A stretch of DNA of 64,000 nucleotides, taken from contig CP058708.1 of the NCBI GenBank assembly GCA_013414765.1, positions 4,942,748-5,006,747 on the forward strand, in the 5' to 3' direction. Under the pieces are notes generated by a model. It was not told where the DNA came from. It made no database searches and saw nothing but the letters and a program-made list of their open reading frames with translations. The position numbers and the translations under genes were made by a program. Below are positions 1-64,000 of the stretch, in pieces; position 1 is the stretch's first letter; each line of letters starts with the position of its first letter. The stretch is from Candidatus Accumulibacter cognatus. Lineage in GTDB: Bacteria > Pseudomonadota > Gammaproteobacteria > Burkholderiales > Rhodocyclaceae.

Positions 1-42
1 CACGCCAGTGATCAGGATACGCTTGTCTGCGAGGAATCCCAT
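1..42 (-). CDS. fabI: Enoyl-ACP reductase FabI, N-terminal 14 codons only (runs off the window)
   Basis: The reverse strand of the first 42 bases reads MGFLADKRILITGV, the characteristic start of FabI: a short lead-in, a first beta strand, then the beginning of the NAD-binding glycine loop. A Shine-Dalgarno-like GGAGAAC lies just upstream of the ATG on the minus strand. FabI catalyses the last reduction of each cycle of type II fatty acid synthesis in the cytosol. Only the start is visible, so catalytic residues cannot be checked. A second, divergent FabI-like reductase lies at 49803-50633. Confidence 0.75.
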   Translation of the reverse strand, partial: MGFLADKRILITGV

Positions 43-236
43 GAGTTCTCCATGGCTAAGGTTGGCTGGAATTGCAGTTGTTTCGGAAGATCCTAAGCTG
101 CGCATTATAAAGGAATGGCCGCCTGAACCGGCGATTGATGGCTGCCTGGGAGGGTTGAGGGCGTCCGCGATGAAGTCGCGGGTCTTCGCCGAACTGCAAT
201 AGGCCAGCTCCAGTTGCCTATCGGTCGGATCAGCCA

Positions 237-267
237 GAAAACAAAAGCCAGACCTTGCGAGTCTGGC
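237..267 (-). terminator. Rho-independent terminator downstream of tRNA-Ala
   Basis: Arms GCCAGAC (261-267) and GTCTGGC (247-253), read on the minus strand, form a perfect 7-bp stem around a 7-nt loop. They are followed by TTTTGTTTT. It lies 20 bp past the 3' end of the tRNA and before fabI, so it should insulate the tRNA transcript. Confidence 0.75.
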
Positions 268-286
268 TAACTTTTTGATTTAATTG

Positions 287-359
287 TGGAGACAGGCGGG
301 ATCGAACCGCCGACCTTCTGATTGCGAACCAGACGCTCTCCCAGCTGAGCTATGCCCCC
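287..359 (-). tRNA. tRNA-Ala (anticodon CGC)
   Basis: The minus strand folds into a complete cloverleaf of 73 nt. The acceptor strand GGGGGCA pairs with UGUCUCC and includes the G3-U70 wobble pair that is the alanine identity element. The D arm is AGCUCAGCUGGGAGAGC. The anticodon stem UCUGG/UCAGA encloses the loop UUCGCAA, which gives anticodon CGC and reads GCG. The T arm contains GGUUCGAUC. The discriminator base is A, and CCA is not encoded: the next bases are CAA. A sigma-70 promoter precedes it and a terminator follows it. Confidence 0.93.
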
Positions 360-371
360 GAATACGCTTGC

Positions 372-400
372 ATTCTATTCTGCACGATTGACTGCGTCAA
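372..400 (-). promoter_or_regulatory. Sigma-70 promoter of tRNA-Ala
   Basis: On the minus strand TTGACG (400-395) and TAGAAT (377-372) are separated by exactly 17 nt. The predicted start is only a few bases before the mature tRNA 5' end at 359. The -35 region is embedded in a perfect 7-bp inverted repeat, GATTGAC-N3-GTCAATC. Confidence 0.7.
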
Positions 401-454
401 TCCCATGGTCGCCAGGGATTGCCAGGCCTTCGATCGTGGAAATGTAAGAAGGGT

Positions 455-1057
455 TTATTTCTTTGCCTTGGCAGGTGCAGGGACGACCGCGATGGCAACC
501 GCTTCAGAGAAGATGCCCTCCACCTGATCACCCTTGCTGATCAGTTTGAGTTGTTCCGGATCCCTGATCTTCAGTGTAACTGTCTTCTTCGCGCCACGTA
601 GCGTCACGGTCTGTTTCTTGAGGTCAACCTGTTGCACATCGGCAATGAAGGCAACCTCTTTCGCCTCGTAGGCCGCCGGTTTCTGGCCGGCAGACGCCGA
701 GCCCTGCTGCGAACTGTCGATACGCTCGCGAAGCGCGCCGCCGCCCTTCTTGAGTGTCATCATCAGTTCCTGGGTGTAGGTCGTAACGACTTGGTCACCA
801 GCCTTGATCTGGTCGAAATTCTTGATTTCGTCGCCGGCAATGACCTTCATTTGTTCACCTCTGGCGTTCTTGAGCACAATGCTGCGCGATGCCTTGTCGA
901 TTGACTCCACGAGTAGGGTTGCTCTGGCTTCAAGCAGACCGGCGAACTTGCCAGGACCGACGGCGGCCACGGCTTCGGCGACGGCAGGTTGCTGCGCGGA
1001 TACGGCAAGCGGCAAAAGGATCAGGGCGACTGCAGCCAGTGCGGAAGAAATACGCAT
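455..1057 (-). CDS. Periplasmic hypothetical protein with OB-like repeats
   Basis: This 200-residue protein starts with a clear Sec signal peptide (residues 1-21, hydrophobic LAAVALILLPLAVSA, then AQQ). The mature part has two similar beta-rich segments (about 40-95 and 130-190) of the type VESIDKASRSIVLKNARG and IADVQQVDLKKQTVTLRGA. This pattern resembles small OB-like periplasmic domains. A low-complexity Ala/Pro/Lys tail ends the protein. No catalytic motif is visible. It lies downstream of hupB on the same strand, with GGAG before the ATG. I do not recognise a named function. Confidence 0.7.
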   Translation of the reverse strand: MRISSALAAVALILLPLAVSAQQPAVAEAVAAVGPGKFAGLLEARATLLVESIDKASRSIVLKNARGEQMKVIAGDEIKNFDQIKAGDQVVTTYTQELMMTLKKGGGALRERIDSSQQGSASAGQKPAAYEAKEVAFIADVQQVDLKKQTVTLRGAKKTVTLKIRDPEQLKLISKGDQVEGIFSEAVAIAVVPAPAKAKK

Positions 1058-1149
1058 TGAGGACTCCGATAGTGGGGAATGTTGAAAAGATGGGTGATCT
1101 ACTGCTAGAGGCCCGCCGACTTCACCGAGCCCTGAACAAAGTTAAAAAG

Positions 1150-1434
1150 TTACTCATCCTTGCCTGCAACCCTGGCCTTGAAAGTTGCGCCAGCGGCAAA
1201 CTTCGGAACGATGGTTTGCGGGATCAGGATTTTTGCACCAGTCTTCGGATTCTTGCCTTCCCGGGCAGCGCGCTCACTTGCCTTGAAGGAGCCGAAACCG
1301 ACCAGGGTTACCGCCTCCCCTTGGGCAACCGATTCAACGATAGTCTCGATTACAGCATCCAGTGCTTTCGCGGACGCGACCTTCGACAGGTCGGTACGCG
1401 CGGCGATGGCATCGATCATTTCGGACTTGTTCAT
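1150..1434 (-). CDS. hupB: DNA-binding protein HU (beta-type)
   Basis: This is a 94-residue HU/IHF-fold histone-like protein, normal in length for HU. It contains the conserved VTLVGFGSF strand and the DNA-contacting arm motif GKNPKTGAKILIP. The second residue is Asn and there is no long Lys/Ala tail, which fits HU-beta rather than the tailed HupB forms. It bends and compacts the nucleoid and assists replication and recombination. A strong GAGGAG ribosome site sits 7 nt before the ATG. The minus-strand uvrA lies upstream after a 240-bp gap. Confidence 0.93.
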   Translation of the reverse strand: MNKSEMIDAIAARTDLSKVASAKALDAVIETIVESVAQGEAVTLVGFGSFKASERAAREGKNPKTGAKILIPQTIVPKFAAGATFKARVAGKDE

Positions 1435-1677
1435 GGTATCTCCTCTTGTGATTAATGGTGATTAACTAAGGGCATTTCCCTGGCCGGATTCTGGCATTTG
1501 ATGGCACTCTAGGGAAGGGTGGCGATCAAGAATAGAAGGCTGTAATTCTGGCATGGATTCCATTACTGCAAACAAGTTTCTGTGCTTGCCAGCGGCAGGC
1601 GGCGCATCACAACGGTGAAAGGACCTGGCGGAACCACTTTCGTCTGGTCTCAGCAAATAGTAGTAGTGGCTATCTGT

Positions 1678-4572
1678 TCAACGGTCGGTTCCACCCGAGC
1701 TCGAAGCTGTTGCAATGGTGCCGGCCTGGTTGTAACGCGCGAGCAGCAGATTCAGGAAGCGGCCACTATGGCTGACCGGAGCCACAGCAAGCTGCTCCGG
1801 AGTTCCGACTGCAAGGATGCGGCCACCGCCGGCGCCACCTTCGGGGCCAAGGTCCACCACCCAGTCAGCAGTCTTGATGACATCAAGATTATGTTCGATG
1901 ACCACCACGGTATTGCCGTGGTCAACCAGGCGGTGCAGCACTGTCAGCAGCATCTCGATGTCCTGGAAATGCAGCCCGGTAGTCGGTTCGTCGAGAATGT
2001 ACAGGGTTCTGCCGGTGTCGCGTTTCGACAACTCGAGCGCCAGCTTGACGCGTTGTGCCTCACCGCCCGACAACGTGGTGGCCGCCTGACCCAGGGTGAT
2101 ATAGCTGAGACCGACATCGACCAATGTCTGCAGCTTGCGGGCCACCACCGGGACGGCGTCAAAGAATTCGCGCGCGGCCTCGACTGTCATCTGCAGGATT
2201 TCGTGAATGTTTCTGCTCTTGTACTGGACTTCCAGCGTCTCGCGGTTGTAACGCTTGCCGTGACAAACGTCGCAGGCGACGTAAATATCGGGCAGAAAGT
2301 GCATCTCGACCTTGATCATGCCATCGCCCTGGCAGGCCTCGCAGCGGCCACCCTTGACGTTGAACGAGAAACGGCCAGGACCGTAGCCACGCGAACGGGC
2401 TTCCGGAACACCCGCGAACAATTCGCGGATCGGTGTCAGCAAGCCAGTGTAGGTCGCCGGATTGGAGCGCGGCGTTCGCCCGATCGGACTCTGATCGACG
2501 TTGATCACCTTGTCGAAATGATCGAGGCCGACGATCCGGTCGTGCTCGGCAGGCTCGGCCGACGATCCGTAAAGATGCCTGGCCGCCGCCGCGTACAGAG
2601 TGTCGTTGATCAGCGTCGATTTGCCTGAGCCGGAGACACCGGTGATGCAGGTGAACAGGCCGACCGGGATGCCCACGCTGACGTTTGCGAGGTTGTTGCC
2701 ACGTGCACCAACGATCTGTAGCAAGCGTGCGGCATCCGGCTGGCGTCGCTCGCCGTGCATGCCGATGCGTCGTCGCCCGGCCAGATAGTCGCCGGTCAGT
2801 GAGGCCGGATGGTCGATGATTGCCTTTGGTGTCCCTTCGGCAACGACATGGCCGCCATGTACGCCGGCGCCAGGGCCGATGTCGACCACGTAATCGGCGC
2901 TGCGGATGGCTTCCTCGTCGTGTTCGACGACGATCACCGTATTGCCGATGTCTCTGAGCTGTTTGAGGGTCTTCAACAGTCGCTCGTTGTCGCGCTGATG
3001 CAGGCCGATCGAAGGTTCGTCAAGCACGTACATCACGCCGGTCAGCCCGGAACCGATTTGCGAAGCCAGGCGGATGCGCTGCGCCTCACCGCCCGAGAGC
3101 GTTTCTGCCGAGCGGTCGAGCGACAGGTAGTCGAGGCCGACGTTGATCAGGAATTGCAAGCGATTGCCAATCTCCTTGAGCACCTTCTCGGCAACCTGCG
3201 CCTTGTTGCCGGGGAGTTTGAGCGCCAGGAAATAGTCGCGTGCGTCCTGCAATGGCTGACGACTGATTTCGTGCAGGGTGCGTGCATTGTCTTTGCTGCC
3301 GATCCGTACGTTACGTGCTTCCTCGCGTAAACGGCTGCCCTGGCAGGTCGGGCAGGTCTGGTTGCTGATCAAGCGCGCCAGATCCTCACGAACGGCAAGC
3401 GAGTCGGTTTCCTTGTAACGACGTTCGAGGTTGACCACGATGCCTTCAAAAGCATGCTCGCGTAGGGTCATCTGACCACGCTCGTTGACATAGTTGAATG
3501 GCACTTGCGCGCGTCCCGAACCATAGAGCAGAATCTGCCGGACGTTCTCGGGCAGTTCGTTGAACGGTGTATCGATCGCGAAGGCATAGTGTGCGGCGAG
3601 CGAGCAGAGCATCTGAAAGTAAAAGGGATTGCGCCGGTCCCAGCCGCGAATGGCGCCGGCAGCCAGAGACCGTTCCGGGTGAGCCACAATGCGTTTCGGA
3701 TCGAAGAACTGGATGACGCCAAGACCGTCGCACTTCGGGCAGGCACCCAGTGGGCTGTTGAATGAGAAAATCCGGGGTTCGAGTTCGGATAGCGAATACG
3801 AACAGACCGGACAGGCAAACCGGGCAGAAAAGAAATGCTCGCGTTGGCTGTCCATCTCGTAGGCAATGGCGCGGCCATCGGCGTGGCGCAGCGCGGTTTC
3901 AAAAGATTCGGCAAGGCGCTGGCGGATGTCTTCACGAATCTTGAGCCGGTCAACGACCACGTCGACGCTGTGTTTGTGTGTCTTGGCGAGTTTGGGAACG
4001 GCATCGATCTCGTAAATCTGGCCATCGATCCGCAGGCGGGAAAAACCTTGTGCCTGCAACTCGGCAATCAGCTCTAGTTGCTCGCCCTTGCGGTTGGCGA
4101 CCACCGGCGCGAGAATCATCAGCCGGCTCCCCTCTGGCAGCGCCAGAACATGATCGACCATCTGCGATACTGTCTGCGCTTCGAGCGGCCGCTGGTGTTC
4201 GGCACAGTACGGCGTGCCGGCGCGGGCAAAGAGCAAACGCAGGTAGTCGTGGATTTCGGTGACCGTCCCGACCGTCGAGCGCGGGTTGTGACTAGTCGCT
4301 TTCTGCTCGATCGAGATCGCCGGCGAGAGTCCCTCGATCAGATCGACCTCGGGTTTCTCCATACGCTGCAGAAACTGCCGTGCATAGGCCGACAATGACT
4401 CGACATAGCGGCGCTGTCCCTCGGCATAGAGGGTATCGAAAGCCAGCGAAGACTTGCCGGAGCCTGAAAGACCGGTAATCACGATCAGTCGGTTGCGAGG
4501 CAGGTCGAGGTTGATGTTCTTCAGGTTATGGGTGCGCGCGCCGCGGATCCTTATCTCTCGCATCTCGTCCAT
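1678..4572 (-). CDS. uvrA: Excinuclease ABC subunit A
   Basis: A 964-residue UvrA, the damage-sensing ATPase of nucleotide excision repair, which dimerises and loads UvrB. Two ABC modules are visible. The first has a Walker A (GLSGSGKS) near residue 30, a C4 zinc module (CPVC...CPKC) and a signature ([12 protein letters not shown]). The second has GVSGSGKST, a second zinc module (CEAC...CDVC), the signature [12 protein letters not shown] and Walker [13 protein letters not shown] chose the start [11 protein letters not shown]; an ATG three codons later is equally possible. The frame stays open for 92 more codons upstream, but that part reads into the divergent MFS gene and does not resemble UvrA. 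A weak LexA-like site lies 30 bp upstream. Confidence 0.96.
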
Positions 4573-4601
4573 GGGTGCTGACCTGAGGGGCTTGGGCAAA
4601 C

Positions 4602-4617
4602 CTGTTAATATACGCAA
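4602..4617. promoter_or_regulatory. Possible imperfect LexA (SOS) box between uvrA and the MFS gene
   Basis: The sequence CTGTTAATATACGCAA keeps the left CTGT half and the AT-rich centre of the CTGT-N8-ACAG consensus. The right half is GCAA instead of ACAG. Its position, 30 bp upstream of uvrA, is what one expects for an SOS operator, but the match is only half. Confidence 0.3.
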
Positions 4618-4641
4618 TTCTGAAGTCCGGCAGCAAATTCC

Positions 4642-5853
4642 ATGTCCACCTCCCATACCGACCGCATGAGCAGCCAGGAAAAACATACCGGCATCAGCCT
4701 GGCGGCAGTTTTCGCCCTGCGCATGCTCGGCCTGTTCCTGATCCTGCCGGTGTTCTCGATCTACGCCAAGGAATTGCCTTCGGGGAATGACATGGCGCTG
4801 GTCGGCATCGCGCTCGGCGCCTATGGGCTGACCCAGGCCTGTCTGCAAATCGCCTTCGGGGCCGCCTCCGATCGGTTCGGACGCAAACCGGTGATCGTCT
4901 TCGGGCTACTGCTTTTTGTCGCCGGCAGTTTCGTTGCCGCGGCTGCCAACGATATCTATGGGATCATCGCCGGGCGCGTGCTGCAGGGCGCCGGCGCGAT
5001 TTCGGCTGCGGTCACGGCACTCGCCGCCGACCTCACCCGCGAGCAGCATCTCACCAAGGTCATGGCGATGATCGGCTCGTCGATTGGTCTGGTGTTCGCC
5101 ATCTCGATGGTCGGAGCACCACTGCTGTACGTATTGGTTGGCATGCCCGGGATCTTCGTGCTGACCGGGATTCTGGCACTGCTGGCGGTGGTCGTCGTGC
5201 TCAGAGTGGTGCCCACTGCACCGAAGGTGCCACGGCAACCAGTGTGGCAGAGCTTTGTCGAAGTCCTGACGAATCGCCAGTTGCTGCGCCTGAACTTCGG
5301 CGTCTTCGCGCTGCACATGATGCTCACAGCGATGTGGGTGTTGCTGCCGGTCAAACTGATCAGCACGGGGGGCCTGCCGGTCGCCGAACACTGGAAGGTG
5401 TATCTGCCAGCGCTGCTGGTTTCCTTCATCATCATGGTTCCGGCAATCATTCTGGCTGAGCGATTCGCCCGCATGAAGCTGATCTTCAATGCTGCAATCG
5501 TACTGCTGCTGGCGGTGCAGATGGGTTTCGGCCTGCTTGCCGGCGGACTCTACGGTCTGGCCTTCTGGCTGATGCTGTTCTTTGTCGCTTTCAATATCCT
5601 CGAAGCCACGCAGCCGTCGCTGATTTCGCGGATTGCCCCGCCGCATGCCAAGGGCGCGGCACTCGGTGTGTACAATACCACGCAGTCCGTCGGGTTGTTT
5701 CTGGGTGGCCTCATCGGCGGCATCCTGGCCAAGTATGCCGGCGCCGGTGCCGTCTGGGGGGCCGGAGCCGTGCTGTCCTTCGTCTGGCTTCTGCTCGGGC
5801 TGACCATGTCGATGCCACCGCCGCGCACCCGGCCGGCACCGGTGCCAGCATAA
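4642..5853 (+). CDS. Major facilitator superfamily drug/metabolite exporter (YajR-like)
   Basis: A 403-residue inner-membrane protein with about 12 hydrophobic segments. The MFS loop 2-3 signature [14 protein letters not shown] (about residue 73) and the antiporter motif C region [13 protein letters not shown] mark it as a 12-TM proton-driven exporter. It resembles the transmembrane part of YajR but ends after the last helix with a short Pro-rich tail, so the C-terminal YAM domain is absent. It is divergent from uvrA (69-bp gap) and upstream of ssb. The start has no good ribosome site; an ATG at 4666 is an alternative. The substrate is unknown. Confidence 0.85.
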
Positions 5854-5858
5854 GCCCC

Positions 5859-5864
5859 TATAAT
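5859..5864 (+). promoter_or_regulatory. Possible -10 element of the ssb promoter
   Basis: A perfect TATAAT lies 57 bp before the ssb ATG and just after the MFS stop codon. No convincing -35 hexamer stands at 16-18 bp upstream, so the call is tentative. Confidence 0.35.
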
Positions 5865-5920
5865 CGCGCTGATCCGCTCATCTTTTCTCGTCCACCGTAC
5901 ACCACATTCTGGGAGGCAAC

Positions 5921-6394
5921 ATGGCTTCGGTCAATAAAGTGATTCTCGTTGGCAATCTGGGTGCCGATCCGGAAACCCGCTATCTGCCCAGCGGCGACGC
6001 CGTCTGCAACATCCGGATCGCAACCACCGATCGTATCCGCGACAAGACCTCGGGCGAGTACAAGGAGAGCACCGAGTGGCACCGCATCGTTTTTTTCGGC
6101 AAGCTTGCCGAAACTGCCGGCCAATACCTGAAAAAAGGCCGGCAGGTATATGTGGAGGGGCGTATCCGGACCAACAAGTGGCAGGATAAGGACGGTAACG
6201 AACGCTATACGACCGAAATCATTGGTAACGAAATGAAAATGCTTGGCAGCCGCGAAGGCATGGGCTCGCCGTCCGCAAGCGAAGGTGAGTACGGGGGCAG
6301 CATGCCGTCGGCTTCAGCTGCCGGTTCAGGACGTCAGGCACCAGCCAAGAAGACGCCGAGTTTTGAAGACATGGATGACGACATCCCGTTCTAA
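5921..6394 (+). CDS. ssb: Single-stranded DNA-binding protein
   Basis: A 157-residue SSB. The OB fold occupies about residues 1-110 ([19 protein letters not shown], then [15 protein letters not shown] and [16 protein letters not shown]). A Gly/Ser/Ala-rich flexible linker follows. The protein ends in the acidic tip DDDIPF that recruits repair and replication partners. GGGAGG 6 nt before the ATG is a strong ribosome site, and a terminator follows the stop. It coats ssDNA during replication, recombination and repair. The uvrA-MFS-ssb neighbourhood parallels the divergent uvrA/ssb arrangement of many proteobacteria, here with a transporter in between. Confidence 0.96.
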
Positions 6395-6420
6395 CCCGAA
6401 CTCATACAGAGTAAAGATTC

Positions 6421-6450
6421 AGCCGACCCGGATTTTGGTCGGCTTTTTCT
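6421..6450 (+). terminator. Rho-independent terminator of ssb
   Basis: A perfect 8-bp stem, AGCCGACC (6421-6428) with GGTCGGCT (6437-6444), encloses an 8-nt loop and runs into TTTTTCTTTTC. I see no gene in the 290 bp between it and the next stop codon at 6743. Confidence 0.85.
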
Positions 6451-6742
6451 TTTCTTTCAGTCGGTTAATTTGTTTGGCTCTATATGTGTTTCGGGCGGTT
6501 GAGCATTGAAATGAGTTGTGCGTAAAGGTATGGGTTCAGCGATATCTTGCCGGCGTTGAATCTCGACGCTTGACTGACTCTCCCATGCCCTGTGCGGCTT
6601 GCTGTACCGAACAGAATTCGGCAGCTCCTCGGCCAATGCAGACTTTGGCTAGGTAATATTTGTCGGTCGGCAATGCGTACGTAACCTGCCAGACAAACGG
6701 CACCTGCTTGGTAGCGCCGGATCCAACCACTCACGCCTTAGA

Positions 6743-7873
6743 TCACATACTCGCCCTTCCTGATGCCCGAATACCGGCAAGTAAAGAACCGAGCTGCGTG
6801 TCGAACTCCAGGCCTTGCTGAAACAGGTCGAGTGCCCTTTCAAATCCACTGTCCAACTGCGCATTCAATTGCGCTTCCTGGCCATCGGATAGACCGAAAT
6901 GCAGTATCTGCTTGGCGAGTTGCTCGCTCAATTGATGCAGAATCACCCGCATTTCTACCTGCTGGTTTCGATACTGGGTACGCAGCGTATCGATCGCTGT
7001 TTCTATCGCCACCGCAGTTGCTGCGAGTTGCTGGTTGCGACGCCCGACTTCGCTCTTGCTGATCAAGGCGCACAAGTTGTTCTCGCAGCCCTCGGCGACT
7101 ATCGCCAGATAATGGCGCAGACGGCCACTGCGTTCCTCGTCATCGACAGGGAGGTTCTTGACCAACAGCGAGGCATGGGGGTAGTTCACGACCATTCGCG
7201 AGCTGAACTGGAAAATGCGATCCAAATTGATCGTTTTGGCGAACACCGACTCCTCCAGCGGCGAAGCCGGGCCTTGAGCGTTGAATGTCTCATTGCCCCA
7301 CGGCATCCGGCATTGCAGCGCTGCTTCGAGGCCGTACTCTGACACTGTGGAAAGCGTCATCTGGGCCAGCGATGGCGTATTCATGCAACTCGGCGCATTG
7401 CGCAGATAGTTGAGTGCCATACCGGCCTCACCGAGATTGGCCAGGAAACTCATGGCCACCTTCTGGACGGATTCATGTTCCGCCCTCATCCGTTTGCGTT
7501 CTCCAATCAATCCAAGCACCGTGCGAACTTTCTGAACCACCTCCTCTGGCGCCACGGGCTTGATCAGAAAGTCATCACCTCCCGCTTCATACGCCCGTAG
7601 CCGATCCTCCAGAGAATCGAGCGATGAGAGAAATATCACGGCAGGCTGCTCACCGGTGGGCAGCTTGGCACGCAATGCGCGACAGGTGTCATACCCATCT
7701 AAGTCCGGCATGCGGATATCAAGCAGAATCACATCCGGCGTGAAGGATTCCAGCCGCGACAATGCTTCCACACCTGAAGGAATTACGCTTACCGTAAATT
7801 GACCGTCCAGCGCGATGCGCGGAACTGCGGCAGCCAGTTCGTCATCATCGACAATCCATACGCTGTTATTCAT
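6743..7873 (-). CDS. Response regulator, REC domain with uncharacterised output domain
   Basis: A 376-residue protein. Residues 1-125 are a canonical receiver domain: acidic pair VDDDE near the start, phospho-acceptor D52 in LLDIRMPDLDG, and the conserved Lys in FLIKPVAPEEV. The remaining 250 residues contain no DNA-binding, GGDEF, EAL or HD-GYP signature. They are helical and end in coiled-coil-like stretches (QQLAATAVAIETAIDTLRTQ). It is the last gene of the signalling operon. Its ATG overlaps the stop of the upstream hybrid kinase (ATGA), which suggests translational coupling and partnership with that kinase. The IS66 insertion upstream may be polar on it. Confidence 0.82.
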   Translation of the reverse strand: MNNSVWIVDDDELAAAVPRIALDGQFTVSVIPSGVEALSRLESFTPDVILLDIRMPDLDGYDTCRALRAKLPTGEQPAVIFLSSLDSLEDRLRAYEAGGDDFLIKPVAPEEVVQKVRTVLGLIGERKRMRAEHESVQKVAMSFLANLGEAGMALNYLRNAPSCMNTPSLAQMTLSTVSEYGLEAALQCRMPWGNETFNAQGPASPLEESVFAKTINLDRIFQFSSRMVVNYPHASLLVKNLPVDDEERSGRLRHYLAIVAEGCENNLCALISKSEVGRRNQQLAATAVAIETAIDTLRTQYRNQQVEMRVILHQLSEQLAKQILHFGLSDGQEAQLNAQLDSGFERALDLFQQGLEFDTQLGSLLAGIRASGRASM

Positions 7874-8734
7874 GAGTCGACTCCCTTGTTTCGAGATTGA
7901 TCAGGCTGTTGATAACGATCGATACATTCCAAAAAGACCTTGCGGGCAAGATTCAAGGTGCTCGTCAGGGTGGCCAGAATGCTGATTCGATCGACAGGCT
8001 TTCCTTCAGCAAGCGACGACTCGATCTCTCGAGTGATATCGGCCAACTCAATTGCGCCCAAGGTCAGTGCACTGCTTCGCAACGCGTGCAGCTGCCTCAT
8101 GGCCTGTTGAGTGGCTTCGTGTGAACTGTCTTGCAGGACGTCACGTAATACCTTTTGTGTGACGTCCAACGATTCCAGAAACCGCTTTAACAAGCGGATG
8201 AAGATAGTCAGATCTCCGCCGAGGTGATCAATGGCCTCGGCCAAGGCAAATCCGGGCGGACTCTCCAAAGCTGCGACAACTTGGGCTAGGCGTGCAGGAT
8301 GTGCCGCTGGTTCATTGCACTTGCAGTGACGCTGAATTATTCGCCGCAAGTTCGCGATCTCGACTGGTTTGGCGAGGAAGTCGTTCATCCCCGATGCAAG
8401 ACATTTCTCGCGGTCCTTTGATTCCACGCCAGCGGTAATCGCAATGATGGGCAGGTCAGCTATTCGGTGCACTTCGCGCAATATCTTTGTGGCTGAAATG
8501 CCGTCCAGGACTGGCATCTGTATATCCATCAGCACCACATCGAATGGCAACTCATCGGTTGGTTCCCGACTGACAATTGCACTACCATTGCTCGCCAGTA
8601 CCTGCGCGATAGCCTCGCTGCCGTCTTTGGCCAATACGGCATGGGCACCTAATTTCTCCAACATATTCATCAAGACAATTTGATTCAGTTCCTGATCCTC
8701 GACAACCAGAATGCGCAAACCAGCGAGGTTTTGG

Positions 8735-8767
8735 GCAGAGGCAGAGGCAGAGGCAGAGGCAGAGGCA
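8735..8767 (+). repeat. Hexanucleotide microsatellite (GCAGAG)5.5 inside the kinase gene
   Basis: Five perfect copies of GCAGAG plus GCA run from 8735 to 8767. On the coding strand they encode an alternating Ser-Ala linker between the HATPase and REC domains. A 6-bp unit changes linker length by two residues without altering frame. Confidence 0.9.
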
Positions 8768-9719
8768 TCCACCACGGGTAACATCAGGACAAACCAGAAA
8801 CAACTGCCATGCCCGGGACTGGAATTGACACCGATCGTCCCGCCCATGGCATCGACCAGTCCCTTCGCGATTGCCAGCCCCAGGCCCGTGCCGCTAAATC
8901 GCCGTGAATTGCCGCTTTCGGCTTGGATGAAACGTTCGAAGATCCGTTCGCACTGCGAATGAGAGATGCCGATGCCGGTATCTTGGACTTCGAAGCGGAC
9001 GACAACGCTCTGCGCTGACTGGAATGTGCAAGAAATACGAAAATCGACACGGCCCTGCTCCGTAAACTTGATGGCGTTGGATCCGAGATTCATCAGTACC
9101 TGCTGGATCCTCAGGACATCTCCTTCAAACCAAGTGGGACAGGAGCTATCGAATTGGGTGGCCAGGGTCAATTGCTTACGGGCCGCGACGTCCCTAAGCG
9201 TGTCCACCACTGACTCCACCGCTTCCCGCAACGAGAACGGCTGGGGCAGGATGTCGATGCGCCCCGCTTCGATGCGCGAAATATCGAGGATATCGTTGAT
9301 GATGTTCAGCAGGATTCGCGAGGTGCGATAGGCCCGATGGACATAATCGGCCTGACGCGGGTCGAGTGCCGTGCCCTCCAGCAATTGCAGCAAGCCCAGA
9401 ACGCCGTTCAGCGGCGTACGAATTTCGTGGCTCATGTTGGAGAGGAAATCACTCTTGGCCTGACTGGCGGCCTCGGCATTCTCCTTGGCAACCAGGAGCA
9501 CCCGCTGTCTTTCCATCTCGGGCCGGCTATCGCGCATGATGGCCGAGAGGAACGACGACTGGCCATCCAGCCCTCGATGCAGCGTACCGATGTGGGACAC
9601 CGGGATCTCATGGCCGTCACGGTGGCGCAAGGCCAAATTTCCATGCCATTGCCCATGGCTGAAGATATACGGAATGATTTCCTCCTGGTTCAGCTTATTA
9701 GCCCAGTCCGGAAAAAACT

Positions 9720-9727
9720 CACTGATA
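9720..9727. repeat. Left target-site duplication of the IS66-family element
   Basis: CACTGATA stands directly before the left inverted repeat and is repeated exactly at 11436-11443. An 8-bp duplication is the norm for IS66-family elements. Confidence 0.92.
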
Positions 9728-11435
9728 GTAAACGTTCACCCCCCTGCTCAGTGAACGTTAATTTTCCTGAAATTTACGCCGCAGCGAAAATTTCTATGTC
9801 ATGATGTCGGTACCCAACGACGACCCGCCCCGATGTACCTGCGTAAGCACGACCTTCTCCAGATGGACGACGACTGGCTGAAAAGGCTGCCGGCGGAGCT
9901 ATTGCTGGAAGTGTCGAAGCGTCTGCTGCACGACGTCAAGGAGTTGCAGGATCGGCTGCACCGGAACCCGGAGAACAGCTCGCGTCCGCCGACCAGTCAG
10001 GCGCCCTGGGCGAAACCCGAAGGCCCTGAGGAGAGCACTGTTCCGGTCATCGAGACTTTGCCCGGCGAGACCGAGACAGAAGTCACCGAGGTCGAGGAAG
10101 ACACGGCCAAAGCCGCCGTGAAGCCTTCGACAGCGGCGAAAGCTTCCCGCAAGAAAGCGGGCAAGCAGCCCGGCAGCCCGGGCTACGGCCGGACGCAAAA
10201 GCTCGCGGTCACTGGCACCTGCGATCACCGCCCTGAGAACTGTACCGCTTGTGCGCAGGCGCTTTCAGCGGACGCTCCTTCGAAGCGTTACACCGCCTGG
10301 GACGAGATCGACATTGCACCACCGGTCGAGGGCCAGATTGGGCTGATGTTCCTTATCATCCGCCACTATCTGCTCGAAACGAACTGCGACCACTGCGACC
10401 ATGTCAGCCGTGCGCAGCCCTGGCGGTCCGCAGGAGAGCATGAGTGGGAGCAGGTTGAGTTGGGCGAATGGCGCCTGGTTGGTCCGCAGTTGGCCGGACT
10501 CATCGTGTTCCTTGCGCTGCGCCTGCGTCTGTCCCGGCCGCGGATTCGGGAGGCGCTGATGGAAATGTTTGGCCTGCTGCTCAGTGTCGGCGTGATCGAC
10601 GAGACCCTCCGGGAAGCCGGGCGCGCCAGTTTTCCGCTGGAGGACGTGCTGGTGGCCGACCTCCTGCAGGAACCGCAACTGAATGTGGATGAGACCTCCT
10701 GGCCGGAGAACCGCCTGCTGCTCTGGCTGTGGGCCTTGGTAACCCCCTGGACGGTCCTCTTCGTGATTGGCCCGCGGCACGCGGAAATGCTGGAGAATGT
10801 CCTGCAGGATGGCTATTACGGCATCCTGATCAGCGATGGTTACCGTGTCTACCGGGCCTGGCTGAATCGCCTGCGCTGCTGGCCGCATCTGATACGGAAG
10901 CTGCGGGGCCTGGCCGAATCCAGCGATGGCCGGGTATCTGGCGTCGGGCAGGAGATGGAAGGCCTCATGCACACGCTGAAGGATGCCATCTACGCGGCGC
11001 GGATCGATCTTCCGCCGGAAGGGCTACCCTTCCTCTACGCGACCCATGTCGATCGGCTGAAGAGCCTGTGCACCGCTCACTGGAGTGATGCCCACCCGGC
11101 GCTGCGCAGCGTCGCGCGTGAATTCCTCTACGACTGGGAGGTGATCATGCGTCCGCTCGGCGAGCCGCATTTGCCGCTCTCCAACAACGCCGCCGAACAG
11201 GCCCTGCGCCACTGGGTCATTGCCCGCCACATCAGCCACGGCACGCGCTCCGAAGCGGGTACGCGTGCTTTCGCTCTCCTCGCCAGCGTCATCGAAACTT
11301 GCCGTCTTCGCGGCGCCTCCTCATGGCGCTATCTCGGCACTGTCATCCGGGCGGCTCGCAAGGGCCTGGAACTTCCCCCGCTTCCCGCTATCCCGGCAGC
11401 AGCGTAAAAAAACGGAGGGGGATGTGAACGTTTAC
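9728..11435 (+). mobile_element. IS66-family insertion sequence, 1708 bp, single-ORF type
   Basis: The ends are GTAAACGTTCACCCCCC on the left and, as reverse complement of the right end, GTAAACGTTCACATCCCC: 12 identical terminal bases starting with GTAA, typical of IS66. Eight-bp duplications flank it. It carries one transposase gene and no TnpA/TnpB accessory genes, like the ISBst12 branch. Just inside the left end GTGAACGTTA (9751-9760) repeats the terminal motif in inverse orientation and makes a subterminal palindrome. It interrupts the giant kinase gene in the opposite orientation. Intact ORF, intact ends and perfect duplications suggest a recent insertion. Confidence 0.93.
9833..11407 (+). 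CDS. IS66-family transposase (TnpC type)
   Basis: A 524-residue transposase. The N-terminal 60 residues form a leucine-rich helix (LLLEVSKRLLHDVKELQDRL). A Glu/Thr/Ala/Lys-rich linker follows with the basic patch KASRKKAGKQPGSPGYGR and a Cys/His cluster (CDHRPENCTAC, later CDHCDH), like the IS66 zinc-finger region. The DDE core shows LNVDETSW (first Asp), ISDGYRVY (second Asp) and PLSNNAAEQALR (Glu). The C-terminal tail matches IS66 C-terminal domains. The gene ends 28 bp before the right end of the element. It appears intact. Confidence 0.93.
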   Translation: MYLRKHDLLQMDDDWLKRLPAELLLEVSKRLLHDVKELQDRLHRNPENSSRPPTSQAPWAKPEGPEESTVPVIETLPGETETEVTEVEEDTAKAAVKPSTAAKASRKKAGKQPGSPGYGRTQKLAVTGTCDHRPENCTACAQALSADAPSKRYTAWDEIDIAPPVEGQIGLMFLIIRHYLLETNCDHCDHVSRAQPWRSAGEHEWEQVELGEWRLVGPQLAGLIVFLALRLRLSRPRIREALMEMFGLLLSVGVIDETLREAGRASFPLEDVLVADLLQEPQLNVDETSWPENRLLLWLWALVTPWTVLFVIGPRHAEMLENVLQDGYYGILISDGYRVYRAWLNRLRCWPHLIRKLRGLAESSDGRVSGVGQEMEGLMHTLKDAIYAARIDLPPEGLPFLYATHVDRLKSLCTAHWSDAHPALRSVAREFLYDWEVIMRPLGEPHLPLSNNAAEQALRHWVIARHISHGTRSEAGTRAFALLASVIETCRLRGASSWRYLGTVIRAARKGLELPPLPAIPAAA

Positions 11436-11443
11436 CACTGATA
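11436..11443. repeat. Right target-site duplication of the IS66-family element
   Basis: CACTGATA follows the right inverted repeat and matches 9720-9727 exactly. Confidence 0.92.
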
Positions 11444-14400
11444 TCCATTGATGTAATGTCCGCTTCCTTGGACATACCGATCAGTGCACGCCCGGCCGGA
11501 TTCAAGTAGACCGCCTTGCCATCGGTACTGGCAATGCCCACGAAGTCAGGCGACGCTTCAAAGATGTCCAACATTTGCCTGGACCTCTGCTCCATCTGCT
11601 TACGTTCGCTAATGTCCTCAACCACCCAAATGCTGGCATCGAGGGGCGCATCCGGATTGATCGCCTGGCCCGAAATACGGGCCCAGAAAATCGTTTCGTC
11701 GGCAGCCATAATTGGCATCTCCACGATGTACGGCGTGCCGCTAGCCAGGACGGGATAGCATTCCCGTCCGAAACGGTCGTAGTCTTCAGGTGTGGCATAA
11801 CATTGGGACAACGAGTATCCCGGCAGGGCCTCAGCCGACAACTTGAGCAAGGTGGCCAGTTTCAAATTTCCCCAGACGATTTTTCGGTCCCTGACCAGGG
11901 CAATCCCTACTGCGGAGTTTTCAAGGATGGCGTTGAGTTTGGCGGTCTGTGTCCTAAGCGTCGTCTCAGCCAGCTTGCGCAATGTGATATCGGTGTGGAT
12001 CGCTACGCCCTTGGATTCCCCGTCAATGGGAACGAAGTCCAGCGAGTACCACCGCTCACACTCGGGCGATGCGCAGGGATACTCCAATTTGAAGCACGCC
12101 AATTTCCCGTCAAGCACCTTGCGAATACCATCGGCTACGTGTAGTGCCGTGCTTCGTTCTTCACCTGACGAATCGTTACAGACAGTTAAGTAATTACCTC
12201 CCACATCCGTTCCCGTAGGCATCATCTCGCCTTGGCCATTGCCATTTTCATGCGCAAATTTTCGCCACGCTTCATTCACCGCGATGATTGTCCCATCCGC
12301 ATCGATTACGGCGATGTGGTTCGGTAAGGAATCCAGAATCCTCTGCACAAACATCCAGCTGTCACTCAACTCATCTTCCAGTTGCTTGCGTTCGGTGATG
12401 TCCAAGCCAATGCCAGCGATGAAACGCTGCCCTTTGTCGTTGGCAAAGGAGAATGTGTTGTTCAGCCAAAATCGCGTCACGCCATTTCGGTCAACCGTGC
12501 TTTCTACGACAGTGGCAGCCTGGCCCGACTGTAATACCGCCAGGTCGTTATTTCGGAATTCTGCAGCGACTTCGGCGTGAAACAGATCAGCATCCGTTTT
12601 GCCCAGCCATAGCGCCCGATCTGCGCCTGCAACAAGCCGCTCATACGTCTTGTTGAAGTAGACGTAGCGTCCGGACTCGTCCTTCAGCCAAGCGATGGTC
12701 GGACTGTTGTCCATGAAATGGCGGAAACGCTCTTCACTGTCCTCCAGAGCTTGCTGGGCAGCGTGGATTTCCGTGAGATCGAGCACTTGCGAGAGCAGGT
12801 GGTGCTGACCGCCTATCGTCACACGAAACAAGGTGACCTTGACATCGAGCTTCTGGCCAAACGCGCCCCCCTCCCTGTTTTCGAAGCCTCGCGGATATCC
12901 GTCTGCGAGTGTGGCGCGGGCCAGTGCATCCCATCCACGTGCGCAAAATACGGGATTGGTAAAGCAGTTAAAGCCGGCAAGTTTCTCGGGGGGGGCATTC
13001 AAGGTCGGGCTGGCAGCCTCATTCATCCAGATGACCTGTCCATCCACCCCGAACAGAAGTTTTCCGGTCAAGTCCTGAGAGAGGATTTCTCTCATCTGAC
13101 TTAACTCGTTTTCATGTTGAGCGAGAGCGCTTACCCGCATCTGCTGCCGCGTCAGGGTCCGTACCAGCCAACCCAGCAGGAAGGCGATGATCAACATGAT
13201 TTGCAGACGTGCAGGAACCTTGCTCGCGTTCGCATCCAGGTGGGGCATGGCGCTGACTTCAATGGTTATTTGACTGGTCAACGGATGTTCCGAGGTAGGC
13301 CGAATCCCCCAATGTGGGTGATCCTGATCGTGGTGCGGCGTATGCCGGGCATGCCCTGCAATCAAGTCGTCATCCGCTTCCACGGCCACCGCGGGCCATT
13401 GGTTCAGGACAAGAACCGGCTCCACCTTCCCCACGCCGATTCGGACGCGGTACATATAGCGATCCTGACTTTGAATGAACGCCTCCACGGCCAGAGGCAG
13501 CTTGACCAGGCTTTGCGCCACCCCCACGAAACTCCGGGTGGTTTTCGCAGCGGAATTCCGGTAAACCGGCGTCTGATACAGCATGCCGAACCCGCCCTGC
13601 ACCAGCGGGATCGGCCCCGTCCATTCCGGCTTGCCGGTTTCTATGATCTTCCTGATCATGGCGGCTCGCCCGGGATCGGTCAGCAGGTTATGGCCGATTG
13701 CAGACTCGTTACCCGGCAGAGGATGAATGTATTTGATGATCCCTTTCGGCGCCCATTCCAGAACAATACCTTTTCCTGCCAGCCGCTGGAGTTCGCCCAG
13801 TTCAGCTGCAAACGCTTGTTGCGAACTGATGGCCGGTAGCAGCTCTGGACGCATGGCTTCGGCCATGTGTTCGGCATCCTGCAGGGACTGTTCAATCAGA
13901 TGGACTAGCTCTTCAGCCCTTCGTTTCGCACCTGCCCTGAGGCTCTCATGATCTTCCAACCTCAAGGTGTAGAGCCAGCCGCTTCCCAGCACGAGGGCCA
14001 CCAGAGCGGTCGCGATGCCGAAGCGGTTTCCGGCAGTCTCGGCGAGAAAGGAATTTCCTGGCGCTTGGACAACATCAGGCCTGTCCGCCACGACAGAATA
14101 CGCGCCGCTATTCTGATTCAGCCAACGCGTCATGCCGAAAACCAGGCTACCTACCAGGCCATGCATGACGAGCGCGTGATGCAGCAATCCAAGTACGATA
14201 GCAGGGGACGTCAAGACCACCAGCCACAGCAACATGGCCAGCCAATGGCGTTTGACCGGCAGGAAGAGTCCGATCACCAATCCGGAAACGGGCAACATGG
14301 ATACCATGATCTGCGGAAATGTTCGCGCAGCCGCCATGCTCCAGGCGATCGCAAAAACGACGGTCGCCACGGGGAGCCAGCGACGGATCGGAGCCAATTT

Positions 14401-15195
14401 GACTGCAAAGCCGAAAGCGAACAGTGCGGCCATAACGCCTGCGGCGCTGGCAACGGGCATCTGGTTTTGACTGTGAGCGTTCAGCCATTCGAAATTGAAC
14501 GCCAACACCACGTTGGACGTCATCAGCCAGAGCATCAGCCAGGCGGCGCATTTTTCGAGGTTGCGTACCGGGTCTTCTCCTCGGCGAATTCCGCTGACGC
14601 GTTTGGCCCAAACCAGCGGTACAGCGCAGGCGGCGACCAGCAAACGGATCAGAGCATTGGCATCGGGTGCTTGCTGGCCAGCACCGAACCAAATCGTCAT
14701 GGCCGCCAGACACAACAGCGCCAGAAACCCCAATGCTGCGACCCATTGCCAAGCATCCAACTCAAAAAGTCGGCGCTGGCGGGACGGCGAAGGCAGTGGT
14801 GACCTCTCCAGCAGAACGATCGCCAAGGCGCCCAAGATGCCGATCAGCGGCAACGCCCATTGGACTGTAGAGCCGACCTGCCACGCTGTAAGTGGCAAGG
14901 TGATGCCGATGATCACGCTTACCCATACCAAGTTGGCTATCACCCGCCGTGAATTCATACCCCAAAGCGGCAGGAACAAGGTAAGGCCTAATACAAGGAG
15001 CGTGACCAGGAGTAGCTTCGATTCGGGGCCAAGGCCGACATCGGGAAAAAACGCAAGACGCACGCAAAGCATGACCATGTAGCTGACGACAAAACTCTGC
15101 AGCAATTGGCTGACCAAGCGGCATACATTCAAGTCGCCTCCATCGAGTATGGAAATGGAAGGCCGGTTAGCGGAGGTCTCACTCACAGGAATCAA
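11436..15195 (-). pseudogene. 5' part of giant membrane hybrid histidine kinase (MASE-like/CHASE/multi-PAS), split by IS66-family element
   Basis: This piece encodes about 1253 residues before the insertion. Residues 1-430 contain around ten hydrophobic segments, a MASE-like integral membrane sensor. A periplasmic segment at about 430-660 (SLRAGAKRRAEELVHLIEQS onwards) looks like a CHASE domain, closed by a membrane helix (LQIMLIIAFLLGWLV). Four complete PAS domains and the start of a fifth follow, with ITERKQLE and ISERKQMEQ connectors. The insertion sits in the fifth PAS, after SKEADITSMDIS; translation would run into the IS and stop at 11329. The start is uncertain: TTG at 15195, or GTG at 15186. 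HD-GYP lies 16 bp upstream in the operon. Confidence 0.86.
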
Positions 15196-15211
15196 TCGTT
15201 AGAATTTCACT

Positions 15212-16201
15212 TCATGCCGGATCCTGGGTATTCCACCGCTCGCGGATCGCCAGTAACTCTGGCAGGATGCCTACGAACAGTTCAACCAATCGCGGTTCGA
15301 AGTGGCTTCCCGATGCTTCGCGGATCTGTACCACCGTTTTTTCAATCGGCCAGGGCTCTTTGTAGGGCCTTCGCATGGTCAGCGCATCAAAAACATCGGC
15401 GAGAGCGACAATACGTGCCGATTCGGGAATCGCATCGCCGACCAGTCCATCGGGATAACCGCTGCCATCCCATTTTTCATGATGGCGCAAGGCCACCTCG
15501 GCGGCTAGTTGGAACACAGGCGCGTCGCTTTTTTTGAGGATATCGTGGCCGAGCCGGGCATGGGTTTTCATCACTTCCCACTCAGCAGCATCGAGCTTGG
15601 CCGGTTTACGCAGGATGTTGCTGGGAATGCCGATCTTGCCCGTATCGTGCATCGGTGCTGCCATTTCCAGACGCTTGCAATCCTCATCAGGCCATCCAGC
15701 TGCCTGCGCCAACGCTCGGGAGTACGCCGCCATGCGCCAAATATGCACACCCGTATCGGTATCGTTGTAGTGCCCGGCCGTCCCGAGCATATAGATTGCA
15801 TCGCGGTAGCTCTTTTCCAGCCGATGTGCGCGCACCAGCGAGAGGTGTGTTCGGACACGGGCCAGGACGATCGCCGGCGAAATCGGTTTGGTGATGTAGT
15901 CCACCGCACCGACCTCGAAGCCGCGTGCTTCGTCCCACACATCGGCCAGGCTAGTGACGAAGATGACCGGTATGGCCTCTAGTGCCGGATTGGCCTTGAG
16001 CCGGCGGCAGACCTCGAAACCGTCGAGGTCGGGCATGCGGACATCCAGAAGGATCAACGCGGGCTGACGCTTGGCCACTACTTCCAACGCCATCTCGCCA
16101 CTGGTGGCGAAGGCCAACATATAGTGTTCGTCCAGCACATGACGCAAGGCGGCGAGGTTTTGGGGTTCGTCGTCGACGATCAGGATCGGTCCGGATGGCA
16201 T
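15212..16201 (-). CDS. Two-component response regulator with HD-GYP cyclic-di-GMP phosphodiesterase domain (RpfG-like)
   Basis: A 329-residue protein. Residues 1-125 are a receiver with phospho-acceptor D53 in LILLDVRMPDLDGFE and Lys in YITKPISP. Residues about 140-320 are HD-GYP, with metal-binding HDTGKIG near 185 and HHEKWDGSGYPDGL near 245, followed by ALADVFDALTMRRPYK. All hallmark residues of an active enzyme are present, so it should hydrolyse cyclic-di-GMP to pGpG or GMP upon phosphorylation. It starts 2 bp after the stop of the CheB-CheR kinase and ends 16 bp before the giant kinase. Its likely phosphodonors are therefore its operon neighbours. Confidence 0.94.
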   Translation of the reverse strand: MPSGPILIVDDEPQNLAALRHVLDEHYMLAFATSGEMALEVVAKRQPALILLDVRMPDLDGFEVCRRLKANPALEAIPVIFVTSLADVWDEARGFEVGAVDYITKPISPAIVLARVRTHLSLVRAHRLEKSYRDAIYMLGTAGHYNDTDTGVHIWRMAAYSRALAQAAGWPDEDCKRLEMAAPMHDTGKIGIPSNILRKPAKLDAAEWEVMKTHARLGHDILKKSDAPVFQLAAEVALRHHEKWDGSGYPDGLVGDAIPESARIVALADVFDALTMRRPYKEPWPIEKTVVQIREASGSHFEPRLVELFVGILPELLAIRERWNTQDPA

Positions 16202-16203
16202 GG

Positions 16204-19200
16204 TTACTTCTCCATAGATAGCGCAAGTTCATGCGCGAGGGCTCGCAACGCCTGTTCGGCTTCGGCAAACTGGAAGGCCAGCAAGGGCGAAGCGATGGCA
16301 TCAACAGATTTTGCGGGAAGGTAGTGTCGGAGTTCAGCCAGCCCCGTCTCCGCTGGCTTCGGGTCGAAGTTTTTGAGTCCCGACAGGATGCGGTGAAACA
16401 AGGGAAGCACCAGTTCAACGTCAAGCAATGCACCGGAAATATCGGCAGGCATGGCCGTGGGCTCCATTTCATCCAGAGTCATAGATTCGGCGATGGCCTG
16501 GAAGGTCAGCAGCAGGTCATCATGTAGGCGCCGGGCATCCGCCATGAAGTCCTGGCCATTGTTCAAAAACATCTCCAGACGGGTCGCCGTTGCCGCCACC
16601 CGCTCCAGGCCGAGGTTACCAGCCGATCCGCGCATCTTGTGCACCAGGTGTTCGAGCAACCCAGGCTCGGTAGCGGGATCGATGAGCGAGGGGAGGATCT
16701 CCCGGTACTGCTCCACGAACAGGTTCAGATACCTGACATAGGCATCGCGTTGCTTGAACACACGCAATCCCCAATCACTATTGACCAGGGGGGTAGTGGG
16801 CTCGTCCTCAAGGTTATCGGTGGGAGCGCCGGGCACCTCGGCGGTATCAATGGCGTCAGATAGGCGCCCCCGAGCAGCCTCGAGAATTTGCCGGATGGCC
16901 GTATCGACAATAAAAGGTTTGGTGATGAAACCGTTCATGCCGGCGGTGTAAATATGTTCTTGTTGTTCTTTGAGCGCGCCAGCGGTCAGCGCGAGGATGG
17001 GCAGATGCGCGATCGTCGGGTTCTGGCGAATGCGACGGGTCGCCTCCAGTCCGTCCATGACGGGCATATGCACGTCCATCAGGACGACATCGATGGATTG
17101 CGGCTGGGAAAGCAACCGGTCAATGGCTTCCTGCCCGTTGGCTGCCGTCCTAACCGTCGCCCCTTCGTCCCCGAAGATGCGGCTGGCCACTTCGAGGTTG
17201 ATCTCGCTGTCATCAACTGCCAGAAGGCGCAAACCCGCCAGACGTTTCTCGCCAGGTGTGTCCCGTAGGGTTGCAAGGCCCAGACGACGATGGCGTGCCT
17301 GCTGGATCGCGTTGTACAGCGTGGACGGCCCCAGGGGCTTGGTCAGGATGCCATCGGCCAGGGCCGCATCCGGCATTTCCGCGAGGCTACTGGCGCCGTG
17401 GGCAGTGACGATGAGACTGAGCGGCCGATGCCCGTCCTCAAGATGTGCGTGGATCCGGCTCACGATCTGCAGTCCGTCGAGGCCAGGCATCTGCCAATCC
17501 AGGAGCAACACGGTGTCGGGTGATTGCAGGTCTGTTGCTTCAAGCAGCCGTTGCCAAAGCGCTTCACCGCTTTCGAACAACTCGGGTTCCCAGCCGACCG
17601 AGCGCAAGGTGGCCCCGAGCCCTTCCAGGGCAATGGGGTTATCGTCGGCGACCAATAGCTTGAGCGCGCGCAATGCATTCATGTTCGCCTTCGCCGACGC
17701 CTGTTTGGGCAGGGACAGGCAGAACGAGAAGCGACTGCCGAGTCCGGGCGAACTCTCCAGTTGTAACTCTCCACCCATCAACTCGACCAGACGACGGCTG
17801 ATGGCGAGGCCGAGACCTGTGCCTCCGAAACGACGGGTAGTCGATGCATCGGCCTGGGAAAAGGCGGAGAACAATTTTTCCTGGGCGGCAGCATCCATGC
17901 CGATGCCCGTATCTCGAACGATGAAACGCAGGGAGGCTTGCTGTTCGGTTTCCGCGACCACGACAACCTTGACCGTGACCGCACCCCTCTCGGTAAATTT
18001 GATGGCATTGCTGGTCAGGTTGATCAGGATCTGGCCGATGCGCAGCGAATCGCCGATGAGGTAGCAGGCAGAGGCGGGGGGCGGGCTGATGCTCAGTTCA
18101 AGGCCCTTTCCTTCGGCCGCTGCCGACATGATGGTGGCCAGGTTGTCAAAGATATCGCCAAGGTAGATCGGGGCCTGTTCGATCTCCGCCTTGCCGGCTT
18201 CCATTTTGGAGAAATCGAGGATGTCATTCAGCAATCCGAGCAGCGACTGACCCGAGGCGTGGATCTTTTGGGCGAGGTCATGGGCCTCGACCGGCAGATC
18301 CATTTTGCTCAACACGTACGCCAGCCCCAGGACGGCGTTCATCGGTGTCCGTATCTCGTGGCTCATGTTGGCCAGGAAGATGGATTTGGCACTTGTAGCC
18401 GATTCAGCCTTTTCTTTTGCCTTCGCCAACTCCAATTCATGTTGCTTCAGGGCCGTCACATCATGCACGAGAGCGACAAAGCCCTGGACCTTGCCGTCAG
18501 CGATGTCGGGCAGATAATGTGCCAACAAGTGGCCCACCTCGCCGCTGGGCTTGGTGATGCTACGCTCGAAGGTCTGCTTCTGCCCCTCCAATGCGGCTCG
18601 GATGTAGCGCTCGTTTTCTTGAAAATATGCTTGGCCCAAAGCCGTCTGCATGTGCAATCCGAGCATTTCAGCCTCCGAGCGACCGAACCAGTCACGGTAG
18701 GCAGTATTCGCAAAGCGGCAATGCAAGGTGTCGTCCCAGTAGCCGACCATGCCGGGCAGGTTCGACACCAGGCTGCGTACAAATCGCTCCTTGGTGGCCA
18801 GTTCGAGCGTGCGCTGTCTGACCAGTTTTTCGAGGTTCAGCCGATGCTCCTGGAGTTCCAGTTCAATGCGTTTGCGCTCGGTGATGTCGGTGACGGATAC
18901 GACCACTTTCCTGCTTTCGCCGTCGAGAAAAGGCGACAGGGCGACCTCCACGGGAAATTCGTGCCCGTCCGCGTGCAGTGCATAAAGACGACGGCCGGCA
19001 CCCATGGCACGCAACTCGGCATGGGCATTGAAGTGCAGGCGCATTCCCACATGCTGTACCCGAATTCGCTCAGGCATGAGCATTTCGACAGGTTGGCCGA
19101 CCAGTACCTGAGGCTCGTGACCGAAAATGGCTACGGCGCGCTGGTTGCTGCGGCAGATAATGCCCTGCTCGTCGACCACCATAAGCGCCTCCGGCATTAC

Positions 19201-22200
19201 GTCGATGGCCATCGAGAGCCTGGCTTCGCTTTCGCGTAGTGCCAGTTCATTGCGCTTGAGAGTGCTGATATCATGGTTGATGCCGATGACACGGATCGGC
19301 GCGCCGTCAGCATCGCGTTCGATGACGGCCGCGGCGTAGATGTGCCGGACGCTGCCGTCGGGCAGAAGAATCCTGAATTCGCACTCCAAGGATGCGCCGG
19401 CATTCAATGCATCGTTCATTGCGCGGTCCGCCTGCTCCAGGTCGTCCGGATGGCACCGGGAGCGCCAGAATGCGTAATCGATGCCCGTGGCCATGACCTC
19501 GGCCGGTACCTGATACAGCGCGAGCATGCGCGCATCCCAGGTATGCGTCTGGCTCGCCAGATCCCACACCCAGACCGCAATGTTCGCCGCCGCCGTCGCC
19601 AGGCTCAGTCGCTGCAGGAGCGACTGGCGTTCTGCATCAGCCTGCTTGATGTCGTCGATGTCGGTGTTGGTGCCGAACCATTTGACGATGGCGCCCGCCT
19701 CGTTCCGCAGCGGCATGGCCAGGGTTTTGAACCAGCGGTAGGCGCCGTCATGGCGCCGAACACGGAATTCAATCGCGAAGGGCAAGCCCTGGCCGGCAGT
19801 AGCGATCCAGTGATCGATAGTGCGCTGACGCTCGTCGGGATGAATCTGCTCCAGCCAGCCAAACCCCAGTTGCTCGGCCTCGCTCTTGCCGGTATAGGCC
19901 ACCCACTGCGGACTCAGGTAGTCGCAAGGCCCCTCCGGCGCGCAGGTCCAGACCAGAAGCGGCAGCGACTCCGTCAGTTGGCGGTAATGGAATTCACTTC
20001 TGGTTTGGGCCGTGATGTCTTCGAACAGCAGCACGGCGCCGGTGATGCCGCCGCCTTCGAGGCGGTAGGGCATGATGTTCAACCGGAAGACGGCCTCGGT
20101 GCCGCGACGCACGATCCGCAGATGGATGCCGCCCTCCTGGATTACCTGCCCGACCTGCGCCGCCAGGCCCTGGATCTCCACCTGCCATGACAGGCTGTTG
20201 AGGGAGAGGCCCTCCAGCGGGCCCAGCGTTTCAATCAGGGTGCCGCATGCGCCATTGGCGACGGTGACGCACATTTGCGCGTCGACCACCAGCATGGGGA
20301 AGGACAGGCTCTCCTTGACGTTGTTGAGGAGTCCGGCCAAAGCCTCCAACTGGGCCGACTTGACGTGCATTTCCTCGTTGACGGTGAGCAGTTCTTCGTT
20401 GGTGGATTGCAGCTCCTCGTTGGACGTCTGCAGTTCCTCATTGGCGGATTGCAGTTCCTCGTTGGCGGACTGCAGTTCCTCATTGGTGGATTGCAGCTCC
20501 TCGTTGGTGGATTGCAGCTCCTCGACGACCACGTTGAGGTGGGTGCGGGTGTTCGCCAGTTCCTGTTCGAGCTCGGCAATGATTACGTTATTGCGGTCAC
20601 CGTCGGTGATGTCGGACACGGACGCACGCGCCTCATCCTCCAGGGGACGTGCGTCAAAGGAAACCATGACCATGGCACCTTCGGCATCATCGAGGGCGCT
20701 GACCGCCGGGGTTACCCGATGCGGGCTTCCTTCCAGTTCGAATTGATGGGACGTACCCCGCAATGGCTGTCGTTCGCGCCGGCAGCGGTAGATCAGCGCA
20801 CGCAGTTCGGTGCGCAATGGCGGCTCCAGTAGGTTGAACAGGTGCATCGACACCGCGCCACGGGGAAAGCTGAGATAGGGCTTCAGGTTGCCATGCATAT
20901 GGACAACATCGTCATCGCCATTGATCACCACGGAGGGTGGGGCATAGCGCATCACCAGGGCATCGAGGATGCGCTGGCTGACCCGATCAACGGTGGTGGT
21001 CAGGGACAGCCTGGCCGCCGCCTTGATACCGGTTAGCCCGACCTGCCCGAACGTTGACGGAAGCTGGTAGTGCGGCGTGCCCTCGACAGGTTGGTAGACG
21101 CGGGCGCGGCGATCCACTTCGCGGAACAGGCCGCTCTTTTCGTCGACCGTCTCCGACTTGCCAAGGAACAGGTAGCCGCCCGCGCTGAGGGCGTAACGGA
21201 ACATTTCAAGAACCCGCTTCTGCACCGGTTGCAAGAGGTAGATCAGCAGGTTGCGGCAACTGATGAGATCAAGGCGTCCGAAGGGGGGATCGTCGACGAC
21301 GTTCTGGCGGGTGAACACGATCCGGCTGCGCACGCTTTTATTGACCCGATAGTGCCCCCCATTCAAGGTCATATAGCGATCTCGAAAGTCCCTGGGGATG
21401 CCCTCGAGGACTCCCGCAGGGTAAAGGGCGCTGCGGGCCTGTTCGAGGGCATCCTCATCCAGATCGGAAGCGAAAATCAGGTACTGCAGCCCGGCCTTGC
21501 CCTGCTGTGCCAAGGCCTCCTCGAACAGGAAGGCGATGCTGTAGACCTCCTCGCCCGTCGCGCAACCTGGCACCCAGCAGCGAATGATCTCGCCTTCGTC
21601 ACGGTTGCGGACGATGCCGTCGATCACGTGCTCGAGCACCTGAAACGCTTCCGGGTCGCGAAAGAAGGCCGTCACGCTAATGAAGGTGTCGCGCATCAAG
21701 GACTGCGCTTCTCCTGAATTCGCTTTGAGAAAGTCGACGTAGTCGCCCAGCGTCTTGCAGCCGACGATATTCATGCGTCGGGCGATGCGGCGCTTTACCG
21801 TGGTTGGCTTGTAGTCGCTGAGCTTGAACGACGTGGTGCGCCGCACCAGGGTATTAATCTGGTCCAGTTCGTCGGCCTCCTCGCCCCCGTCATCGCCCTG
21901 CACCAGGGCCATGGGTTCCGACAGCAAGCGCTCGAGCGCGGGACCGATTTTCTTGGGTGGCAGGATGAGGTCGACGCTTCCGGTATGGATGGCCTCCCTG
22001 GGCATGCCATCGTACTTAGCTGTCGCCGGTTCCTGAACGATGGTGATGCCACCCGCGGTGCGGATGGCCCGGATGCCCGCCGCGCCGTCAGACCCAGTGC
22101 CGGACAGAATGATGCCGATGGCCTGGTCACCCAATTCGGCGGCCAGAGACCCGAAGAAAAGGTTAACTGAGGGCTTCGGGCCCATGGCGGACTGGGGCTC

Positions 22201-22539
22201 GATGAGTCGCAGGCGTCCGTGTTCAAGGATGACATCTTTGTTGGGAGGGACGATGCAGACGACGCCCGCATCGGGAACCCAGTTGTCTTCAAGGTCCTTG
22301 ACCCGCAATGTCGTACTCGATGCAAGCAAGCCCGCCAAGAGGCTCGTGTGTGTGGGCGATACATGCTGGGCGATGACGTAGCACATCGTTGCCGTCTGGG
22401 GCAGGCATTCCAGCAGTTCGCGGAGAGCTTCCAGCCCGCCGGCAGATGAACCAATGCCTGCAAGCCGTGTTTCGGTTGCATCGGATTGGGGGATTGAGCG
22501 GGTTAAAGGGATGGAGGGGCTTAGTTTGCGTTTCTTCAT
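16204..22539 (-). CDS. CheB-CheR-PAS hybrid histidine kinase megaprotein (2111 aa)
   Basis: Domains in order: CheB methylesterase (about 25-205; catalytic Ser in GIGSSAGG, His in IAQHVSP, Asp in LSGTGSDGAAG); CheR methyltransferase (about 225-500; SVTAFFRDPEAF, PGCATGEEVYS); a long signalling coiled coil (about 650-735) with six heptads of the ELQSTNE type; several PAS domains (about 740-1340); HisKA ([19 protein letters not shown], about 1390); HATPase_c (RDTGIGMDAAAQEKLF, GTGLGLAISRRLV, about 1545-1585); REC1 (LLLDWQMPGLDG); REC2 (VLMDVHMPVMDG); and HPt (VHKMRGSAGNLGLE, about 1960). It has no transmembrane segment, so it should be cytosolic. This architecture is known in proteobacteria, where the CheB/CheR pair is thought to modulate the kinase rather than chemoreceptors. 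First gene of the operon, with GAGG before the ATG. Confidence 0.94.
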   Translation of the reverse strand: MKKRKLSPSIPLTRSIPQSDATETRLAGIGSSAGGLEALRELLECLPQTATMCYVIAQHVSPTHTSLLAGLLASSTTLRVKDLEDNWVPDAGVVCIVPPNKDVILEHGRLRLIEPQSAMGPKPSVNLFFGSLAAELGDQAIGIILSGTGSDGAAGIRAIRTAGGITIVQEPATAKYDGMPREAIHTGSVDLILPPKKIGPALERLLSEPMALVQGDDGGEEADELDQINTLVRRTTSFKLSDYKPTTVKRRIARRMNIVGCKTLGDYVDFLKANSGEAQSLMRDTFISVTAFFRDPEAFQVLEHVIDGIVRNRDEGEIIRCWVPGCATGEEVYSIAFLFEEALAQQGKAGLQYLIFASDLDEDALEQARSALYPAGVLEGIPRDFRDRYMTLNGGHYRVNKSVRSRIVFTRQNVVDDPPFGRLDLISCRNLLIYLLQPVQKRVLEMFRYALSAGGYLFLGKSETVDEKSGLFREVDRRARVYQPVEGTPHYQLPSTFGQVGLTGIKAAARLSLTTTVDRVSQRILDALVMRYAPPSVVINGDDDVVHMHGNLKPYLSFPRGAVSMHLFNLLEPPLRTELRALIYRCRRERQPLRGTSHQFELEGSPHRVTPAVSALDDAEGAMVMVSFDARPLEDEARASVSDITDGDRNNVIIAELEQELANTRTHLNVVVEELQSTNEELQSTNEELQSANEELQSANEELQTSNEELQSTNEELLTVNEEMHVKSAQLEALAGLLNNVKESLSFPMLVVDAQMCVTVANGACGTLIETLGPLEGLSLNSLSWQVEIQGLAAQVGQVIQEGGIHLRIVRRGTEAVFRLNIMPYRLEGGGITGAVLLFEDITAQTRSEFHYRQLTESLPLLVWTCAPEGPCDYLSPQWVAYTGKSEAEQLGFGWLEQIHPDERQRTIDHWIATAGQGLPFAIEFRVRRHDGAYRWFKTLAMPLRNEAGAIVKWFGTNTDIDDIKQADAERQSLLQRLSLATAAANIAVWVWDLASQTHTWDARMLALYQVPAEVMATGIDYAFWRSRCHPDDLEQADRAMNDALNAGASLECEFRILLPDGSVRHIYAAAVIERDADGAPIRVIGINHDISTLKRNELALRESEARLSMAIDVMPEALMVVDEQGIICRSNQRAVAIFGHEPQVLVGQPVEMLMPERIRVQHVGMRLHFNAHAELRAMGAGRRLYALHADGHEFPVEVALSPFLDGESRKVVVSVTDITERKRIELELQEHRLNLEKLVRQRTLELATKERFVRSLVSNLPGMVGYWDDTLHCRFANTAYRDWFGRSEAEMLGLHMQTALGQAYFQENERYIRAALEGQKQTFERSITKPSGEVGHLLAHYLPDIADGKVQGFVALVHDVTALKQHELELAKAKEKAESATSAKSIFLANMSHEIRTPMNAVLGLAYVLSKMDLPVEAHDLAQKIHASGQSLLGLLNDILDFSKMEAGKAEIEQAPIYLGDIFDNLATIMSAAAEGKGLELSISPPPASACYLIGDSLRIGQILINLTSNAIKFTERGAVTVKVVVVAETEQQASLRFIVRDTGIGMDAAAQEKLFSAFSQADASTTRRFGGTGLGLAISRRLVELMGGELQLESSPGLGSRFSFCLSLPKQASAKANMNALRALKLLVADDNPIALEGLGATLRSVGWEPELFESGEALWQRLLEATDLQSPDTVLLLDWQMPGLDGLQIVSRIHAHLEDGHRPLSLIVTAHGASSLAEMPDAALADGILTKPLGPSTLYNAIQQARHRRLGLATLRDTPGEKRLAGLRLLAVDDSEINLEVASRIFGDEGATVRTAANGQEAIDRLLSQPQSIDVVLMDVHMPVMDGLEATRRIRQNPTIAHLPILALTAGALKEQQEHIYTAGMNGFITKPFIVDTAIRQILEAARGRLSDAIDTAEVPGAPTDNLEDEPTTPLVNSDWGLRVFKQRDAYVRYLNLFVEQYREILPSLIDPATEPGLLEHLVHKMRGSAGNLGLERVAATATRLEMFLNNGQDFMADARRLHDDLLLTFQAIAESMTLDEMEPTAMPADISGALLDVELVLPLFHRILSGLKNFDPKPAETGLAELRHYLPAKSVDAIASPLLAFQFAEAEQALRALAHELALSMEK
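20395..20520 (-). repeat. Six 21-bp tandem repeats encoding a heptad coiled coil
   Basis: Six consecutive 21-bp units of the form CTCGTTGGTGGATTGCAGCTC differ at only a few positions each. They encode residues 674-715, ELQSTNE-type heptads of the linker between CheR and the PAS region. The DNA similarity exceeds what the protein pattern requires, which suggests growth by duplication. Confidence 0.85.
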
Positions 22540-22719
22540 GGCGTACCTCAGGCAGTCCTAGTTGCAACTGCCACTAGATGTTCAATAGGGAGGGCGCGGT
22601 ACTCATGGATAGCATTCAGTTACGTGTGATCCATATCGGCGTCGTCGATATAGGCATAGAAATGCAAAATTCTTTAAAAAAGTGTACATTTTGGCGCTAA
22701 GAGGATTTGTAATAGTTTT

Positions 22720-23454
22720 GTGATAATTGCAGCCATGCTCCCTCAAAGACCGGTCCCCTTCGACACGTCAAGAACTCCCTGCATTGCGCTCCTCGAAGAC
22801 AATATGGTGGTTGTCGACTTGGTTGAGCACGCGCTTGCAACGCAAAGCTGGAACTGCCGGCATTACTCCACCGTTTCTGCACTGAAGGCTGACCTGAAGA
22901 ACGAACGCTTTGACCTTTTGATTCTTGACTGGTCCCTGCCGGATGGTGATGCGGGTGAGGTAATCCGGCTGGTGCGACAGACACTCTCTCAGGCAACCCC
23001 CATCCTCATCGAAAGCGTGACTGATGACGAACAACGGATCGTCGAGGCGCTCACGCTTGGAGCCGATGACTACGTCGTCAAACCTCTGCGTGTCGCAGAA
23101 CTACAGGCACGCGTTGCCGCCCTGCTCCGGCGCACTGGCGTAAAGAATCAGGTGACGATGATGGTCGAGCCGTATCGCGTCGATAGGGATAACCTGACGA
23201 TTTTTCTCGGCGAGGAGGATCTCGAACTGAGTCCTCTTGAATATGATTTGAGTTCCTACTTGTTCTCGCACCCTAATCAGTTGCTTACTCGCGAGACGCT
23301 TCTGGTCAATGTCTGGGGCCGTAATGCTGACGAGGACACGCGCTCGGTCGATGCTCTTGTAAGCAGGTTGCGGAAGAAGCTCCGGCTCGGGCCGACGACA
23401 GGTTGGCAAATAGCATCCTTGCGGAGCTACGGCTACCGATTCGAAAGCGTATAG
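22720..23454 (+). CDS. OmpR/PhoB-family response regulator
   Basis: A 244-residue regulator. The receiver occupies about 20-135 with phospho-acceptor D70 in LLILDWSLPDGDAGE and Lys in YVVKPLRV. The C-terminal winged helix (about 150-242) shows LELSPLEYDLSSYLF, LTRETLLVNVWG, the recognition helix TRSVDALVSRLRKKL and the wing YGYRFESV. It is divergent from the signalling operon with a 180-bp gap and no kinase beside it, so it may regulate that operon. The start is ambiguous: GTG at 22720 has AGAGGA 14 nt upstream, while ATG at 22735 has no ribosome site. IS debris begins about 50 bp after its stop codon. Confidence 0.88.
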   Translation: MIIAAMLPQRPVPFDTSRTPCIALLEDNMVVVDLVEHALATQSWNCRHYSTVSALKADLKNERFDLLILDWSLPDGDAGEVIRLVRQTLSQATPILIESVTDDEQRIVEALTLGADDYVVKPLRVAELQARVAALLRRTGVKNQVTMMVEPYRVDRDNLTIFLGEEDLELSPLEYDLSSYLFSHPNQLLTRETLLVNVWGRNADEDTRSVDALVSRLRKKLRLGPTTGWQIASLRSYGYRFESV

Positions 23455-23504
23455 CTTCGGACGATATAGACCCAAAGGCGGCCTTTTGTACAACTGCGGT
23501 TCAG

Positions 23505-23645
23505 GTATTTGGAGACGCCGGAAGCCCTGCGGGCGGTGATCCGGACCTGACGAAACTGCACGCCAAGATCGGCCAGCTGACGCTGGAGAACGATTTTTTA
23601 GAACATGCGCTCACCCAGGCGGGCTTGCTGAGCGCAAAACGATGA
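23505..23645 (+). pseudogene. IS3-family OrfA, C-terminal remnant
   Basis: The last 46 codons of an IS3-type OrfA are recognisable: LHAKIGQLTLENDFLEHAL, then TQAGLLSAKR, the leucine-zipper end that pairs with OrfB. The helix-turn-helix N-terminus is missing. Upstream sequence (23455-23500) is not recognisably IS, so the element is truncated on the left. The stop overlaps the OrfB start (ATGA). Confidence 0.75.
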
Positions 23646-24529
23646 TTGACCGCACCCACAAGCTCCCCGTATTGCACCAGTGCCTCCTGCTGGGGCTGGA
23701 GCGTTCGAGCGCGTACTACACGCTGCGCGAGGTTTCGCCGGAAGACTTGGCGCTGATGCGCCGGATGGACGAGTGACCCCTCGAGCACCCGTTCGCCGGC
23801 GCCCGCCTGTTGCGCGATCTGCTGCGCCCCGAGGGGTTCCAGGCCGGCCGCAGGCACATCGGTACTCTGATGGCGCGCATGGGGATCGAGGCCCTTTATC
23901 GAAAGCCCCACACCTCCCGTCGGCAGCGGGGGGATGAAATCCATCCGTATCTGCTGCGCGACCTCGTGGTTGATCGGCCCAATCAGGTATGGGCGGCGGA
24001 CATCACGTACATTCCGATGCGCCGGGGCTTCCTCTACCTGTTCGCCGTGATCGACGGGTACTCGCGGCGGGTGCTCGCCTGGCGGCTCTCCAACACCCTG
24101 ACGACCGACTTCTGTCGGGAAGCGGTGCGCGAAGCCCTCCACCGGTATGGTTGCCCGGAGATCTTCAACACCGATCAGGGTGGCCAGTTCACCAGCGACG
24201 AGTTCACCGGTCTGCTCAAGGCGCACGATATTCGGATCAGCAGGGACGGCAAGGGGTCCTGGCGGGAAAACAAGCGAAGCGCAGTTTCGCGAACCGATAG
24301 GCGAGAGGGCGAAGCCCGTCACAACGTCTTTGTCGAGCGACTGTGGAAGACGGTCAAGTACGAGGAGGGGTATCTCAAGGCCGATGACAGCGTTGCCGAT
24401 GCGAAAGCCCACTTGGCCACGTATCTGCGCTTCTACAACGAGCGACGCCCCCATCGCTCCCTGGATGGTCAGACGCCGGACGCCATCTACTTCGCGGCAC
24501 TCGCGGCCACCACGCGACCGGTGGCGTAG
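23642..24529 (+). pseudogene. IS3-family OrfB (DDE transposase), inactivated by TGA and an 18-codon insertion
   Basis: A 295-codon rve-type transposase frame. Catalytic motifs are WAADITYIPM (Asp), NTDQGGQFTS (Asp) and NVFVERLWKTVKYEE (Glu). An in-frame TGA at 23774-23776 (codon 45) falls in the conserved MRRMDE...LEHPFAGARLL segment. In addition 54 bp (24272-24325) are inserted between the Asn and Val of the ENVFVERLW motif, next to the catalytic Glu. Both changes make a functional transposase unlikely. No inverted repeats or target duplications could be identified. Confidence 0.82.
24272..24325 (+). repeat. 54-bp in-frame palindromic insertion within IS3 OrfB
   Basis: Compared with the family pattern GxWxENVFVERLW, 54 bp are inserted. 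They contain two small hairpins, GCGAA-N7-TTCGC and GGGC-GAA-GCCC, and are bordered by AAC on both sides. The insert adds 18 mostly charged codons (KRSAVSRTDRREGEARHN) without a frameshift, in the manner of REP-like or RPE-like palindromic elements. Confidence 0.6.
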
Positions 24530-24703
24530 GGCATGAGGAAGGGGCTCCGTGGATTTGTGGACGATGCGCTGTCGCGCACCGGGCCGCTTGCCGTGGAAAA
24601 GTCTGGCGACTTTCCCACCGCGCGTCCCTTCGCCCACAAGCTCCACCGAGCTCTATTTGGTTCGGATAAACTCACAGAAGGTCAAAACCAAGCGCAACTC
24701 CGG

Positions 24704-25255
24704 TCACCCGACCACAACCGGCAGGGCTCCACTTATCAAAGCAGATTTTCTGTCCAAACAAACGGGGCCACCTCTCTCCACGTGCTTCTCGAGCGCCTTC
24801 TCCCGCAATGCATGGTCGATGTTGTCAAACAGGCCTTTGATATCAAACTCTAGAACCCAAGAATACTTCCAGCATCGTTCCCGCGTTACCCCCACGGCGT
24901 CCAGCGCCGATCTTCCGGGCCGGTAACCGTAGGAATCCGGTAGAAACTTTGCTTCGATCCCGGGCTCTATCACCCGCTTGACCACCGTCTGCGCCACACG
25001 ATCTGCCACCGTTGGAACCCCCAAGATGCGCTCCCCGCCATTCTTCTTGGGAATGGCAACCGCTTTGACCGGCGGCGGAAAGTAGCTTCCCGACGACATC
25101 CGGTTCCAGATCTTGTAGAGGTTCCCCTTCAGATCCTTCTCGAAGTCGCCGATCGATTCCTTATCCACCCCTGCCGATCCCGCATTGGCTTTGACCGCTT
25201 GATACGCTTCGTGCCCCCGCCATTTGTCAATGGCAAATGGTTTGGTTGCACTCGT
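24704..25255 (-). pseudogene. Group II intron reverse transcriptase/maturase, N-terminal remnant
   Basis: The frame reads TSATKPFAIDKWRGHEAYQA and continues with GSYFPPPVKAVAIPKKNGGE, RILGVPTVADRVAQTVVKR, SYGYRPGRSALDAV and VLEFDIKGLFDNIDHAL. These are RT blocks 0-4 of bacterial intron-encoded proteins. Similarity stops after LREKALEKHVERG (about 24765), so the catalytic YADD block, the maturase domain and any endonuclease are missing. No ATG is present at the expected start. GTG at 25168 is the only usable start, which would remove the first conserved block. Confidence 0.8.
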
Positions 25256-25813
25256 CCGTTCCCTCCTGTTGCCAGTTGAACGCTAAATGCAACCCCTTGA
25301 TCCGACCTCTTTGCTCCAGCCGCATTACCAGCCTTCATCGCTCGTACGGGTCGGTCCGTCCCAGTGCTCCGCATCGGTACTCTCGCCTCGTGGTTTCTGC
25401 CACTTGGGCTTCTCCCTTGACATCGGAACGACGGGTTCCCGCAGTTCCACACAGAAGCCTGGATCAGCTTCACGCCTCCTATACGCCGGCCGCCGCTTGC
25501 CCAGTCATCAGGTGCCCGGCAAGCTTTTCCCAGAAGATAGAAACGCCCCTGGTTTTGACGACAAGTCTCTGGATCACGACGCGTCAGCGAAGGTTCACTT
25601 TCGATCGTCTCTCTGATCCTTACCTGCTCGAGGTACGTCCTCGACGCTTTGACCCCAACGCTCACCACCACGGCTCTTGAGCGCAGCAGCTTGGGGTGGT
25701 TTGAGGCCCGCTCCTGAAAGCCGACCCCGAGGGACCTACCCTCATCTTCCGTGTAGCTTCTACACAGTTCGTCAGTCCATTACGAACCTCCTTTCTGTGT
25801 GCCTGCGGCACAC
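24755..25813 (-). mobile_element. Group II intron, 3'-truncated, inserted in an IS4-type transposase gene
   Basis: On the minus strand the intron appears to begin at 25813 with GTGTGCC, which fits the GUGYG 5' consensus. It lies directly after the RWAIE codons of the transposase. The 550 bp before the RT gene are non-coding and rich in the GA-tract and tetraloop segments typical of domain I-IV RNA (for example GGTGGTGAGCGTTGGGGTCA and GAGAGTACCGATGCGG by inspection). The RT gene breaks off near 24765 and domains V-VI and the 3' exon are not seen, so the intron cannot splice or move by itself. Confidence 0.6.
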
Positions 25814-26177
25814 TTTCGATTGCCCAGCGCGCACGATACCAGTCAATCAGTTCCGCGACCGCTTCGAGGTTGTCGGCCTCTCGACTGGTCAGCAAGCGCC
25901 ATTCAATGGGCTTGACATCTTTGGGTGCCCCAATCTCCTGGGCAATCACGCAGGTCACGCTAAACAGACTGCCCTGGCCATCGGGCAACTTGACGCGGCA
26001 GGCAAAGAGCTTCTGACGCACGAGACGAGCACCTTCTTTGCCACGCGCGTGCAAGAGGAATTCGATCTCGCCCAGCGCTTTTCCCGAGCGGACTTTCGCC
26101 CACAATTTGCCGCCCGCAGGCAGACAGCGATGGTGTTGCGAACGAAGCTGCCTAGATGGTCGCCCCGGTTGTGCCAA
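25814..26177 (-). pseudogene. IS4-family (Tn5-like) transposase remnant, exon upstream of the group II intron
   Basis: The frame contains GGKLWAKVRSGKALGEIEFL, ARLVRQKLFACRVKLPDG, then IEWRLLTSREADNLEAVAEL and IDWYRARWAIE. This is the C-terminal half of the catalytic core of IS4/Tn5-type transposases, up to the YREK-like catalytic Glu region. The N-terminus is frameshifted or missing beyond about 26177. The rest of the protein is cut off by the intron at 25813. The 250 bp from 26178 to 26426 contain only degraded sequence that I cannot assign. Confidence 0.65.
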
Positions 26178-26426
26178 GCCCTCAATCGATGACGATAAGA
26201 AAAGGTGGAGATTGCAGCCATAGATCCGGACTTCGATCGAGGCTACCGCCTCCTGTCCCTGATGGAATTCGCTGGTCGATGCCTCATCAGTCGGTCACGC
26301 TCGAAGCGCATGACTGCTATCAGGTTGAATCGACCACGGTCTGACCTGTCTCGCCATCACGTCATGATTGCCTGTGCAATCGGTGGTTCTCCTTGAAGGT
26401 TGCTGCCGTTGTGCTGCTCCACCGCA

Positions 26427-26495
26427 GGGTTTTCCACGGCGCCGGTCGCCGACGGTCCCTCTATCACCAGAGGCGGCCGGCGCCGTGGAAAACCC
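26427..26495 (-). ncRNA. Candidate bridge/seeker RNA hairpin of the IS110-family element
   Basis: Arms GGGTTTTCCACGGCGCCGG (26427-26445) and its exact complement at 26477-26495 form a perfect 19-bp stem. The 31-nt loop carries an inner CCTCT/AGAGG stem. It begins 4 bp after the transposase stop on the same strand. No run of T follows, so it is not a normal terminator. IS1111-group elements of the IS110 family encode their structured guide RNA in the non-coding end downstream of the recombinase. Location and structure fit; transcription and guide loops are not shown. Confidence 0.45.
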
Positions 26496-26499
26496 GTGT

Positions 26500-27531
26500 T
26501 CATGCCGCCGCCGATCCGTAATCGACCTGGTAGTCCCGGCCGTGTACCAGCAACGCCCAGACGATCCGGGCATTCTTGTTGGCGAGCGCCACCGCCGCTA
26601 CGTTCTTGTTGCGTCGCTCCATCACTCCCGCCAGCCAACTGCCCGCATGCGCGGCTTTGCGCTCGGCCACCCGGATCACCGCTCGTGCCCCGTGGATCAA
26701 GAGGGTCCGCAGATAGGTGTCGCCCCGTTTGCTGATGCCAAGCAGCGTCGGCTTGCCACCGCTGGAATTCCGTCGGGGCACCAGTCCCAGCCAGGCCGCC
26801 AGTTGCCGGCCATTCTCGAAGTTCTTGGCGTCCCCAATCGAGGCCACCAGGGCGCTCGCCGCGATCGGGCCAAGGCCGGGAATCTGAGCGAGTTTCTTGC
26901 TTGCGGCGTTCTCCCGGTGCCAAGTCTGGATCTGGACTTCCAACTCATTCACCTGTTTGTCGAGTTCCTTCAGATGGTTGCCAAGACGGTCAATCAATTG
27001 GCGAAACGTCCCTGGCAACCCGTTCTCGCCATCCTCCAGAATCTCGGGCAGGCGCTTGCCTATATGCACAATGCCTTGTGGGATGATGATGCCGTATTCG
27101 GCCAGAAGGCCCCGAATCTGGTTGGCCTGGACCGTCCTCGCCTTGACGAAACCCTGGCGGGCGCGGTGCAGGGCCAGGACCGCTTGCTGCCCGCCATTCT
27201 TGATCGGCACGAAGCACATGTTCGGCCGGCTCACCGCTTCGCAGATCACTTCGGCATCTGCGGCATCATTCTTGTTCGTCTTGACGTAAGGTTTCACGAA
27301 CTGCGGGGCCATCAGCTTCACGGTGTGCCCCAACTCCTGCAGCTTATTCGCCCAGAAATGGGCGCTGCCGTAGGCTTCCATGCCAATCCGACAGTGCGGC
27401 AGGTTGGCGAAGAACGGCATCATTTGATCCCGCTTGAGTTGCTTCTTCAACACCGTCTTGCCGTGTTCGTCCACGCCATGCACCTGGAACACGTTCTTTG
27501 CCAGATCGATACCAATTGTCGTAATCTTCAT
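26500..27531 (-). CDS. IS110-family transposase/recombinase (IS1111 group)
   Basis: A 343-residue DEDD recombinase of normal length without stops. The N-terminal RuvC-like domain shows IGIDLAKNVFQVHGVDEHG (Asp), CRIGMEAYGSAHFWA (Glu) and KTNKNDAADAEVICEAV (Asp pair). The central helix region contains VNELEVQIQTW. The C-terminal transposase_20 domain has AQIPGLGPIAASALVASIGD and the GISKRGDTYLRTLLIHGAR stretch with the serine nucleophile region. Such enzymes excise a circle and insert without target duplication, guided by an element-encoded RNA. Exact element ends were not resolved; upstream non-coding DNA is short. It lies just upstream of map. Confidence 0.93.
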   Translation of the reverse strand: MKITTIGIDLAKNVFQVHGVDEHGKTVLKKQLKRDQMMPFFANLPHCRIGMEAYGSAHFWANKLQELGHTVKLMAPQFVKPYVKTNKNDAADAEVICEAVSRPNMCFVPIKNGGQQAVLALHRARQGFVKARTVQANQIRGLLAEYGIIIPQGIVHIGKRLPEILEDGENGLPGTFRQLIDRLGNHLKELDKQVNELEVQIQTWHRENAASKKLAQIPGLGPIAASALVASIGDAKNFENGRQLAAWLGLVPRRNSSGGKPTLLGISKRGDTYLRTLLIHGARAVIRVAERKAAHAGSWLAGVMERRNKNVAAVALANKNARIVWALLVHGRDYQVDYGSAAA

Positions 27532-27621
27532 CTCGGTCGCCTCTCTCGTTCAGTGGGAATTTCCATTCGCCACACTTTGGCACTCAGATGCCGTTTCGGG
27601 AAGGGGCGACCATCCCATTAG

Positions 27622-27783
27622 TCATGTAGAAACACGCGGATAGAGGCGAGAGAGCTTTCGCCAGGCATCCTGTGCGGTGGATCGCCCCTTGACTGGAAGA
27701 GCTTTGGTGTTGCGATCGCGGACATGGGTTTCGACATGGCGCCGTAGAGTCTCTTCGTCGGGGATACGCTGTGACAAACACAT
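27622..27783 (-). pseudogene. Short transposase C-terminal remnant (family uncertain)
   Basis: A 53-codon frame reads PDEETLRRHVETHVRDRNTK, then ALPVKGRSTAQDAWRKLSRL and YPRVST before TGA. The pattern of a basic helix followed by TxxDAxxKLxRLYP resembles the extreme C-terminus of IS630-type transposases, but the match is from memory of the pattern only. A stop codon precedes the ATG closely. The rest of the element is absent. The 225 bp from here to map show no further gene. Confidence 0.35.
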
Positions 27784-28008
27784 CCTTTATGCAGCGTAAG
27801 AATCCAGTGGTTCCTGTTTCACCATCGCCAGTGTCACTCGATATGTGAGCGTCGGCATTCCCTTCTCCACAGAGTCAATCAAGGCTCATACGAAACACCA
27901 ACTCCATCTTGCCAAGTGTTGGTGATGGATTGACCCTCCGTCCAATTGCCTAAGCTGCCCGCTTACTTTATCCTTCGCTCCTCTTCAACCTGGCACTGGC
28001 CTCAACGC

Positions 28009-28809
28009 ATGAGCATTACTTGCAAGACTCCTCAAGAAATCGAAAAGATGCGCGTCGCCGGTCGCCTTACCGCCGAGGTGCTCGACTACATCGCGCCCTA
28101 TGTGAAGTCTGGAGTCACCACCGGCGAACTCGATCAACTTTGCCATGATTACATCGTGCAGGTTCAAGGCTGCATTCCGGCGCCACTCAACTATGCCCCA
28201 CCCGGCTACAAGCCTTATCCGAAGTCGATTTGCACTTCGATCAATCACCAGGTCTGTCACGGCGTTCCGGGTGACCGGCAATTAAGGAACGGCGACATCG
28301 TCAACCTCGACGTGACCGTGATCAGCAACGGCTACCATGGCGACAGCAGCCGCATGTTTCAGGTCGGTGAAACCTCTGTGCAGGCGCGGCGGCTATGCGA
28401 GGTCACCTACGATTGCCTCTGGCTGGGCATTGTGCAGGTCCGTGCTGGCGCACATCTCGGCGACATCGGTCACGCGATTCAGCAACATGCAGAGAAATCC
28501 GGCTATTCGGTGGTCCGTGAGTTCTGCGGCCACGGCATCGGCGCCAAGTTCCACGAAGAACCCCAGGTACTTCATTATGGGCGGCCGCATACCGGCATCG
28601 AGCTCAAAGCCGGCATGGTGTTTACCATCGAACCGATGATCAATGCCGGCAAGGCCGCGATTCGAACTATGGCCGATGGCTGGACGATCGTCACCAAGGA
28701 TCATAGCTTGTCCGCACAATGGGAGCATACCATCCTGGTGACCGACACGGGCTACGAAGTCCTCACCGTGTCGAAGGCGACTGCTTTGCGGCCAGACTGG
28801 ATCAGGTAG
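28009..28809 (+). CDS. map: Methionine aminopeptidase, type I
   Basis: A 266-residue type I MetAP that removes N-terminal Met from nascent proteins. Metal ligands are visible: [17 protein letters not shown] (two Asp), [16 protein letters not shown] (His), FTIEPMI (Glu) and [18 protein letters not shown] (Glu). The start chosen ([15 protein letters not shown]) matches the family; the frame is open for 21 codons upstream but those are unrelated. There is no strong ribosome site. glnD follows 5 bp later, a common betaproteobacterial order (rpsB is absent here because IS debris lies upstream). Confidence 0.95.
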
Positions 28810-28814
28810 CTGGC

Positions 28815-31397
28815 ATGAACAGTGAAGCCTTCGATCGTTCGGCGATCGTCGCCGGTTGCAGGTCACGCCTGCATGCTGGCCAAACGACGATCCGTGAGCG
28901 TTATCTCGGCGAAGGTGATGCGGCACGCCTGTTGCGCGAGCGTTGCCAACTGGTAGACGAAGTCCTCTGCGACCTGTGGCGAACACTGGCATTGCCGGCT
29001 TCACTGGCTTTGGTGGCGGTCGGTGGTTACGGACGCGGCGAACTCTATCCCGCCTCTGATGTTGACATCCTGTTGCTGTTGCCACAAGCGCCCGACGAAG
29101 TATTGACTGCTCAACTCGAGCGCGCGGTTGCGCTCTTCTACGACATCGCTCTCGATATCGCTCCTAGCGTGCGCACCGTCGAAGAGTGTTCGCACACCGC
29201 CGCCGCCGACCTGACGATTCAAACTGCATTGCTCGAAGCACGCCTGTTGGCAGGGAATCGCGAACTGTTCCAGGATGCCTGTAAAGAACTCAAGGGACAG
29301 ATTGATCCACAGGCCTTCTTCGAAGCGAAGCGGATGGAACAGGAACAGCGTCACCGCCGCTACCAAGATTCTCCCTACAGCCTGGAACCCAACTGCAAGG
29401 AAGCTCCGGGTGGGCTGCGGGATCTGCAAACAATCCTGTGGATCGCCCGTGCGGCTGGCTACGGTGACTCCTGGGAAGATCTCGCGCAGCATGGCTTCAT
29501 CACCCAGGAAGAACAACTGCAACTGAAGCGCTGTGTCGGTTTTCTGCAGCGTCTGCGCACGCACCTGCACCTGCACGTCGGCCGGCGCGAAGACCGTCTG
29601 CTGTTTGATTTCCAGACGGCACTCGCCGAACGGATGGGTTTCGTGCCCACCGATACCCGCAGGGCTAGTGAACGGCTGATGCAGGGTTACTACCGAACAG
29701 CCAAGGAAGTCACGCAGATCAACACGATCCTGCTGTTGAACATCGGCGCTGCAATATCACCACCGCCGGAGCAGTGGCCCCTGCCGATCAATGAACGCTT
29801 CCAGAACCGGCACGACCTGCTGGATGTGGTTAACGAAGACATCTTCGACAGGCATCCCGGGGCGATGCTCGAAGCTTTTCTGTTGATGCAGAAAAACTCC
29901 GATCTGCAGGGAATGACGGCGCGCACCTTGCGCGCCTTGTGGCATGCACGGACCCGGATTGACGCCGATTTCCGCCGTGACCCCGAGAATCGCGCCTGTT
30001 TTCTGGAAATCCTCAAACAGCCGCGCGGCGTTCTGCATGAGCTGCGTCGGATGAACCAGTTCGGAATTCTGGGTCGCTATCTGCCGAATTTCGGCAAGAT
30101 TGTCGGCCAGATGCAACACGATCTGTTTCACGTCTATACCGTCGATCAGCACAGCCTGCAGGTCCTGCGCAACCTGCGCCGTTTTCTCGCCGACGAATTC
30201 GCGCATGAGTATCCGCTGTGCAGCGAGTTGATCAGTGATTTCCCCCGTTGCTGGGTACTCTACGTGGCGGCACTGTTCCACGACATCGGCAAGGGACGCG
30301 GCGGTGACCACTCGGAACTCGGTGCCGTGGATGCTACCGAGTTTTGCGCCGAGCACGGCATCGCGGCCGAGGACAGTCAACTGATCGTCTGGCTGGTTCG
30401 CTGGCATCTACTGATGTCCAGCGTCGCCCAGAAACAGGACATTGCCGATCCGGACATCCTTGGTACCTTTGCCACGATGGTCAAGGACGAACGCCACCTA
30501 GTCGCCCTCTACCTGTTCACTGTCGCCGACATTCGTGGCACCAGTCCGAAAGTCTGGAATACCTGGAAAGGACAGCTCCTCGAACAGCTTTTCCGGAGTA
30601 CCTGCCGCACCCTGCTGGCGGGCGGTCAGGTACCGGTCAGGCAGGGCCTGATCGAGGAACGCCAGCAGGAAGCCCTGCGCCTGCTGCGCTACTTCGCGCT
30701 GCCCGACGCGGTGCACCAACGTCTGTGGAAGCAGCTCGACACGGTGTATTTCCTGCGCCATTCCGCTGAAGAAATCGCCTGGCACACGCGCGCCCTGCAC
30801 TATCGGACTCGCGTCGAGCAGCCGGTGGTCAAGGCACGGGTGAACCCACAGGGCGAAGGACTGGAGGTGTTGATCTATACGAAGGATCAGCGCGATCTGT
30901 TCGCGCGCCTGGTCGGCTTTTTCAGCCGTGCCGGCTACACTATCGTCGATGCCAAGATCCACACCACCCGTCACGGCTATGCACTGGACAGCTTCATGCT
31001 GCTCGATCTCAGCGATCGCGGCAGTGACCGTGCAATGATCAGCTATATCGAGCACGAGCTGAAAGCGCGGCTCAACCGCCAGAGTCCGCCCGAGGCACCC
31101 GGCAGCGGGCGCCTCTCGCGGCAGGTCAGGCACTTCCCGATTCAGCCGCTGGTCACCATCGAGCCGGACGAAAAAGGCTCGCACTATGTCCTGTCAATCG
31201 CTGCGGCCGATCGTCCGGGACTGCTGTACATGATCGCCATGACCCTGGCCGCGCATTGTGCTAGTCTCCACACGGCAAAAATTTCGACGCTCGGCGAGCG
31301 CGTTGAAGATACCTTCCTGATCAGCGGCGGAGGCCTCGGTGAAGCGGCCAACCGTGTCAGGCTGGAAACGGAATTGCTGGAGCGCCTGAAACTCTGA
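28815..31397 (+). CDS. glnD: [Protein-PII] uridylyltransferase / uridylyl-removing enzyme
   Basis: An 860-residue GlnD, the glutamine sensor that uridylylates PII under nitrogen limitation and de-uridylylates it when glutamine is high. The nucleotidyltransferase motif [15 protein letters not shown] (about 75-90) and the HD-domain motif [16 protein letters not shown] (about 490) supply the two opposing activities. Two C-terminal ACT domains ([20 protein letters not shown] at about 690 and [18 protein letters not shown] at about 800) bind glutamine. The start MNSEAFDRS is 5 bp after map. It probably forms an operon with map. Confidence 0.95.
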
Positions 31398-31466
31398 TGG
31401 ATTAGCCATTGGTGCAAGGCAATGACCAGAACCGAAGAACCCTGCCGCACCGGCCCAACTGGAACA

Positions 31467-31498
31467 ACAGCAGATTCTGCAAGCTGTCGGTTTTTTTT
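31467..31498 (+). terminator. Weak candidate terminator after glnD
   Basis: ACAGC and GCTGT (with a nested GCAG-ATT-CTGC hairpin as an alternative fold) precede CGG and eight T residues. The stem is short and the T run is offset by three bases. Confidence 0.35.
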
Positions 31499-31587
31499 AC
31501 ACATCAAACTCTGACGAAGCTTGAGAGTTCTAGGCTACAAGGTACATCTCTATAATTTAAATCATGTTTTTCTAAAAATCTGAATAT

Positions 31588-31603
31588 TGGCACATAATTT
31601 GCT
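31588..31603 (+). promoter_or_regulatory. Sigma-54 (RpoN) promoter of the Tat-protein/HPr-rel-A cluster
   Basis: TGGCAC-ATAAT-TTGCT matches the -24/-12 consensus TGGCAC-N5-TTGCW at every defined position, with the correct spacing between GG and GC. Transcription would start near 31614, leaving a leader of about 147 nt before the ATG at 31761, which has AAGGAAAAC as ribosome site. No enhancer-binding protein gene is adjacent. The stretch 31398-31760 otherwise contains only the weak terminator and AT-rich DNA. Confidence 0.8.
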
Positions 31604-31760
31604 ATTGTCTCTAGCAAGGCGTGTTCGGCGACGAACGTTCAGTGGCGCGACAGCATGTATTCTGCTTCTATGGCACGTAACGTGATGCAGTCCGCAAACG
31701 TTCCGCGCAACGAAGGCTAGAGTATGTTGCTCAGGCAGAAATCGATCTCAAGGAAAACAC

Positions 31761-32135
31761 ATGTCAACGACTCCATCAGAACGAACCCAGCAGCGCCGCC
31801 GTCTGCTGAAGGCGGCCGCGTCGGCGCCGGCCATCTTTACGTTAAATGCCGGCGCTGCGCCTGTGCTTAATTCGCCTCCTGCGTTCAGCAGCACCCATTG
31901 CATTGCCAATAGTCAGACTCTGCCTAGCCCGCCCATGGAAACCGCCGGTCCGGACGGCTGGGTACGCACAAAGGTCACAACGGTAGACCCGGGTACTGGC
32001 CAGCCAGTGGTAACGTACCAGCTAGCCAATAATGGTCAAGGGCATGTGTATGGTGGAACGTGCTGGAATTCGTTCTATCAGATTACGCAGGGTACGCCGG
32101 GGTCGGCGGATGGCGACAATGTTCTGATTCCCTGA
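31761..32135 (+). CDS. Small Tat-signal exported protein of unknown function
   Basis: A 124-residue protein whose N-terminus carries a twin-arginine signal: QQRRRLLKAAASAPAIFTLN, ending in AGAA at about residue 38. The mature part of about 86 residues is rich in Pro, Thr, Gly and Asn, and has two Cys (THCIAN and GGTCWNS) that could form a disulphide or bind a ligand. No family is recognised. It is the first gene behind a sigma-54 promoter and immediately precedes the HPr-rel-A genes. It is therefore a plausible substrate or exported partner of that system, but this is only inferred from position. Confidence 0.75.
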   Translation: MSTTPSERTQQRRRLLKAAASAPAIFTLNAGAAPVLNSPPAFSSTHCIANSQTLPSPPMETAGPDGWVRTKVTTVDPGTGQPVVTYQLANNGQGHVYGGTCWNSFYQITQGTPGSADGDNVLIP

Positions 32136-32153
32136 GCTCCCTAGCCGTAACCT

Positions 32154-32432
32154 GTGCTGCACAAGGCGGGAGCAGCCTGCTTGGCCGAGATTTCGTACCG
32201 CAGACTGGGAGACGGTGGTGCCGTCTTTGATTCGGCGAGCTGGCAGACCCATATTCTGTCCCCTGCGGCAGCGATCATTTTTGAGGCCCTCGCTGAAATC
32301 AACGAGGGCAGGCCGGTACCCCAGGCTCAAGCCTTCGATTTTCTGCGCGATGAGCTGGATGTGGATATCGACACACCCGAAATGAAAGAAGTGTTGCGTT
32401 CTCTTGAGGAGATGGGCATCCTTGGCGGATGA
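32154..32432 (+). CDS. PqqD-like protein of the HPr-rel-A system
   Basis: A 92-residue PqqD-fold protein. It shows the FDSASWQTHILSPAAAIIFE segment and the C-terminal winged-helix-like part ending LRSLEEMGILGG. PqqD-fold proteins usually bind a precursor peptide (RRE role) for a modifying enzyme. The subfamily beside an HprK-related kinase is the one named PqqD-rel-X/HPr-rel-A in TIGRFAM usage (from memory). The start is GTG without a clear ribosome site. The stop overlaps the next ATG by 4 bp, so the two are translationally coupled. Confidence 0.72.
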   Translation: MLHKAGAACLAEISYRRLGDGGAVFDSASWQTHILSPAAAIIFEALAEINEGRPVPQAQAFDFLRDELDVDIDTPEMKEVLRSLEEMGILGG

Positions 32433-33376
32433 TTGCCGCCTGCCCGAGAATTCGAGACCTGCCGCCAAGCCTGCTGGCACAGCGTTTTTCAGAGGCATCG
32501 GTAACGCTCGATTATGGCGCTGCATTGGTCCGTGTCAGGACCGTCCTCCAGCCCTTCGTGCGAGATTTTCAGCGGGTCTACGGGGCATTTTCACTGGCTG
32601 AAGAAGCCAGTTTTGCGGATTTTCACACCGAAGTGTGTTCCGGAAAGGGCTTGCGGGCAATCTTTAGGCCGCAATCCCGTTTCCTGATCGACGGCATTCA
32701 GCCATTCGATCCCTTTCCCAGAGAGCAGGCGCTTCCCCACTTCGAATGGGGTGTCAACTGGTGTTTCGGAAAGCGCTTCAACCAATATGTCCTGTTGCAC
32801 TCCGGTGTCCTGGCTCTTGATGATCGCGGCGTGATCATGGCTGCACCGCCTGGCTCCGGCAAGAGCACGCTGACGGCGGCCATGATGCTGCGCGGGTTTC
32901 GGCTGTTGTCCGACGAGTTTGGCGTACTCTGCCCACACACCGGTCAGCTATGGCCAATGCTCAAGCCGGTGGCACTCAAGAATCGCTCGATCGACGTCAT
33001 CCGCGCCTACACCGACCAAGCGATCCTTGGCCCCGTCTACGGAGGAACCCGCAAGGGAGACGTGGTCCACCTGGCTCCCGATGAGGCCAGCGTTGATGCC
33101 AGGAGACTGCCTGCCCGCCCGCATCTGGTACTTTTTCCCCTTTTTCGGGAAGGCGCCGCACTGACGACCCGTCGGCTACCCAGAGAGGAAGCTTTTGCAC
33201 GCCTGGCTTTCAACAGCTTCAACTACGATCTGCTCGGGCGGATCTCCTTCAATGCCGTGGCCGATGTCATCGACGCTTGTCCGGCCTTCGAACTCGAATA
33301 CAGCCGGCTGGATGAGGCTATCGAATGCCTGCGTGCAATGCTTTTGGCATCGACCATAGCAGCGGCAGCGGCATGA
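32429..33376 (+). CDS. HprK-related kinase A (HPr-rel-A system)
   Basis: A 315-residue protein. A P-loop APPGSGKST lies at 139-147, preceded by LLHSGVLALDDRGVIMA and followed by LLSDEFGVL. This is the arrangement seen in the C-terminal kinase domain of HPr kinase/phosphorylase. The N-terminal HPrK domain is absent and replaced by an unrelated 115 residues. No HPr or PTS genes are nearby, so a PTS role is unlikely. Its substrate is unknown; the PqqD-like protein and the exported Tat protein are candidates. Both ends overlap the neighbours by 4 bp. Confidence 0.85.
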   Translation: MIAACPRIRDLPPSLLAQRFSEASVTLDYGAALVRVRTVLQPFVRDFQRVYGAFSLAEEASFADFHTEVCSGKGLRAIFRPQSRFLIDGIQPFDPFPREQALPHFEWGVNWCFGKRFNQYVLLHSGVLALDDRGVIMAAPPGSGKSTLTAAMMLRGFRLLSDEFGVLCPHTGQLWPMLKPVALKNRSIDVIRAYTDQAILGPVYGGTRKGDVVHLAPDEASVDARRLPARPHLVLFPLFREGAALTTRRLPREEAFARLAFNSFNYDLLGRISFNAVADVIDACPAFELEYSRLDEAIECLRAMLLASTIAAAAA

Positions 33377-34482
33377 GCAACCTGGGAGGGGTCGATCCCT
33401 GCATGCATGACATGTTGACCTTGCTGATTGACCCTAGGCAGGTGCGCAGTGTCAGTCTCGCCGATTGGGACAGGATCATTCGTCTCGCTCGGCAGTCCAG
33501 GCTGCTGGGAGTGCTCTCGCACCGAATTCAGTCGCATCCTGAACTATTGCCGCAGGTGCCGGGGTGCGTGCTGGGTCATCTGCGCTCGGCAGCAGCCTAT
33601 TCGGCACATCGCACCCAGGTGCTGCGCGTCGAGCTGGCGGCTCTGGCCCAAGCAATGCCGGCCGAGATCCCGGTGGTCGTACTCAAAGGCGCGGCCTACA
33701 TCTTGCAGGACCTTGAAAGCGCGCGCGGCCGCCTACCGGGTGATGTCGACCTGATGGTGGCCTACAACGATCTCAAGCGAGCCGAGGCCGCGCTGCTCGG
33801 TGCCGGTTGGGCAGCTGAAGAAATCAATGACTACGACCAGCGCTACTACCGCGAATGGAGCCATGAACTGCCCCCGATGCGCCGTCCTGGAAGTTCGGTG
33901 GAACTCGACCTGCACCACACGATCACGCCGGTGACGGCCCGTCTCAAGCCGGACACCGCCCTGCTGTTCACCGACCTGCAGGTGGTCGAGGGGAAACGAT
34001 TCCTGGTCCTGCATCCGCAGGATCAGATCCTGCACGCAGCAGTCCATCTTTTTCAGGACTCCGAACTGTTCGCCAATCTGCGCGATCTGGTCGATATCGA
34101 CAGCCTGATCCGCACCCACCTGCACTCGGAAAGCGACTGGCAGGCGCTCGCTGTGCGCGCTGCACGCCACAATCTTCAGCGACCCCTGTGGTATGCCCTA
34201 CGCTATTGCCAAGCGTGGCTCGCCACCGCGGTACCTGACGCTCTGCCATTGGCCGCTCCACCAGCAGCGGCCATCCGCTGGATGGACTGGGTCTTTCCCC
34301 GTTGCACGCTGCCAAGAATTCCGGACCGACCGCCACCCTTCTCGCGGCGGTTTGCCGCGCAACTTGGCTTGCTCCGCCACCAGTGGCTGCGCCTGCCGCC
34401 CAAGCTGCTGCTCCGCCATCTGGCCCATAAAGGCCTGCAGTCTCTGCGACCACGTCCGGCGGTGCCGCGCAAGGCCGAATAG
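33373..34482 (+). CDS. NTP_transf_5-type nucleotidyltransferase (HPr-rel-A system)
   Basis: A 369-residue protein. A minimal nucleotidyltransferase core is seen around residues 110-160: VVVLKGAAYILQDLE, then GRLPGDVDLMVAYNDL with the GDVD acidic pair, and a later VELDLHHTI. This fits the uncharacterised NTP_transf_5 family, which regularly accompanies HprK-related kinase and PqqD-like genes. The start MSNLGGVD overlaps the kinase stop (ATGA). A basic Leu/Arg-rich C-terminus ends 9 bp before the convergent rimO. Biochemical function is unknown. Confidence 0.8.
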   Translation: MSNLGGVDPCMHDMLTLLIDPRQVRSVSLADWDRIIRLARQSRLLGVLSHRIQSHPELLPQVPGCVLGHLRSAAAYSAHRTQVLRVELAALAQAMPAEIPVVVLKGAAYILQDLESARGRLPGDVDLMVAYNDLKRAEAALLGAGWAAEEINDYDQRYYREWSHELPPMRRPGSSVELDLHHTITPVTARLKPDTALLFTDLQVVEGKRFLVLHPQDQILHAAVHLFQDSELFANLRDLVDIDSLIRTHLHSESDWQALAVRAARHNLQRPLWYALRYCQAWLATAVPDALPLAAPPAAAIRWMDWVFPRCTLPRIPDRPPPFSRRFAAQLGLLRHQWLRLPPKLLLRHLAHKGLQSLRPRPAVPRKAE

Positions 34483-34491
34483 GCAGGCTGC

Positions 34492-35817
34492 TCAGGCAGG
34501 CTCGGCCACAAGTTCGGCATAGAGATCGTGCTCGTCGGCATCGACCACCCGCACCCGCAGAAAGTCACCCGGTTCGGCGTCGAAATGATCATTGACGAAC
34601 ACCAGGCCATCGATTTCCGGCGCATCGGCGGCCGAACGGGCGATCGTTCCCTCCTCGTCCACCTCGTCGACCAGGACGTCGATTTCACGCCCGATCTTCG
34701 CCGCCAGCAACTCTGCGGAAATATCTTCCTGCAACTCCATCAGACGACGCCGGCGTTCCTCGCGAAGCTCCTCTGGCAGCGCACCCGGCAAGGCATTGGC
34801 TGCCGCGCCGGCAACCGGCGAATAGGCGAAACAGCCGACGCGATCTAGGCGTGCCGCCGCGATGAAAGCCAGCAATTCTTCGAATTCCGCTTCACTCTCT
34901 CCTGGGAAGCCAGTGATGAAGGTGCTACGCACCGTGATCTCGGGGCAGACGGCCCGCCACGCCTGAATCCGTTCGAGATTGTTCTCGGCACTCGCCGGAC
35001 GCTTCATGGCCTTCAAAATGCGCGGGCTGGCGTGCTGGAAAGGCACATCGAGGTACGGCAGCAGCTTGCCCTCGGCCATCAGCGGCAACAGCGCGTCGAC
35101 GCTCGGATACGGATAGACGTAGTGCAGGCGCACCCAGATGCCCAGCTCCGCCAGCGCTTCGCAGAGTTCCTGCAGCCGGGTCCGCAACGGACGACCACCG
35201 ACAAAGCCGGTTCGGTACTTCACATCGACACCGTAGGCGCTGGTGTCCTGCGAAATGATGAGCAGTTCGCGCACGCCGGCGTCGGCCAGCGTTCTGGCTT
35301 CCTGCAGCACCTCACCGATCGGTCTGCTGACCAGAGGTCCGCGCATCGAGGGGATGATACAGAAAGTGCAACTGTGATTGCAGCCCTCGGAAATCTTCAG
35401 GTAGGCAAAATGCTGCGGCGTCAGCTTGATGCCCTGCGGCGGGACCAGGCTGGAGAACGGGTCGTGCGGCTGCGGCAAATGCGCATGCACTTGCTGCAGC
35501 ACTTCGTTGGCGGCATGCGGGCCGGTCACCGCCAGTACCTGCGGGTGCGCCTGGCGGATCACTTCTTCCCTGGCACCCAGGCAACCGGTGACGATCACCT
35601 TGCCGTTCGCGGTCAGAGCCTCGCCGATGGCGTCGAGCGACTCCTCTACCGCGGCATCGATGAAACCGCAGGTGTTGACGACGACCAGATCAGCGCCTTC
35701 GTAGGAAGGCGAAATCAGATAGCCCTCGGCGCGCAACCGGGTGAGAATCTGTTCCGAGTCGACGAGCGCCTTTGGGCACCCAAGGGAAACCACACCTATG
35801 CTTTTCGGTCTGGACAT
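34492..35817 (-). CDS. rimO: Ribosomal protein uS12 methylthiotransferase RimO
   Basis: A 441-residue radical-SAM methylthiotransferase that modifies Asp88 of ribosomal protein S12. The N-terminal UPF0004 domain has three Cys ([23 protein letters not shown]) for the auxiliary cluster. The radical-SAM motif is [11 protein letters not shown] at about 148. The C-terminal TRAM domain ends the protein ([40 protein letters not shown]). The SLGCPK lead distinguishes RimO from MiaB. It converges on the HPr-rel-A cluster. Confidence 0.96.
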
Positions 35818-36028
35818 GAAGCGCTACCCGAATGAAAAGGCTGCGAGTATACAGCCAGCTCCGTTTTCATGATGCAGGACAGCGGTCGGGCGGTCGGGCC
35901 GGGTAGCCATAGGGAACAGCATCGATACCGGACGATCCCTCCTGGTTCGTGTTCCGGGCAGCGCCGGGTGCGCATGAAAGTGTTGCCTGAACCCGTATAA
36001 TGGCGCCTTCACTCCCACAGGTTCAATC

Positions 36029-36925
36029 GTGTCCGACCGTCTTGCCGTACTGTCCCAATACTTTCTGCCCAAACAAGCCCTGAGCACAATCGCCGGCAAG
36101 CTCGCCGAGAGTGAGGCCGGCGGCCTGACGACCCGTGTCATCCGCTGGTTCGTTCAGCGCTACGGCGTTGACCTGAGCGAGGCCGTCGATACCGATCCGA
36201 TCAGCTACAGGAGCTTCAACGAGTTCTTTACCCGACCGCTGCGTGCCGGTGCCCGGCCGCTTGCCGACGCCGCTTTTCTCTGTCCGGTCGACGGTGCGAT
36301 CAGTCAGTTTGGCGCCATCGAACACGACCAGATTTTTCAGGCCAAAGGTCATCGCTATTCGACCGTCGCCCTCGTCGGCGGCGACCGCTCACTCGCCGCC
36401 CGCTTCGAGAACGGCGCTTTCGCCACCCTCTACCTCAGTCCGCGCGACTATCACCGAATTCACATGCCGGTTGACGGCCGCCTGACGCGAATGATCCATG
36501 TTCCCGGCGCGCTATTCTCGGTCAATCCGGCGACCGCACGTGGCGTACCGGGATTGTTCGCCCGCAACGAGCGGGTCGTTTGCGTCTTCGAGGCCGGGTT
36601 TGGCCCATTCGTCCTGATCCTGGTCGGCGCGACCATCGTCGGCAGCATGGCCACCGTCTGGCATGGCACCGTCAACCCACCGCGTGTCCGCAAAATTCGG
36701 GAATGGCGCTACGACGATCAGCAGATCGTCCTCAAGAAAGGCGATGAAATGGGCCGCTTCCTGCTCGGCTCGACGGTGGTCGTACTCTTCCCGAAAGACA
36801 CGCTCCACTTCAACCCGGCCTGGGCGCCCGCCCGCCCGATCCGCATGGGCGAGATGATGGCTACTCCTGCCGAACGATCTCGGCCTGCACCCGAGGGATC
36901 AGGCGACAATTCCGGTAGAACCTGA
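36029..36925 (+). CDS. psd: Phosphatidylserine decarboxylase proenzyme
   Basis: A 298-residue PSD that makes phosphatidylethanolamine. It shows YRSFNEFFTRPLRAGARPL, CPVDGAI (Asp), SPRDYHRIHMPVDG (His) and the self-cleavage site FLLGSTVVVLF, whose Ser becomes the pyruvoyl cofactor. The start is GTG at 36029. A TATAAT at 35996-36001 is a plausible -10. The last 25 residues are a Pro/Ser/Gly-rich tail that overlaps the end of a small minus-strand gene by 65 bp. Inner membrane associated. Confidence 0.95.
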   Translation: MSDRLAVLSQYFLPKQALSTIAGKLAESEAGGLTTRVIRWFVQRYGVDLSEAVDTDPISYRSFNEFFTRPLRAGARPLADAAFLCPVDGAISQFGAIEHDQIFQAKGHRYSTVALVGGDRSLAARFENGAFATLYLSPRDYHRIHMPVDGRLTRMIHVPGALFSVNPATARGVPGLFARNERVVCVFEAGFGPFVLILVGATIVGSMATVWHGTVNPPRVRKIREWRYDDQQIVLKKGDEMGRFLLGSTVVVLFPKDTLHFNPAWAPARPIRMGEMMATPAERSRPAPEGSGDNSGRT

Positions 36926-37091
36926 TGATCCGGGCGATTCCCCAGCAGACCAGCGTTGGCAGCGCGGCAATGATTGCCGCGCTGACGGCGACCCGGGCAA
37001 AGCTGCCGGTCGTAATCAGCGGGACTTTGGCGGCGATACTGGCGAAGGCCGCCACGAAGGCGGCAACGAAGATGATTCCCAGGGTCCTCAT
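36861..37091 (-). CDS. Small two-helix membrane protein, hypothetical
   Basis: A 76-residue frame with two hydrophobic segments, MRTLGIIFVAAFVAAFASIA and VAVSAAIIAALPTLVCWGIA, followed by a basic tail (RIIRFYRNCRLIPRVQ). GAGGAATCC precedes the ATG at good spacing. The gene overlaps the 3' end of psd tail to tail by 65 bp, which is tolerable because that part of psd is a non-conserved tail. No family is recognised. The transmembrane pattern and ribosome site support it; the overlap argues for caution. Confidence 0.5.
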   Translation of the reverse strand: MRTLGIIFVAAFVAAFASIAAKVPLITTGSFARVAVSAAIIAALPTLVCWGIARIIRFYRNCRLIPRVQAEIVRQE

Positions 37092-37320
37092 GTTCAGGAT
37101 TCCTCGCGTGCGATGATGGCAGTGGTGATGGCGCTGTCTGTACCTGACGAATCCCCGCGGGCAGGCAGGATGCCGACGCATCAGGCTGCCAGAGCACCGT
37201 TCGTGCTGGGCCAGGAATCTCGTTCGAAGCAAACGAATTATGTGTTGCACCGGCGAAATGGCAAGGAACTACTTCTCGGTTTTCGAACTTATACTTATTG
37301 GTTTTTTGCGCGAGGCGGCA

Positions 37321-38694
37321 GTGGATTCAAATGGTTTGACAGTTTTTTCACGAGCGTCAGTGATGCCGGCGATCGCTTCGGGAGCCCCCACCCACCTGGC
37401 GCGCGCCTGGCTGTGGCTGGGGGTGATGGCGCTGATCGGTTCGGGTCTGCTGGCGGTACTGCTGGTCCTGTCACGGACACCGGGGATTCAGGATGTCTTT
37501 CCGCTAAAGGATCTGTTCCGGGCTGCGCTGGTGGTGCATGTCGACCTGTCGGTAGCCGTCTGGTTCATGGCCTTTGCCGCAGTGATCTGGAGCGCCGTCG
37601 GCAGCGCCAGCTTGACGTGGCTCGGCTGGATCGGTTTCGGCCTGGCAGCGCTGGGAACGGCGCTGATGACCGTTTCACCGTTCTTCCCCGGCGCCGAACC
37701 AATGCTCAACAATTATATCCCGGTACTCAAGCAACCCCTCTTTTTTACCTCGATCTGGATCTTCGCTGCCGGCTTGAGCCTGACCGTGCTGCGCGCCCTG
37801 GTCACCACCTGGCCACAGCGCCCGCTTGCCGAGCCGCTGCTCCTCGGCGCCTTTCTCGGTGCCGTCGCGGCCTTGCTGGCGCTGGGCGCCTTCTACATAT
37901 CCTGGGCGCAGGTACCCTGGGTCGAGGGAATGATATATTACGAAGTATTGTTCTGGGGTGGCGGACACGCTCTGCAGTTCCAGCATGCACTGCTGATGGT
38001 TGTCGCCTGGCTGTGGATCGCAGAGCAACTCGGCCGTCGGTTGCGGGTTTCGGCACGCGCGCTGTCGGTGCTGTTCCTGGTCGCGGCACTGCCACTGCTG
38101 GCCGTACCGGCAATCTATCTGTTGGTGCCGGTCGGCTCGCTGCCACATATGGAGCTGTTCGCCAAACTGATGCTCTGGGGCCACCCCTACATGGGGCCGT
38201 TGATTCTGCTCGGCGCCCTGTCGCTGTGGCGCTTGCGCGGCATGCCGACGAATCCCGACAGCCCTGCCAGGTCCGCTCTTCTGGCGTCCTTCATCCTGTT
38301 TGCGCTCGGGGGAGTGCTCGGTTATCTGATTGAAGGGGTGAACGTCGTCATTCCGGCGCATTACCACGGATCGACGGTCGGTGTGACACTGGCCTTCATG
38401 GGACTCGCCTATGTGCTGCTGCCGAAGCTCGGCTTCGACCACGCAACGGGCCGCATGGCGGTCTGGCAGCCTCACGTCTATGGCGCCGGGCAGTTGTTGC
38501 ACGTGCTCGGTCTGGCGTGGTCGGGGGGTTATGGCGTGCAGCGCAAGGTGGCCGGTGCCGATCAGTTGCTGACGACGCTGCCGCAGAAGATCGGCATGGG
38601 CATGATGGGCCTCGGCGGCCTGATCGCGGTCATTGGGGGACTGATGTTCGTTCTCGTCTGTCTCAAGGCGATGTCGCGGCACAGCGGACGATGA
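37321..38694 (+). CDS. Heme-copper oxidase subunit I-like membrane protein (divergent, cbb3/NOR-like)
   Basis: A 457-residue polytopic protein of about 12 helices. Conserved histidines fall in oxidase-like positions: LVVHVDLSVAVWFM (H73, low-spin heme), FWGGGHALQFQHALLM (H216, the first CuB-type ligand), LMLWGHPYMGP (H288), and IPAHYHGSTVGVTLAFMG (H347, H349, the high- and low-spin heme pair). The cross-linked Tyr of classical oxidases (HPEVY) is replaced by HALQF, and no HH pair is seen, so oxygen reduction of the usual kind is doubtful. A nitric-oxide-reductase-like role is possible. I chose GTG 37321 because GAGG stands 5 nt before it; ATG 37363 is the alternative. tlpA overlaps its stop. 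Confidence 0.75.
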   Translation: MDSNGLTVFSRASVMPAIASGAPTHLARAWLWLGVMALIGSGLLAVLLVLSRTPGIQDVFPLKDLFRAALVVHVDLSVAVWFMAFAAVIWSAVGSASLTWLGWIGFGLAALGTALMTVSPFFPGAEPMLNNYIPVLKQPLFFTSIWIFAAGLSLTVLRALVTTWPQRPLAEPLLLGAFLGAVAALLALGAFYISWAQVPWVEGMIYYEVLFWGGGHALQFQHALLMVVAWLWIAEQLGRRLRVSARALSVLFLVAALPLLAVPAIYLLVPVGSLPHMELFAKLMLWGHPYMGPLILLGALSLWRLRGMPTNPDSPARSALLASFILFALGGVLGYLIEGVNVVIPAHYHGSTVGVTLAFMGLAYVLLPKLGFDHATGRMAVWQPHVYGAGQLLHVLGLAWSGGYGVQRKVAGADQLLTTLPQKIGMGMMGLGGLIAVIGGLMFVLVCLKAMSRHSGR

Positions 38695-39269
38695 AGCAAG
38701 CACTGGGGCTGGCGGTAACGGCCGGGGTGGCGACGCTGGCGACGATTGGTTGGCTGGGTTATCGCCTGATCGAGCAGAATCGTATGCCGGTCAATGATAT
38801 TCCCTCCGCCTTGATCTCGTCACAGCAACTGTCGCCAGCGCAGGAGCAGGCACAGGCCGATGCAGTCATGGGGCTGACGCTGCCCGATCTCGACGGGCGC
38901 CCGCAGGCGATTGCGCAGTGGCGTGACAAGATTCTGGTGGTCAATTACTGGGCCAGCTGGTGCGCCCCTTGCGTCGAGGAAATACCCGCCTTCTCACGCC
39001 TGCAGCGCCAATATGCGGCGCAAGGCGTACAGTTTGTCGGCATCGGTATCGACAATGTGGAAAACATGCAGGCCTTCGTCAAGGCCACGCCGATCTCCTA
39101 TCCGCTCCTGGTCGCCGATCCGGCTGCCAGCCAGATGCCTGGCCTGCAGATCAAGGGCCTGCCCTATACATTGGTGATTGGCCCTGACGGCCGGGTGCAG
39201 GGTAGCCGCCTGGGTCGGCTCGACGAGTCCCGACTGAACTCGATCCTGCAGCGCCTCGCCCCGCGGTAA
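38691..39269 (+). CDS. TlpA-like membrane-anchored thioredoxin
   Basis: A 192-residue periplasmic thioredoxin with an N-terminal anchor (LGLAVTAGVATLATIGWLGY). A thioredoxin fold follows with the active site WCAPC (Cys 91 and 94) and cis-Pro in KGLPYTLVIGPDG. ResA/TlpA proteins reduce cytochrome c apoproteins or copper-centre cysteines. Its ATG overlaps the stop of the oxidase-like gene (ATGA), implying it matures that protein or a partner. Confidence 0.9.
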   Translation: MKQALGLAVTAGVATLATIGWLGYRLIEQNRMPVNDIPSALISSQQLSPAQEQAQADAVMGLTLPDLDGRPQAIAQWRDKILVVNYWASWCAPCVEEIPAFSRLQRQYAAQGVQFVGIGIDNVENMQAFVKATPISYPLLVADPAASQMPGLQIKGLPYTLVIGPDGRVQGSRLGRLDESRLNSILQRLAPR

Positions 39270-39354
39270 GCGGGCAAGGCATCACCCGAAACTTGTGTTT
39301 TGCCCAAGGGATGGCCGCTTCAGCCTGCGACAATTCGCCGTAGAATGTCACCCC

Positions 39355-40323
39355 ATGAGTTCGCCATGCCATTGCCTCCCGCTCGCCGTCGCGCTGCTGG
39401 CCGTTCTCGCCGCCTGCGGGAACGAACGGCCGCCCTTCTTCCAGGGCTACGTCGAGGGTGAATTCCTGTATCTGGCGGCGCCGCAGGCAGGTTACCTGAA
39501 AACAATCGACAGCCCCCGCGGTAGCCGCATCAAGGCCGGGCAGACGATCTTTGCGGTCGCTGCCGACCCGGATTCACAGACCCTGGCCGAAGCCGAAGCG
39601 CGCACCAGTTCGGCCCGTGAAAAACTCTCGAACCTCGGCGAACCCCGCCGACCACCCGAGATCGCTGCCCTCGAGGCACAGGTGCGTGCAGCCGAGGCGG
39701 CATTGCAACTGGCGCAAACGCAGCTTGGTCAACAGCAGGCGCTGGCGCAACGTAATTTTGTCTCGCAGGCCAGACTCGACGAAGCAAAAGCGACGCGAGA
39801 TCGTGATGCCGCACAACTCGAAGCCGTCCGGCAGCAACTGGCAAGCTTCCGGATTTCGCTCGGCCGCCAGGGCGAGGTGCGCAGCGCCGCCGCCGAGGTC
39901 GAGGCAGCGGCGGCAGTGGCGGCGCAGAAACGCTGGCTGGTCGAACGCAAGGCGGTCACCGCCCCTGCCGACGGCGAGGTGGCCGATACCTACTATCAGC
40001 CTGGTGAATGGGTACCGGCCGGTGCGGCGGTCGCCAGCCTGTTGCCCGATGCTCGCCGGCGCCTGCGCTTTTACGTGCCGGAAGCGCTGATCGCCGGCAT
40101 CCGACCAGGCCAGCCCGTCGAAGCGCACTGCGACGGCTGTGCCGAAGCGATCCGCGCGAGCATCGATTTCATCGCCCCCGAAGCCGAATATACGCCACCG
40201 GTAATCTACAGCCGCGGCAGCCGCGAGAAACTCGTCTTCCGCGTCGAAGCCGTGCCGGCGCCGGAACAGGCTGCCCGACTGCGGCCCGGACTGCCGGTAG
40301 ACGTGCGCCTCGGCAGCCGATGA
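39355..40323 (+). CDS. HlyD-family periplasmic adaptor lipoprotein of an ABC exporter
   Basis: A 322-residue membrane-fusion protein. A type II signal peptide ends in LAAC (Cys21), so it should be a lipoprotein. A lipoyl-like half (GYVEGEFLYLAAPQAGYL) is followed by a long coiled-coil hairpin (about 80-190) and the second lipoyl half (VTAPADGEVADTYYQPGEWV), then a beta-barrel. It resembles the YbhG/YhiI group, which works with ABC-2 exporters. The ABC ATPase starts within its stop codon. Confidence 0.88.
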   Translation: MSSPCHCLPLAVALLAVLAACGNERPPFFQGYVEGEFLYLAAPQAGYLKTIDSPRGSRIKAGQTIFAVAADPDSQTLAEAEARTSSAREKLSNLGEPRRPPEIAALEAQVRAAEAALQLAQTQLGQQQALAQRNFVSQARLDEAKATRDRDAAQLEAVRQQLASFRISLGRQGEVRSAAAEVEAAAAVAAQKRWLVERKAVTAPADGEVADTYYQPGEWVPAGAAVASLLPDARRRLRFYVPEALIAGIRPGQPVEAHCDGCAEAIRASIDFIAPEAEYTPPVIYSRGSREKLVFRVEAVPAPEQAARLRPGLPVDVRLGSR

Positions 40324-41246
40324 ACGGCTTGGTCATCGACGTTGCCGGCATCAACAAACGCTTCGGTGACAAGCACGTGGTCAAGGATCTGAGCCTGCAG
40401 GTCCGCCAGGGGGAGATCTACGGCTTCCTCGGCCCCAACGGCAGCGGCAAGACGACCTCGATCCGCATGCTCTGCGGCCTGCTGACGCCGGATAGTGGTC
40501 GCGGTACCTGCCTCGGACTCGACGTCCTCCGGGAAAGCGCCGCGATCAAGCGCCAGGTAGGCTACATGACCCAGAAGTTCTCCTTGTGGGACGACCTCTC
40601 GATCGGCGAAAACCTCGATTTCGTGGCACGCATGTTCGGCATGCGCGAACGCCAAAAGGCCATCGATCGATCTCTCGATGAACTCGGCCTGAGCGGCCGG
40701 CGCCGACAGCTGGCCGGCACCCTCTCGGGTGGCTGGAAGCAGCGCCTGGCGCTCGCCGCGTGTCTGCTCCATCAACCCCGGCTGCTGCTTCTCGACGAGC
40801 CGACCGCCGGCGTCGATCCCAAGGCACGGCGTGATTTCTGGGAGGAAATCCACCGCCTTTCTGCCGCCGGGATCACCATCCTGGTGTCCACGCACTACAT
40901 GGACGAAGCCGAACGCTGCCATCGTCTGGCCTACATCGCCTACGGCAGCCTGTTGGCCAATGGCACCGCCAGCGAGGTCGTCGCCGGTTGCCGTCTGAGC
41001 ACCTGGGAAGTCAGCGGCGACGGCGTCCACCGCCTGGCCGAAGATCTGCGCGGGATGGCCGGTGTCGACCAGGTGGCAAGCTTCGGTGCGACGCTGCACG
41101 TCAGCGGTCAGGACGGAGCCCGTCTGCAGGCGAGCCTGCAGGCGCTCTCGCAGCTTCGCGAGGTACGCATCACCACCGTGGCACCCTCGCTCGAGGACGC
41201 TTTCATTCACCTCATGCAGCATGCCCAGGACCCCTTCGCCGACTGA
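40320..41246 (+). CDS. ABC-2 type exporter ATP-binding protein
   Basis: A 308-residue ATPase. Walker A GPNGSGKTTSIRMLCG lies at about 40, Q-loop YMTQKFSLWDDLS, signature LSGGWKQRLALA (the usual LSGGQ has Trp in place of Gln), Walker B LLLLDEPTAGVD and switch His in VSTHYMDEA. The C-terminal 80 residues resemble the DrrA-type extension. It is translationally coupled to the adaptor (ATGA) and followed after 4 bp by the permease. Expected to energise export of a drug or lipid-like compound. Confidence 0.93.
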   Translation: MNGLVIDVAGINKRFGDKHVVKDLSLQVRQGEIYGFLGPNGSGKTTSIRMLCGLLTPDSGRGTCLGLDVLRESAAIKRQVGYMTQKFSLWDDLSIGENLDFVARMFGMRERQKAIDRSLDELGLSGRRRQLAGTLSGGWKQRLALAACLLHQPRLLLLDEPTAGVDPKARRDFWEEIHRLSAAGITILVSTHYMDEAERCHRLAYIAYGSLLANGTASEVVAGCRLSTWEVSGDGVHRLAEDLRGMAGVDQVASFGATLHVSGQDGARLQASLQALSQLREVRITTVAPSLEDAFIHLMQHAQDPFAD

Positions 41247-41250
41247 GCGC

Positions 41251-42381
41251 ATGGAACATTTCTCCCGCTTCTCCTTTTCCCGCTGGGTCGGCATCCTGCT
41301 CAAGGAATTCATCCAGTTGAAACGCGACCGGCTGACCTTCGGGATGATCGTCGGCATCCCGATCATCCAGCTCCTGCTCTTCGGATTCGCCATCAATTCC
41401 GACCCGAAACACCTGCCGACCGCCGTGGTCATGGCCGACCCCGGCCCTTTCGCGCGCGCCTACGTCGCCGCCATGGCCCACAGCGACTATTTCCGGATCG
41501 TCGGCCAGGTCGATGAGCATCAGGCCAGCGAACTCCTCGACCGCAGCAAGGTGCAGTTCGTCGTCACCTTCCCGCCCGGTTTCCATCGCGACCTGGTGCG
41601 CGGCAGGAGTCCGACGCTGCTGGTCGAAGCCGACGCCACCGACCCGATGGCCACCGGCGGTGCCATCTCGGTGCTCAAGAGTCTCGGCATCGAGGTCTTC
41701 GCCCCCGACCTGCCGGGGCTGCAACGGGTGCCGACGCCACCGGTCGAACTGCGCATCCATCGCCGCTACAACCCCGAGGGGATCACTGCCTACAACGTCG
41801 TGCCAGGATTGCTCGGTGTCATCCTGACCATGACCATGGTCTTGATGACCGGTCTGGCGATGACTCGCGAGCGCGAACGGGGCACCTTCGAGCACCTCCT
41901 CGCGACGCCGGCCACCCCCCTCGAAGTGATGACCGGCAAGATCGTTCCGTACATCCTGATCGGTCTGCTTCAGGTCACGCTGATCCTGCTTGCCGCACGC
42001 TGGCTCTTCGACGTACCGATGCACGGCAGCCTGTTGCTGCTCTACGCAGTGGTGCTGCTGTTCATCTGCGCCAACCTGACGCTCGGCATCACCTTCAGCT
42101 CGATTGCCCGCAACCAGTTGCAGGCCATGCAGATGACCTTCTTCTTCTTCCTGCCATCGATGCTGCTCTCGGGTTTCATGTTTCCCTTTCGCGGCATGCC
42201 GGAATGGGCGCAGGCGATCGGCAATATCCTGCCGCTAACGCATTTTTTGCTCCTGGTACGTGGCATCCTGCTCAAGGGCAACGGCGTCGACATGCTCTGG
42301 GAACAAGTCTGGCCGATCCTCGCCTTCATCGCGGTGGTCCTTGGCGTCGGGCTGAAGACCTTTCGCAGAACGCTGGACTGA
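41251..42381 (+). CDS. ABC-2 type permease
   Basis: A 376-residue permease: one N-terminal helix (MIVGIPIIQLLLFGFAIN), a large periplasmic domain (about 50-180) and five C-terminal helices, with the family signature TRERERGTFEHLLATPATPLE between them. It matches the YbhS/YbhR-type ABC2_membrane_3 family. Only one permease gene is present, whereas ybh-type systems usually have two, so it should act as a homodimer. The three-gene unit 39355-42381 is a complete exporter except for the outer membrane channel. Confidence 0.92.
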   Translation: MEHFSRFSFSRWVGILLKEFIQLKRDRLTFGMIVGIPIIQLLLFGFAINSDPKHLPTAVVMADPGPFARAYVAAMAHSDYFRIVGQVDEHQASELLDRSKVQFVVTFPPGFHRDLVRGRSPTLLVEADATDPMATGGAISVLKSLGIEVFAPDLPGLQRVPTPPVELRIHRRYNPEGITAYNVVPGLLGVILTMTMVLMTGLAMTRERERGTFEHLLATPATPLEVMTGKIVPYILIGLLQVTLILLAARWLFDVPMHGSLLLLYAVVLLFICANLTLGITFSSIARNQLQAMQMTFFFFLPSMLLSGFMFPFRGMPEWAQAIGNILPLTHFLLLVRGILLKGNGVDMLWEQVWPILAFIAVVLGVGLKTFRRTLD

Positions 42382-42873
42382 GGTCCGCCCATGGTCATGC
42401 GCAAAGGGCATGCGAACACGTCTTGCTTTTTTCTCCTGATATCAGTCCTTTGGTGTCGTGGCATTCGCACCAGCCACAAGCTTGCCTGAAGAACCGGCCC
42501 ATCATGTCAAGAATCGGCGGCACCGGTGCGTGAGTCAAATCCGACCATGCCGAGTACCTGGCCGAGGTCGTGCGAAGGACGACTGCGCAGGATTTCGCTG
42601 CGTTCATGGCTAAGTCGTGGATTGCTGGTGCCCGTTGTCGTTGGGGGCCAAACAGTGACCGTACGGCTCGCAGAATCGCGACTCGACACTCGATTGCCTG
42701 ACGATTGACGCTGGATTACACCCACCAGTTGACCGATAATGAATGCGGGTCGTCGCCCGACAGAACCGGCAGGCAATGACTCTCCAGAGTTGAGCATTTG
42801 TTTGCAGCACGACCACGCGACTTTCCCGTTCATCAACACCAGTCACTCCCATTTTCGCCCAGCAGGAGCCACC
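42382..42873. other. Non-coding stretch before the RND operon
   Basis: This 492-bp region separates the ABC exporter from the RND pump. I see no convincing coding frame, no strong hairpin terminator and no clear repressor palindrome. A GATAAT at about 42734 could be a -10 hexamer but lacks a good -35 partner. There is no divergent TetR-type repressor gene, which is unusual for such pumps. Confidence 0.5.
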
Positions 42874-44088
42874 ATGAGGTCTATCCCGTCCCCTTTCATA
42901 TCCGCAGATTGGACTTGCCGCTGCGCACTTGCCGGGCTGGCCAGCGCCGCGCTGCTGCTGACCGCTGCCTGCGATAAGGAAAAGGCGGCACCACCAGCGG
43001 TGCCGGTCGTCGAGATCGTCACCGTCTCGCAGAGGGACGTACCGATCTACATGGAATGGATTGGCTCGCTGGACGGCAACGTCAATGCCGTCATCCGGCC
43101 ACAGGTCACCGGCTATCTGATCAAGCAGAACTACCGCGAGGGCGACCTCGTCAAACAGGGACAACCCCTGTTCGAAATCGACCCACGCACTTTCGAGGCC
43201 GCTGTTGACGAGGCCAAGGGATTACGCGCCCAGCAGGCAGCCCGCTACGAGACGACCCGCGCCAACCTCGCCCGCATCAAGCCGCTGGCGGCCATGAACG
43301 CCGTCAGTCAGAAGGACCTCGACGACACCACCGGCGCCGATCTTTCCGCCAAGGCGTCGCTCGAAGCCGCCGACGCCTCGCTACGGACTGCGAAACTGAA
43401 TCTGGCTTTCACGAAGATCACCTCGCCGGTGACCGGTATTGCCGGCATCGCCAAGGCGCAGATCGGCGACCTCCTCAGCCCGAGCATGCCGACCGAACTG
43501 ACCACGGTGTCGACCGTGGACCCGATCAAGGTCTATTTCAACATCAGTGAGCGGGAATACCTCAAGGTTGCCGGCGAGAGAACGGACGCCAGCAAGCAGG
43601 TGCCGCTTGAACTGTTCCTCGTCGACGGCTCGCTCTATCCCCACCCCGGAAAGTTCTTCGTGCTCAACCGGCAGGTTGACTCGAGCACCGGCACTTTCAA
43701 GGTTGCGGCATTGTTCCCGAATCCGAAAAACCTCCTCCGCCCCGGTCAGTACGGGAAGGTGCGGGCAACGATGGCGGTCGAGAAGGGCGCGTTGCTCGTC
43801 CCACAGCGTGCGGTTACCGAAATCCAGGGCAAGTACCTGGTGGCGGTCGTCGGCGCCGACAACAAGGCCGACATCCGTCCGGTCAGCGTAGGCGAGCGCA
43901 TCGGTTCGGACTGGATCATCAGCAAGGGGCTGCAGCCCGGCGATCAGGTAATCGCCGAGGGAACGCAGAAGGTCCGCGCGGGAATGACCGTCAGTCCGAA
44001 GCCCTTTGTCGCGGATGCGCCAGCCGTCGCCGCCCCGGCCAAGCCCGGTGACAAGCCGGCTGCGCCGGCGCCGGCGAGCAAGGGGTAA
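42874..44088 (+). CDS. RND efflux periplasmic adaptor (MexA/AcrA family)
   Basis: A 404-residue adaptor lipoprotein. The signal peptide LAGLASAALLLTAAC ends in a lipobox Cys at about residue 30. The mature part shows the lipoyl half IRPQVTGYLIKQNYREGDLV, the alpha hairpin with LARIKPLAAMNAVSQKDLDD, the second half TKITSPVTGIAG and the C-terminal membrane-proximal domain. The tail is Ala/Pro/Lys-rich. GGAG stands 5 nt before the chosen ATG. It precedes the permease by 6 bp. Confidence 0.94.
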   Translation: MRSIPSPFISADWTCRCALAGLASAALLLTAACDKEKAAPPAVPVVEIVTVSQRDVPIYMEWIGSLDGNVNAVIRPQVTGYLIKQNYREGDLVKQGQPLFEIDPRTFEAAVDEAKGLRAQQAARYETTRANLARIKPLAAMNAVSQKDLDDTTGADLSAKASLEAADASLRTAKLNLAFTKITSPVTGIAGIAKAQIGDLLSPSMPTELTTVSTVDPIKVYFNISEREYLKVAGERTDASKQVPLELFLVDGSLYPHPGKFFVLNRQVDSSTGTFKVAALFPNPKNLLRPGQYGKVRATMAVEKGALLVPQRAVTEIQGKYLVAVVGADNKADIRPVSVGERIGSDWIISKGLQPGDQVIAEGTQKVRAGMTVSPKPFVADAPAVAAPAKPGDKPAAPAPASKG

Positions 44089-44094
44089 GCGGCC

Positions 44095-47000
44095 ATGTCA
44101 AAGTTCTTCATCAATCGGCCGATCGTGGCCATGGTCATCTCGATCCTGATGACCATCGTCGGTCTGGTCGCCATGGCCGGGCTGCCGACCGCCCAGTTCC
44201 CAAACATCGTGCCACCGCAGATTCAGGTCAGCAGCACGTACACCGGCGCCGATGCGCTGACCGTCGAGCAGGCCGTAGCCACCCCGATCGAGCAGCAGAT
44301 GTCCGGCGTCGACAACATGGACTACATGTATTCGATCAATGCCAATAACGGCCAGTCCACGCTGTACGTCAACTTCGCACTGGGCACCGACGCCAACACC
44401 GACCAGTTGCTCGCCCAGATGCGCGAAGGCCAGGCCGAGTCGCAACTGCCGTCGGACGTGCGCAACTACGGCGTCACTGTCGCCAAGTCGACCTCGTCGC
44501 CGCTGATCATGTTCGCGCTCTACTCGCCGAACGGCACCTACGACAACATCTTCCTCGCCAACTATGCCTATATCAATATCAATGACCAGATGACGCGGGT
44601 CAAGGGAATCGCCAGCGTCTCCGTCTTCGGTGCCGGCCAGTATGCGATGCGGCTGTGGGTCAAGCCCGACCAGTTGGCCAAGCTGAACATCACGATCCCG
44701 GAGATCATCAACGCCGTCAATACGCAGAACACCGTCAATCCGGCCGGAACGATTGGTGCCGAGCCGGTTCCGCGGGGCCAGGAGTTCACCTACGCGGTGC
44801 GCGCGCAGGGTCGCCTGCAGAGCACCGAGGAGTTCGGCCGCATCGTGCTGCGCGCCAACCCAGACGGCTCGGTCGTGCGCGTCGGCGATGTTGCCCGCAT
44901 CGAACTTGGCGCCCAGAACTATAGCCAGCAGGGCCGGCTCAACGGCAAGCCGGCTGCCCTCATCGCCCTCTACCAGATGCCTGGTGCCAATGCGCTGCAG
45001 GCCGCGGACGGCGCCAAGCAGCTGATGGAGAAGATCAAGCAAAGTTTCCCGCCTGACCTGGACTACGTTGTCGCCCTCGACACGACGCTATCGGTTACGG
45101 AAGGGATCAAGGAAATCAAGCATACGCTGTTCGAGGCGCTGGTACTGGTAATGATCGTCGTCTTCGTCTTCCTGCAGGGTTGGCGGGCAACGCTGATTCC
45201 CTTGCTAGCGGTACCGGTATCGCTGGTCGGCACCTTCATGCTGTTCCCGATGTTCGGCTTCTCGATCAACACGCTTTCGCTGTTCGGTCTGGTGCTGGCG
45301 ATCGGCCTGGTGGTGGACGATGCCATCGTCGTGGTCGAAGCCGTCGAGCACCACATCGAGCACGGCCTGTCACCGAAGGACGCGACACTCCGGGCCATGG
45401 AAGAGGTTACCGGTCCAGTGATCGCCATTGCCGTCATTCTGGCGGCGGTTTTCGTGCCGACCGCCTTCATTCCGGGGATCACGGGCCAGCTCTACCAGCA
45501 GTTCGCCGTCACCATCGCCATCTCTGTGATCATCTCGGCGTTCAACGCGCTGACCCTGAGCCCTGCACTCTGCGCGATGCTGCTCAGACCCAAGGTCAAA
45601 GGCAGCGGGCCAGTGCAGAAGTTCTACGACTGGTTCAACGGGGTGTTTGGCCGCATTACAGGGGGCTATGTCGGCATTTGCCGGATCGCCATCCGCCGAA
45701 GCCTGATCAGTCTTCTCTTTCTGGTGGCCGTCACCGTCGGCGCCGGTTTCTTCGGCAAGCTTGTCCCCGCCGGCTTCCTCCCGGACGAAGACCAGGGTTA
45801 CGTCTTTGCAGCTGTCCAACTCCCCGATGCGTCATCGCTGCAGCGTACGTCGGAAATTGCCGCGCAAGCGGAAGATCTGATCATGAAGGTGCCGGGCGTC
45901 CAATACACGTCCACCGTCATCGGCTACAGCATGCTGAGCCAGGTGACCAATACCTACAGCGCCTTCTTCTTCATCACCCTCAAGAACTGGGCAGATCGCA
46001 AACAGCCCGAGGAGCAGTACACCGCGATCAAGGCGGAGCTGACGAAGCGGCTTGCCAGTATCCCGAGCGCCATCGCTTTTGCGTTCCCGCCACCGGCAAT
46101 CCAGGGGGTCGGCACCTCGGGCGGTGCCACCTTCATTCTCCAGGACCGTGCCGGCAAGGACATCGCCTTCCTCGCGGAGAATACCAGCAAGTTCATCGAA
46201 GCCGCGCGGAAGCGCCCGGAGCTGGCCAGTGTTTCGACCACCTTCCGGCCAACCGTTCCGCAGCTCTTCATCGACGTCGATCAAGACAAGGTGCTCAAAC
46301 AGGGCGTCATCCTCAGCGACGTGTACAAGACGCTGCAGAGCTTCCTGGGCAGCGGCTTCATCAACTACTTCAACCGCTTCGGCCGCCAGTGGCAGGTGTA
46401 TGTTCAGGCCGAGGGCGACTATCGCACCAACATCGAGAATGTTGGCCAGTTCTACGTGCGCAACAACAAGGGCGAGGCGGTGCCGCTGTCGGCGCTGACA
46501 TCGATCCGTAATGTCGCCGGTCCAGAATTCACGATGCGTTACAATCTTTATCGCAGCGCCCAGATCAACGCCTCGGCGGCGCCCGGCTACAGTTCTGTAC
46601 AGGTCATGCGGGCGCTCGAGCAAGTCTTCGCCGAGACGATGCCCAGCGAAATGGGCTACGATTATTCCGGTATGTCGTTCCAGGAGCAGAAGGCCCAGCA
46701 GGGCGTCTCACCAGCCGTCATCTTTGGCTTCTCGCTGCTCTGCGTCTTCCTGATCCTGGCGGCCCAGTACGAGAGTTGGTCGCTGCCTTTCTCGGTGCTG
46801 CTGGGTACCCCGATCGCCGTCGCTGGCGCCTTCTTCGCGCTGTTGTTGCGCGCCCAGGAACTCAACGTCTATGCGCAGATCGGCCTGGTGATGCTGATCG
46901 GCCTGGCGGCAAAGAACGCGATCCTGATCGTCGAATTCGCCAAGATGGAGTATGAGAAAGGCGAGCTGTCGCTCGCCGAGGCAACGCTCAAGGGCGCGCA

Positions 47001-47301
47001 ACTTCGCCTGCGGCCGATTCTGATGACTTCCTTCGCCTTCATCCTCGGCTGCGTGCCGCTGGCCATCGCCAGTGGCGCTGGCGCCCTTTCGCGGCAGGTC
47101 ATGGGCAGCGCGGTGATCGGCGGCATGCTGGCGGCTACCTGCCTGGCCATCTTCATCATTCCGGTGACGTTTTTCATCGTCGAGAAGATCAGTCATAAGG
47201 GAGAAACCGGAGTGCGCAGTCACCCGGCCAGCGACGGCGTGGCCGAAAAACTCGAGGCGCCCGCAAAGCCGGTGGAAAAGGAGGACGATCGTCATGCGTA
47301 A
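44095..47301 (+). CDS. HAE-1 family RND multidrug efflux permease (MexB/AcrB-like)
   Basis: A 1068-residue inner-membrane proton antiporter with 12 transmembrane helices and two large periplasmic loops. The N-terminus MSKFFINRPIVAMVISI is typical of AcrB/MexB. Proton-relay residues are in GLVLAIGLVVDDAIVVVEAV (Asp-Asp) in TM4 and a conserved Lys in TM10 (GLAAKNAILIVEFA). It exports hydrophobic drugs, detergents or metabolites across the envelope. The C-terminal tail beyond TM12 is charged. It overlaps the outer membrane gene by 8 bp. Confidence 0.96.
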   Translation: MSKFFINRPIVAMVISILMTIVGLVAMAGLPTAQFPNIVPPQIQVSSTYTGADALTVEQAVATPIEQQMSGVDNMDYMYSINANNGQSTLYVNFALGTDANTDQLLAQMREGQAESQLPSDVRNYGVTVAKSTSSPLIMFALYSPNGTYDNIFLANYAYININDQMTRVKGIASVSVFGAGQYAMRLWVKPDQLAKLNITIPEIINAVNTQNTVNPAGTIGAEPVPRGQEFTYAVRAQGRLQSTEEFGRIVLRANPDGSVVRVGDVARIELGAQNYSQQGRLNGKPAALIALYQMPGANALQAADGAKQLMEKIKQSFPPDLDYVVALDTTLSVTEGIKEIKHTLFEALVLVMIVVFVFLQGWRATLIPLLAVPVSLVGTFMLFPMFGFSINTLSLFGLVLAIGLVVDDAIVVVEAVEHHIEHGLSPKDATLRAMEEVTGPVIAIAVILAAVFVPTAFIPGITGQLYQQFAVTIAISVIISAFNALTLSPALCAMLLRPKVKGSGPVQKFYDWFNGVFGRITGGYVGICRIAIRRSLISLLFLVAVTVGAGFFGKLVPAGFLPDEDQGYVFAAVQLPDASSLQRTSEIAAQAEDLIMKVPGVQYTSTVIGYSMLSQVTNTYSAFFFITLKNWADRKQPEEQYTAIKAELTKRLASIPSAIAFAFPPPAIQGVGTSGGATFILQDRAGKDIAFLAENTSKFIEAARKRPELASVSTTFRPTVPQLFIDVDQDKVLKQGVILSDVYKTLQSFLGSGFINYFNRFGRQWQVYVQAEGDYRTNIENVGQFYVRNNKGEAVPLSALTSIRNVAGPEFTMRYNLYRSAQINASAAPGYSSVQVMRALEQVFAETMPSEMGYDYSGMSFQEQKAQQGVSPAVIFGFSLLCVFLILAAQYESWSLPFSVLLGTPIAVAGAFFALLLRAQELNVYAQIGLVMLIGLAAKNAILIVEFAKMEYEKGELSLAEATLKGAQLRLRPILMTSFAFILGCVPLAIASGAGALSRQVMGSAVIGGMLAATCLAIFIIPVTFFIVEKISHKGETGVRSHPASDGVAEKLEAPAKPVEKEDDRHA

Positions 47302-48712
47302 GCCACTGCTCGTGACATTGCTGGCGCTGCTGGCCAGCGGTTGCATGGTCGGCCCCGACTACGTCCGCCCGCCGGTAGAGACGCCAACGGCTTGGCGCCT
47401 CAGTGAACAGGACGCCCGCGACCTCGCCAATACCGTCTGGTGGGAGCAACTGGGCGACCCAGTGCTCAACGATCTGGTGGCGACGGCGCTGCACGAGAAC
47501 AAGGACCTGATGATCGCTGCCGCGCGGGTTGATCAGTTTGCCGGCAACTACGGCATCGTTCGCTCCGGCCTCTTCCCGCAGGTGGGCGCCGGCTATGAAG
47601 TCCGCCGGCAGCGAGACGTCAGCGCCGTGGTGGTCGGCGCCGGTGGCGACGAGACCTACAACAGCTATAACGCGGTGTTGAACGCCAGTTGGGAGATCGA
47701 CATCTGGGGCCGCATCCGCCGCCAGACGGAAGCGGCACGTGCCCAACTCCTGGCCAGCGAGGAAGGCCGGCGCGGTGTCATCCTGTCGCTCGTCGGCAGC
47801 GTTGCCGGCGCCTATATCAACCTGCGCGACCTCGATCGCCAACTGGAAATTGCCAGGGCAACGGCCAAGAGCCGCGGTGAGTCGTACGAGATCTTCAAAC
47901 TGCGCTTCGAGGGGGGCATCATTTCGGTGCTCGAACTGAGCCAGAACCGATCGCAATACGAGGAAGCACTGGCGACCATCCCACCGCTCGAAAAAGCGAT
48001 CGCCCAGCAGGAAAACGGGCTGAGCGTGCTGCTCGGTCGCAACCCCGGCCCGATACCGCGCGGCAAGGACATTGACCATCTCACGCTACCGGCAATCCCC
48101 GCCGGCTTGCCGTCGGATCTGCTTGAACGCAGGCCCGACATCCGGCGCACGGAGCAGGACCTGATCGCTGCCAATGCGCTGATCGGCGCCGCCAAGGCGG
48201 CCTACTTCCCGACCATCTCGCTCACTGGCCTCTTCGGTTACGCCAGCACGAGCCTGAGCAATCTCTTCGACAGCCAAAGCAAGGTCTGGAGTTACGGCGC
48301 ACCGATCACGATGCCGATTTTCACCGCTGGCGCGATTGCCGGTCAGGTACAGGCCGCCGAGGCGCAGCAGCAACAGGCGCTGTTTGCCTACCAGAAGGCC
48401 ATTCAGGAGGCTTTCCGCGAAGTCAACGACGCGCTGATCAGCCAGAACCGGACCCGCGAGCAGCTCAAGGCGCAGCGGCGCCAGGTCGAGGCGCTGCAGC
48501 AATACGCCGCCACCGCCCGCCTGCGCTACGACAACGGCTATACCAGCTACATCGAGGTGCTCGATGCCGAACGCAGCCTGTTCAATGTTCAGCTGCAGTA
48601 CACGCAGACGCAGCAAATAGAGTTTCAGTCCCTGATCAATCTTTATTTGGCCATGGGCGGTGGCTGGGTGAGCGAGGCTGAGAAGGTGGCGAACACGACT
48701 GGTGCACAATGA
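47294..48712 (+). CDS. Outer membrane factor lipoprotein (OprM/NodT family)
   Basis: A 472-residue outer-membrane channel. The signal peptide LVTLLALLASGC ends at lipid-anchored Cys17, followed by MVGPDYVRPPVETP, the OprM-type lead. Two OEP repeats are visible, the first around ASWEIDIWGRIRRQTEAARA and the second around LLERRPDIRRTEQDLIAANA. It completes the tripartite pump with the two upstream genes and could also serve the ABC exporter at 39355. Confidence 0.94.
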   Translation: MRKPLLVTLLALLASGCMVGPDYVRPPVETPTAWRLSEQDARDLANTVWWEQLGDPVLNDLVATALHENKDLMIAAARVDQFAGNYGIVRSGLFPQVGAGYEVRRQRDVSAVVVGAGGDETYNSYNAVLNASWEIDIWGRIRRQTEAARAQLLASEEGRRGVILSLVGSVAGAYINLRDLDRQLEIARATAKSRGESYEIFKLRFEGGIISVLELSQNRSQYEEALATIPPLEKAIAQQENGLSVLLGRNPGPIPRGKDIDHLTLPAIPAGLPSDLLERRPDIRRTEQDLIAANALIGAAKAAYFPTISLTGLFGYASTSLSNLFDSQSKVWSYGAPITMPIFTAGAIAGQVQAAEAQQQQALFAYQKAIQEAFREVNDALISQNRTREQLKAQRRQVEALQQYAATARLRYDNGYTSYIEVLDAERSLFNVQLQYTQTQQIEFQSLINLYLAMGGGWVSEAEKVANTTGAQ

Positions 48713-48884
48713 GAACCCATCCGGGCGCCGCCGTGCCGCGCCGGATGGGCGTTCGTCAAGCCAGGTGACGGACAACGCGCCGCCGCCGTTGGCAGCCCTG
48801 CAGTTTGCCGCTGGCCTCGCGGCCGGGCCGGACGGTTGGCAGTGCAGCAGCATTCGCAGATGGATACCTTGAAAGGAGCGAACG

Positions 48885-49784
48885 ATGAGCAAGAAGCGTA
48901 AACAAGGAAGGAAAGCCGGGATCGGGACAATGATCAATGCCGACATGTCGAAGGAGTCGACCGAGAGCGCAACGCCCGAGACGGCCGCCGCCGAACAGCC
49001 AGCGAAGAAGATGTCCAACCGCACCTACCTGAAGGAACTCGAAAAGCTCGAGGCCGAACTGGTCCATCTCCAGTCTTGGGTGATCCAGCAGGGCCTCAAG
49101 GTGGTGATCGTCTTCGAAGGCCGTGACGGCGCCGGCAAGGGTGGTACGATCAAGGCCATCACCGGCCGCGTCAGCCCGCGCGTCTTCCGGGTCGTTGCCC
49201 TGCCGGCGCCAACCGAGCGCGAAAAGAGTCAGATGTACGTGCAGCGCTACCTGCCGCACCTGCCGGCCGCCGGTGAGGTCGTGATTTTCGACCGGAGCTG
49301 GTACAACCGCGCTGGTGTCGAGCGCGTCATGGGCTTCGCCAGTGAAGAACAGGTGGAGGCTTTCCTCAAGGGGGCACCCCTGTTCGAAAAGCTGATGGTT
49401 TCTGGACTCAACAATATCATTCTGCTCAAGTACTGGCTGGAAGTCGATATGGATGAGCAAACACGCCGCCTCGAAGCGCGCATCACCGATCCGCGCAAGC
49501 AATGGAAGCTCTCGCCCATGGACCTCAAGTCCTACAGCCACTGGTACGACTACTCGCGCGCCCGTGACGACATGTTCAAGCAGACCGATACGGAATGGGC
49601 TCCGTGGTTCGTTGCACGCTCCAACGACAAAAAGCGTGTGCGCCTGAACATCATCAAGCACATCCTGAGCAGCATTCCTTACAAAGTAGTCAAGCAGCCG
49701 AAGATCACCCTGCCCAAACGGCAGAAACCGGGCGATTACCAGGAAGTCAAGCTGACGCTCAAGTATGTCCCGGAAGTTTACTGA
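48885..49784 (+). CDS. ppk2: Polyphosphate kinase 2 (class I PPK2)
   Basis: A 299-residue single-domain PPK2 that transfers phosphate between polyphosphate and nucleoside diphosphates, preferring NTP formation. It shows Walker A GRDGAGKGG (79-87), Walker B IFDRSWYNRAGVERVMGF (about 140) and the lid with TDPRKQWKLSPMDLKS. A charged 45-residue N-terminal extension precedes the core. AAAGGAG-like ribosome site (GAAAGGAG) 6 nt before the ATG. Polyphosphate-based energy metabolism fits an Accumulibacter-like host. The fabI-like gene follows after 18 bp. Confidence 0.94.
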   Translation: MSKKRKQGRKAGIGTMINADMSKESTESATPETAAAEQPAKKMSNRTYLKELEKLEAELVHLQSWVIQQGLKVVIVFEGRDGAGKGGTIKAITGRVSPRVFRVVALPAPTEREKSQMYVQRYLPHLPAAGEVVIFDRSWYNRAGVERVMGFASEEQVEAFLKGAPLFEKLMVSGLNNIILLKYWLEVDMDEQTRRLEARITDPRKQWKLSPMDLKSYSHWYDYSRARDDMFKQTDTEWAPWFVARSNDKKRVRLNIIKHILSSIPYKVVKQPKITLPKRQKPGDYQEVKLTLKYVPEVY

Positions 49785-49802
49785 CGCCGACAGGAGATAG
49801 CG

Positions 49803-50633
49803 ATGACCGAACCATACAAAGGTTCAGATGGCCCAATGCTACAGCCGGTCGGGATTCCTCAAAGGCCGCTCGCTGGCAGGAAGGCGCTGGTCATCGGCAT
49901 CGCCAACAAGGACTCCATCGCCCATGGCTGCGCGCGCGCCTTCCGAGCCTGCGGAGCGGATCTGTCGATTACCTACCTGAACGACAAAACGAAGCGCTAC
50001 ACTGGCGAACTCGCTCAGGCACTGGGCGTTGACGACGCGCTTTACTTGCCGTGCGACGTGCGTCAACCGGGCCAGCTCGAGGCAGTTTTCGAGACCATTG
50101 AGCAGAAATGGGGCAAGCTGCACGTCGTTCTGCATTCAATCGCCTTTGCGCCCATGGAAGACCTGCATGGCCGGGTTGTCGACTGCTCGCGGGACGGTTT
50201 CCTGATGGCAATGGACATCTCGGTGCACTCGTTGCTGCGCGTTGCGCATCTGGCCGAGCCGCTGATGGAGAAGGAAGGTGGCAGCATTTTCACGATGAGT
50301 TACTTCGGTGGCGAGAAGGTCGTCCCGCACTACGGGATCATGGGACCAGCTAAGGCAGCGCTGGAGTCGGCTGCCCGCTACCTGGCTGCGGAGCTGGGGC
50401 CGAAAGGCATCCGCGTCAACGTCATCTCGCCGGGACCGGTCATGACCCGGGCGGCATCAGGAATCGATCGCTTCGACGAACTCCTGGCCAAGACCAAGGA
50501 AAAGGCGCCGACCGGAAAACTGGTTACCCCCGATCAGGTTGGACTTGCGACGGCCGCACTGGCGTGTGATTTCGCCTCGATCGTCACCGGTGAGGTTCTC
50601 TATATGGACGGCGGTTACAACATCATGGGTTAA
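49803..50633 (+). CDS. Second FabI-like enoyl-ACP reductase (SDR family)
   Basis: A 276-residue SDR enzyme. The NAD-binding loop VIGIANKDSIAHGCARAFRA and catalytic Tyr177 and Lys184 in VPHYGIMGPAKAALE follow the FabI spacing (Y-x6-K), with the second FabI Tyr at SYFGG. A 20-residue N-terminal extension precedes the usual FabI start. The genome already has a canonical fabI (position 1-42). This copy lies between ppk2 and a MaoC-phosphotransacetylase fusion, so it may work on CoA thioesters or a specialised acyl chain rather than in bulk fatty acid synthesis. AGGAG ribosome site. Confidence 0.87.
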   Translation: MTEPYKGSDGPMLQPVGIPQRPLAGRKALVIGIANKDSIAHGCARAFRACGADLSITYLNDKTKRYTGELAQALGVDDALYLPCDVRQPGQLEAVFETIEQKWGKLHVVLHSIAFAPMEDLHGRVVDCSRDGFLMAMDISVHSLLRVAHLAEPLMEKEGGSIFTMSYFGGEKVVPHYGIMGPAKAALESAARYLAAELGPKGIRVNVISPGPVMTRAASGIDRFDELLAKTKEKAPTGKLVTPDQVGLATAALACDFASIVTGEVLYMDGGYNIMG

Positions 50634-50768
50634 TCGTGCGGCAGCGCACTCGCTGCACACAACAGATTTGAACCTTATCAGGGCGGGCCACAGGCTGCAC
50701 ACTGCCGACCTCGGAACCGAATTGGCTCCCCCCTCTCGCCTCTACCCTCCAGCGCAAAGAGCACACAG

Positions 50769-52181
50769 ATGAGCCCGGAAATCCTCCAGAACCGCTGTTT
50801 CGACGACATCCTCATCGGCGATACGGCGAGTATCCGACATACGCTGACCTTGCAGGACGTGCAGCTTTTCGCTGCGGTTTCAGGCGAGATCAGTCCGACC
50901 CACCTCGACTCCGAGCTGGATAAACAGCTCGGCCCCGGCGATCTGAGCGCACACAGCATGTGGTTGGGCGCCCAGGTCTCCGGACTGCTCGGTAATCAGC
51001 TCCCCGGCCCGGGCACAGTGTACGCTGGGCAGGATCTTGAGTTCCACGCGCCGGTCACCATCGGCGAACAGATCACGCTGAGCATCACGGTGCGTGAGAA
51101 GCATGCCGAAACCCGTCTCGTTACTTTTGACTGCCGCTGCGTCAATGCCCGCGGCGAGACGGTGATGACCGGTACTGCCCGCGTGATTGCGCCCAAGGTG
51201 AGAATCACCATGGAGCGTCCGGACGCTGCGCAGGTATCTATCCAGAGCCATGACAACCTCGAGAATTTCGTCGGGCGCTGTCGGCAACTACCTCCGGTAG
51301 CCGTCGCAGTAGTGCATCCCTGCGACGAATCTTCTCTTGGCGCTGCCCTTGAAGCCACCCGCGAGGGCCTGATCGAGGCCATCCTGGTGGGTCCGCTGGC
51401 GCGCATCCGTATGCTTGCCGTACAACGGGGTTTCGATCTCACCGGCATCCGCCTTGAAGACGTGCCGCACAGCCATGCTGCGGCCTTCCGTGCCGTTGAA
51501 CTGGTCCGCCTCGGACAGGCCGCAGCGCTGATGAAGGGCAGCCTGCATACCGACGAACTGATGACTGAGGTGGTCAGCCGGGAAACCGGCCTACGCACCG
51601 AACGGCGCATCACGCACGCCTTCCTGATGGACGTGCCGACCTACCACAAACCATTGATCGTCACTGATGCGGCGATCAACATTTCTCCCGATCTCGACAC
51701 CAAGCGCGACATCTGCCAGAACGCGATCGATCTGGCGCATGTCCTCGGCATTGCCCGCCCCAAGGTGGCGATCATCTGCGCAATCGAAACGATCAATTCC
51801 CGGATGGCGTGCACCACCGACGCCGCTTCACTGTGCAAGATGGCCGACCGCGGCCAGATCGCGGGCGCCATTCTCGATGGTCCGCTGGCACTCGACAACG
51901 CCATCAGCAAGGAAGCTGCGCGGATAAAGAAAATCGACTCCCAGGTGGCTGGCGATCCGGACATCCTGGTCGTCCCCGATCTCGCGGCCGGCAACATCCT
52001 CGCCAAGCAACTCACCTTCATGAGTCATGCCGACGGCGCCGGCATCGTTCTCGGCGCGCGTGTGCCAATCATCCTGACCAGCCGTGCCGACAATAAACGG
52101 ACCAAGCTGGCCTCCTGCGCGATCGCCTGCCTGATGGCCAGCGTGCCAATGGTGGATGGTTTGACGAAGAGCGGAGGCTGA
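50769..52181 (+). CDS. Bifunctional MaoC-type enoyl-CoA hydratase / phosphate acetyltransferase
   Basis: A 470-residue fusion. Residues 10-150 are a MaoC hot-dog domain (FAAVSGEISPTHLDSE); the usual catalytic Asp in SGD is Glu40 here, while His45 is retained. Residues about 165-465 are a PTA/PTB phosphotransacylase (MKGSLHTDELMTEV, ITHAFLMDVP, GADIV-like segment DGPLALDNAIS, VVPDLAAGNILAKQL). It should convert acetyl- or acyl-CoA to the acyl phosphate, which the next gene (1 bp later) uses to make ATP. The FabI-like neighbour plus MaoC suggest handling of short enoyl-CoA intermediates. Confidence 0.93.
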   Translation: MSPEILQNRCFDDILIGDTASIRHTLTLQDVQLFAAVSGEISPTHLDSELDKQLGPGDLSAHSMWLGAQVSGLLGNQLPGPGTVYAGQDLEFHAPVTIGEQITLSITVREKHAETRLVTFDCRCVNARGETVMTGTARVIAPKVRITMERPDAAQVSIQSHDNLENFVGRCRQLPPVAVAVVHPCDESSLGAALEATREGLIEAILVGPLARIRMLAVQRGFDLTGIRLEDVPHSHAAAFRAVELVRLGQAAALMKGSLHTDELMTEVVSRETGLRTERRITHAFLMDVPTYHKPLIVTDAAINISPDLDTKRDICQNAIDLAHVLGIARPKVAIICAIETINSRMACTTDAASLCKMADRGQIAGAILDGPLALDNAISKEAARIKKIDSQVAGDPDILVVPDLAAGNILAKQLTFMSHADGAGIVLGARVPIILTSRADNKRTKLASCAIACLMASVPMVDGLTKSGG

Positions 52182-52182
52182 A

Positions 52183-53367
52183 ATGGAAAAGGTGATTCTG
52201 GTCATCAACGCCGGCTCGTCAAGCCTGAAGTTCTCGGTTTTCGAGCTGCAAGACACGGGTGAGATGCGCGTCAGGGCAGTTGGCCAAGTGGAAGGTCTCG
52301 GCACGGCCCCGCGACTGAAAGCAAAAGATGGCAAGGGCCAGAGCATCGCCGATGAATGCTGGCCAAACAGCCAGGTAGCGAATCATGCCCAGGCTCTGCA
52401 GGAAATCGCCACACTCCTGCGTTCCCGCTTTGCGGGACAGGTTCTGGCCGGTGTCGGCCACCGCGTGGTGCACGGTGGTCCGGATTATTCAGCCCCGCTC
52501 CTGGTTACTCCAGAGGCGATGGATGCGCTCGCGGCTTTCGTGCCGCTCGCGCCCTTGCACCAGCCGCACAATCTCGCCGCCATCCGCGCGGTGCAGGCCG
52601 TGCAACCGGAGTTGCCACAGGTGGCCTGCTTCGATACCGCCTTTCACCGTACACAGGATATGGTTGGACAGCTATATGGTCTGCCCTACGAATACTACGA
52701 GCGGGGTATCCGGCGTTACGGTTTTCATGGCTTGTCCTACGAGTACATTGCCGCAACCCTGCCAACGATCGCGCCCGAAATCGCCAGCGGGCGGGTCGTG
52801 GTGGCGCATCTCGGCAGCGGTGCAAGCATGTGCGCGCTGCTCAACGGTCGCAGTGTCGGTAGTTCGATGGGCTTCACCGCACTCGACGGCTTGATGATGG
52901 GTACCCGACCAGGCAACATGGACCCCGGAATCGTCCTCTACCTACTGCAGCAGGACGGCCTCTCGGCGAAAGAGATCGAAGACCTGCTCTACAAGCGCTC
53001 CGGCCTGCTCGGCCTGTCCGGCATCGGCAATGACATGCGCGTTCTGTTGGCCAGCGATGCACCGCGCGCTAGTCTGGCGATCGACCACTTCATCTACCGC
53101 ATCAAGCGCGAACTCGGCGCGCTCGCGGCTGTCCTCGGCGGCCTCGACGCCCTGGTGTTTACCGCCGGCATCGGCGAGAACAGCGCCCGCATCCGGCAAC
53201 TCGTCTGTGAGCAGGCGCAATGGCTGGGCATCGACCTCGACCTGGCAGCGAATGAACAGGGAAGCGCCCGCATCAGCAGCGCTGGTAGCAGGGTATCGGC
53301 ATGGGTGGTACCGACCAACGAAGAACTGATGATCGCGCGCCATACCTGCAAGCTCCTCGCCCTGTGA
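52183..53367 (+). CDS. ackA: Acetate/propionate-family kinase
   Basis: A 394-residue ASKHA-fold kinase interconverting acyl phosphate and ADP with carboxylate and ATP. It shows VINAGSSSLKFSVFEL, VGHRVVHGG, CFDTAFHRT, RYGFHGLSYEY, VVAHLGSGASMCA and GLMMGTRPGNMDPG. The position after GFHGxS is Tyr, where most acetate kinases have His. The C-terminal ASKHA motif is VFTAGIGENSARIRQ. It starts 1 bp after the MaoC-Pta stop, so Pta and AckA form one substrate-level phosphorylation module. Confidence 0.94.
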   Translation: MEKVILVINAGSSSLKFSVFELQDTGEMRVRAVGQVEGLGTAPRLKAKDGKGQSIADECWPNSQVANHAQALQEIATLLRSRFAGQVLAGVGHRVVHGGPDYSAPLLVTPEAMDALAAFVPLAPLHQPHNLAAIRAVQAVQPELPQVACFDTAFHRTQDMVGQLYGLPYEYYERGIRRYGFHGLSYEYIAATLPTIAPEIASGRVVVAHLGSGASMCALLNGRSVGSSMGFTALDGLMMGTRPGNMDPGIVLYLLQQDGLSAKEIEDLLYKRSGLLGLSGIGNDMRVLLASDAPRASLAIDHFIYRIKRELGALAAVLGGLDALVFTAGIGENSARIRQLVCEQAQWLGIDLDLAANEQGSARISSAGSRVSAWVVPTNEELMIARHTCKLLAL

Positions 53368-53444
53368 TCAACCCTCGCCAGGCAGGCACGGATTGAAGTC
53401 ATATTTGAACCCCTCCCCTAACTCAGTCGAGACAAAGGACTCGC

Positions 53445-54974
53445 ATGATCACCTCACTTCCTCGCCATAACGGCATTCTCCTGCATCCCACCTCTTTGCC
53501 GGGGCCGCATGGCTCAGGCGACCTCGGCCCGGCGGCGTATCATTTCGTCGACTGGCTGGTTGGCGCCGGGCAGTCGGTGTGGCAGGTGCTGCCACTCGGC
53601 AGTGTTGGGCCAGGCAACTCGCCGTACATCAGCCCTTCAGCTTTTGCCGGCAATGAACTGCTGATCGATCTGTGCCAGTTACGCGACGCCGGCTGGATCA
53701 CCGAGGCCGATCTCAAGTCGGTCCCCAATTTTCCTGCGGGGCGGGTCGATTACGACGCAGTACGGCGCTTCCGGATTGCCCACCTACGACGCGCCGCCAA
53801 ACACTTCTTCAGCCACCAGAGCGTTGGTCAGCGCCTGGCTTACGAAGGCTTCTGTAATACTGCGCGCGGCTGGCTTGACGACTACGCGCTGTTCATGGCA
53901 CTCGATATCACCCACGGCGGTGATGGCCGAATGTGGCAGGATTGGCCTGCGCCGCTGGCTAAACGCCAGCCGACAGCGCTCTGTGAAGCCCGCTCCCAGC
54001 TCGCCGAAGAAATCGATTTCTGGAAGTTCTGCCAGTGGCGCTTTTTCGATCAATGGTCGGCACTCAAGCACTATGCCAATGCTCGTCACATCGAACTCGT
54101 CGGCGACCTGCCGATCTTCGTCGCCGCGCACAGTGCCGATGTGTGGGCTAATCGACAGCTATTCGACCTCGACAGGAAAGGATATCCACGCGTGGTGGCC
54201 GGTGTGCCCCCGGATTACTTCAGCGCCACCGGACAGCGCTGGGGCAACCCGCTGTACCGCTGGTCGGCACACGCGGCTGAAGATTATCGCTGGTGGGTCG
54301 AGCGGATGCGGCAAACGATGAAGCTTTGCGACGTCGTGCGTATAGACCATTTTCGCGGGTTCGAGTCATTCTGGGAAATTCCCGCCGCAGCCGAGACGGC
54401 CGTGAACGGGACTTGGCGGCCAGGCCCGGGCGAAGCCGTGTTCAACGCCATGCGCCGCGAGCTGAGCGACGCGCAAGGTCGGTTGCGGATCATCGCCGAG
54501 GATCTTGGAATCATCACCCCAGCAGTCGATGCCCTGCGCCTGGCGATCGGTCTGCCCGGCATGCGTATCCTGCAGTTTGCCTTCGACGGCAACACCAAGA
54601 ATCCCTACCTTCCTCACAACTACGAAGCCAACACGGTGGTCTATACGGGCACCCATGACAACGACACCAGCCGCGGCTGGTGGGAATCGCTCGGTCATCC
54701 GGAGCAGGACTATGTGCGCTCCTACCTGGGCATCGGCGACGACAGCAGCGAAGAAATACACTGGCAACTGATCCGCCTTGCCTGTTCCTCGGTTGCCTCG
54801 CTGTGCGTCATTCCCATGCAGGACGTGCTCGGCCTCGATTCGACGCACCGCATGAACGCACCGGGCCTCGGCGAGGGGTCCTGGGAGTGGCGCTTCAGCT
54901 GGCGGCAGGTCGATGATTCGCATGCCAGGCGCCTTGCCGAACTGACACGTCTATACGGACGAAAGCCGGGTTGA
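53445..54974 (+). CDS. malQ: 4-alpha-glucanotransferase (amylomaltase)
   Basis: A 509-residue GH77 enzyme. The N-terminus RHNGILLHPTSLPGPHGSGDLG is the usual MalQ lead. Catalytic residues are visible: nucleophile region VRIDHFRGFESFWEIPAAAE (Asp at about 297), general acid AEDLGIITP (Glu at about 351) and stabiliser Asp in YTGTHDNDTSRGWW. It disproportionates maltodextrins and acts in glycogen turnover, which is central to polyphosphate/glycogen-cycling bacteria. It follows ackA after 77 bp. Confidence 0.95.
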   Translation: MITSLPRHNGILLHPTSLPGPHGSGDLGPAAYHFVDWLVGAGQSVWQVLPLGSVGPGNSPYISPSAFAGNELLIDLCQLRDAGWITEADLKSVPNFPAGRVDYDAVRRFRIAHLRRAAKHFFSHQSVGQRLAYEGFCNTARGWLDDYALFMALDITHGGDGRMWQDWPAPLAKRQPTALCEARSQLAEEIDFWKFCQWRFFDQWSALKHYANARHIELVGDLPIFVAAHSADVWANRQLFDLDRKGYPRVVAGVPPDYFSATGQRWGNPLYRWSAHAAEDYRWWVERMRQTMKLCDVVRIDHFRGFESFWEIPAAAETAVNGTWRPGPGEAVFNAMRRELSDAQGRLRIIAEDLGIITPAVDALRLAIGLPGMRILQFAFDGNTKNPYLPHNYEANTVVYTGTHDNDTSRGWWESLGHPEQDYVRSYLGIGDDSSEEIHWQLIRLACSSVASLCVIPMQDVLGLDSTHRMNAPGLGEGSWEWRFSWRQVDDSHARRLAELTRLYGRKPG

Positions 54975-55057
54975 GCGCGCCAACCCCCCTGAACCTCGCA
55001 CTGCAAGATGGAACGTCGAACGAGCCGCATTGTTCAATGCTGGACAAAGACGCGCGT

Positions 55058-55470
55058 CTACCCATCTGCTTGGACCAGCAGCGGCTGATAGGGAATCGGC
55101 TTCGAACTTTCCATCCCTGATGAACCGGGCAGCATGGAGGGAACCGACAGACCGAGGGCCTTCGGTTTTTCCTTCAGCAAGCGCTGGATGTCGGCGGTTG
55201 GAACGTGGCCATCGACGACATACCCGGCGATCTTGGCGATATGGCAGGAGCCCAGCCGATCCGGCATGCCCAGCTTCTGCCTCATAGCCGAAACGTCCTC
55301 CACGTCATGCGCCTTGACGTCGAAGCCGTTCTGCCGCACATGCTCACAACCCATTTGCCACAGCACCCGCAGTACGGTCTCTTGAATACCTCGACCACCG
55401 TGGCTTGCGCCATGGCGGCAGAAGCGCCAAGAACAGAGATCAATAGCAGCGCATTTCGGTTGAGCTTCAT
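55058..55470 (-). pseudogene. DUF411 metal-related periplasmic protein, frameshifted by 2 bp
   Basis: The first 38 codons give a signal peptide (LLLISVLGASAAMA) and VEVFKRPYCGCCGKWV with the metal-binding CGCC. The family sequence continues only in another frame: EHVRQNGFDVKAHDVEDVSA, RLGSCHIAKIAGYVVDGHVP and PKALGLSVPSMLPGSSGMES. The break is an extra CA (GT on the coding strand) in CTCACAACCCA at 55345-55348. Without it the gene gives 136 residues, the normal DUF411 length. DUF411 proteins accompany copper resistance genes. A putative metal operator lies 70 bp upstream. A sequencing error cannot be excluded. Confidence 0.82.
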
Positions 55471-55540
55471 GATGGAATTCCTCGGTTATTCGGATGGAAA
55501 CAGTGTTCCCTATTCATCCCGACAGGAAGCTGACCCGGAA

Positions 55541-55556
55541 ATTACATTTTTGTTAT
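55541..55556. promoter_or_regulatory. Putative CusR/CopR-type operator upstream of the DUF411 gene
   Basis: ATTACA-TTTT-TGTTAT matches the ATTACA-N4-TGTAAT palindrome found at 63412-63427 in 11 of 12 arm positions with identical spacing. It lies 71 bp before the ATG of the minus-strand DUF411 gene. Confidence 0.5.
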
Positions 55557-55600
55557 CTGCGCCATCCTCTTGCTGTCGCCTGAGCGGGTGGCCTACCACA

Positions 55601-56056
55601 TCAATGCTTGTGATCCGTGTGCCCATCCTTCGCGGCAGCCAGCGGGGTAAAGCGCGCCTGTTCGGCCGCTTTGCCCGGAACAGTGATCGACACGACGACT
55701 TTCATGTCCGGCGCCGACAGGTACTTGGCCATCCCCTTGAGCCGGTTATCGCCATCAGGCGCAAGTGTCGCGGTCGCCTTGGCCTTGCCGGCCAGGATGG
55801 TTGCCGTGCCGCTTGCGCCGCTGGTCGCAACTTTCTTACCGTCGTGATCGGTGACATACACGACGACCGCGTTGTCCTTCGCTTCCTTGCTGTCCTTGGC
55901 GACCACCAGTTCGTAATGATAGACGCCGGCCATGCGCAACTGGCCACCGTTGGGCGCTTTCTGGGTTTCCAGGACATCATCGGTATGGGCAAGTAACGTC
56001 GGGCCCGCCAAACCAAATGCACTGGCGGCGGCAATCAGGAACAGGGCTTTCTTCAT
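55601..56056 (-). CDS. Periplasmic hypothetical protein of the metal-efflux locus
   Basis: A 151-residue exported protein with signal peptide ALFLIAAASAFGLAGPTLLA. The mature part is an Ig-like beta protein (APNGGQLRMAGVYHYELVVA, VVVYVTDHDGKKVATSG) with a metal-binding-like tail GHTDHKH. It lies 27 bp downstream of the RND permease and upstream of the DUF411 gene on the same strand. The HxDHxH end and location suggest a periplasmic copper/silver-binding accessory role, which is inference. Confidence 0.75.
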   Translation of the reverse strand: MKKALFLIAAASAFGLAGPTLLAHTDDVLETQKAPNGGQLRMAGVYHYELVVAKDSKEAKDNAVVVYVTDHDGKKVATSGASGTATILAGKAKATATLAPDGDNRLKGMAKYLSAPDMKVVVSITVPGKAAEQARFTPLAAAKDGHTDHKH

Positions 56057-56083
56057 GAAACTCTCCTTGGTGGGTGGAACGGG

Positions 56084-59000
56084 TCAGAAACTTTCTTTTT
56101 CCTGGCTGGCCAGCAGACTATCCATGGGGCGTTTCCCCCACAGCCAGAACATCACCGGGGTCAGCAGGGTATCGAGCAAGGTCGAGCTGACCAAGCCGCC
56201 GAAGATCACTACCGCCACCGGGTGCAGTACTTCCTTGCCCGGTGCGTCGGCAGAGAGCAGCAGCGGCATGAGCGCGAAGGCGGCCACCAGCGCAGTCATC
56301 AGCACCGGGGTGAGGCGTTCGAGCGACCCGCGCACGATCATGTGCTGGCCGAAGGTTTCGCCTTCGAGAGCGCAGAGGTTGATGTAATGACTGATCTTGA
56401 GAATGCCGTTGCGAGTGGCGATGCCCGTCAGCGTGATGAAGCCGACCAGCGCCGCCACCGACAGCGGCTGCCCGGAAATCCACAGGGCGATCACACTGCC
56501 GATCAGCGCCAGCGGAATATTTCCCATGATGATCAAGGTCAGCGCCATCGAGCGGTAGCGGCTGTAGAGCACCATAAAGATCATCGTCAGCGACACCAAC
56601 GCGAGCAAAGTGATCAGCTTGGCCGCCTGCTCCTGCGCCTGGAACTGACCTTCGAGCGTGGTGAAATAGCCCTCGGGCAAGGGTTTGGCGGCCAGCTCGG
56701 CGCGGATATCGGCGATCACCTTCGACATGTCGCCGCCGTCGGTGTTGGCTGCGAGTACGATACGCCTGCGCGAGTTTTCGCGGCTGACCTGATTAGGACC
56801 GTCGCTTTCCTCGACGCTGGCGATCTTGGACAAGGGCACGTAGCCGATTGGCGTCTCGATCAGCAGATCAGCCAATGCCTGCGGCCCGCGCGCGGACTCC
56901 GGCAAACGCACCAGCAGGTCGAAGCGACGGTTGCCTTCGATGATCTGGGTGATTTTTTCGCCCTCGATCATTTGTTCCAGCCCACGCAGCAGGTTGCCGG
57001 GCGCCACGCCGTAGCGTGCTGCCTGCTCGTAGTCGAGGCGAATCTTGATCTGCGGGATCAGAACCTGCTTTTCGATCTGTAGATCAGTCACACCGGGGAT
57101 CCGCGCCAACCGATCGCGCATCTCGGCCGCCAGTCCGCGCAGGGTATCGAGATCGTCGCCGTAAATCTTCAGGGCGATCTGGGCGCGCACGCCGGAAAGC
57201 AGGTGATCAAGGCGATGCGAAATCGGCTGGCCGACGTTGGAGGCGGCTGGCAGGCTGGCAAGACGCTGCCGGATGTCAGCGATGATCTGCTCGCGGTTAC
57301 GCTCGGACGCCTTGAGATCCACATCCATCTCGGTGTAGTGCACGCCTTCGGCATGCTCATCCAGTTCTGCGCGGCCGGTACGGCGTCCGACCTGCGTCAC
57401 CTCGGGCACTTGCATCACCAGTTGCTCTGCCAGGGTGGCGATGCTGTTGGATTCGGCGAGCGAGGTTCCTGGATTAAGCAGGACATTGACCGTCAGCGTG
57501 CCTTCGTTGAACGGCGGCAGGAAGGAGCGCGGAAAGAAGGAAACGCTTGCCGCGACGATGATGACCAGAGCGACGGCCCCGGCCAGCAGGCTGCGCGCAT
57601 GACCGAATGACCAGTGAAGAAGCTTCGCATCCCAACGCTTGAGCCAAATTACCAGCGGGCTGTCGCCAGCGTGGTGCTGCTTCATCCGCGGCAGGAGGTA
57701 ATAGGCCATCACCGGCGTCAGCGTCACCGAAACGATCATGCTGGCGAGAATCGAGACGATGTAGGCAATGCCGAGCGGGCTGAACAACCGCCCCTCGATG
57801 CCCGGCAATACGAACAGGGGCACGAACACTAGGACGATGATTACCGTCGCATAGACGATGGCGGAACGTACTTCCAGCGTGGCAGCGGCGATAACCTCCG
57901 CCACCGGGAGCGGGGAATCAGCGGTTCGGTTCAGCTTCAGGCGCCGCAACACGTTCTCCACGCCGACTACTGCGTCATCCACCAGTTCGCCGATGGCGAT
58001 GGCCAGACCGCCCAGCGTCATGGTGTTGATCGACAGGCCGAAGTAATGGAAGACAAGCGCCGTTGCCAGTAGCGACACCGGAATCGCCATCAGCGAAATC
58101 AGCGTGGTACGCACGTTAAGCAGGAACATGAAGAGGATTACAGCCACCAGGATGGCGCCATCGCGCAATGCCTCTTCAACGTTGTTTACCGAATGCTCGA
58201 TGAAGTCGGCCTGCTTGAACAGGAAGGACGGCGCGTCAAAGCCCTTGGGCAAGCTCTTGCCGAGTTCGGCCATCGCTTTCTCGACCTCTCTGGTCAGCTT
58301 GACGCTGTCGGCAGCCGGCTGCTTCTGCACCGACAGGATCACTGCCGGCTTGCCCTTGTAACTGCCTTCGCCACGCTTGATGGCCGGAGCGAACTTCACG
58401 TCCGCCACCTGCTTGAGCAGGATCGACTGGCCGTTCTTGACCGTCACGACAAGATTCTGCAAGTCTTCGATCCGCGAACTGCGACCAATCTGACGGATCA
58501 GCCATTCGCGTCCCTGGGCTTCGAGAAAGCCGCCACTAGTGTTGGCGCCAAAGTCCTTCAGGGCAGTTTCCAATTTCTCCCGCTCGATGCCGAGCGCCTG
58601 GAGCTGCGCCGGTTTGATTTCGATGCGGTATTGCCGCACTTCGCCGCCGATCGGAATGACCTGGGCGACGCCGGGAATGGTCAACAGGCGCGGGCGCACC
58701 ACCCAGTCCGCATATTCGCGGACGACCATCGGACTGATCTTGTCGGGATCGGCTGGTAGCGCGATCAGCAGAATCTCGCCCATGATCGACGAGAGCGGAC
58801 CGAGCTGCGGCACGATACCGGGAGGCAGGGCTTCGCGCACCAGATTCAGGCGTTCGGCAATCTGCTGGCGGTTACGGTAGATGTCCGAGCCCCATTCGAA
58901 CTCGACGTAGATGATCGACAGGCCGATGCCCGACACCGAGCGGATGCGTGTTACGCCCGGCATGCCGTTCATGCTCGACTCAACCGGGAAGGTGACCAGT

Positions 59001-59188
59001 TGCTCGACTTCCTCCGGTGCCATGCCGCCAGCCTCGGTCATCAGGGTAACGGTCGGCTTGTTAAGGTCGGGGAAAACGTCGACCGGCATCTGTCGCAGCG
59101 TGATCGCGCCATAGATGATCATCAGCAGCGAGATGCCAAGAACAATCATCCGCTGCTTGAGGGCAGCATGAATAATGTAGTCGAACAT
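56084..59188 (-). CDS. HME-family RND heavy-metal efflux permease (CusA/CzcA-like)
   Basis: A 1034-residue 12-TM RND permease. The N-terminus (HAALKQRMIVLGISLLMI, then PVDVFPDLNKPTVTLMTEAG) and the loop signature GMAPEEVEQLVTFPVESSMNG are of the heavy-metal class. The TM4 motif is GGLAIAIGELVDDAVVGVEN, closer to the HME3-type pattern than to the CusA motif with Asp-Ala-Ala, so the metal should not be assumed to be copper. It follows the adaptor after 1 bp. The matching outer membrane gene is broken by an IS. Confidence 0.92.
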   Translation of the reverse strand: MFDYIIHAALKQRMIVLGISLLMIIYGAITLRQMPVDVFPDLNKPTVTLMTEAGGMAPEEVEQLVTFPVESSMNGMPGVTRIRSVSGIGLSIIYVEFEWGSDIYRNRQQIAERLNLVREALPPGIVPQLGPLSSIMGEILLIALPADPDKISPMVVREYADWVVRPRLLTIPGVAQVIPIGGEVRQYRIEIKPAQLQALGIEREKLETALKDFGANTSGGFLEAQGREWLIRQIGRSSRIEDLQNLVVTVKNGQSILLKQVADVKFAPAIKRGEGSYKGKPAVILSVQKQPAADSVKLTREVEKAMAELGKSLPKGFDAPSFLFKQADFIEHSVNNVEEALRDGAILVAVILFMFLLNVRTTLISLMAIPVSLLATALVFHYFGLSINTMTLGGLAIAIGELVDDAVVGVENVLRRLKLNRTADSPLPVAEVIAAATLEVRSAIVYATVIIVLVFVPLFVLPGIEGRLFSPLGIAYIVSILASMIVSVTLTPVMAYYLLPRMKQHHAGDSPLVIWLKRWDAKLLHWSFGHARSLLAGAVALVIIVAASVSFFPRSFLPPFNEGTLTVNVLLNPGTSLAESNSIATLAEQLVMQVPEVTQVGRRTGRAELDEHAEGVHYTEMDVDLKASERNREQIIADIRQRLASLPAASNVGQPISHRLDHLLSGVRAQIALKIYGDDLDTLRGLAAEMRDRLARIPGVTDLQIEKQVLIPQIKIRLDYEQAARYGVAPGNLLRGLEQMIEGEKITQIIEGNRRFDLLVRLPESARGPQALADLLIETPIGYVPLSKIASVEESDGPNQVSRENSRRRIVLAANTDGGDMSKVIADIRAELAAKPLPEGYFTTLEGQFQAQEQAAKLITLLALVSLTMIFMVLYSRYRSMALTLIIMGNIPLALIGSVIALWISGQPLSVAALVGFITLTGIATRNGILKISHYINLCALEGETFGQHMIVRGSLERLTPVLMTALVAAFALMPLLLSADAPGKEVLHPVAVVIFGGLVSSTLLDTLLTPVMFWLWGKRPMDSLLASQEKESF

Positions 59189-59189
59189 G

Positions 59190-60353
59190 TCAGCGTACTT
59201 GCGAGAGCAGTCCGGCGCCGATCGTCACCACGCGGTCACCGTCATGCAGGCCGTCGAGGATGGCGACGTTGGCTGCATCGAGCGACTGGTGACGAATCCG
59301 GCGGGCAACAAAGCGCTCTGCCTCGGTATGGACCCAAACCGCCGTCTCGCCAGCGCCGACTTTGGTCAGTGCCGCCCGGGGCACGGTCGCGCCCTTGACA
59401 CCTTTGTCGATACGGACGATCACCTTGACCGGCTGACCAACGGCCACTGCCGCGTTAGGATTGGTGATGCGAAATAGCAGGGGCAAGGCCTGCTCGCGCA
59501 GTTGCTGGCCGCCACCGACAAACTTGAGATCCAGCGCAGTTTGATCTGCCAAGGCGCTGGCGGAAACTAGTGTCTTGGCGATACCGACATCGTAAGCCAG
59601 CGCCTCCACGGCGAGGCGGGCGGGATCGACGATCTCGAATAGCACTTCCTTGGCATCGACCACCTGCCCGGCCAGCAAGTGGTGCGAGGCGCTGACGATG
59701 CCCGATGCCGGTGCCACGAGCTGTTCGGCGGAGTCGATGCTCGCCCGGACATATGCCCGCCGCTGCTGTAACGCTGTGTGTTCAATGCGCGCTGCGTCAA
59801 TCTCTTTTTGCGGCACGGCGCCTTCAAGCTGCTCAAAACGTTTCACCTTGCCCTCGGCGATGGCCAGCTGGGCTTCGAGTTCGGCAAGACTTGCTTTCTG
59901 GTTGCCACGTTCGATGGTGCCACTGATCGGGCGCAGGTAGGCCAGGACTTCGCCCTTGGCGATCTTCCTTCCGGCTGTCGGCATGCCTTTCGGGCCGGGA
60001 ATCACGCTGCCGGCGAACATGGCCTGCACCCGCCCGCTGGTTTCCGGATCGGGAATGACCCGACCATTCATTTCAACCGTCGCCGCCAGTTCGGCGATGC
60101 GCACCAGCTGGGTGCGCAGACCAAGCTGACGTTGCACCGGCTTCGGCACGAACAGGCTGCCGTCGGCCAGTCGCTGCAGCGCTGCAGCCCCCCCCGCTGT
60201 TCCCAATGTTCCTTCAGCTGACACGGCGGCAGGCGCCTTCTTCTTGGCGTCCTGGCTGTGATCTTCGTCGCCGTGCCCCAAGGCTGTTCCCGTGAGCATA
60301 CCCAATGCCAGTGCAACCACCAGCCTATTATGCAATTCGATCTTGCGCATCAT
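59190..60353 (-). CDS. RND heavy-metal efflux periplasmic adaptor (CusB-like)
   Basis: A 387-residue adaptor. After a signal peptide (VVALALGMLTGTALG) comes a His/Asp-rich segment HGDEDHSQD that could bind metal. The barrel-sandwich part (GRVIPDPETSGRVQAMFAGS), the coiled coil (KASLAELEAQLAIAEGKVKR) and APASGIVSASHHLLAGQVV follow. ATG at 60353 or 60350 with AAGGGATT before it. Its start lies inside the 3' end of the upstream gene (26-bp overlap), so the two are co-translated. The permease starts 1 bp after its stop. Confidence 0.9.
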   Translation of the reverse strand: MMRKIELHNRLVVALALGMLTGTALGHGDEDHSQDAKKKAPAAVSAEGTLGTAGGAAALQRLADGSLFVPKPVQRQLGLRTQLVRIAELAATVEMNGRVIPDPETSGRVQAMFAGSVIPGPKGMPTAGRKIAKGEVLAYLRPISGTIERGNQKASLAELEAQLAIAEGKVKRFEQLEGAVPQKEIDAARIEHTALQQRRAYVRASIDSAEQLVAPASGIVSASHHLLAGQVVDAKEVLFEIVDPARLAVEALAYDVGIAKTLVSASALADQTALDLKFVGGGQQLREQALPLLFRITNPNAAVAVGQPVKVIVRIDKGVKGATVPRAALTKVGAGETAVWVHTEAERFVARRIRHQSLDAANVAILDGLHDGDRVVTIGAGLLSQVR

Positions 60354-60897
60354 CAAATCCCTTCTTGGCACGCTTGTGGCACCGTGCGGCAAACAATATT
60401 CCAGTGACCAAAAGCAGCGCTCCGGAAATCCCCAAGACGACCCACTCGCTCCAGCCGTGGGCATGCACCTCATTGGTCGCGGAAACGGAGGTATCCAGTG
60501 TAGCGGTAAGGAGATCGACACTGTCGCCGGCCTCGACGCTGATGGTCAATGGGTGCTTGGCCGGCGGCAAGGGCGGGGCAACATCGAGCACATAGGTTCC
60601 GGGTGTGGTTTCGCTGGCCACACTCTTCAGCCTCGCACCCTCAATTTCTACCTTGGCCTGTATCACTGGTTCATTGCTGGCGAAACGATCCACATGCACT
60701 ACCATCTTCTTGCCCTCGAGTGAGATGACAATCTCGAATTCCTCGGTCGCTGCGGTGGCACGTGGCGTGACGCCCTGACTGACCGGGAGAGGTACTGGCG
60801 CCCCGTGGCTGTGCCCATCGCTACTGTCCCCACCTGCCCAGACGGGCAAAGACAAAGCGACGAGCGTCACAAGAAAAATCTTCTTCACATGCTTCAC
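60328..60897 (-). CDS. Exported membrane-anchored hypothetical protein of the metal-efflux operon
   Basis: A 189-residue protein. N-terminal signal VKKIFLVTLVALSLPVWA, then the His-containing stretch GGDSSDGHSHGAPVPLP, a beta-sandwich domain (IVISLEGKKMVVHVDRFAS, VEIEGARLKSVASETTPGTY) and a single C-terminal membrane helix VVLGISGALLLVTGILFAA with a basic cytosolic end. The GTG start overlaps the TGA of the interrupted tolC-like gene (GTGA), which decides the start. Domain layout suggests a periplasmic metal-handling accessory. I do not recognise a named family. Confidence 0.78.
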   Translation of the reverse strand: MKHVKKIFLVTLVALSLPVWAGGDSSDGHSHGAPVPLPVSQGVTPRATAATEEFEIVISLEGKKMVVHVDRFASNEPVIQAKVEIEGARLKSVASETTPGTYVLDVAPPLPPAKHPLTISVEAGDSVDLLTATLDTSVSATNEVHAHGWSEWVVLGISGALLLVTGILFAARCHKRAKKGFDDAQDRIA

Positions 60898-61171
60898 GGC
60901 AACACTCCCAGAGCTTGGTTCCAACGTGATATCGCGGCAGCGCGAGCCACGCGCTGGCGGTCAAAATAGGCATCGGCATCGAAGGCGGCAGCTCGAATGC
61001 GCAGCAAGGTCGCCAGATCGAATTCGCCCAGCGAAAAGGCTTTCTCGGCGAGACGCAGGTTCTCGGCGGAAAGCTGGCGGCGCTCCTGTGCCATGGCCAG
61101 TTGGCGCTCCGTTGCCTGTAAATTGCGCTGTGCGCGCTCGGCGTCGAGCCGGACCCGGGTCTGGGTACGTA
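60894..61171 (-). pseudogene. 3' part of TolC/CusC-like outer membrane gene, split by IS630-family element
   Basis: Ninety-one codons starting with RTQTRVRLDAERAQRNLQAT and ending ISRWNQALGVLP are the C-terminal OEP helices. They continue exactly the frame of 62307-63281 when the IS and one TA are removed; the join reads ADADLL-RTQTRV. The intact protein would have 416 residues. The stop overlaps the GTG start of the next operon gene. Confidence 0.88.
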
Positions 61172-61257
61172 TACTGAAATAGGTAACAAACGACTTTAAC
61201 TGTCTGGTGTAATGGGCTGTAGAATTCGAGCATTGCTTTCTGTAGGGACAGGCTGCG

Positions 61258-61779
61258 ATGCTGAGACTGACCTTTACCCCGGCGGAGGCGGACGCCTTAG
61301 AGCACGAGCGATTTCACCATCCGCATCCCCACGTGCGACGCAAGATGGAAGCGCTGTGGCTGAAAAGCCAGGGGCTTGCGCATCAAGATATCGCGCGGCT
61401 CGCGGGCGTGAGCGGCAAGACGCTTCGCACCTACCTCCAGCAGTATGTGGAGGGCGGCGTCGCCGGGCTGAAGGAACTGCATTTCCGTCGGCCGCAGAGC
61501 GAACTGGTGGCGCATCAGGAGACGATCGGGGCTTATTTTCTCACCCATCCGCCGGCTTCGATCCATGAGGCCGTGGATGCGATCAGAAAGCTCACGGGTT
61601 TGAGCCGCTCGCCGACTCAGGTGCGGCTTTTCCTGCGAGAGAAGTGCGGGATGAGACGCCTGAAGACCGGCACCCTGCCGGCCAAGGCGGATCCCGAGGT
61701 CCAGGAAGCCTTTAAAAAAAAGAACTTGAACCGCGTTTGGCAGAAGCCCAAGCGGGCCAACGTGCCGTGTTCTTCGTAG
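61258..61779 (+). CDS. IS630-family transposase, OrfA (helix-turn-helix part)
   Basis: A 173-residue frame. The N-terminal helix-turn-helix is RRKMEALWLKSQGLAHQDIA, then RLAGVSGKTLRTYLQQYVEG, and a second HTH_29/32-like segment (HEAVDAIRKLTGLSRSPTQV). Similarity to the family ends at EVQEAFKKK, where the slippery site lies. The last 19 codons after it are out of the real frame. With -1 frameshifting at 61716-61722 a 345-residue transposase is made, the normal IS630 length. Confidence 0.88.
   Translation: MLRLTFTPAEADALEHERFHHPHPHVRRKMEALWLKSQGLAHQDIARLAGVSGKTLRTYLQQYVEGGVAGLKELHFRRPQSELVAHQETIGAYFLTHPPASIHEAVDAIRKLTGLSRSPTQVRLFLREKCGMRRLKTGTLPAKADPEVQEAFKKKNLNRVWQKPKRANVPCSS
61716..61722 (+). 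promoter_or_regulatory. Programmed -1 ribosomal frameshift site (A AAA AAG)
   Basis: In the OrfA frame the codons are TTT AAA AAA AAG, which supplies the classical heptamer A-AAA-AAG. Slipping back one base continues as GAA CTT GAA CCG CGT TTG into OrfB. About 20 nt downstream, TTGGC and GCCC can pair with GGGC and CCAA as a stimulatory stem. Confidence 0.8.
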
Positions 61780-62294
61780 ACGCGGCACACTTTGTCTTGG
61801 GCGCCTTCCTGTCGGTGGTGTGGTGCCTTGCTCGGGTCTGGATCAAGGCGCCCTCGGGCCGGCAGCGCTTCAACGTACTGGGTGCGCTCGACGCCGTCAC
61901 CAAAGAGGTCGTCACCGTCGTCAATTCCACCTACATCAATTCGCTCAGCGTCTGTGCTTTGCTGGAGAAACTGGTTACCCTACGGCCCACGCTGCCTATG
62001 ACGGTCGTCCTGGACAACGCCCGCTATCAGCGTTGTGCGTTGGTGAAAACCTGCGCCGAGAAACTGAAGATCGAGTTGCTCTTTTTACCCACCTACTCCC
62101 CAAATTTGAACCTCATCGAGCGTTTGTGGAAGTTCGTCAAAAAGCAGTGCCTCTACGCCAAGTACTACCCCGACTTCCATTCCTTCACGACGGCCATCGA
62201 ACGCTGCTTGCAAGATACCCACACCATCCACGCCAAGGCGCTACAGTCCCTATTGACCCTGAACTTCCAAACCTTCCAGAAGATTCAATCGTGA
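61737..62294 (+). CDS. IS630-family transposase, OrfB (DDE part, expressed by -1 frameshift)
   Basis: The DDE_3 catalytic domain: FFVDAAHFVLGAF (first Asp), VVLDNARYQRC (second Asp) and FLPTYSPNLNLIERLWKFVK (Glu). The frame has no proper start; TTG at 61737 is only the first start-like codon after the frameshift junction. Fused to OrfA it makes a complete 345-residue enzyme that appears intact. It ends 12 bp before the right end of the element. Confidence 0.9.
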   Translation: MAEAQAGQRAVFFVDAAHFVLGAFLSVVWCLARVWIKAPSGRQRFNVLGALDAVTKEVVTVVNSTYINSLSVCALLEKLVTLRPTLPMTVVLDNARYQRCALVKTCAEKLKIELLFLPTYSPNLNLIERLWKFVKKQCLYAKYYPDFHSFTTAIERCLQDTHTIHAKALQSLLTLNFQTFQKIQS

Positions 62295-62306
62295 CCGCGC
62301 ACGGTA

Positions 62307-63281
62307 TAGCAGGTCGGCATCGGCCTGGTTCGCCTCAGCCTGTGCCGCCGATGTTTCCCGACGCACTTGCGAACCGGACGAGAACGGGATCTTGAGCTTG
62401 ATTCCTACGCTGTTGGAATAGGACTCAGCGAAGTCGCCGCGCTCGCGTACGACTCGCAGCGTCAGCTCCGGCGCCGCGCGAAACGACTCATTCGCGACCT
62501 GGACACGCGCTCGGGCGCTGCGCGCGGAGGCAGCGGTAGCAGCCAGCAAGGGATGGGATTCGGCTGAATTGCCGACGTCATCGATCAGTCGTCGCATTGT
62601 CGGCGACTCTTCGTCCAAATCCTTCGGGGCCGGAGAACCGATAAGGGTTTGCACGGCCTGCTCAGCCTGGAGCAGGGTTGCCTCCGCCTCGATCAGATCG
62701 GCATTGGCAACATGGGTTTCTGTTTGCGCCAAATTAGCGTCGATGCGGGACAGTTCGCCGACCTTGTAGCGACGCATGACATTGGTTTCCAGAGCACGGG
62801 CAGTTTCCAGGCGCCGTGCCGCCAACATCTTGGCACTGCGTGCCGCTGCCAACGTCCACCACGCCTCCCGCAATTCGCCGCCGACATCCAGACGCACGGC
62901 GGCTCGTCTGGCAACGGCTTCTTCGACGCGGCTCGCCGTCTCGGCTTCACGCGCTGCTCTCTGGCCGGGCAGCCACAGCGGCACCGCCAGTTCGACATCG
63001 TATTCCTGCTTGCCCTGATTGCGGTTGAGCCGGTCATTCAGGCTACCGATGCTGACCGAGCCGGGCTCGGGTGTCAGTCCGGCCGCGACATCCTGCGCAG
63101 CACGCGCTTCGGCCTCGCGGGCATCCAATCCCGCAGCTTGGGGATTCAAGCGCCAAGCCTGTTCCACGGCTGTCGCCAGTCCGGATTTCGGCGTTTCTGC
63201 CGCCTGCACGGAAAGACCAACGAGCAGCCCGGTGGTGCAAACCGCCACCAGCCTCAGTTGTCGGGAGACGATGGTTTTCAT
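62307..63281 (-). pseudogene. 5' part of TolC/CusC-like outer membrane gene, split by IS630-family element
   Basis: The first 325 codons of an outer membrane factor. Signal peptide [19 protein letters not shown], then the OEP repeat [40 protein letters not shown] and the second-half start RARVQVANESFRAAPELTLR. It is the first gene of the minus-strand metal-efflux operon. Without the insertion the channel would be 416 residues. Read-through into the IS adds 18 foreign residues before a stop at 62250. The efflux complex should therefore lack its own outer membrane channel unless another one substitutes. Confidence 0.88.
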
Positions 63282-63411
63282 GTTTGCTGCGAAAAGAGCG
63301 GCAGGAGTACGCGACGGCTCGCATTTTGAGTATGAGTTTCCACAGCATTCGCTCCTGTTCGACGATGAGCGAATTCTGCGTAACCTTACCTAACGCCATG
63401 CTGACCACCAA

Positions 63412-63427
63412 ATTACATTTCTGTAAT
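63412..63427. promoter_or_regulatory. Putative CusR/CopR-type operator at the metal-efflux divergent promoter
   Basis: ATTACA-TTTC-TGTAAT is a perfect 6+4+6 palindrome between the divergent tolC-like gene (start 63281) and the response regulator gene (start 63485). ATTACA-type palindromes are the known binding sites of the CusR/CopR/CzcR regulator group. A near-copy lies at 55541-55556. Confidence 0.65.
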
Positions 63428-63484
63428 CTTGAGAAAGTGCCCAATGTTGCCAGCGCAGAATGGCGCAAATCGCAACACGGGAGA

Positions 63485-63622
63485 ATGCACATGAAGATAC
63501 TGGTGGTTGAAGACGAGATCAAAACCGGGGATTATCTGAGACAATGGTTGGCCGAGGCCGGGTTCGTCGTCGACCTGGCGCGTGACGGCCTCGATGGACT
63601 GCATCTCGCGCTGTCACCATAA
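63485..63622 (+). pseudogene. Heavy-metal response regulator (CusR/CopR type), truncated after about 45 residues
   Basis: The frame begins [20 protein letters not shown] and continues [20 protein letters not shown], the hallmark start of metal-responsive OmpR regulators. It then ends abruptly with LSP and TAA. The phospho-acceptor Asp, the rest of the receiver and the winged helix are missing, and no sensor kinase follows. Only 8 bp separate its stop from the end of the convergent yicC. A deletion has removed the rest of the two-component pair. ATG at 63485 or 63491. Confidence 0.85.
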
Positions 63623-63630
63623 GAATCAGC

Positions 63631-64000
63631 TCATTCCAGGTTCTGCACCTGTTCACGCATCTGTTCGATCAGCAGCTTGAACTCGATCGCGGTCTGCGAA
63701 ACTTCCGCGATGAGAGATTTTGAACCGAGCGTATTGGCTTCGCGATTGAGTTCCTGCATCAGAAAATCGAGGCGTTTGCCGCTCGCACCGCCGGCCTTGA
63801 GCACCCGCTCGACCTCGTCGAGATGAGTCGACAAGCGCGCCAGTTCCTCAGCGACGTCGATACGTGCAGCGAAAACGGCGACTTCCTGACGGATTCGTTC
63901 ATCGTCGACCCATTGCACGGCATCCAGCAAGCGCTGTCTGAGCTTCTCGTTGAACAACGCCTGCGCCACTGGAATGCGTGGCTCTACTTCGCGCGCCAAG
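63631..64000 (-). CDS. yicC: YicC-family protein, C-terminal 123 codons (continues past the window)
   Basis: The visible part holds the conserved C-terminal YicC/YloC region: DERIRQEVAVFAARIDVAEE, LARLSTHLDEVERVLKAGGA, KRLDFLMQELNREANTLGSK and TAIEFKLLIEQMREQVQNLE. YicC family members are stress-related endoribonucleases. The N-terminus lies beyond position 64000. It converges on the truncated response regulator. Confidence 0.93.
   Translation of the reverse strand, partial: LAREVEPRIPVAQALFNEKLRQRLLDAVQWVDDERIRQEVAVFAARIDVAEELARLSTHLDEVERVLKAGGASGKRLDFLMQELNREANTLGSKSLIAEVSQTAIEFKLLIEQMREQVQNLE

Follow-up and report, generated by a model that had tools for sequence, protein, structure and literature searches.

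What do a small twin-arginine protein, a PqqD-like protein, an HprK-related kinase and a nucleotidyltransferase do together behind one sigma-54 promoter? The question arises in a 64,000-nucleotide stretch of the Candidatus Accumulibacter cognatus genome (the window), in which four such genes lie between glnD and rimO. It is probable that they form a dedicated RiPP-like maturation and export cassette, which appears to modify a small protein of its own in the cell and to ship it folded, under the switch for slime-matrix proteins. Three orphan enzyme families of many environmental Pseudomonadota would then have a probable substrate, a regulator and a chemistry that can be tested. RiPP-type modification and Tat export would, if this is true, become linked to the PEP-CTERM/exopolysaccharide system, which takes part in the floc formation used in activated-sludge treatment. 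It would be a new design if one signal peptide both directed export and acted as the leader for enzyme recognition.

Organisation of the locus

The features of the locus are, in window coordinates:

28719..31397, + strand: glnD, left flank, the neighbour that stays constant while the cassettes behind it are exchanged
31485..31501, + strand: upstream motif of the PrsR type (motif 1 of Haft), TGTCGGTTTTTTTTACA; GTCGGTTTTTTTTACA, at 31486-31501, is the partner of the -24/-12 site
31588..31603, + strand: sigma-54 -24/-12 element, TGGCACATAATTTGCT, 86 nt after motif 1 and 157 nt before the ATG of the Tat gene
31761..32135, + strand: Tat-signal precursor gene, 124 aa, type 1, from the ORF list
32154..32432, + strand: PqqD-like gene, GTG start, predicted RiPP-recognition-element fold
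32429..33376, + strand: HprK-related kinase A gene, TIGR04352 match and conserved active-site residues
33373..34482, + strand: NTP_transf_5 nucleotidyltransferase gene, ATG at 33373, with a longer frame from 33325 also listed
34492..35817, - strand: rimO, right flank, convergent

The perfect -24/-12 site ahead of a 124-residue twin-arginine ORF with two cysteines, given in the preliminary description, was seen again at 31588-31603. The 4-bp overlaps described there hold for the PqqD/HprK and HprK/NTP junctions, both ATGA, but not for the Tat and PqqD genes, where a gap of 18 bp separates the end of the first from the start of the second.

Occurrence of the four genes

A hidden Markov model (HMM) of the Tat family has a match in position at 130 of 135 HprK_rel_A loci. 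These 135 remain from 139 after removal of L131, L158 and L163, which duplicate L019, L022 and L024, and of L042, which is from another genome and has a kinase stretch identical to that of L041. Over the 14,560 six-frame ORFs of the loci, the model gave eight other matches, four of them in the duplicate loci set aside. Relocated copies of the Tat gene number four and are located in L151, L153 and L200, three of the five loci without a match in position. An HMM seeded by the PqqD-like protein of the window detects counterparts at 133 of 135 loci, and the NTP model finds an adjacent gene in 125 of 130 eligible loci, the other five being without one. The HMM test replaced a simpler ORF count (116/136 loci, versus 22/136 on the opposite strand and 5/67 at +4 kb; L042 and L158 dropped, L176 too short), which contains both false matches and misses.

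A model of the signal region was made from every second of 126 signal regions (63), of which 58 were aligned together with the window row; L124, L125, L128 and L170 were left out of the candidates. It gave 35 strong matches in 61 genomes (E <= 2.1e-7, the next being 1.5e-4), and the genomes with strong matches are the 35 of 35 with HprK_rel_A over its cut-off, with none among the 26 others; 21 of these 35 genomes had given the model no row, going by handle. Judged by record titles, most hosts belong to the Pseudomonadota and include sulfur, methane and sludge bacteria.

The Tat precursor gene, itself without a name, constantly accompanies three enzyme genes that are catalogued but have no explanation, and the expectation that a Tat ORF is kept beside other HprK_rel_A clusters is borne out by the 130 genes in position and the four relocated ones. 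The three enzyme genes are those of the catalogued HPr-rel-A gene set (TIGR04352, TIGR04353 and PF14907), to which we take NTP_transf_5 to belong. Going by its family names, the catalogued set names neither the Tat precursor nor the PrsR promoter.

The precursor protein

The precursor encoded in the window has its twin arginines at residues 12-13 and cysteines at positions 47 and 101. It has no match in Pfam at E<=1 and two in NCBIfam, both under their cut-offs (17.9 bits against 36 and 15.6 against 540). Because a search of its own genome with Pfam TAT_signal at E<=0.5 does not pick up the protein, the label Tat rests on the RR pair, the hydrophobic run and the charge of the c-region. The RR pair is invariant in 59 aligned rows, which had been chosen with [RK]R, and a basic residue occurs in the c-region stretch of 96 of 127 precursors. 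The protein is a putative substrate for export by Tat.

When 27 type-1-like sequences are aligned, R12, R13, P23 and C47 are invariant and S43, C101 and S104 nearly so. Among Accumulibacter type-1 precursors, residues 1-36 are 69% identical and the remainder 35% (55 pairs), which indicates a constant leader followed by a variable core. A rough sorting by regular expressions divides 130 precursors into 80 of type 3, 26 of type 1 and 13 of type 2, with 11 unassigned. L022 is sorted as type 3, yet has a type-2 tail, and L136 resembles type 1. The signal proline is not general, a P-h-h motif being present in 78 of 127 precursors. In 122 of 127, the first cysteine after the signal is found at RR+24 to +35; despite this, the proteins are not taken as lipoproteins, since on reading the precursors no conserved lipobox is seen. 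Nor is the Tat gene product a PEP-CTERM protein, as it contains no sorting domain (Pfam at E<=1, PEP-CTERM search at E<=0.1).

A serine is located near the first cysteine (-6 to +4) in 124 of 126 precursors, compared with 1500 of 2657 11-mers from the mature parts. At single offsets from this cysteine, serine frequencies reach 0.36 versus 0.078; the enrichment as a whole comes mainly from type 3. An acceptor serine common to the three core types was not found, Ser104 being conserved only in type 1, and a fixed acceptor across the three types was rejected. The mis-started ORFs of L124, L125 and L170 were excluded from the precursor residue counts and from both promoter counts given below. The precursors are up to 288 residues long, far beyond usual RiPPs; the structure model of the Tat protein (pLDDT 54) is unusable.

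Exchange of the cassette in Accumulibacter

In Accumulibacter, glnD is 78% identical to that of the window in both type groups, while HprK is 76% identical in nine type-1 genomes and 39% in ten type-2 genomes; the type labels of the 20 compared glnD regions were assigned by hand. By these identities, the cassette is swapped as a whole unit behind glnD. In one genome (G022), the slot next to glnD still contains a piece of NTP_transf_5.

The recognition element and the enzymes

The PqqD-like protein scores 34.7 bits against PqqD_rel_X (TIGR04353), just under the cut-off of 35. Its structure model has a pLDDT of 82.8, and its first ten matches in the PDB are recognition-element proteins (TbiB1, lasso B1, CteB and SuiB), the best of them lasso B1 proteins, at E-values of 4e-3 to 0.3 and none at 0.001 or better. 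It is therefore modelled as a RiPP recognition element, a function that implies a peptide ligand. In two genomes of the genus, PqqD and HprK are fused, and NTP_transf_5 follows.

The kinase matches HprK_rel_A (TIGR04352) with 361.4 bits, over a cut-off of 200, and its His, P-loop, SDE and LK residues are invariant in 22 sequences. A role as HPr kinase/phosphorylase in PTS/HPr regulation was rejected, the score on TIGR00679 being 15.6 bits against a cut-off of 240. The nucleotidyltransferase matches PF14907 (NTP_transf_5) with 188.4 bits over a cut-off of 31.2, and the R-DxD and D-x-H residues are present in 129 of 129 aligned sequences.

Comparison with LPP and lasso peptide pathways

By analogy, the closest precedents are the LPP peptides and pseudomycoidin, which were not part of the preliminary description. 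In the portion of PMC13381572 consulted, LPP are linear polyphosphorylated peptides of Bacillota, first met in clusters inside capsular polysaccharide loci; LppK phosphorylates Ser3 of LppA, and the gene set has an RRE and an NTP transferase. Shared with our cassette are the discrete RRE (here from a predicted model), the HprK-like kinase, the NTP transferase and a precursor with a constant amino-terminus and a variable carboxy-terminus. According to the same portion, LPP have a leader peptidase of the SipW type, an exporter resembling MsbA and the leader motif YxxPxVLxHQ, whereas here the leader belongs to the Tat-signal type, many precursors are longer and most hosts, by record titles, are Pseudomonadota. 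Between glnD and rimO, the coding strand has no room beside the four genes for an SpI-like leader peptidase or an MsbA-like exporter, and on reading the sequence the motif YxxPxVLxHQxIxFETxxS is absent from the window precursor.

For the tailoring of the lasso peptides paeninodin and pseudomycoidin, the consulted text of PMC9266682 reports that a kinase (PadeK, PsmK) phosphorylates a serine of the precursor, and that the nucleotidyltransferase homologue PsmN is needed for a hexose on the phosphoserine; lasso-tailoring kinases are called HPr kinases in the part of PMC7533575 used. The paeninodin and pseudomycoidin sets (PadeK, PsmK and PsmN) thus share with the cassette a kinase, a nucleotidyltransferase homologue and, as B1, a recognition element. 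None of the four genes that lie between glnD and rimO codes for a macrolactam cyclase or a B2 peptidase, and a lasso product is not expected.

On these precedents, the gene at 31761 would encode the precursor, whose amino-terminal Tat signal would double as the leader bound by the PqqD-like protein. The kinase would phosphorylate a serine of the bound precursor, with Ser104 (in the motif TCWNS) or Ser43/44, near the mature amino-terminus, as candidate acceptors in the window. The NTP_transf_5 enzyme may then attach a nucleotidyl or a sugar moiety, which is the proposal made for PsmN. Once complete and folded, the protein would leave via Tat, and signal peptidase would cut the leader off. The earlier suggestion that the Tat protein is the substrate of the modification gains support from the gene linkage, the predicted fold, the conserved active sites, the cassette exchange and the published precedents.

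It is unlikely, although less so than the other alternatives, that the three enzymes act elsewhere, on an exopolysaccharide precursor, a lipid carrier or a regulator, with the Tat protein as a co-regulated secreted partner. Such targets would suit the PEP-CTERM regulon signature on the operon, the exopolysaccharide genes near it in some other species and the lack of an acceptor motif common to the mature Tat proteins. They leave the recognition element without its implied peptide ligand, and the Tat gene, about as constant as the enzyme genes, is exchanged along with them; the related kinases modify precursor peptides, which by analogy argues for a precursor here as well. Even less probable is that the PqqD-like protein is a Tat proofreading chaperone, which would hold the signal until folding or disulfide formation while the kinase and transferase regulate release and do not decorate the cargo. 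The part shared by the precursors is indeed the signal itself, with Pro23 invariant among type-1 sequences, but the active-site residues of both enzymes are conserved as for catalysis, and the closest characterised sets, taken as analogues, modify their precursors covalently.

If the Tat protein is the modified precursor, the cassette may, more tentatively, represent a new RiPP-like class in which the Tat signal is the leader. In the cytoplasm, protein-sized precursors would receive a phosphate and then a nucleotidyl or sugar cap; they would be exported in the folded state, as swappable, strain-specific surface parts of the exosortase/exopolysaccharide system, with whole cassettes exchanged at one chromosomal slot; we regard this as possible, at somewhat less than an even chance.

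The promoter and the PrsR/sigma-54 regulon

For the pattern TGGCACN5TTGCW, TGGCACATAATTTGCT is the sole perfect match in the 64 kb, and three other sites in the window have one mismatch. Since chance alone would give 2.6 sites when up to one mismatch is allowed, the -24/-12 site alone is weak; it is strong because it is paired with GTCGGTTTTTTTTACA, a motif 1 pattern that matches once in the window against 0.01 times expected. In the whole genome, motif 1 has 19 sites versus two for the reversed pattern, and 13 of the 19 precede a PEP-CTERM match on the same strand. In the consulted part of Haft 2006 (PMC1569441), the PrsR regulon has a -24/-12 site following motif 1 after a spacer of 62.8 nt on average (range 32-92 nt), with a mean of 71 nt, and up to 221 nt, from this site to the start codon. 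With its motif 1, its 86-nt spacer and its -24/-12 site 157 nt before the start, the promoter of our operon matches this PEP-CTERM/PrsK-PrsR-sigma-54 regulon, although the genes driven are those of a Tat-signal precursor and its modifying enzymes and not of a PEP-CTERM protein. The link to PEP-CTERM and XrtA was not included in the earlier reading.

PrsR is encoded in the source genome (733.5 bits, cut-off 502.6), and in 40 of 41 HprK_rel_A genomes versus 66 of 328 others (Fisher 1.3e-23). The RpoN activator invoked in the preliminary description can be named PrsR (with PrsK).

The -24/-12 element is kept in close relatives, as had been anticipated: motif 1 and the element are paired in 20 of 23 Accumulibacter loci, at a spacing of 82-86 nt, with no pairs in reversed controls (at least 250 nt of upstream sequence was required, which removed L025 within the genus). 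Outside the genus, motif 1 is missing in 51 of 101 loci, and the strict pair is present in just six of the 101. A looser sigma-54 pattern, TGG-N9-YGC at 40-115 nt, is found in 34 of 50 motif 1 loci with at least 75 nt upstream of the motif (controls 2 and 1), and a stricter one in 13 of 50 (controls 4 and 0). That the element matches by chance and the cluster lies outside any sigma-54 regulon, as the number of one-mismatch sites expected per window and the six strict pairs might suggest, is highly improbable and is rejected in view of the paired motif and by the near-empty controls within and outside the genus.

PrsR and sigma-54 would turn the operon on alongside the PEP-CTERM genes, and as a result of this co-induction the product would most likely be a surface or exopolysaccharide-matrix component. 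Among the ORF families that recur beside the 80 named loci, which are the best 80 of 194 relatives, one represented by PrsT is present at 14 or more loci, one represented by PrsR at nine or more and one represented by XrtA exopolysaccharide export at nine or more.

Genetic organisation of the cassette

The genome that contains the window is a single contig of 5.17 Mb. Between glnD and rimO it carries a cassette of four genes, encoding a twin-arginine protein of 124 amino acids, a PqqD-like protein, an HprK-related kinase A and an NTP_transf_5 protein, with two 4-bp overlaps among the enzyme genes. Judged by its family matches, the cassette belongs to the catalogued HPr-rel-A set (PqqD_rel_X, TIGR04353, is just under cut-off), and the preliminary description had named the enzyme trio correctly. 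The set is extended here by a fourth component, the Tat precursor, and by a regulator. In the open-licence literature no description of the four-gene system was recognised; prior mention in subscription papers or NCBIfam notes is possible. A report on the secretome of an Accumulibacter enrichment (PMC12019908) mentions PEP-CTERM proteins, while its main text contains neither "Tat" nor "twin-arginine". Two features upstream of glnD (window 24704-27531, reverse strand) were named by eye from their translations: a fragment resembling a group II intron reverse transcriptase, and an IS110-like transposase.

The Tat precursor is a constant partner of the kinase

Loci containing HprK_rel_A (TIGR04352) were collected from relatives (30), from the class (29 more) and from the best 80 of 194 named, giving 139, of which four duplicates were set aside. 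In 130 of the 135 loci counted, a hidden Markov model grown from the Tat protein of the window matched an ORF that lies upstream of the kinase; contig edges account for two of the other five. In a six-frame search of these loci (14,560 ORFs), the same model gave only eight other matches, four in the loci set aside and four that are relocated copies (loci L151, L153 and L200). The tandem pair of precursor genes in L200 (5667-7107) lies downstream rather than upstream of the kinase, and in one genome, G041, the precursor is also downstream.

When a model built on just the signal region (59 rows) was searched over 61 whole genomes, it gave 35 strong matches, one per genome, the weakest at E 2.1e-7 and the next match at 1.5e-4. 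The 35 genomes are the very ones among the 61 that have HprK_rel_A over cut-off; 14 of them contributed a row to the model by handle and 21 contributed none. The Tat gene, suggested earlier as a possible new component, is found beside other clusters of this kind. No scanned precursor exceeded any family cut-off: that of the window gave two weak matches in NCBIfam and none in Pfam, and those of ten relatives gave none in NCBIfam at E<=0.01 and, for a partly identical ten in Pfam (E<=0.5), only a weak TAT_signal in locus L195.

Structure of the precursors

The precursors have in common a signal with the general pattern RRxLxKxGxxAPVILTLxSRPxxA, a consensus read from the aligned sequences. Its Pro-hydrophobic motif is present in 78 of 127 precursors and a basic residue in the c-region in 96 of 127. 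Such a residue is a trait of Sec-avoidance signals, and its presence here fits a signal of this kind. The part after the signal is of at least three types:

Type 1 (that of the window): short, ends near SCWxS
Type 2: ends near VAILSS
Type 3: long, with CxxSGxxSGNxS and SPGYWK

In 27 type-1-like sequences, R12, R13, P23 and C47 are invariant, and S43, C101 and S104 reach 90%. Between Accumulibacter type 1 precursors (55 pairs), identity is 69% over residues 1-36 and 35% over the remainder. The smallest precursor (L120:787-1011) has 74 amino acids, of which about 12-15 follow the signal, with the cleavage site placed by eye, and is possibly a natural minimal substrate. Its short tail contains two cysteines and a CxxS-like end, and the locus gave no match for a neighbouring NTP gene.

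Exchange of the cassette behind glnD

HprK_rel_A exceeds its cut-off in 26 Accumulibacter genomes besides that of the window. Twenty of these were fetched with flanks, and in all 20 the cassette follows glnD, as it does in a locus from a 21st (L163). Median identities to the window (tblastn, E<=1e-3) were compared between nine genomes with type 1 and ten with type 2 precursors. That of glnD is 78% in both groups, while that of the kinase is 76% versus 39% and that of the NTP_transf_5 protein 68% versus 38%; the PqqD-like protein and the Tat protein reach 64% and 37% in the type 1 group and were undetected in the type 2 group. On the other side, rimO falls inside the fetched stretch in four of nine and seven of ten genomes, respectively, with about 90% identity. 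In genome G004 a type 3 precursor occupies the same place behind glnD. The cassette moves as a unit, and a block replaced between constant flanks argues for mutual dependence of the precursor and its enzymes.

The sole member of the genus without HprK_rel_A over cut-off, G022, has no precursor, PqqD or kinase match behind glnD (locus L247). A short NTP_transf_5 fragment (66 amino acids, 39%) is left there, so the rest of the cassette seems to have been lost. No cassette was found within 1.5 kb beside the second glnD-like gene of this genome. By eye, the next large ORF in L247 resembles a dnaE2-type ORF beside another cassette.

The enzymes and a proposed mechanism

The model of the PqqD-like protein (pLDDT 82.8) is built of three helices and three strands. 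Recognition-element proteins take the first ten places among its PDB matches, headed by TbiB1 with leader peptide, at modest E-values of 4e-3 to 0.3, none <=0.001. In 22 kinase sequences a His, the P-loop, SDE and LK are invariant, and the kinase profile matches HPr kinase in the PDB at an E-value of 8e-4 in the P-loop region. R-DxD and D-x-H are present in 129 of 129 NTP_transf_5 sequences. In G025 and G009, two further genomes of the genus, there is also a fusion of PqqD with HprK and an NTP_transf_5 gene next after it, indicating that the three activities belong together. These second, paralogous systems are:

L245:3844-6124, reverse strand: PqqD-HprK fusion and NTP_transf_5, Accumulibacter genome
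L246:4155-6522, forward strand: PqqD-HprK fusion and NTP_transf_5, Accumulibacter genome

In Pfam, PqqD and NTP_transf_5 exceed cut-off in both and Hpr_kinase_C in one. When the PqqD-like family of the window was aligned with the PqqD domain of one fusion (hhalign, a single pair), an E-value of 4.6e-6 and a probability of 86.5 were obtained. An RTX-like ORF, identified by eye, lies near the fusion system of L245.

The nearest tested systems are the LPP peptides and pseudomycoidin. In the LPP peptides of Bacillota, the HprK-like LppK, in a set with RRE and NTP transferase, is reported to attach phosphates to Ser3 of the core (PMC13381572), and in pseudomycoidin a serine is phosphorylated by PsmK and receives a hexose via PsmN (PMC9266682). 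Following these precedents, we propose that the cassette works like an LPP-type RiPP pathway, in which the Tat precursor would be recognised, phosphorylated on a serine, capped and finally exported by Tat. As Tat exports folded proteins, it would be a fitting route for a modified precursor. The LPP systems have a leader peptidase, an exporter and a leader motif; all three are absent from the Tat cassette, which for this reason is not filed as LPP.

Promoter and regulon

The -24/-12 element described upstream of the Tat gene is a perfect match at window position 31588, a match that alone is not rare. Haft and colleagues (2006, PMC1569441) reported that 99 of 167 proteobacterial PEP-CTERM genes are preceded by a motif of 17 nt with TTTACA at its end and, 32-92 nt further on, by a sigma-54 site; from a phylogenetic profile they put forward PrsK/PrsR as the regulators. 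RpoN1 is reported to be needed by an Aquincola PEP-CTERM gene that has a -24/-12 site (PMC9850573). The motif of Haft and colleagues is located at window 31485-31501, 86 nt ahead of the -24 element. GTCGN5TTTTACA, of which 0.01 matches are expected in the window, has 19 sites in the whole genome versus 2 for the reversed pattern; 13 of the 19 are upstream of a same-strand PEP-CTERM match (at a distance of up to 1.2 kb for 12 and of 3.4 kb for one), and the site of the cassette is among the other six. Five PrsR-type motifs of this genome (L082, L086, L090, L093 and L095) do not precede a PEP-CTERM match (E<=0.1) and are candidates for additional regulon members.

In the 23 testable of 25 Accumulibacter loci, the motif is present in 21, the sigma-54 site in 22 and the pair at 82-86 nt in 20, versus 0, 2 and 0 in reversed controls. 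Conservation of the element in relatives holds within the genus; the strict pair is present in only 6 of 101 loci outside it (control 0), where the motif is found in 50 (control 0) and a strict sigma-54 site in 17 (control 2). TGG-N9-YGC stands at 40-115 nt in 34 of these 50 loci (controls: 2 upstream, 1 in the reversed stretch). The numbers are 41 (controls 7 and 1) for a second loose pattern and 13 (controls 4 and 0) for a stricter pattern.

Of 369 genomes sampled from the class, 41 exceed the cut-off for HprK_rel_A and 106 that for PrsR. PrsR is present in 40 of the 41 (Fisher 1.3e-23, uncorrected for kinship among genomes), and the remaining genome is 75% complete. Around the best 80 of 194 named loci, the recurring ORF families, named from one representative each, include PrsT (14 loci; representative at 287 bits, under the cut-off of 312), PrsR (9) and XrtA exopolysaccharide export (9). 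Near the cassette of one of the loci (L201:13961-14848) is an XrtA/PEP-CTERM amidotransferase-like fragment, also matched by a lasso cyclase model below cut-off, and ORFs of its family recur in L156, L169 and L186, among the best 80 of 194 named loci.
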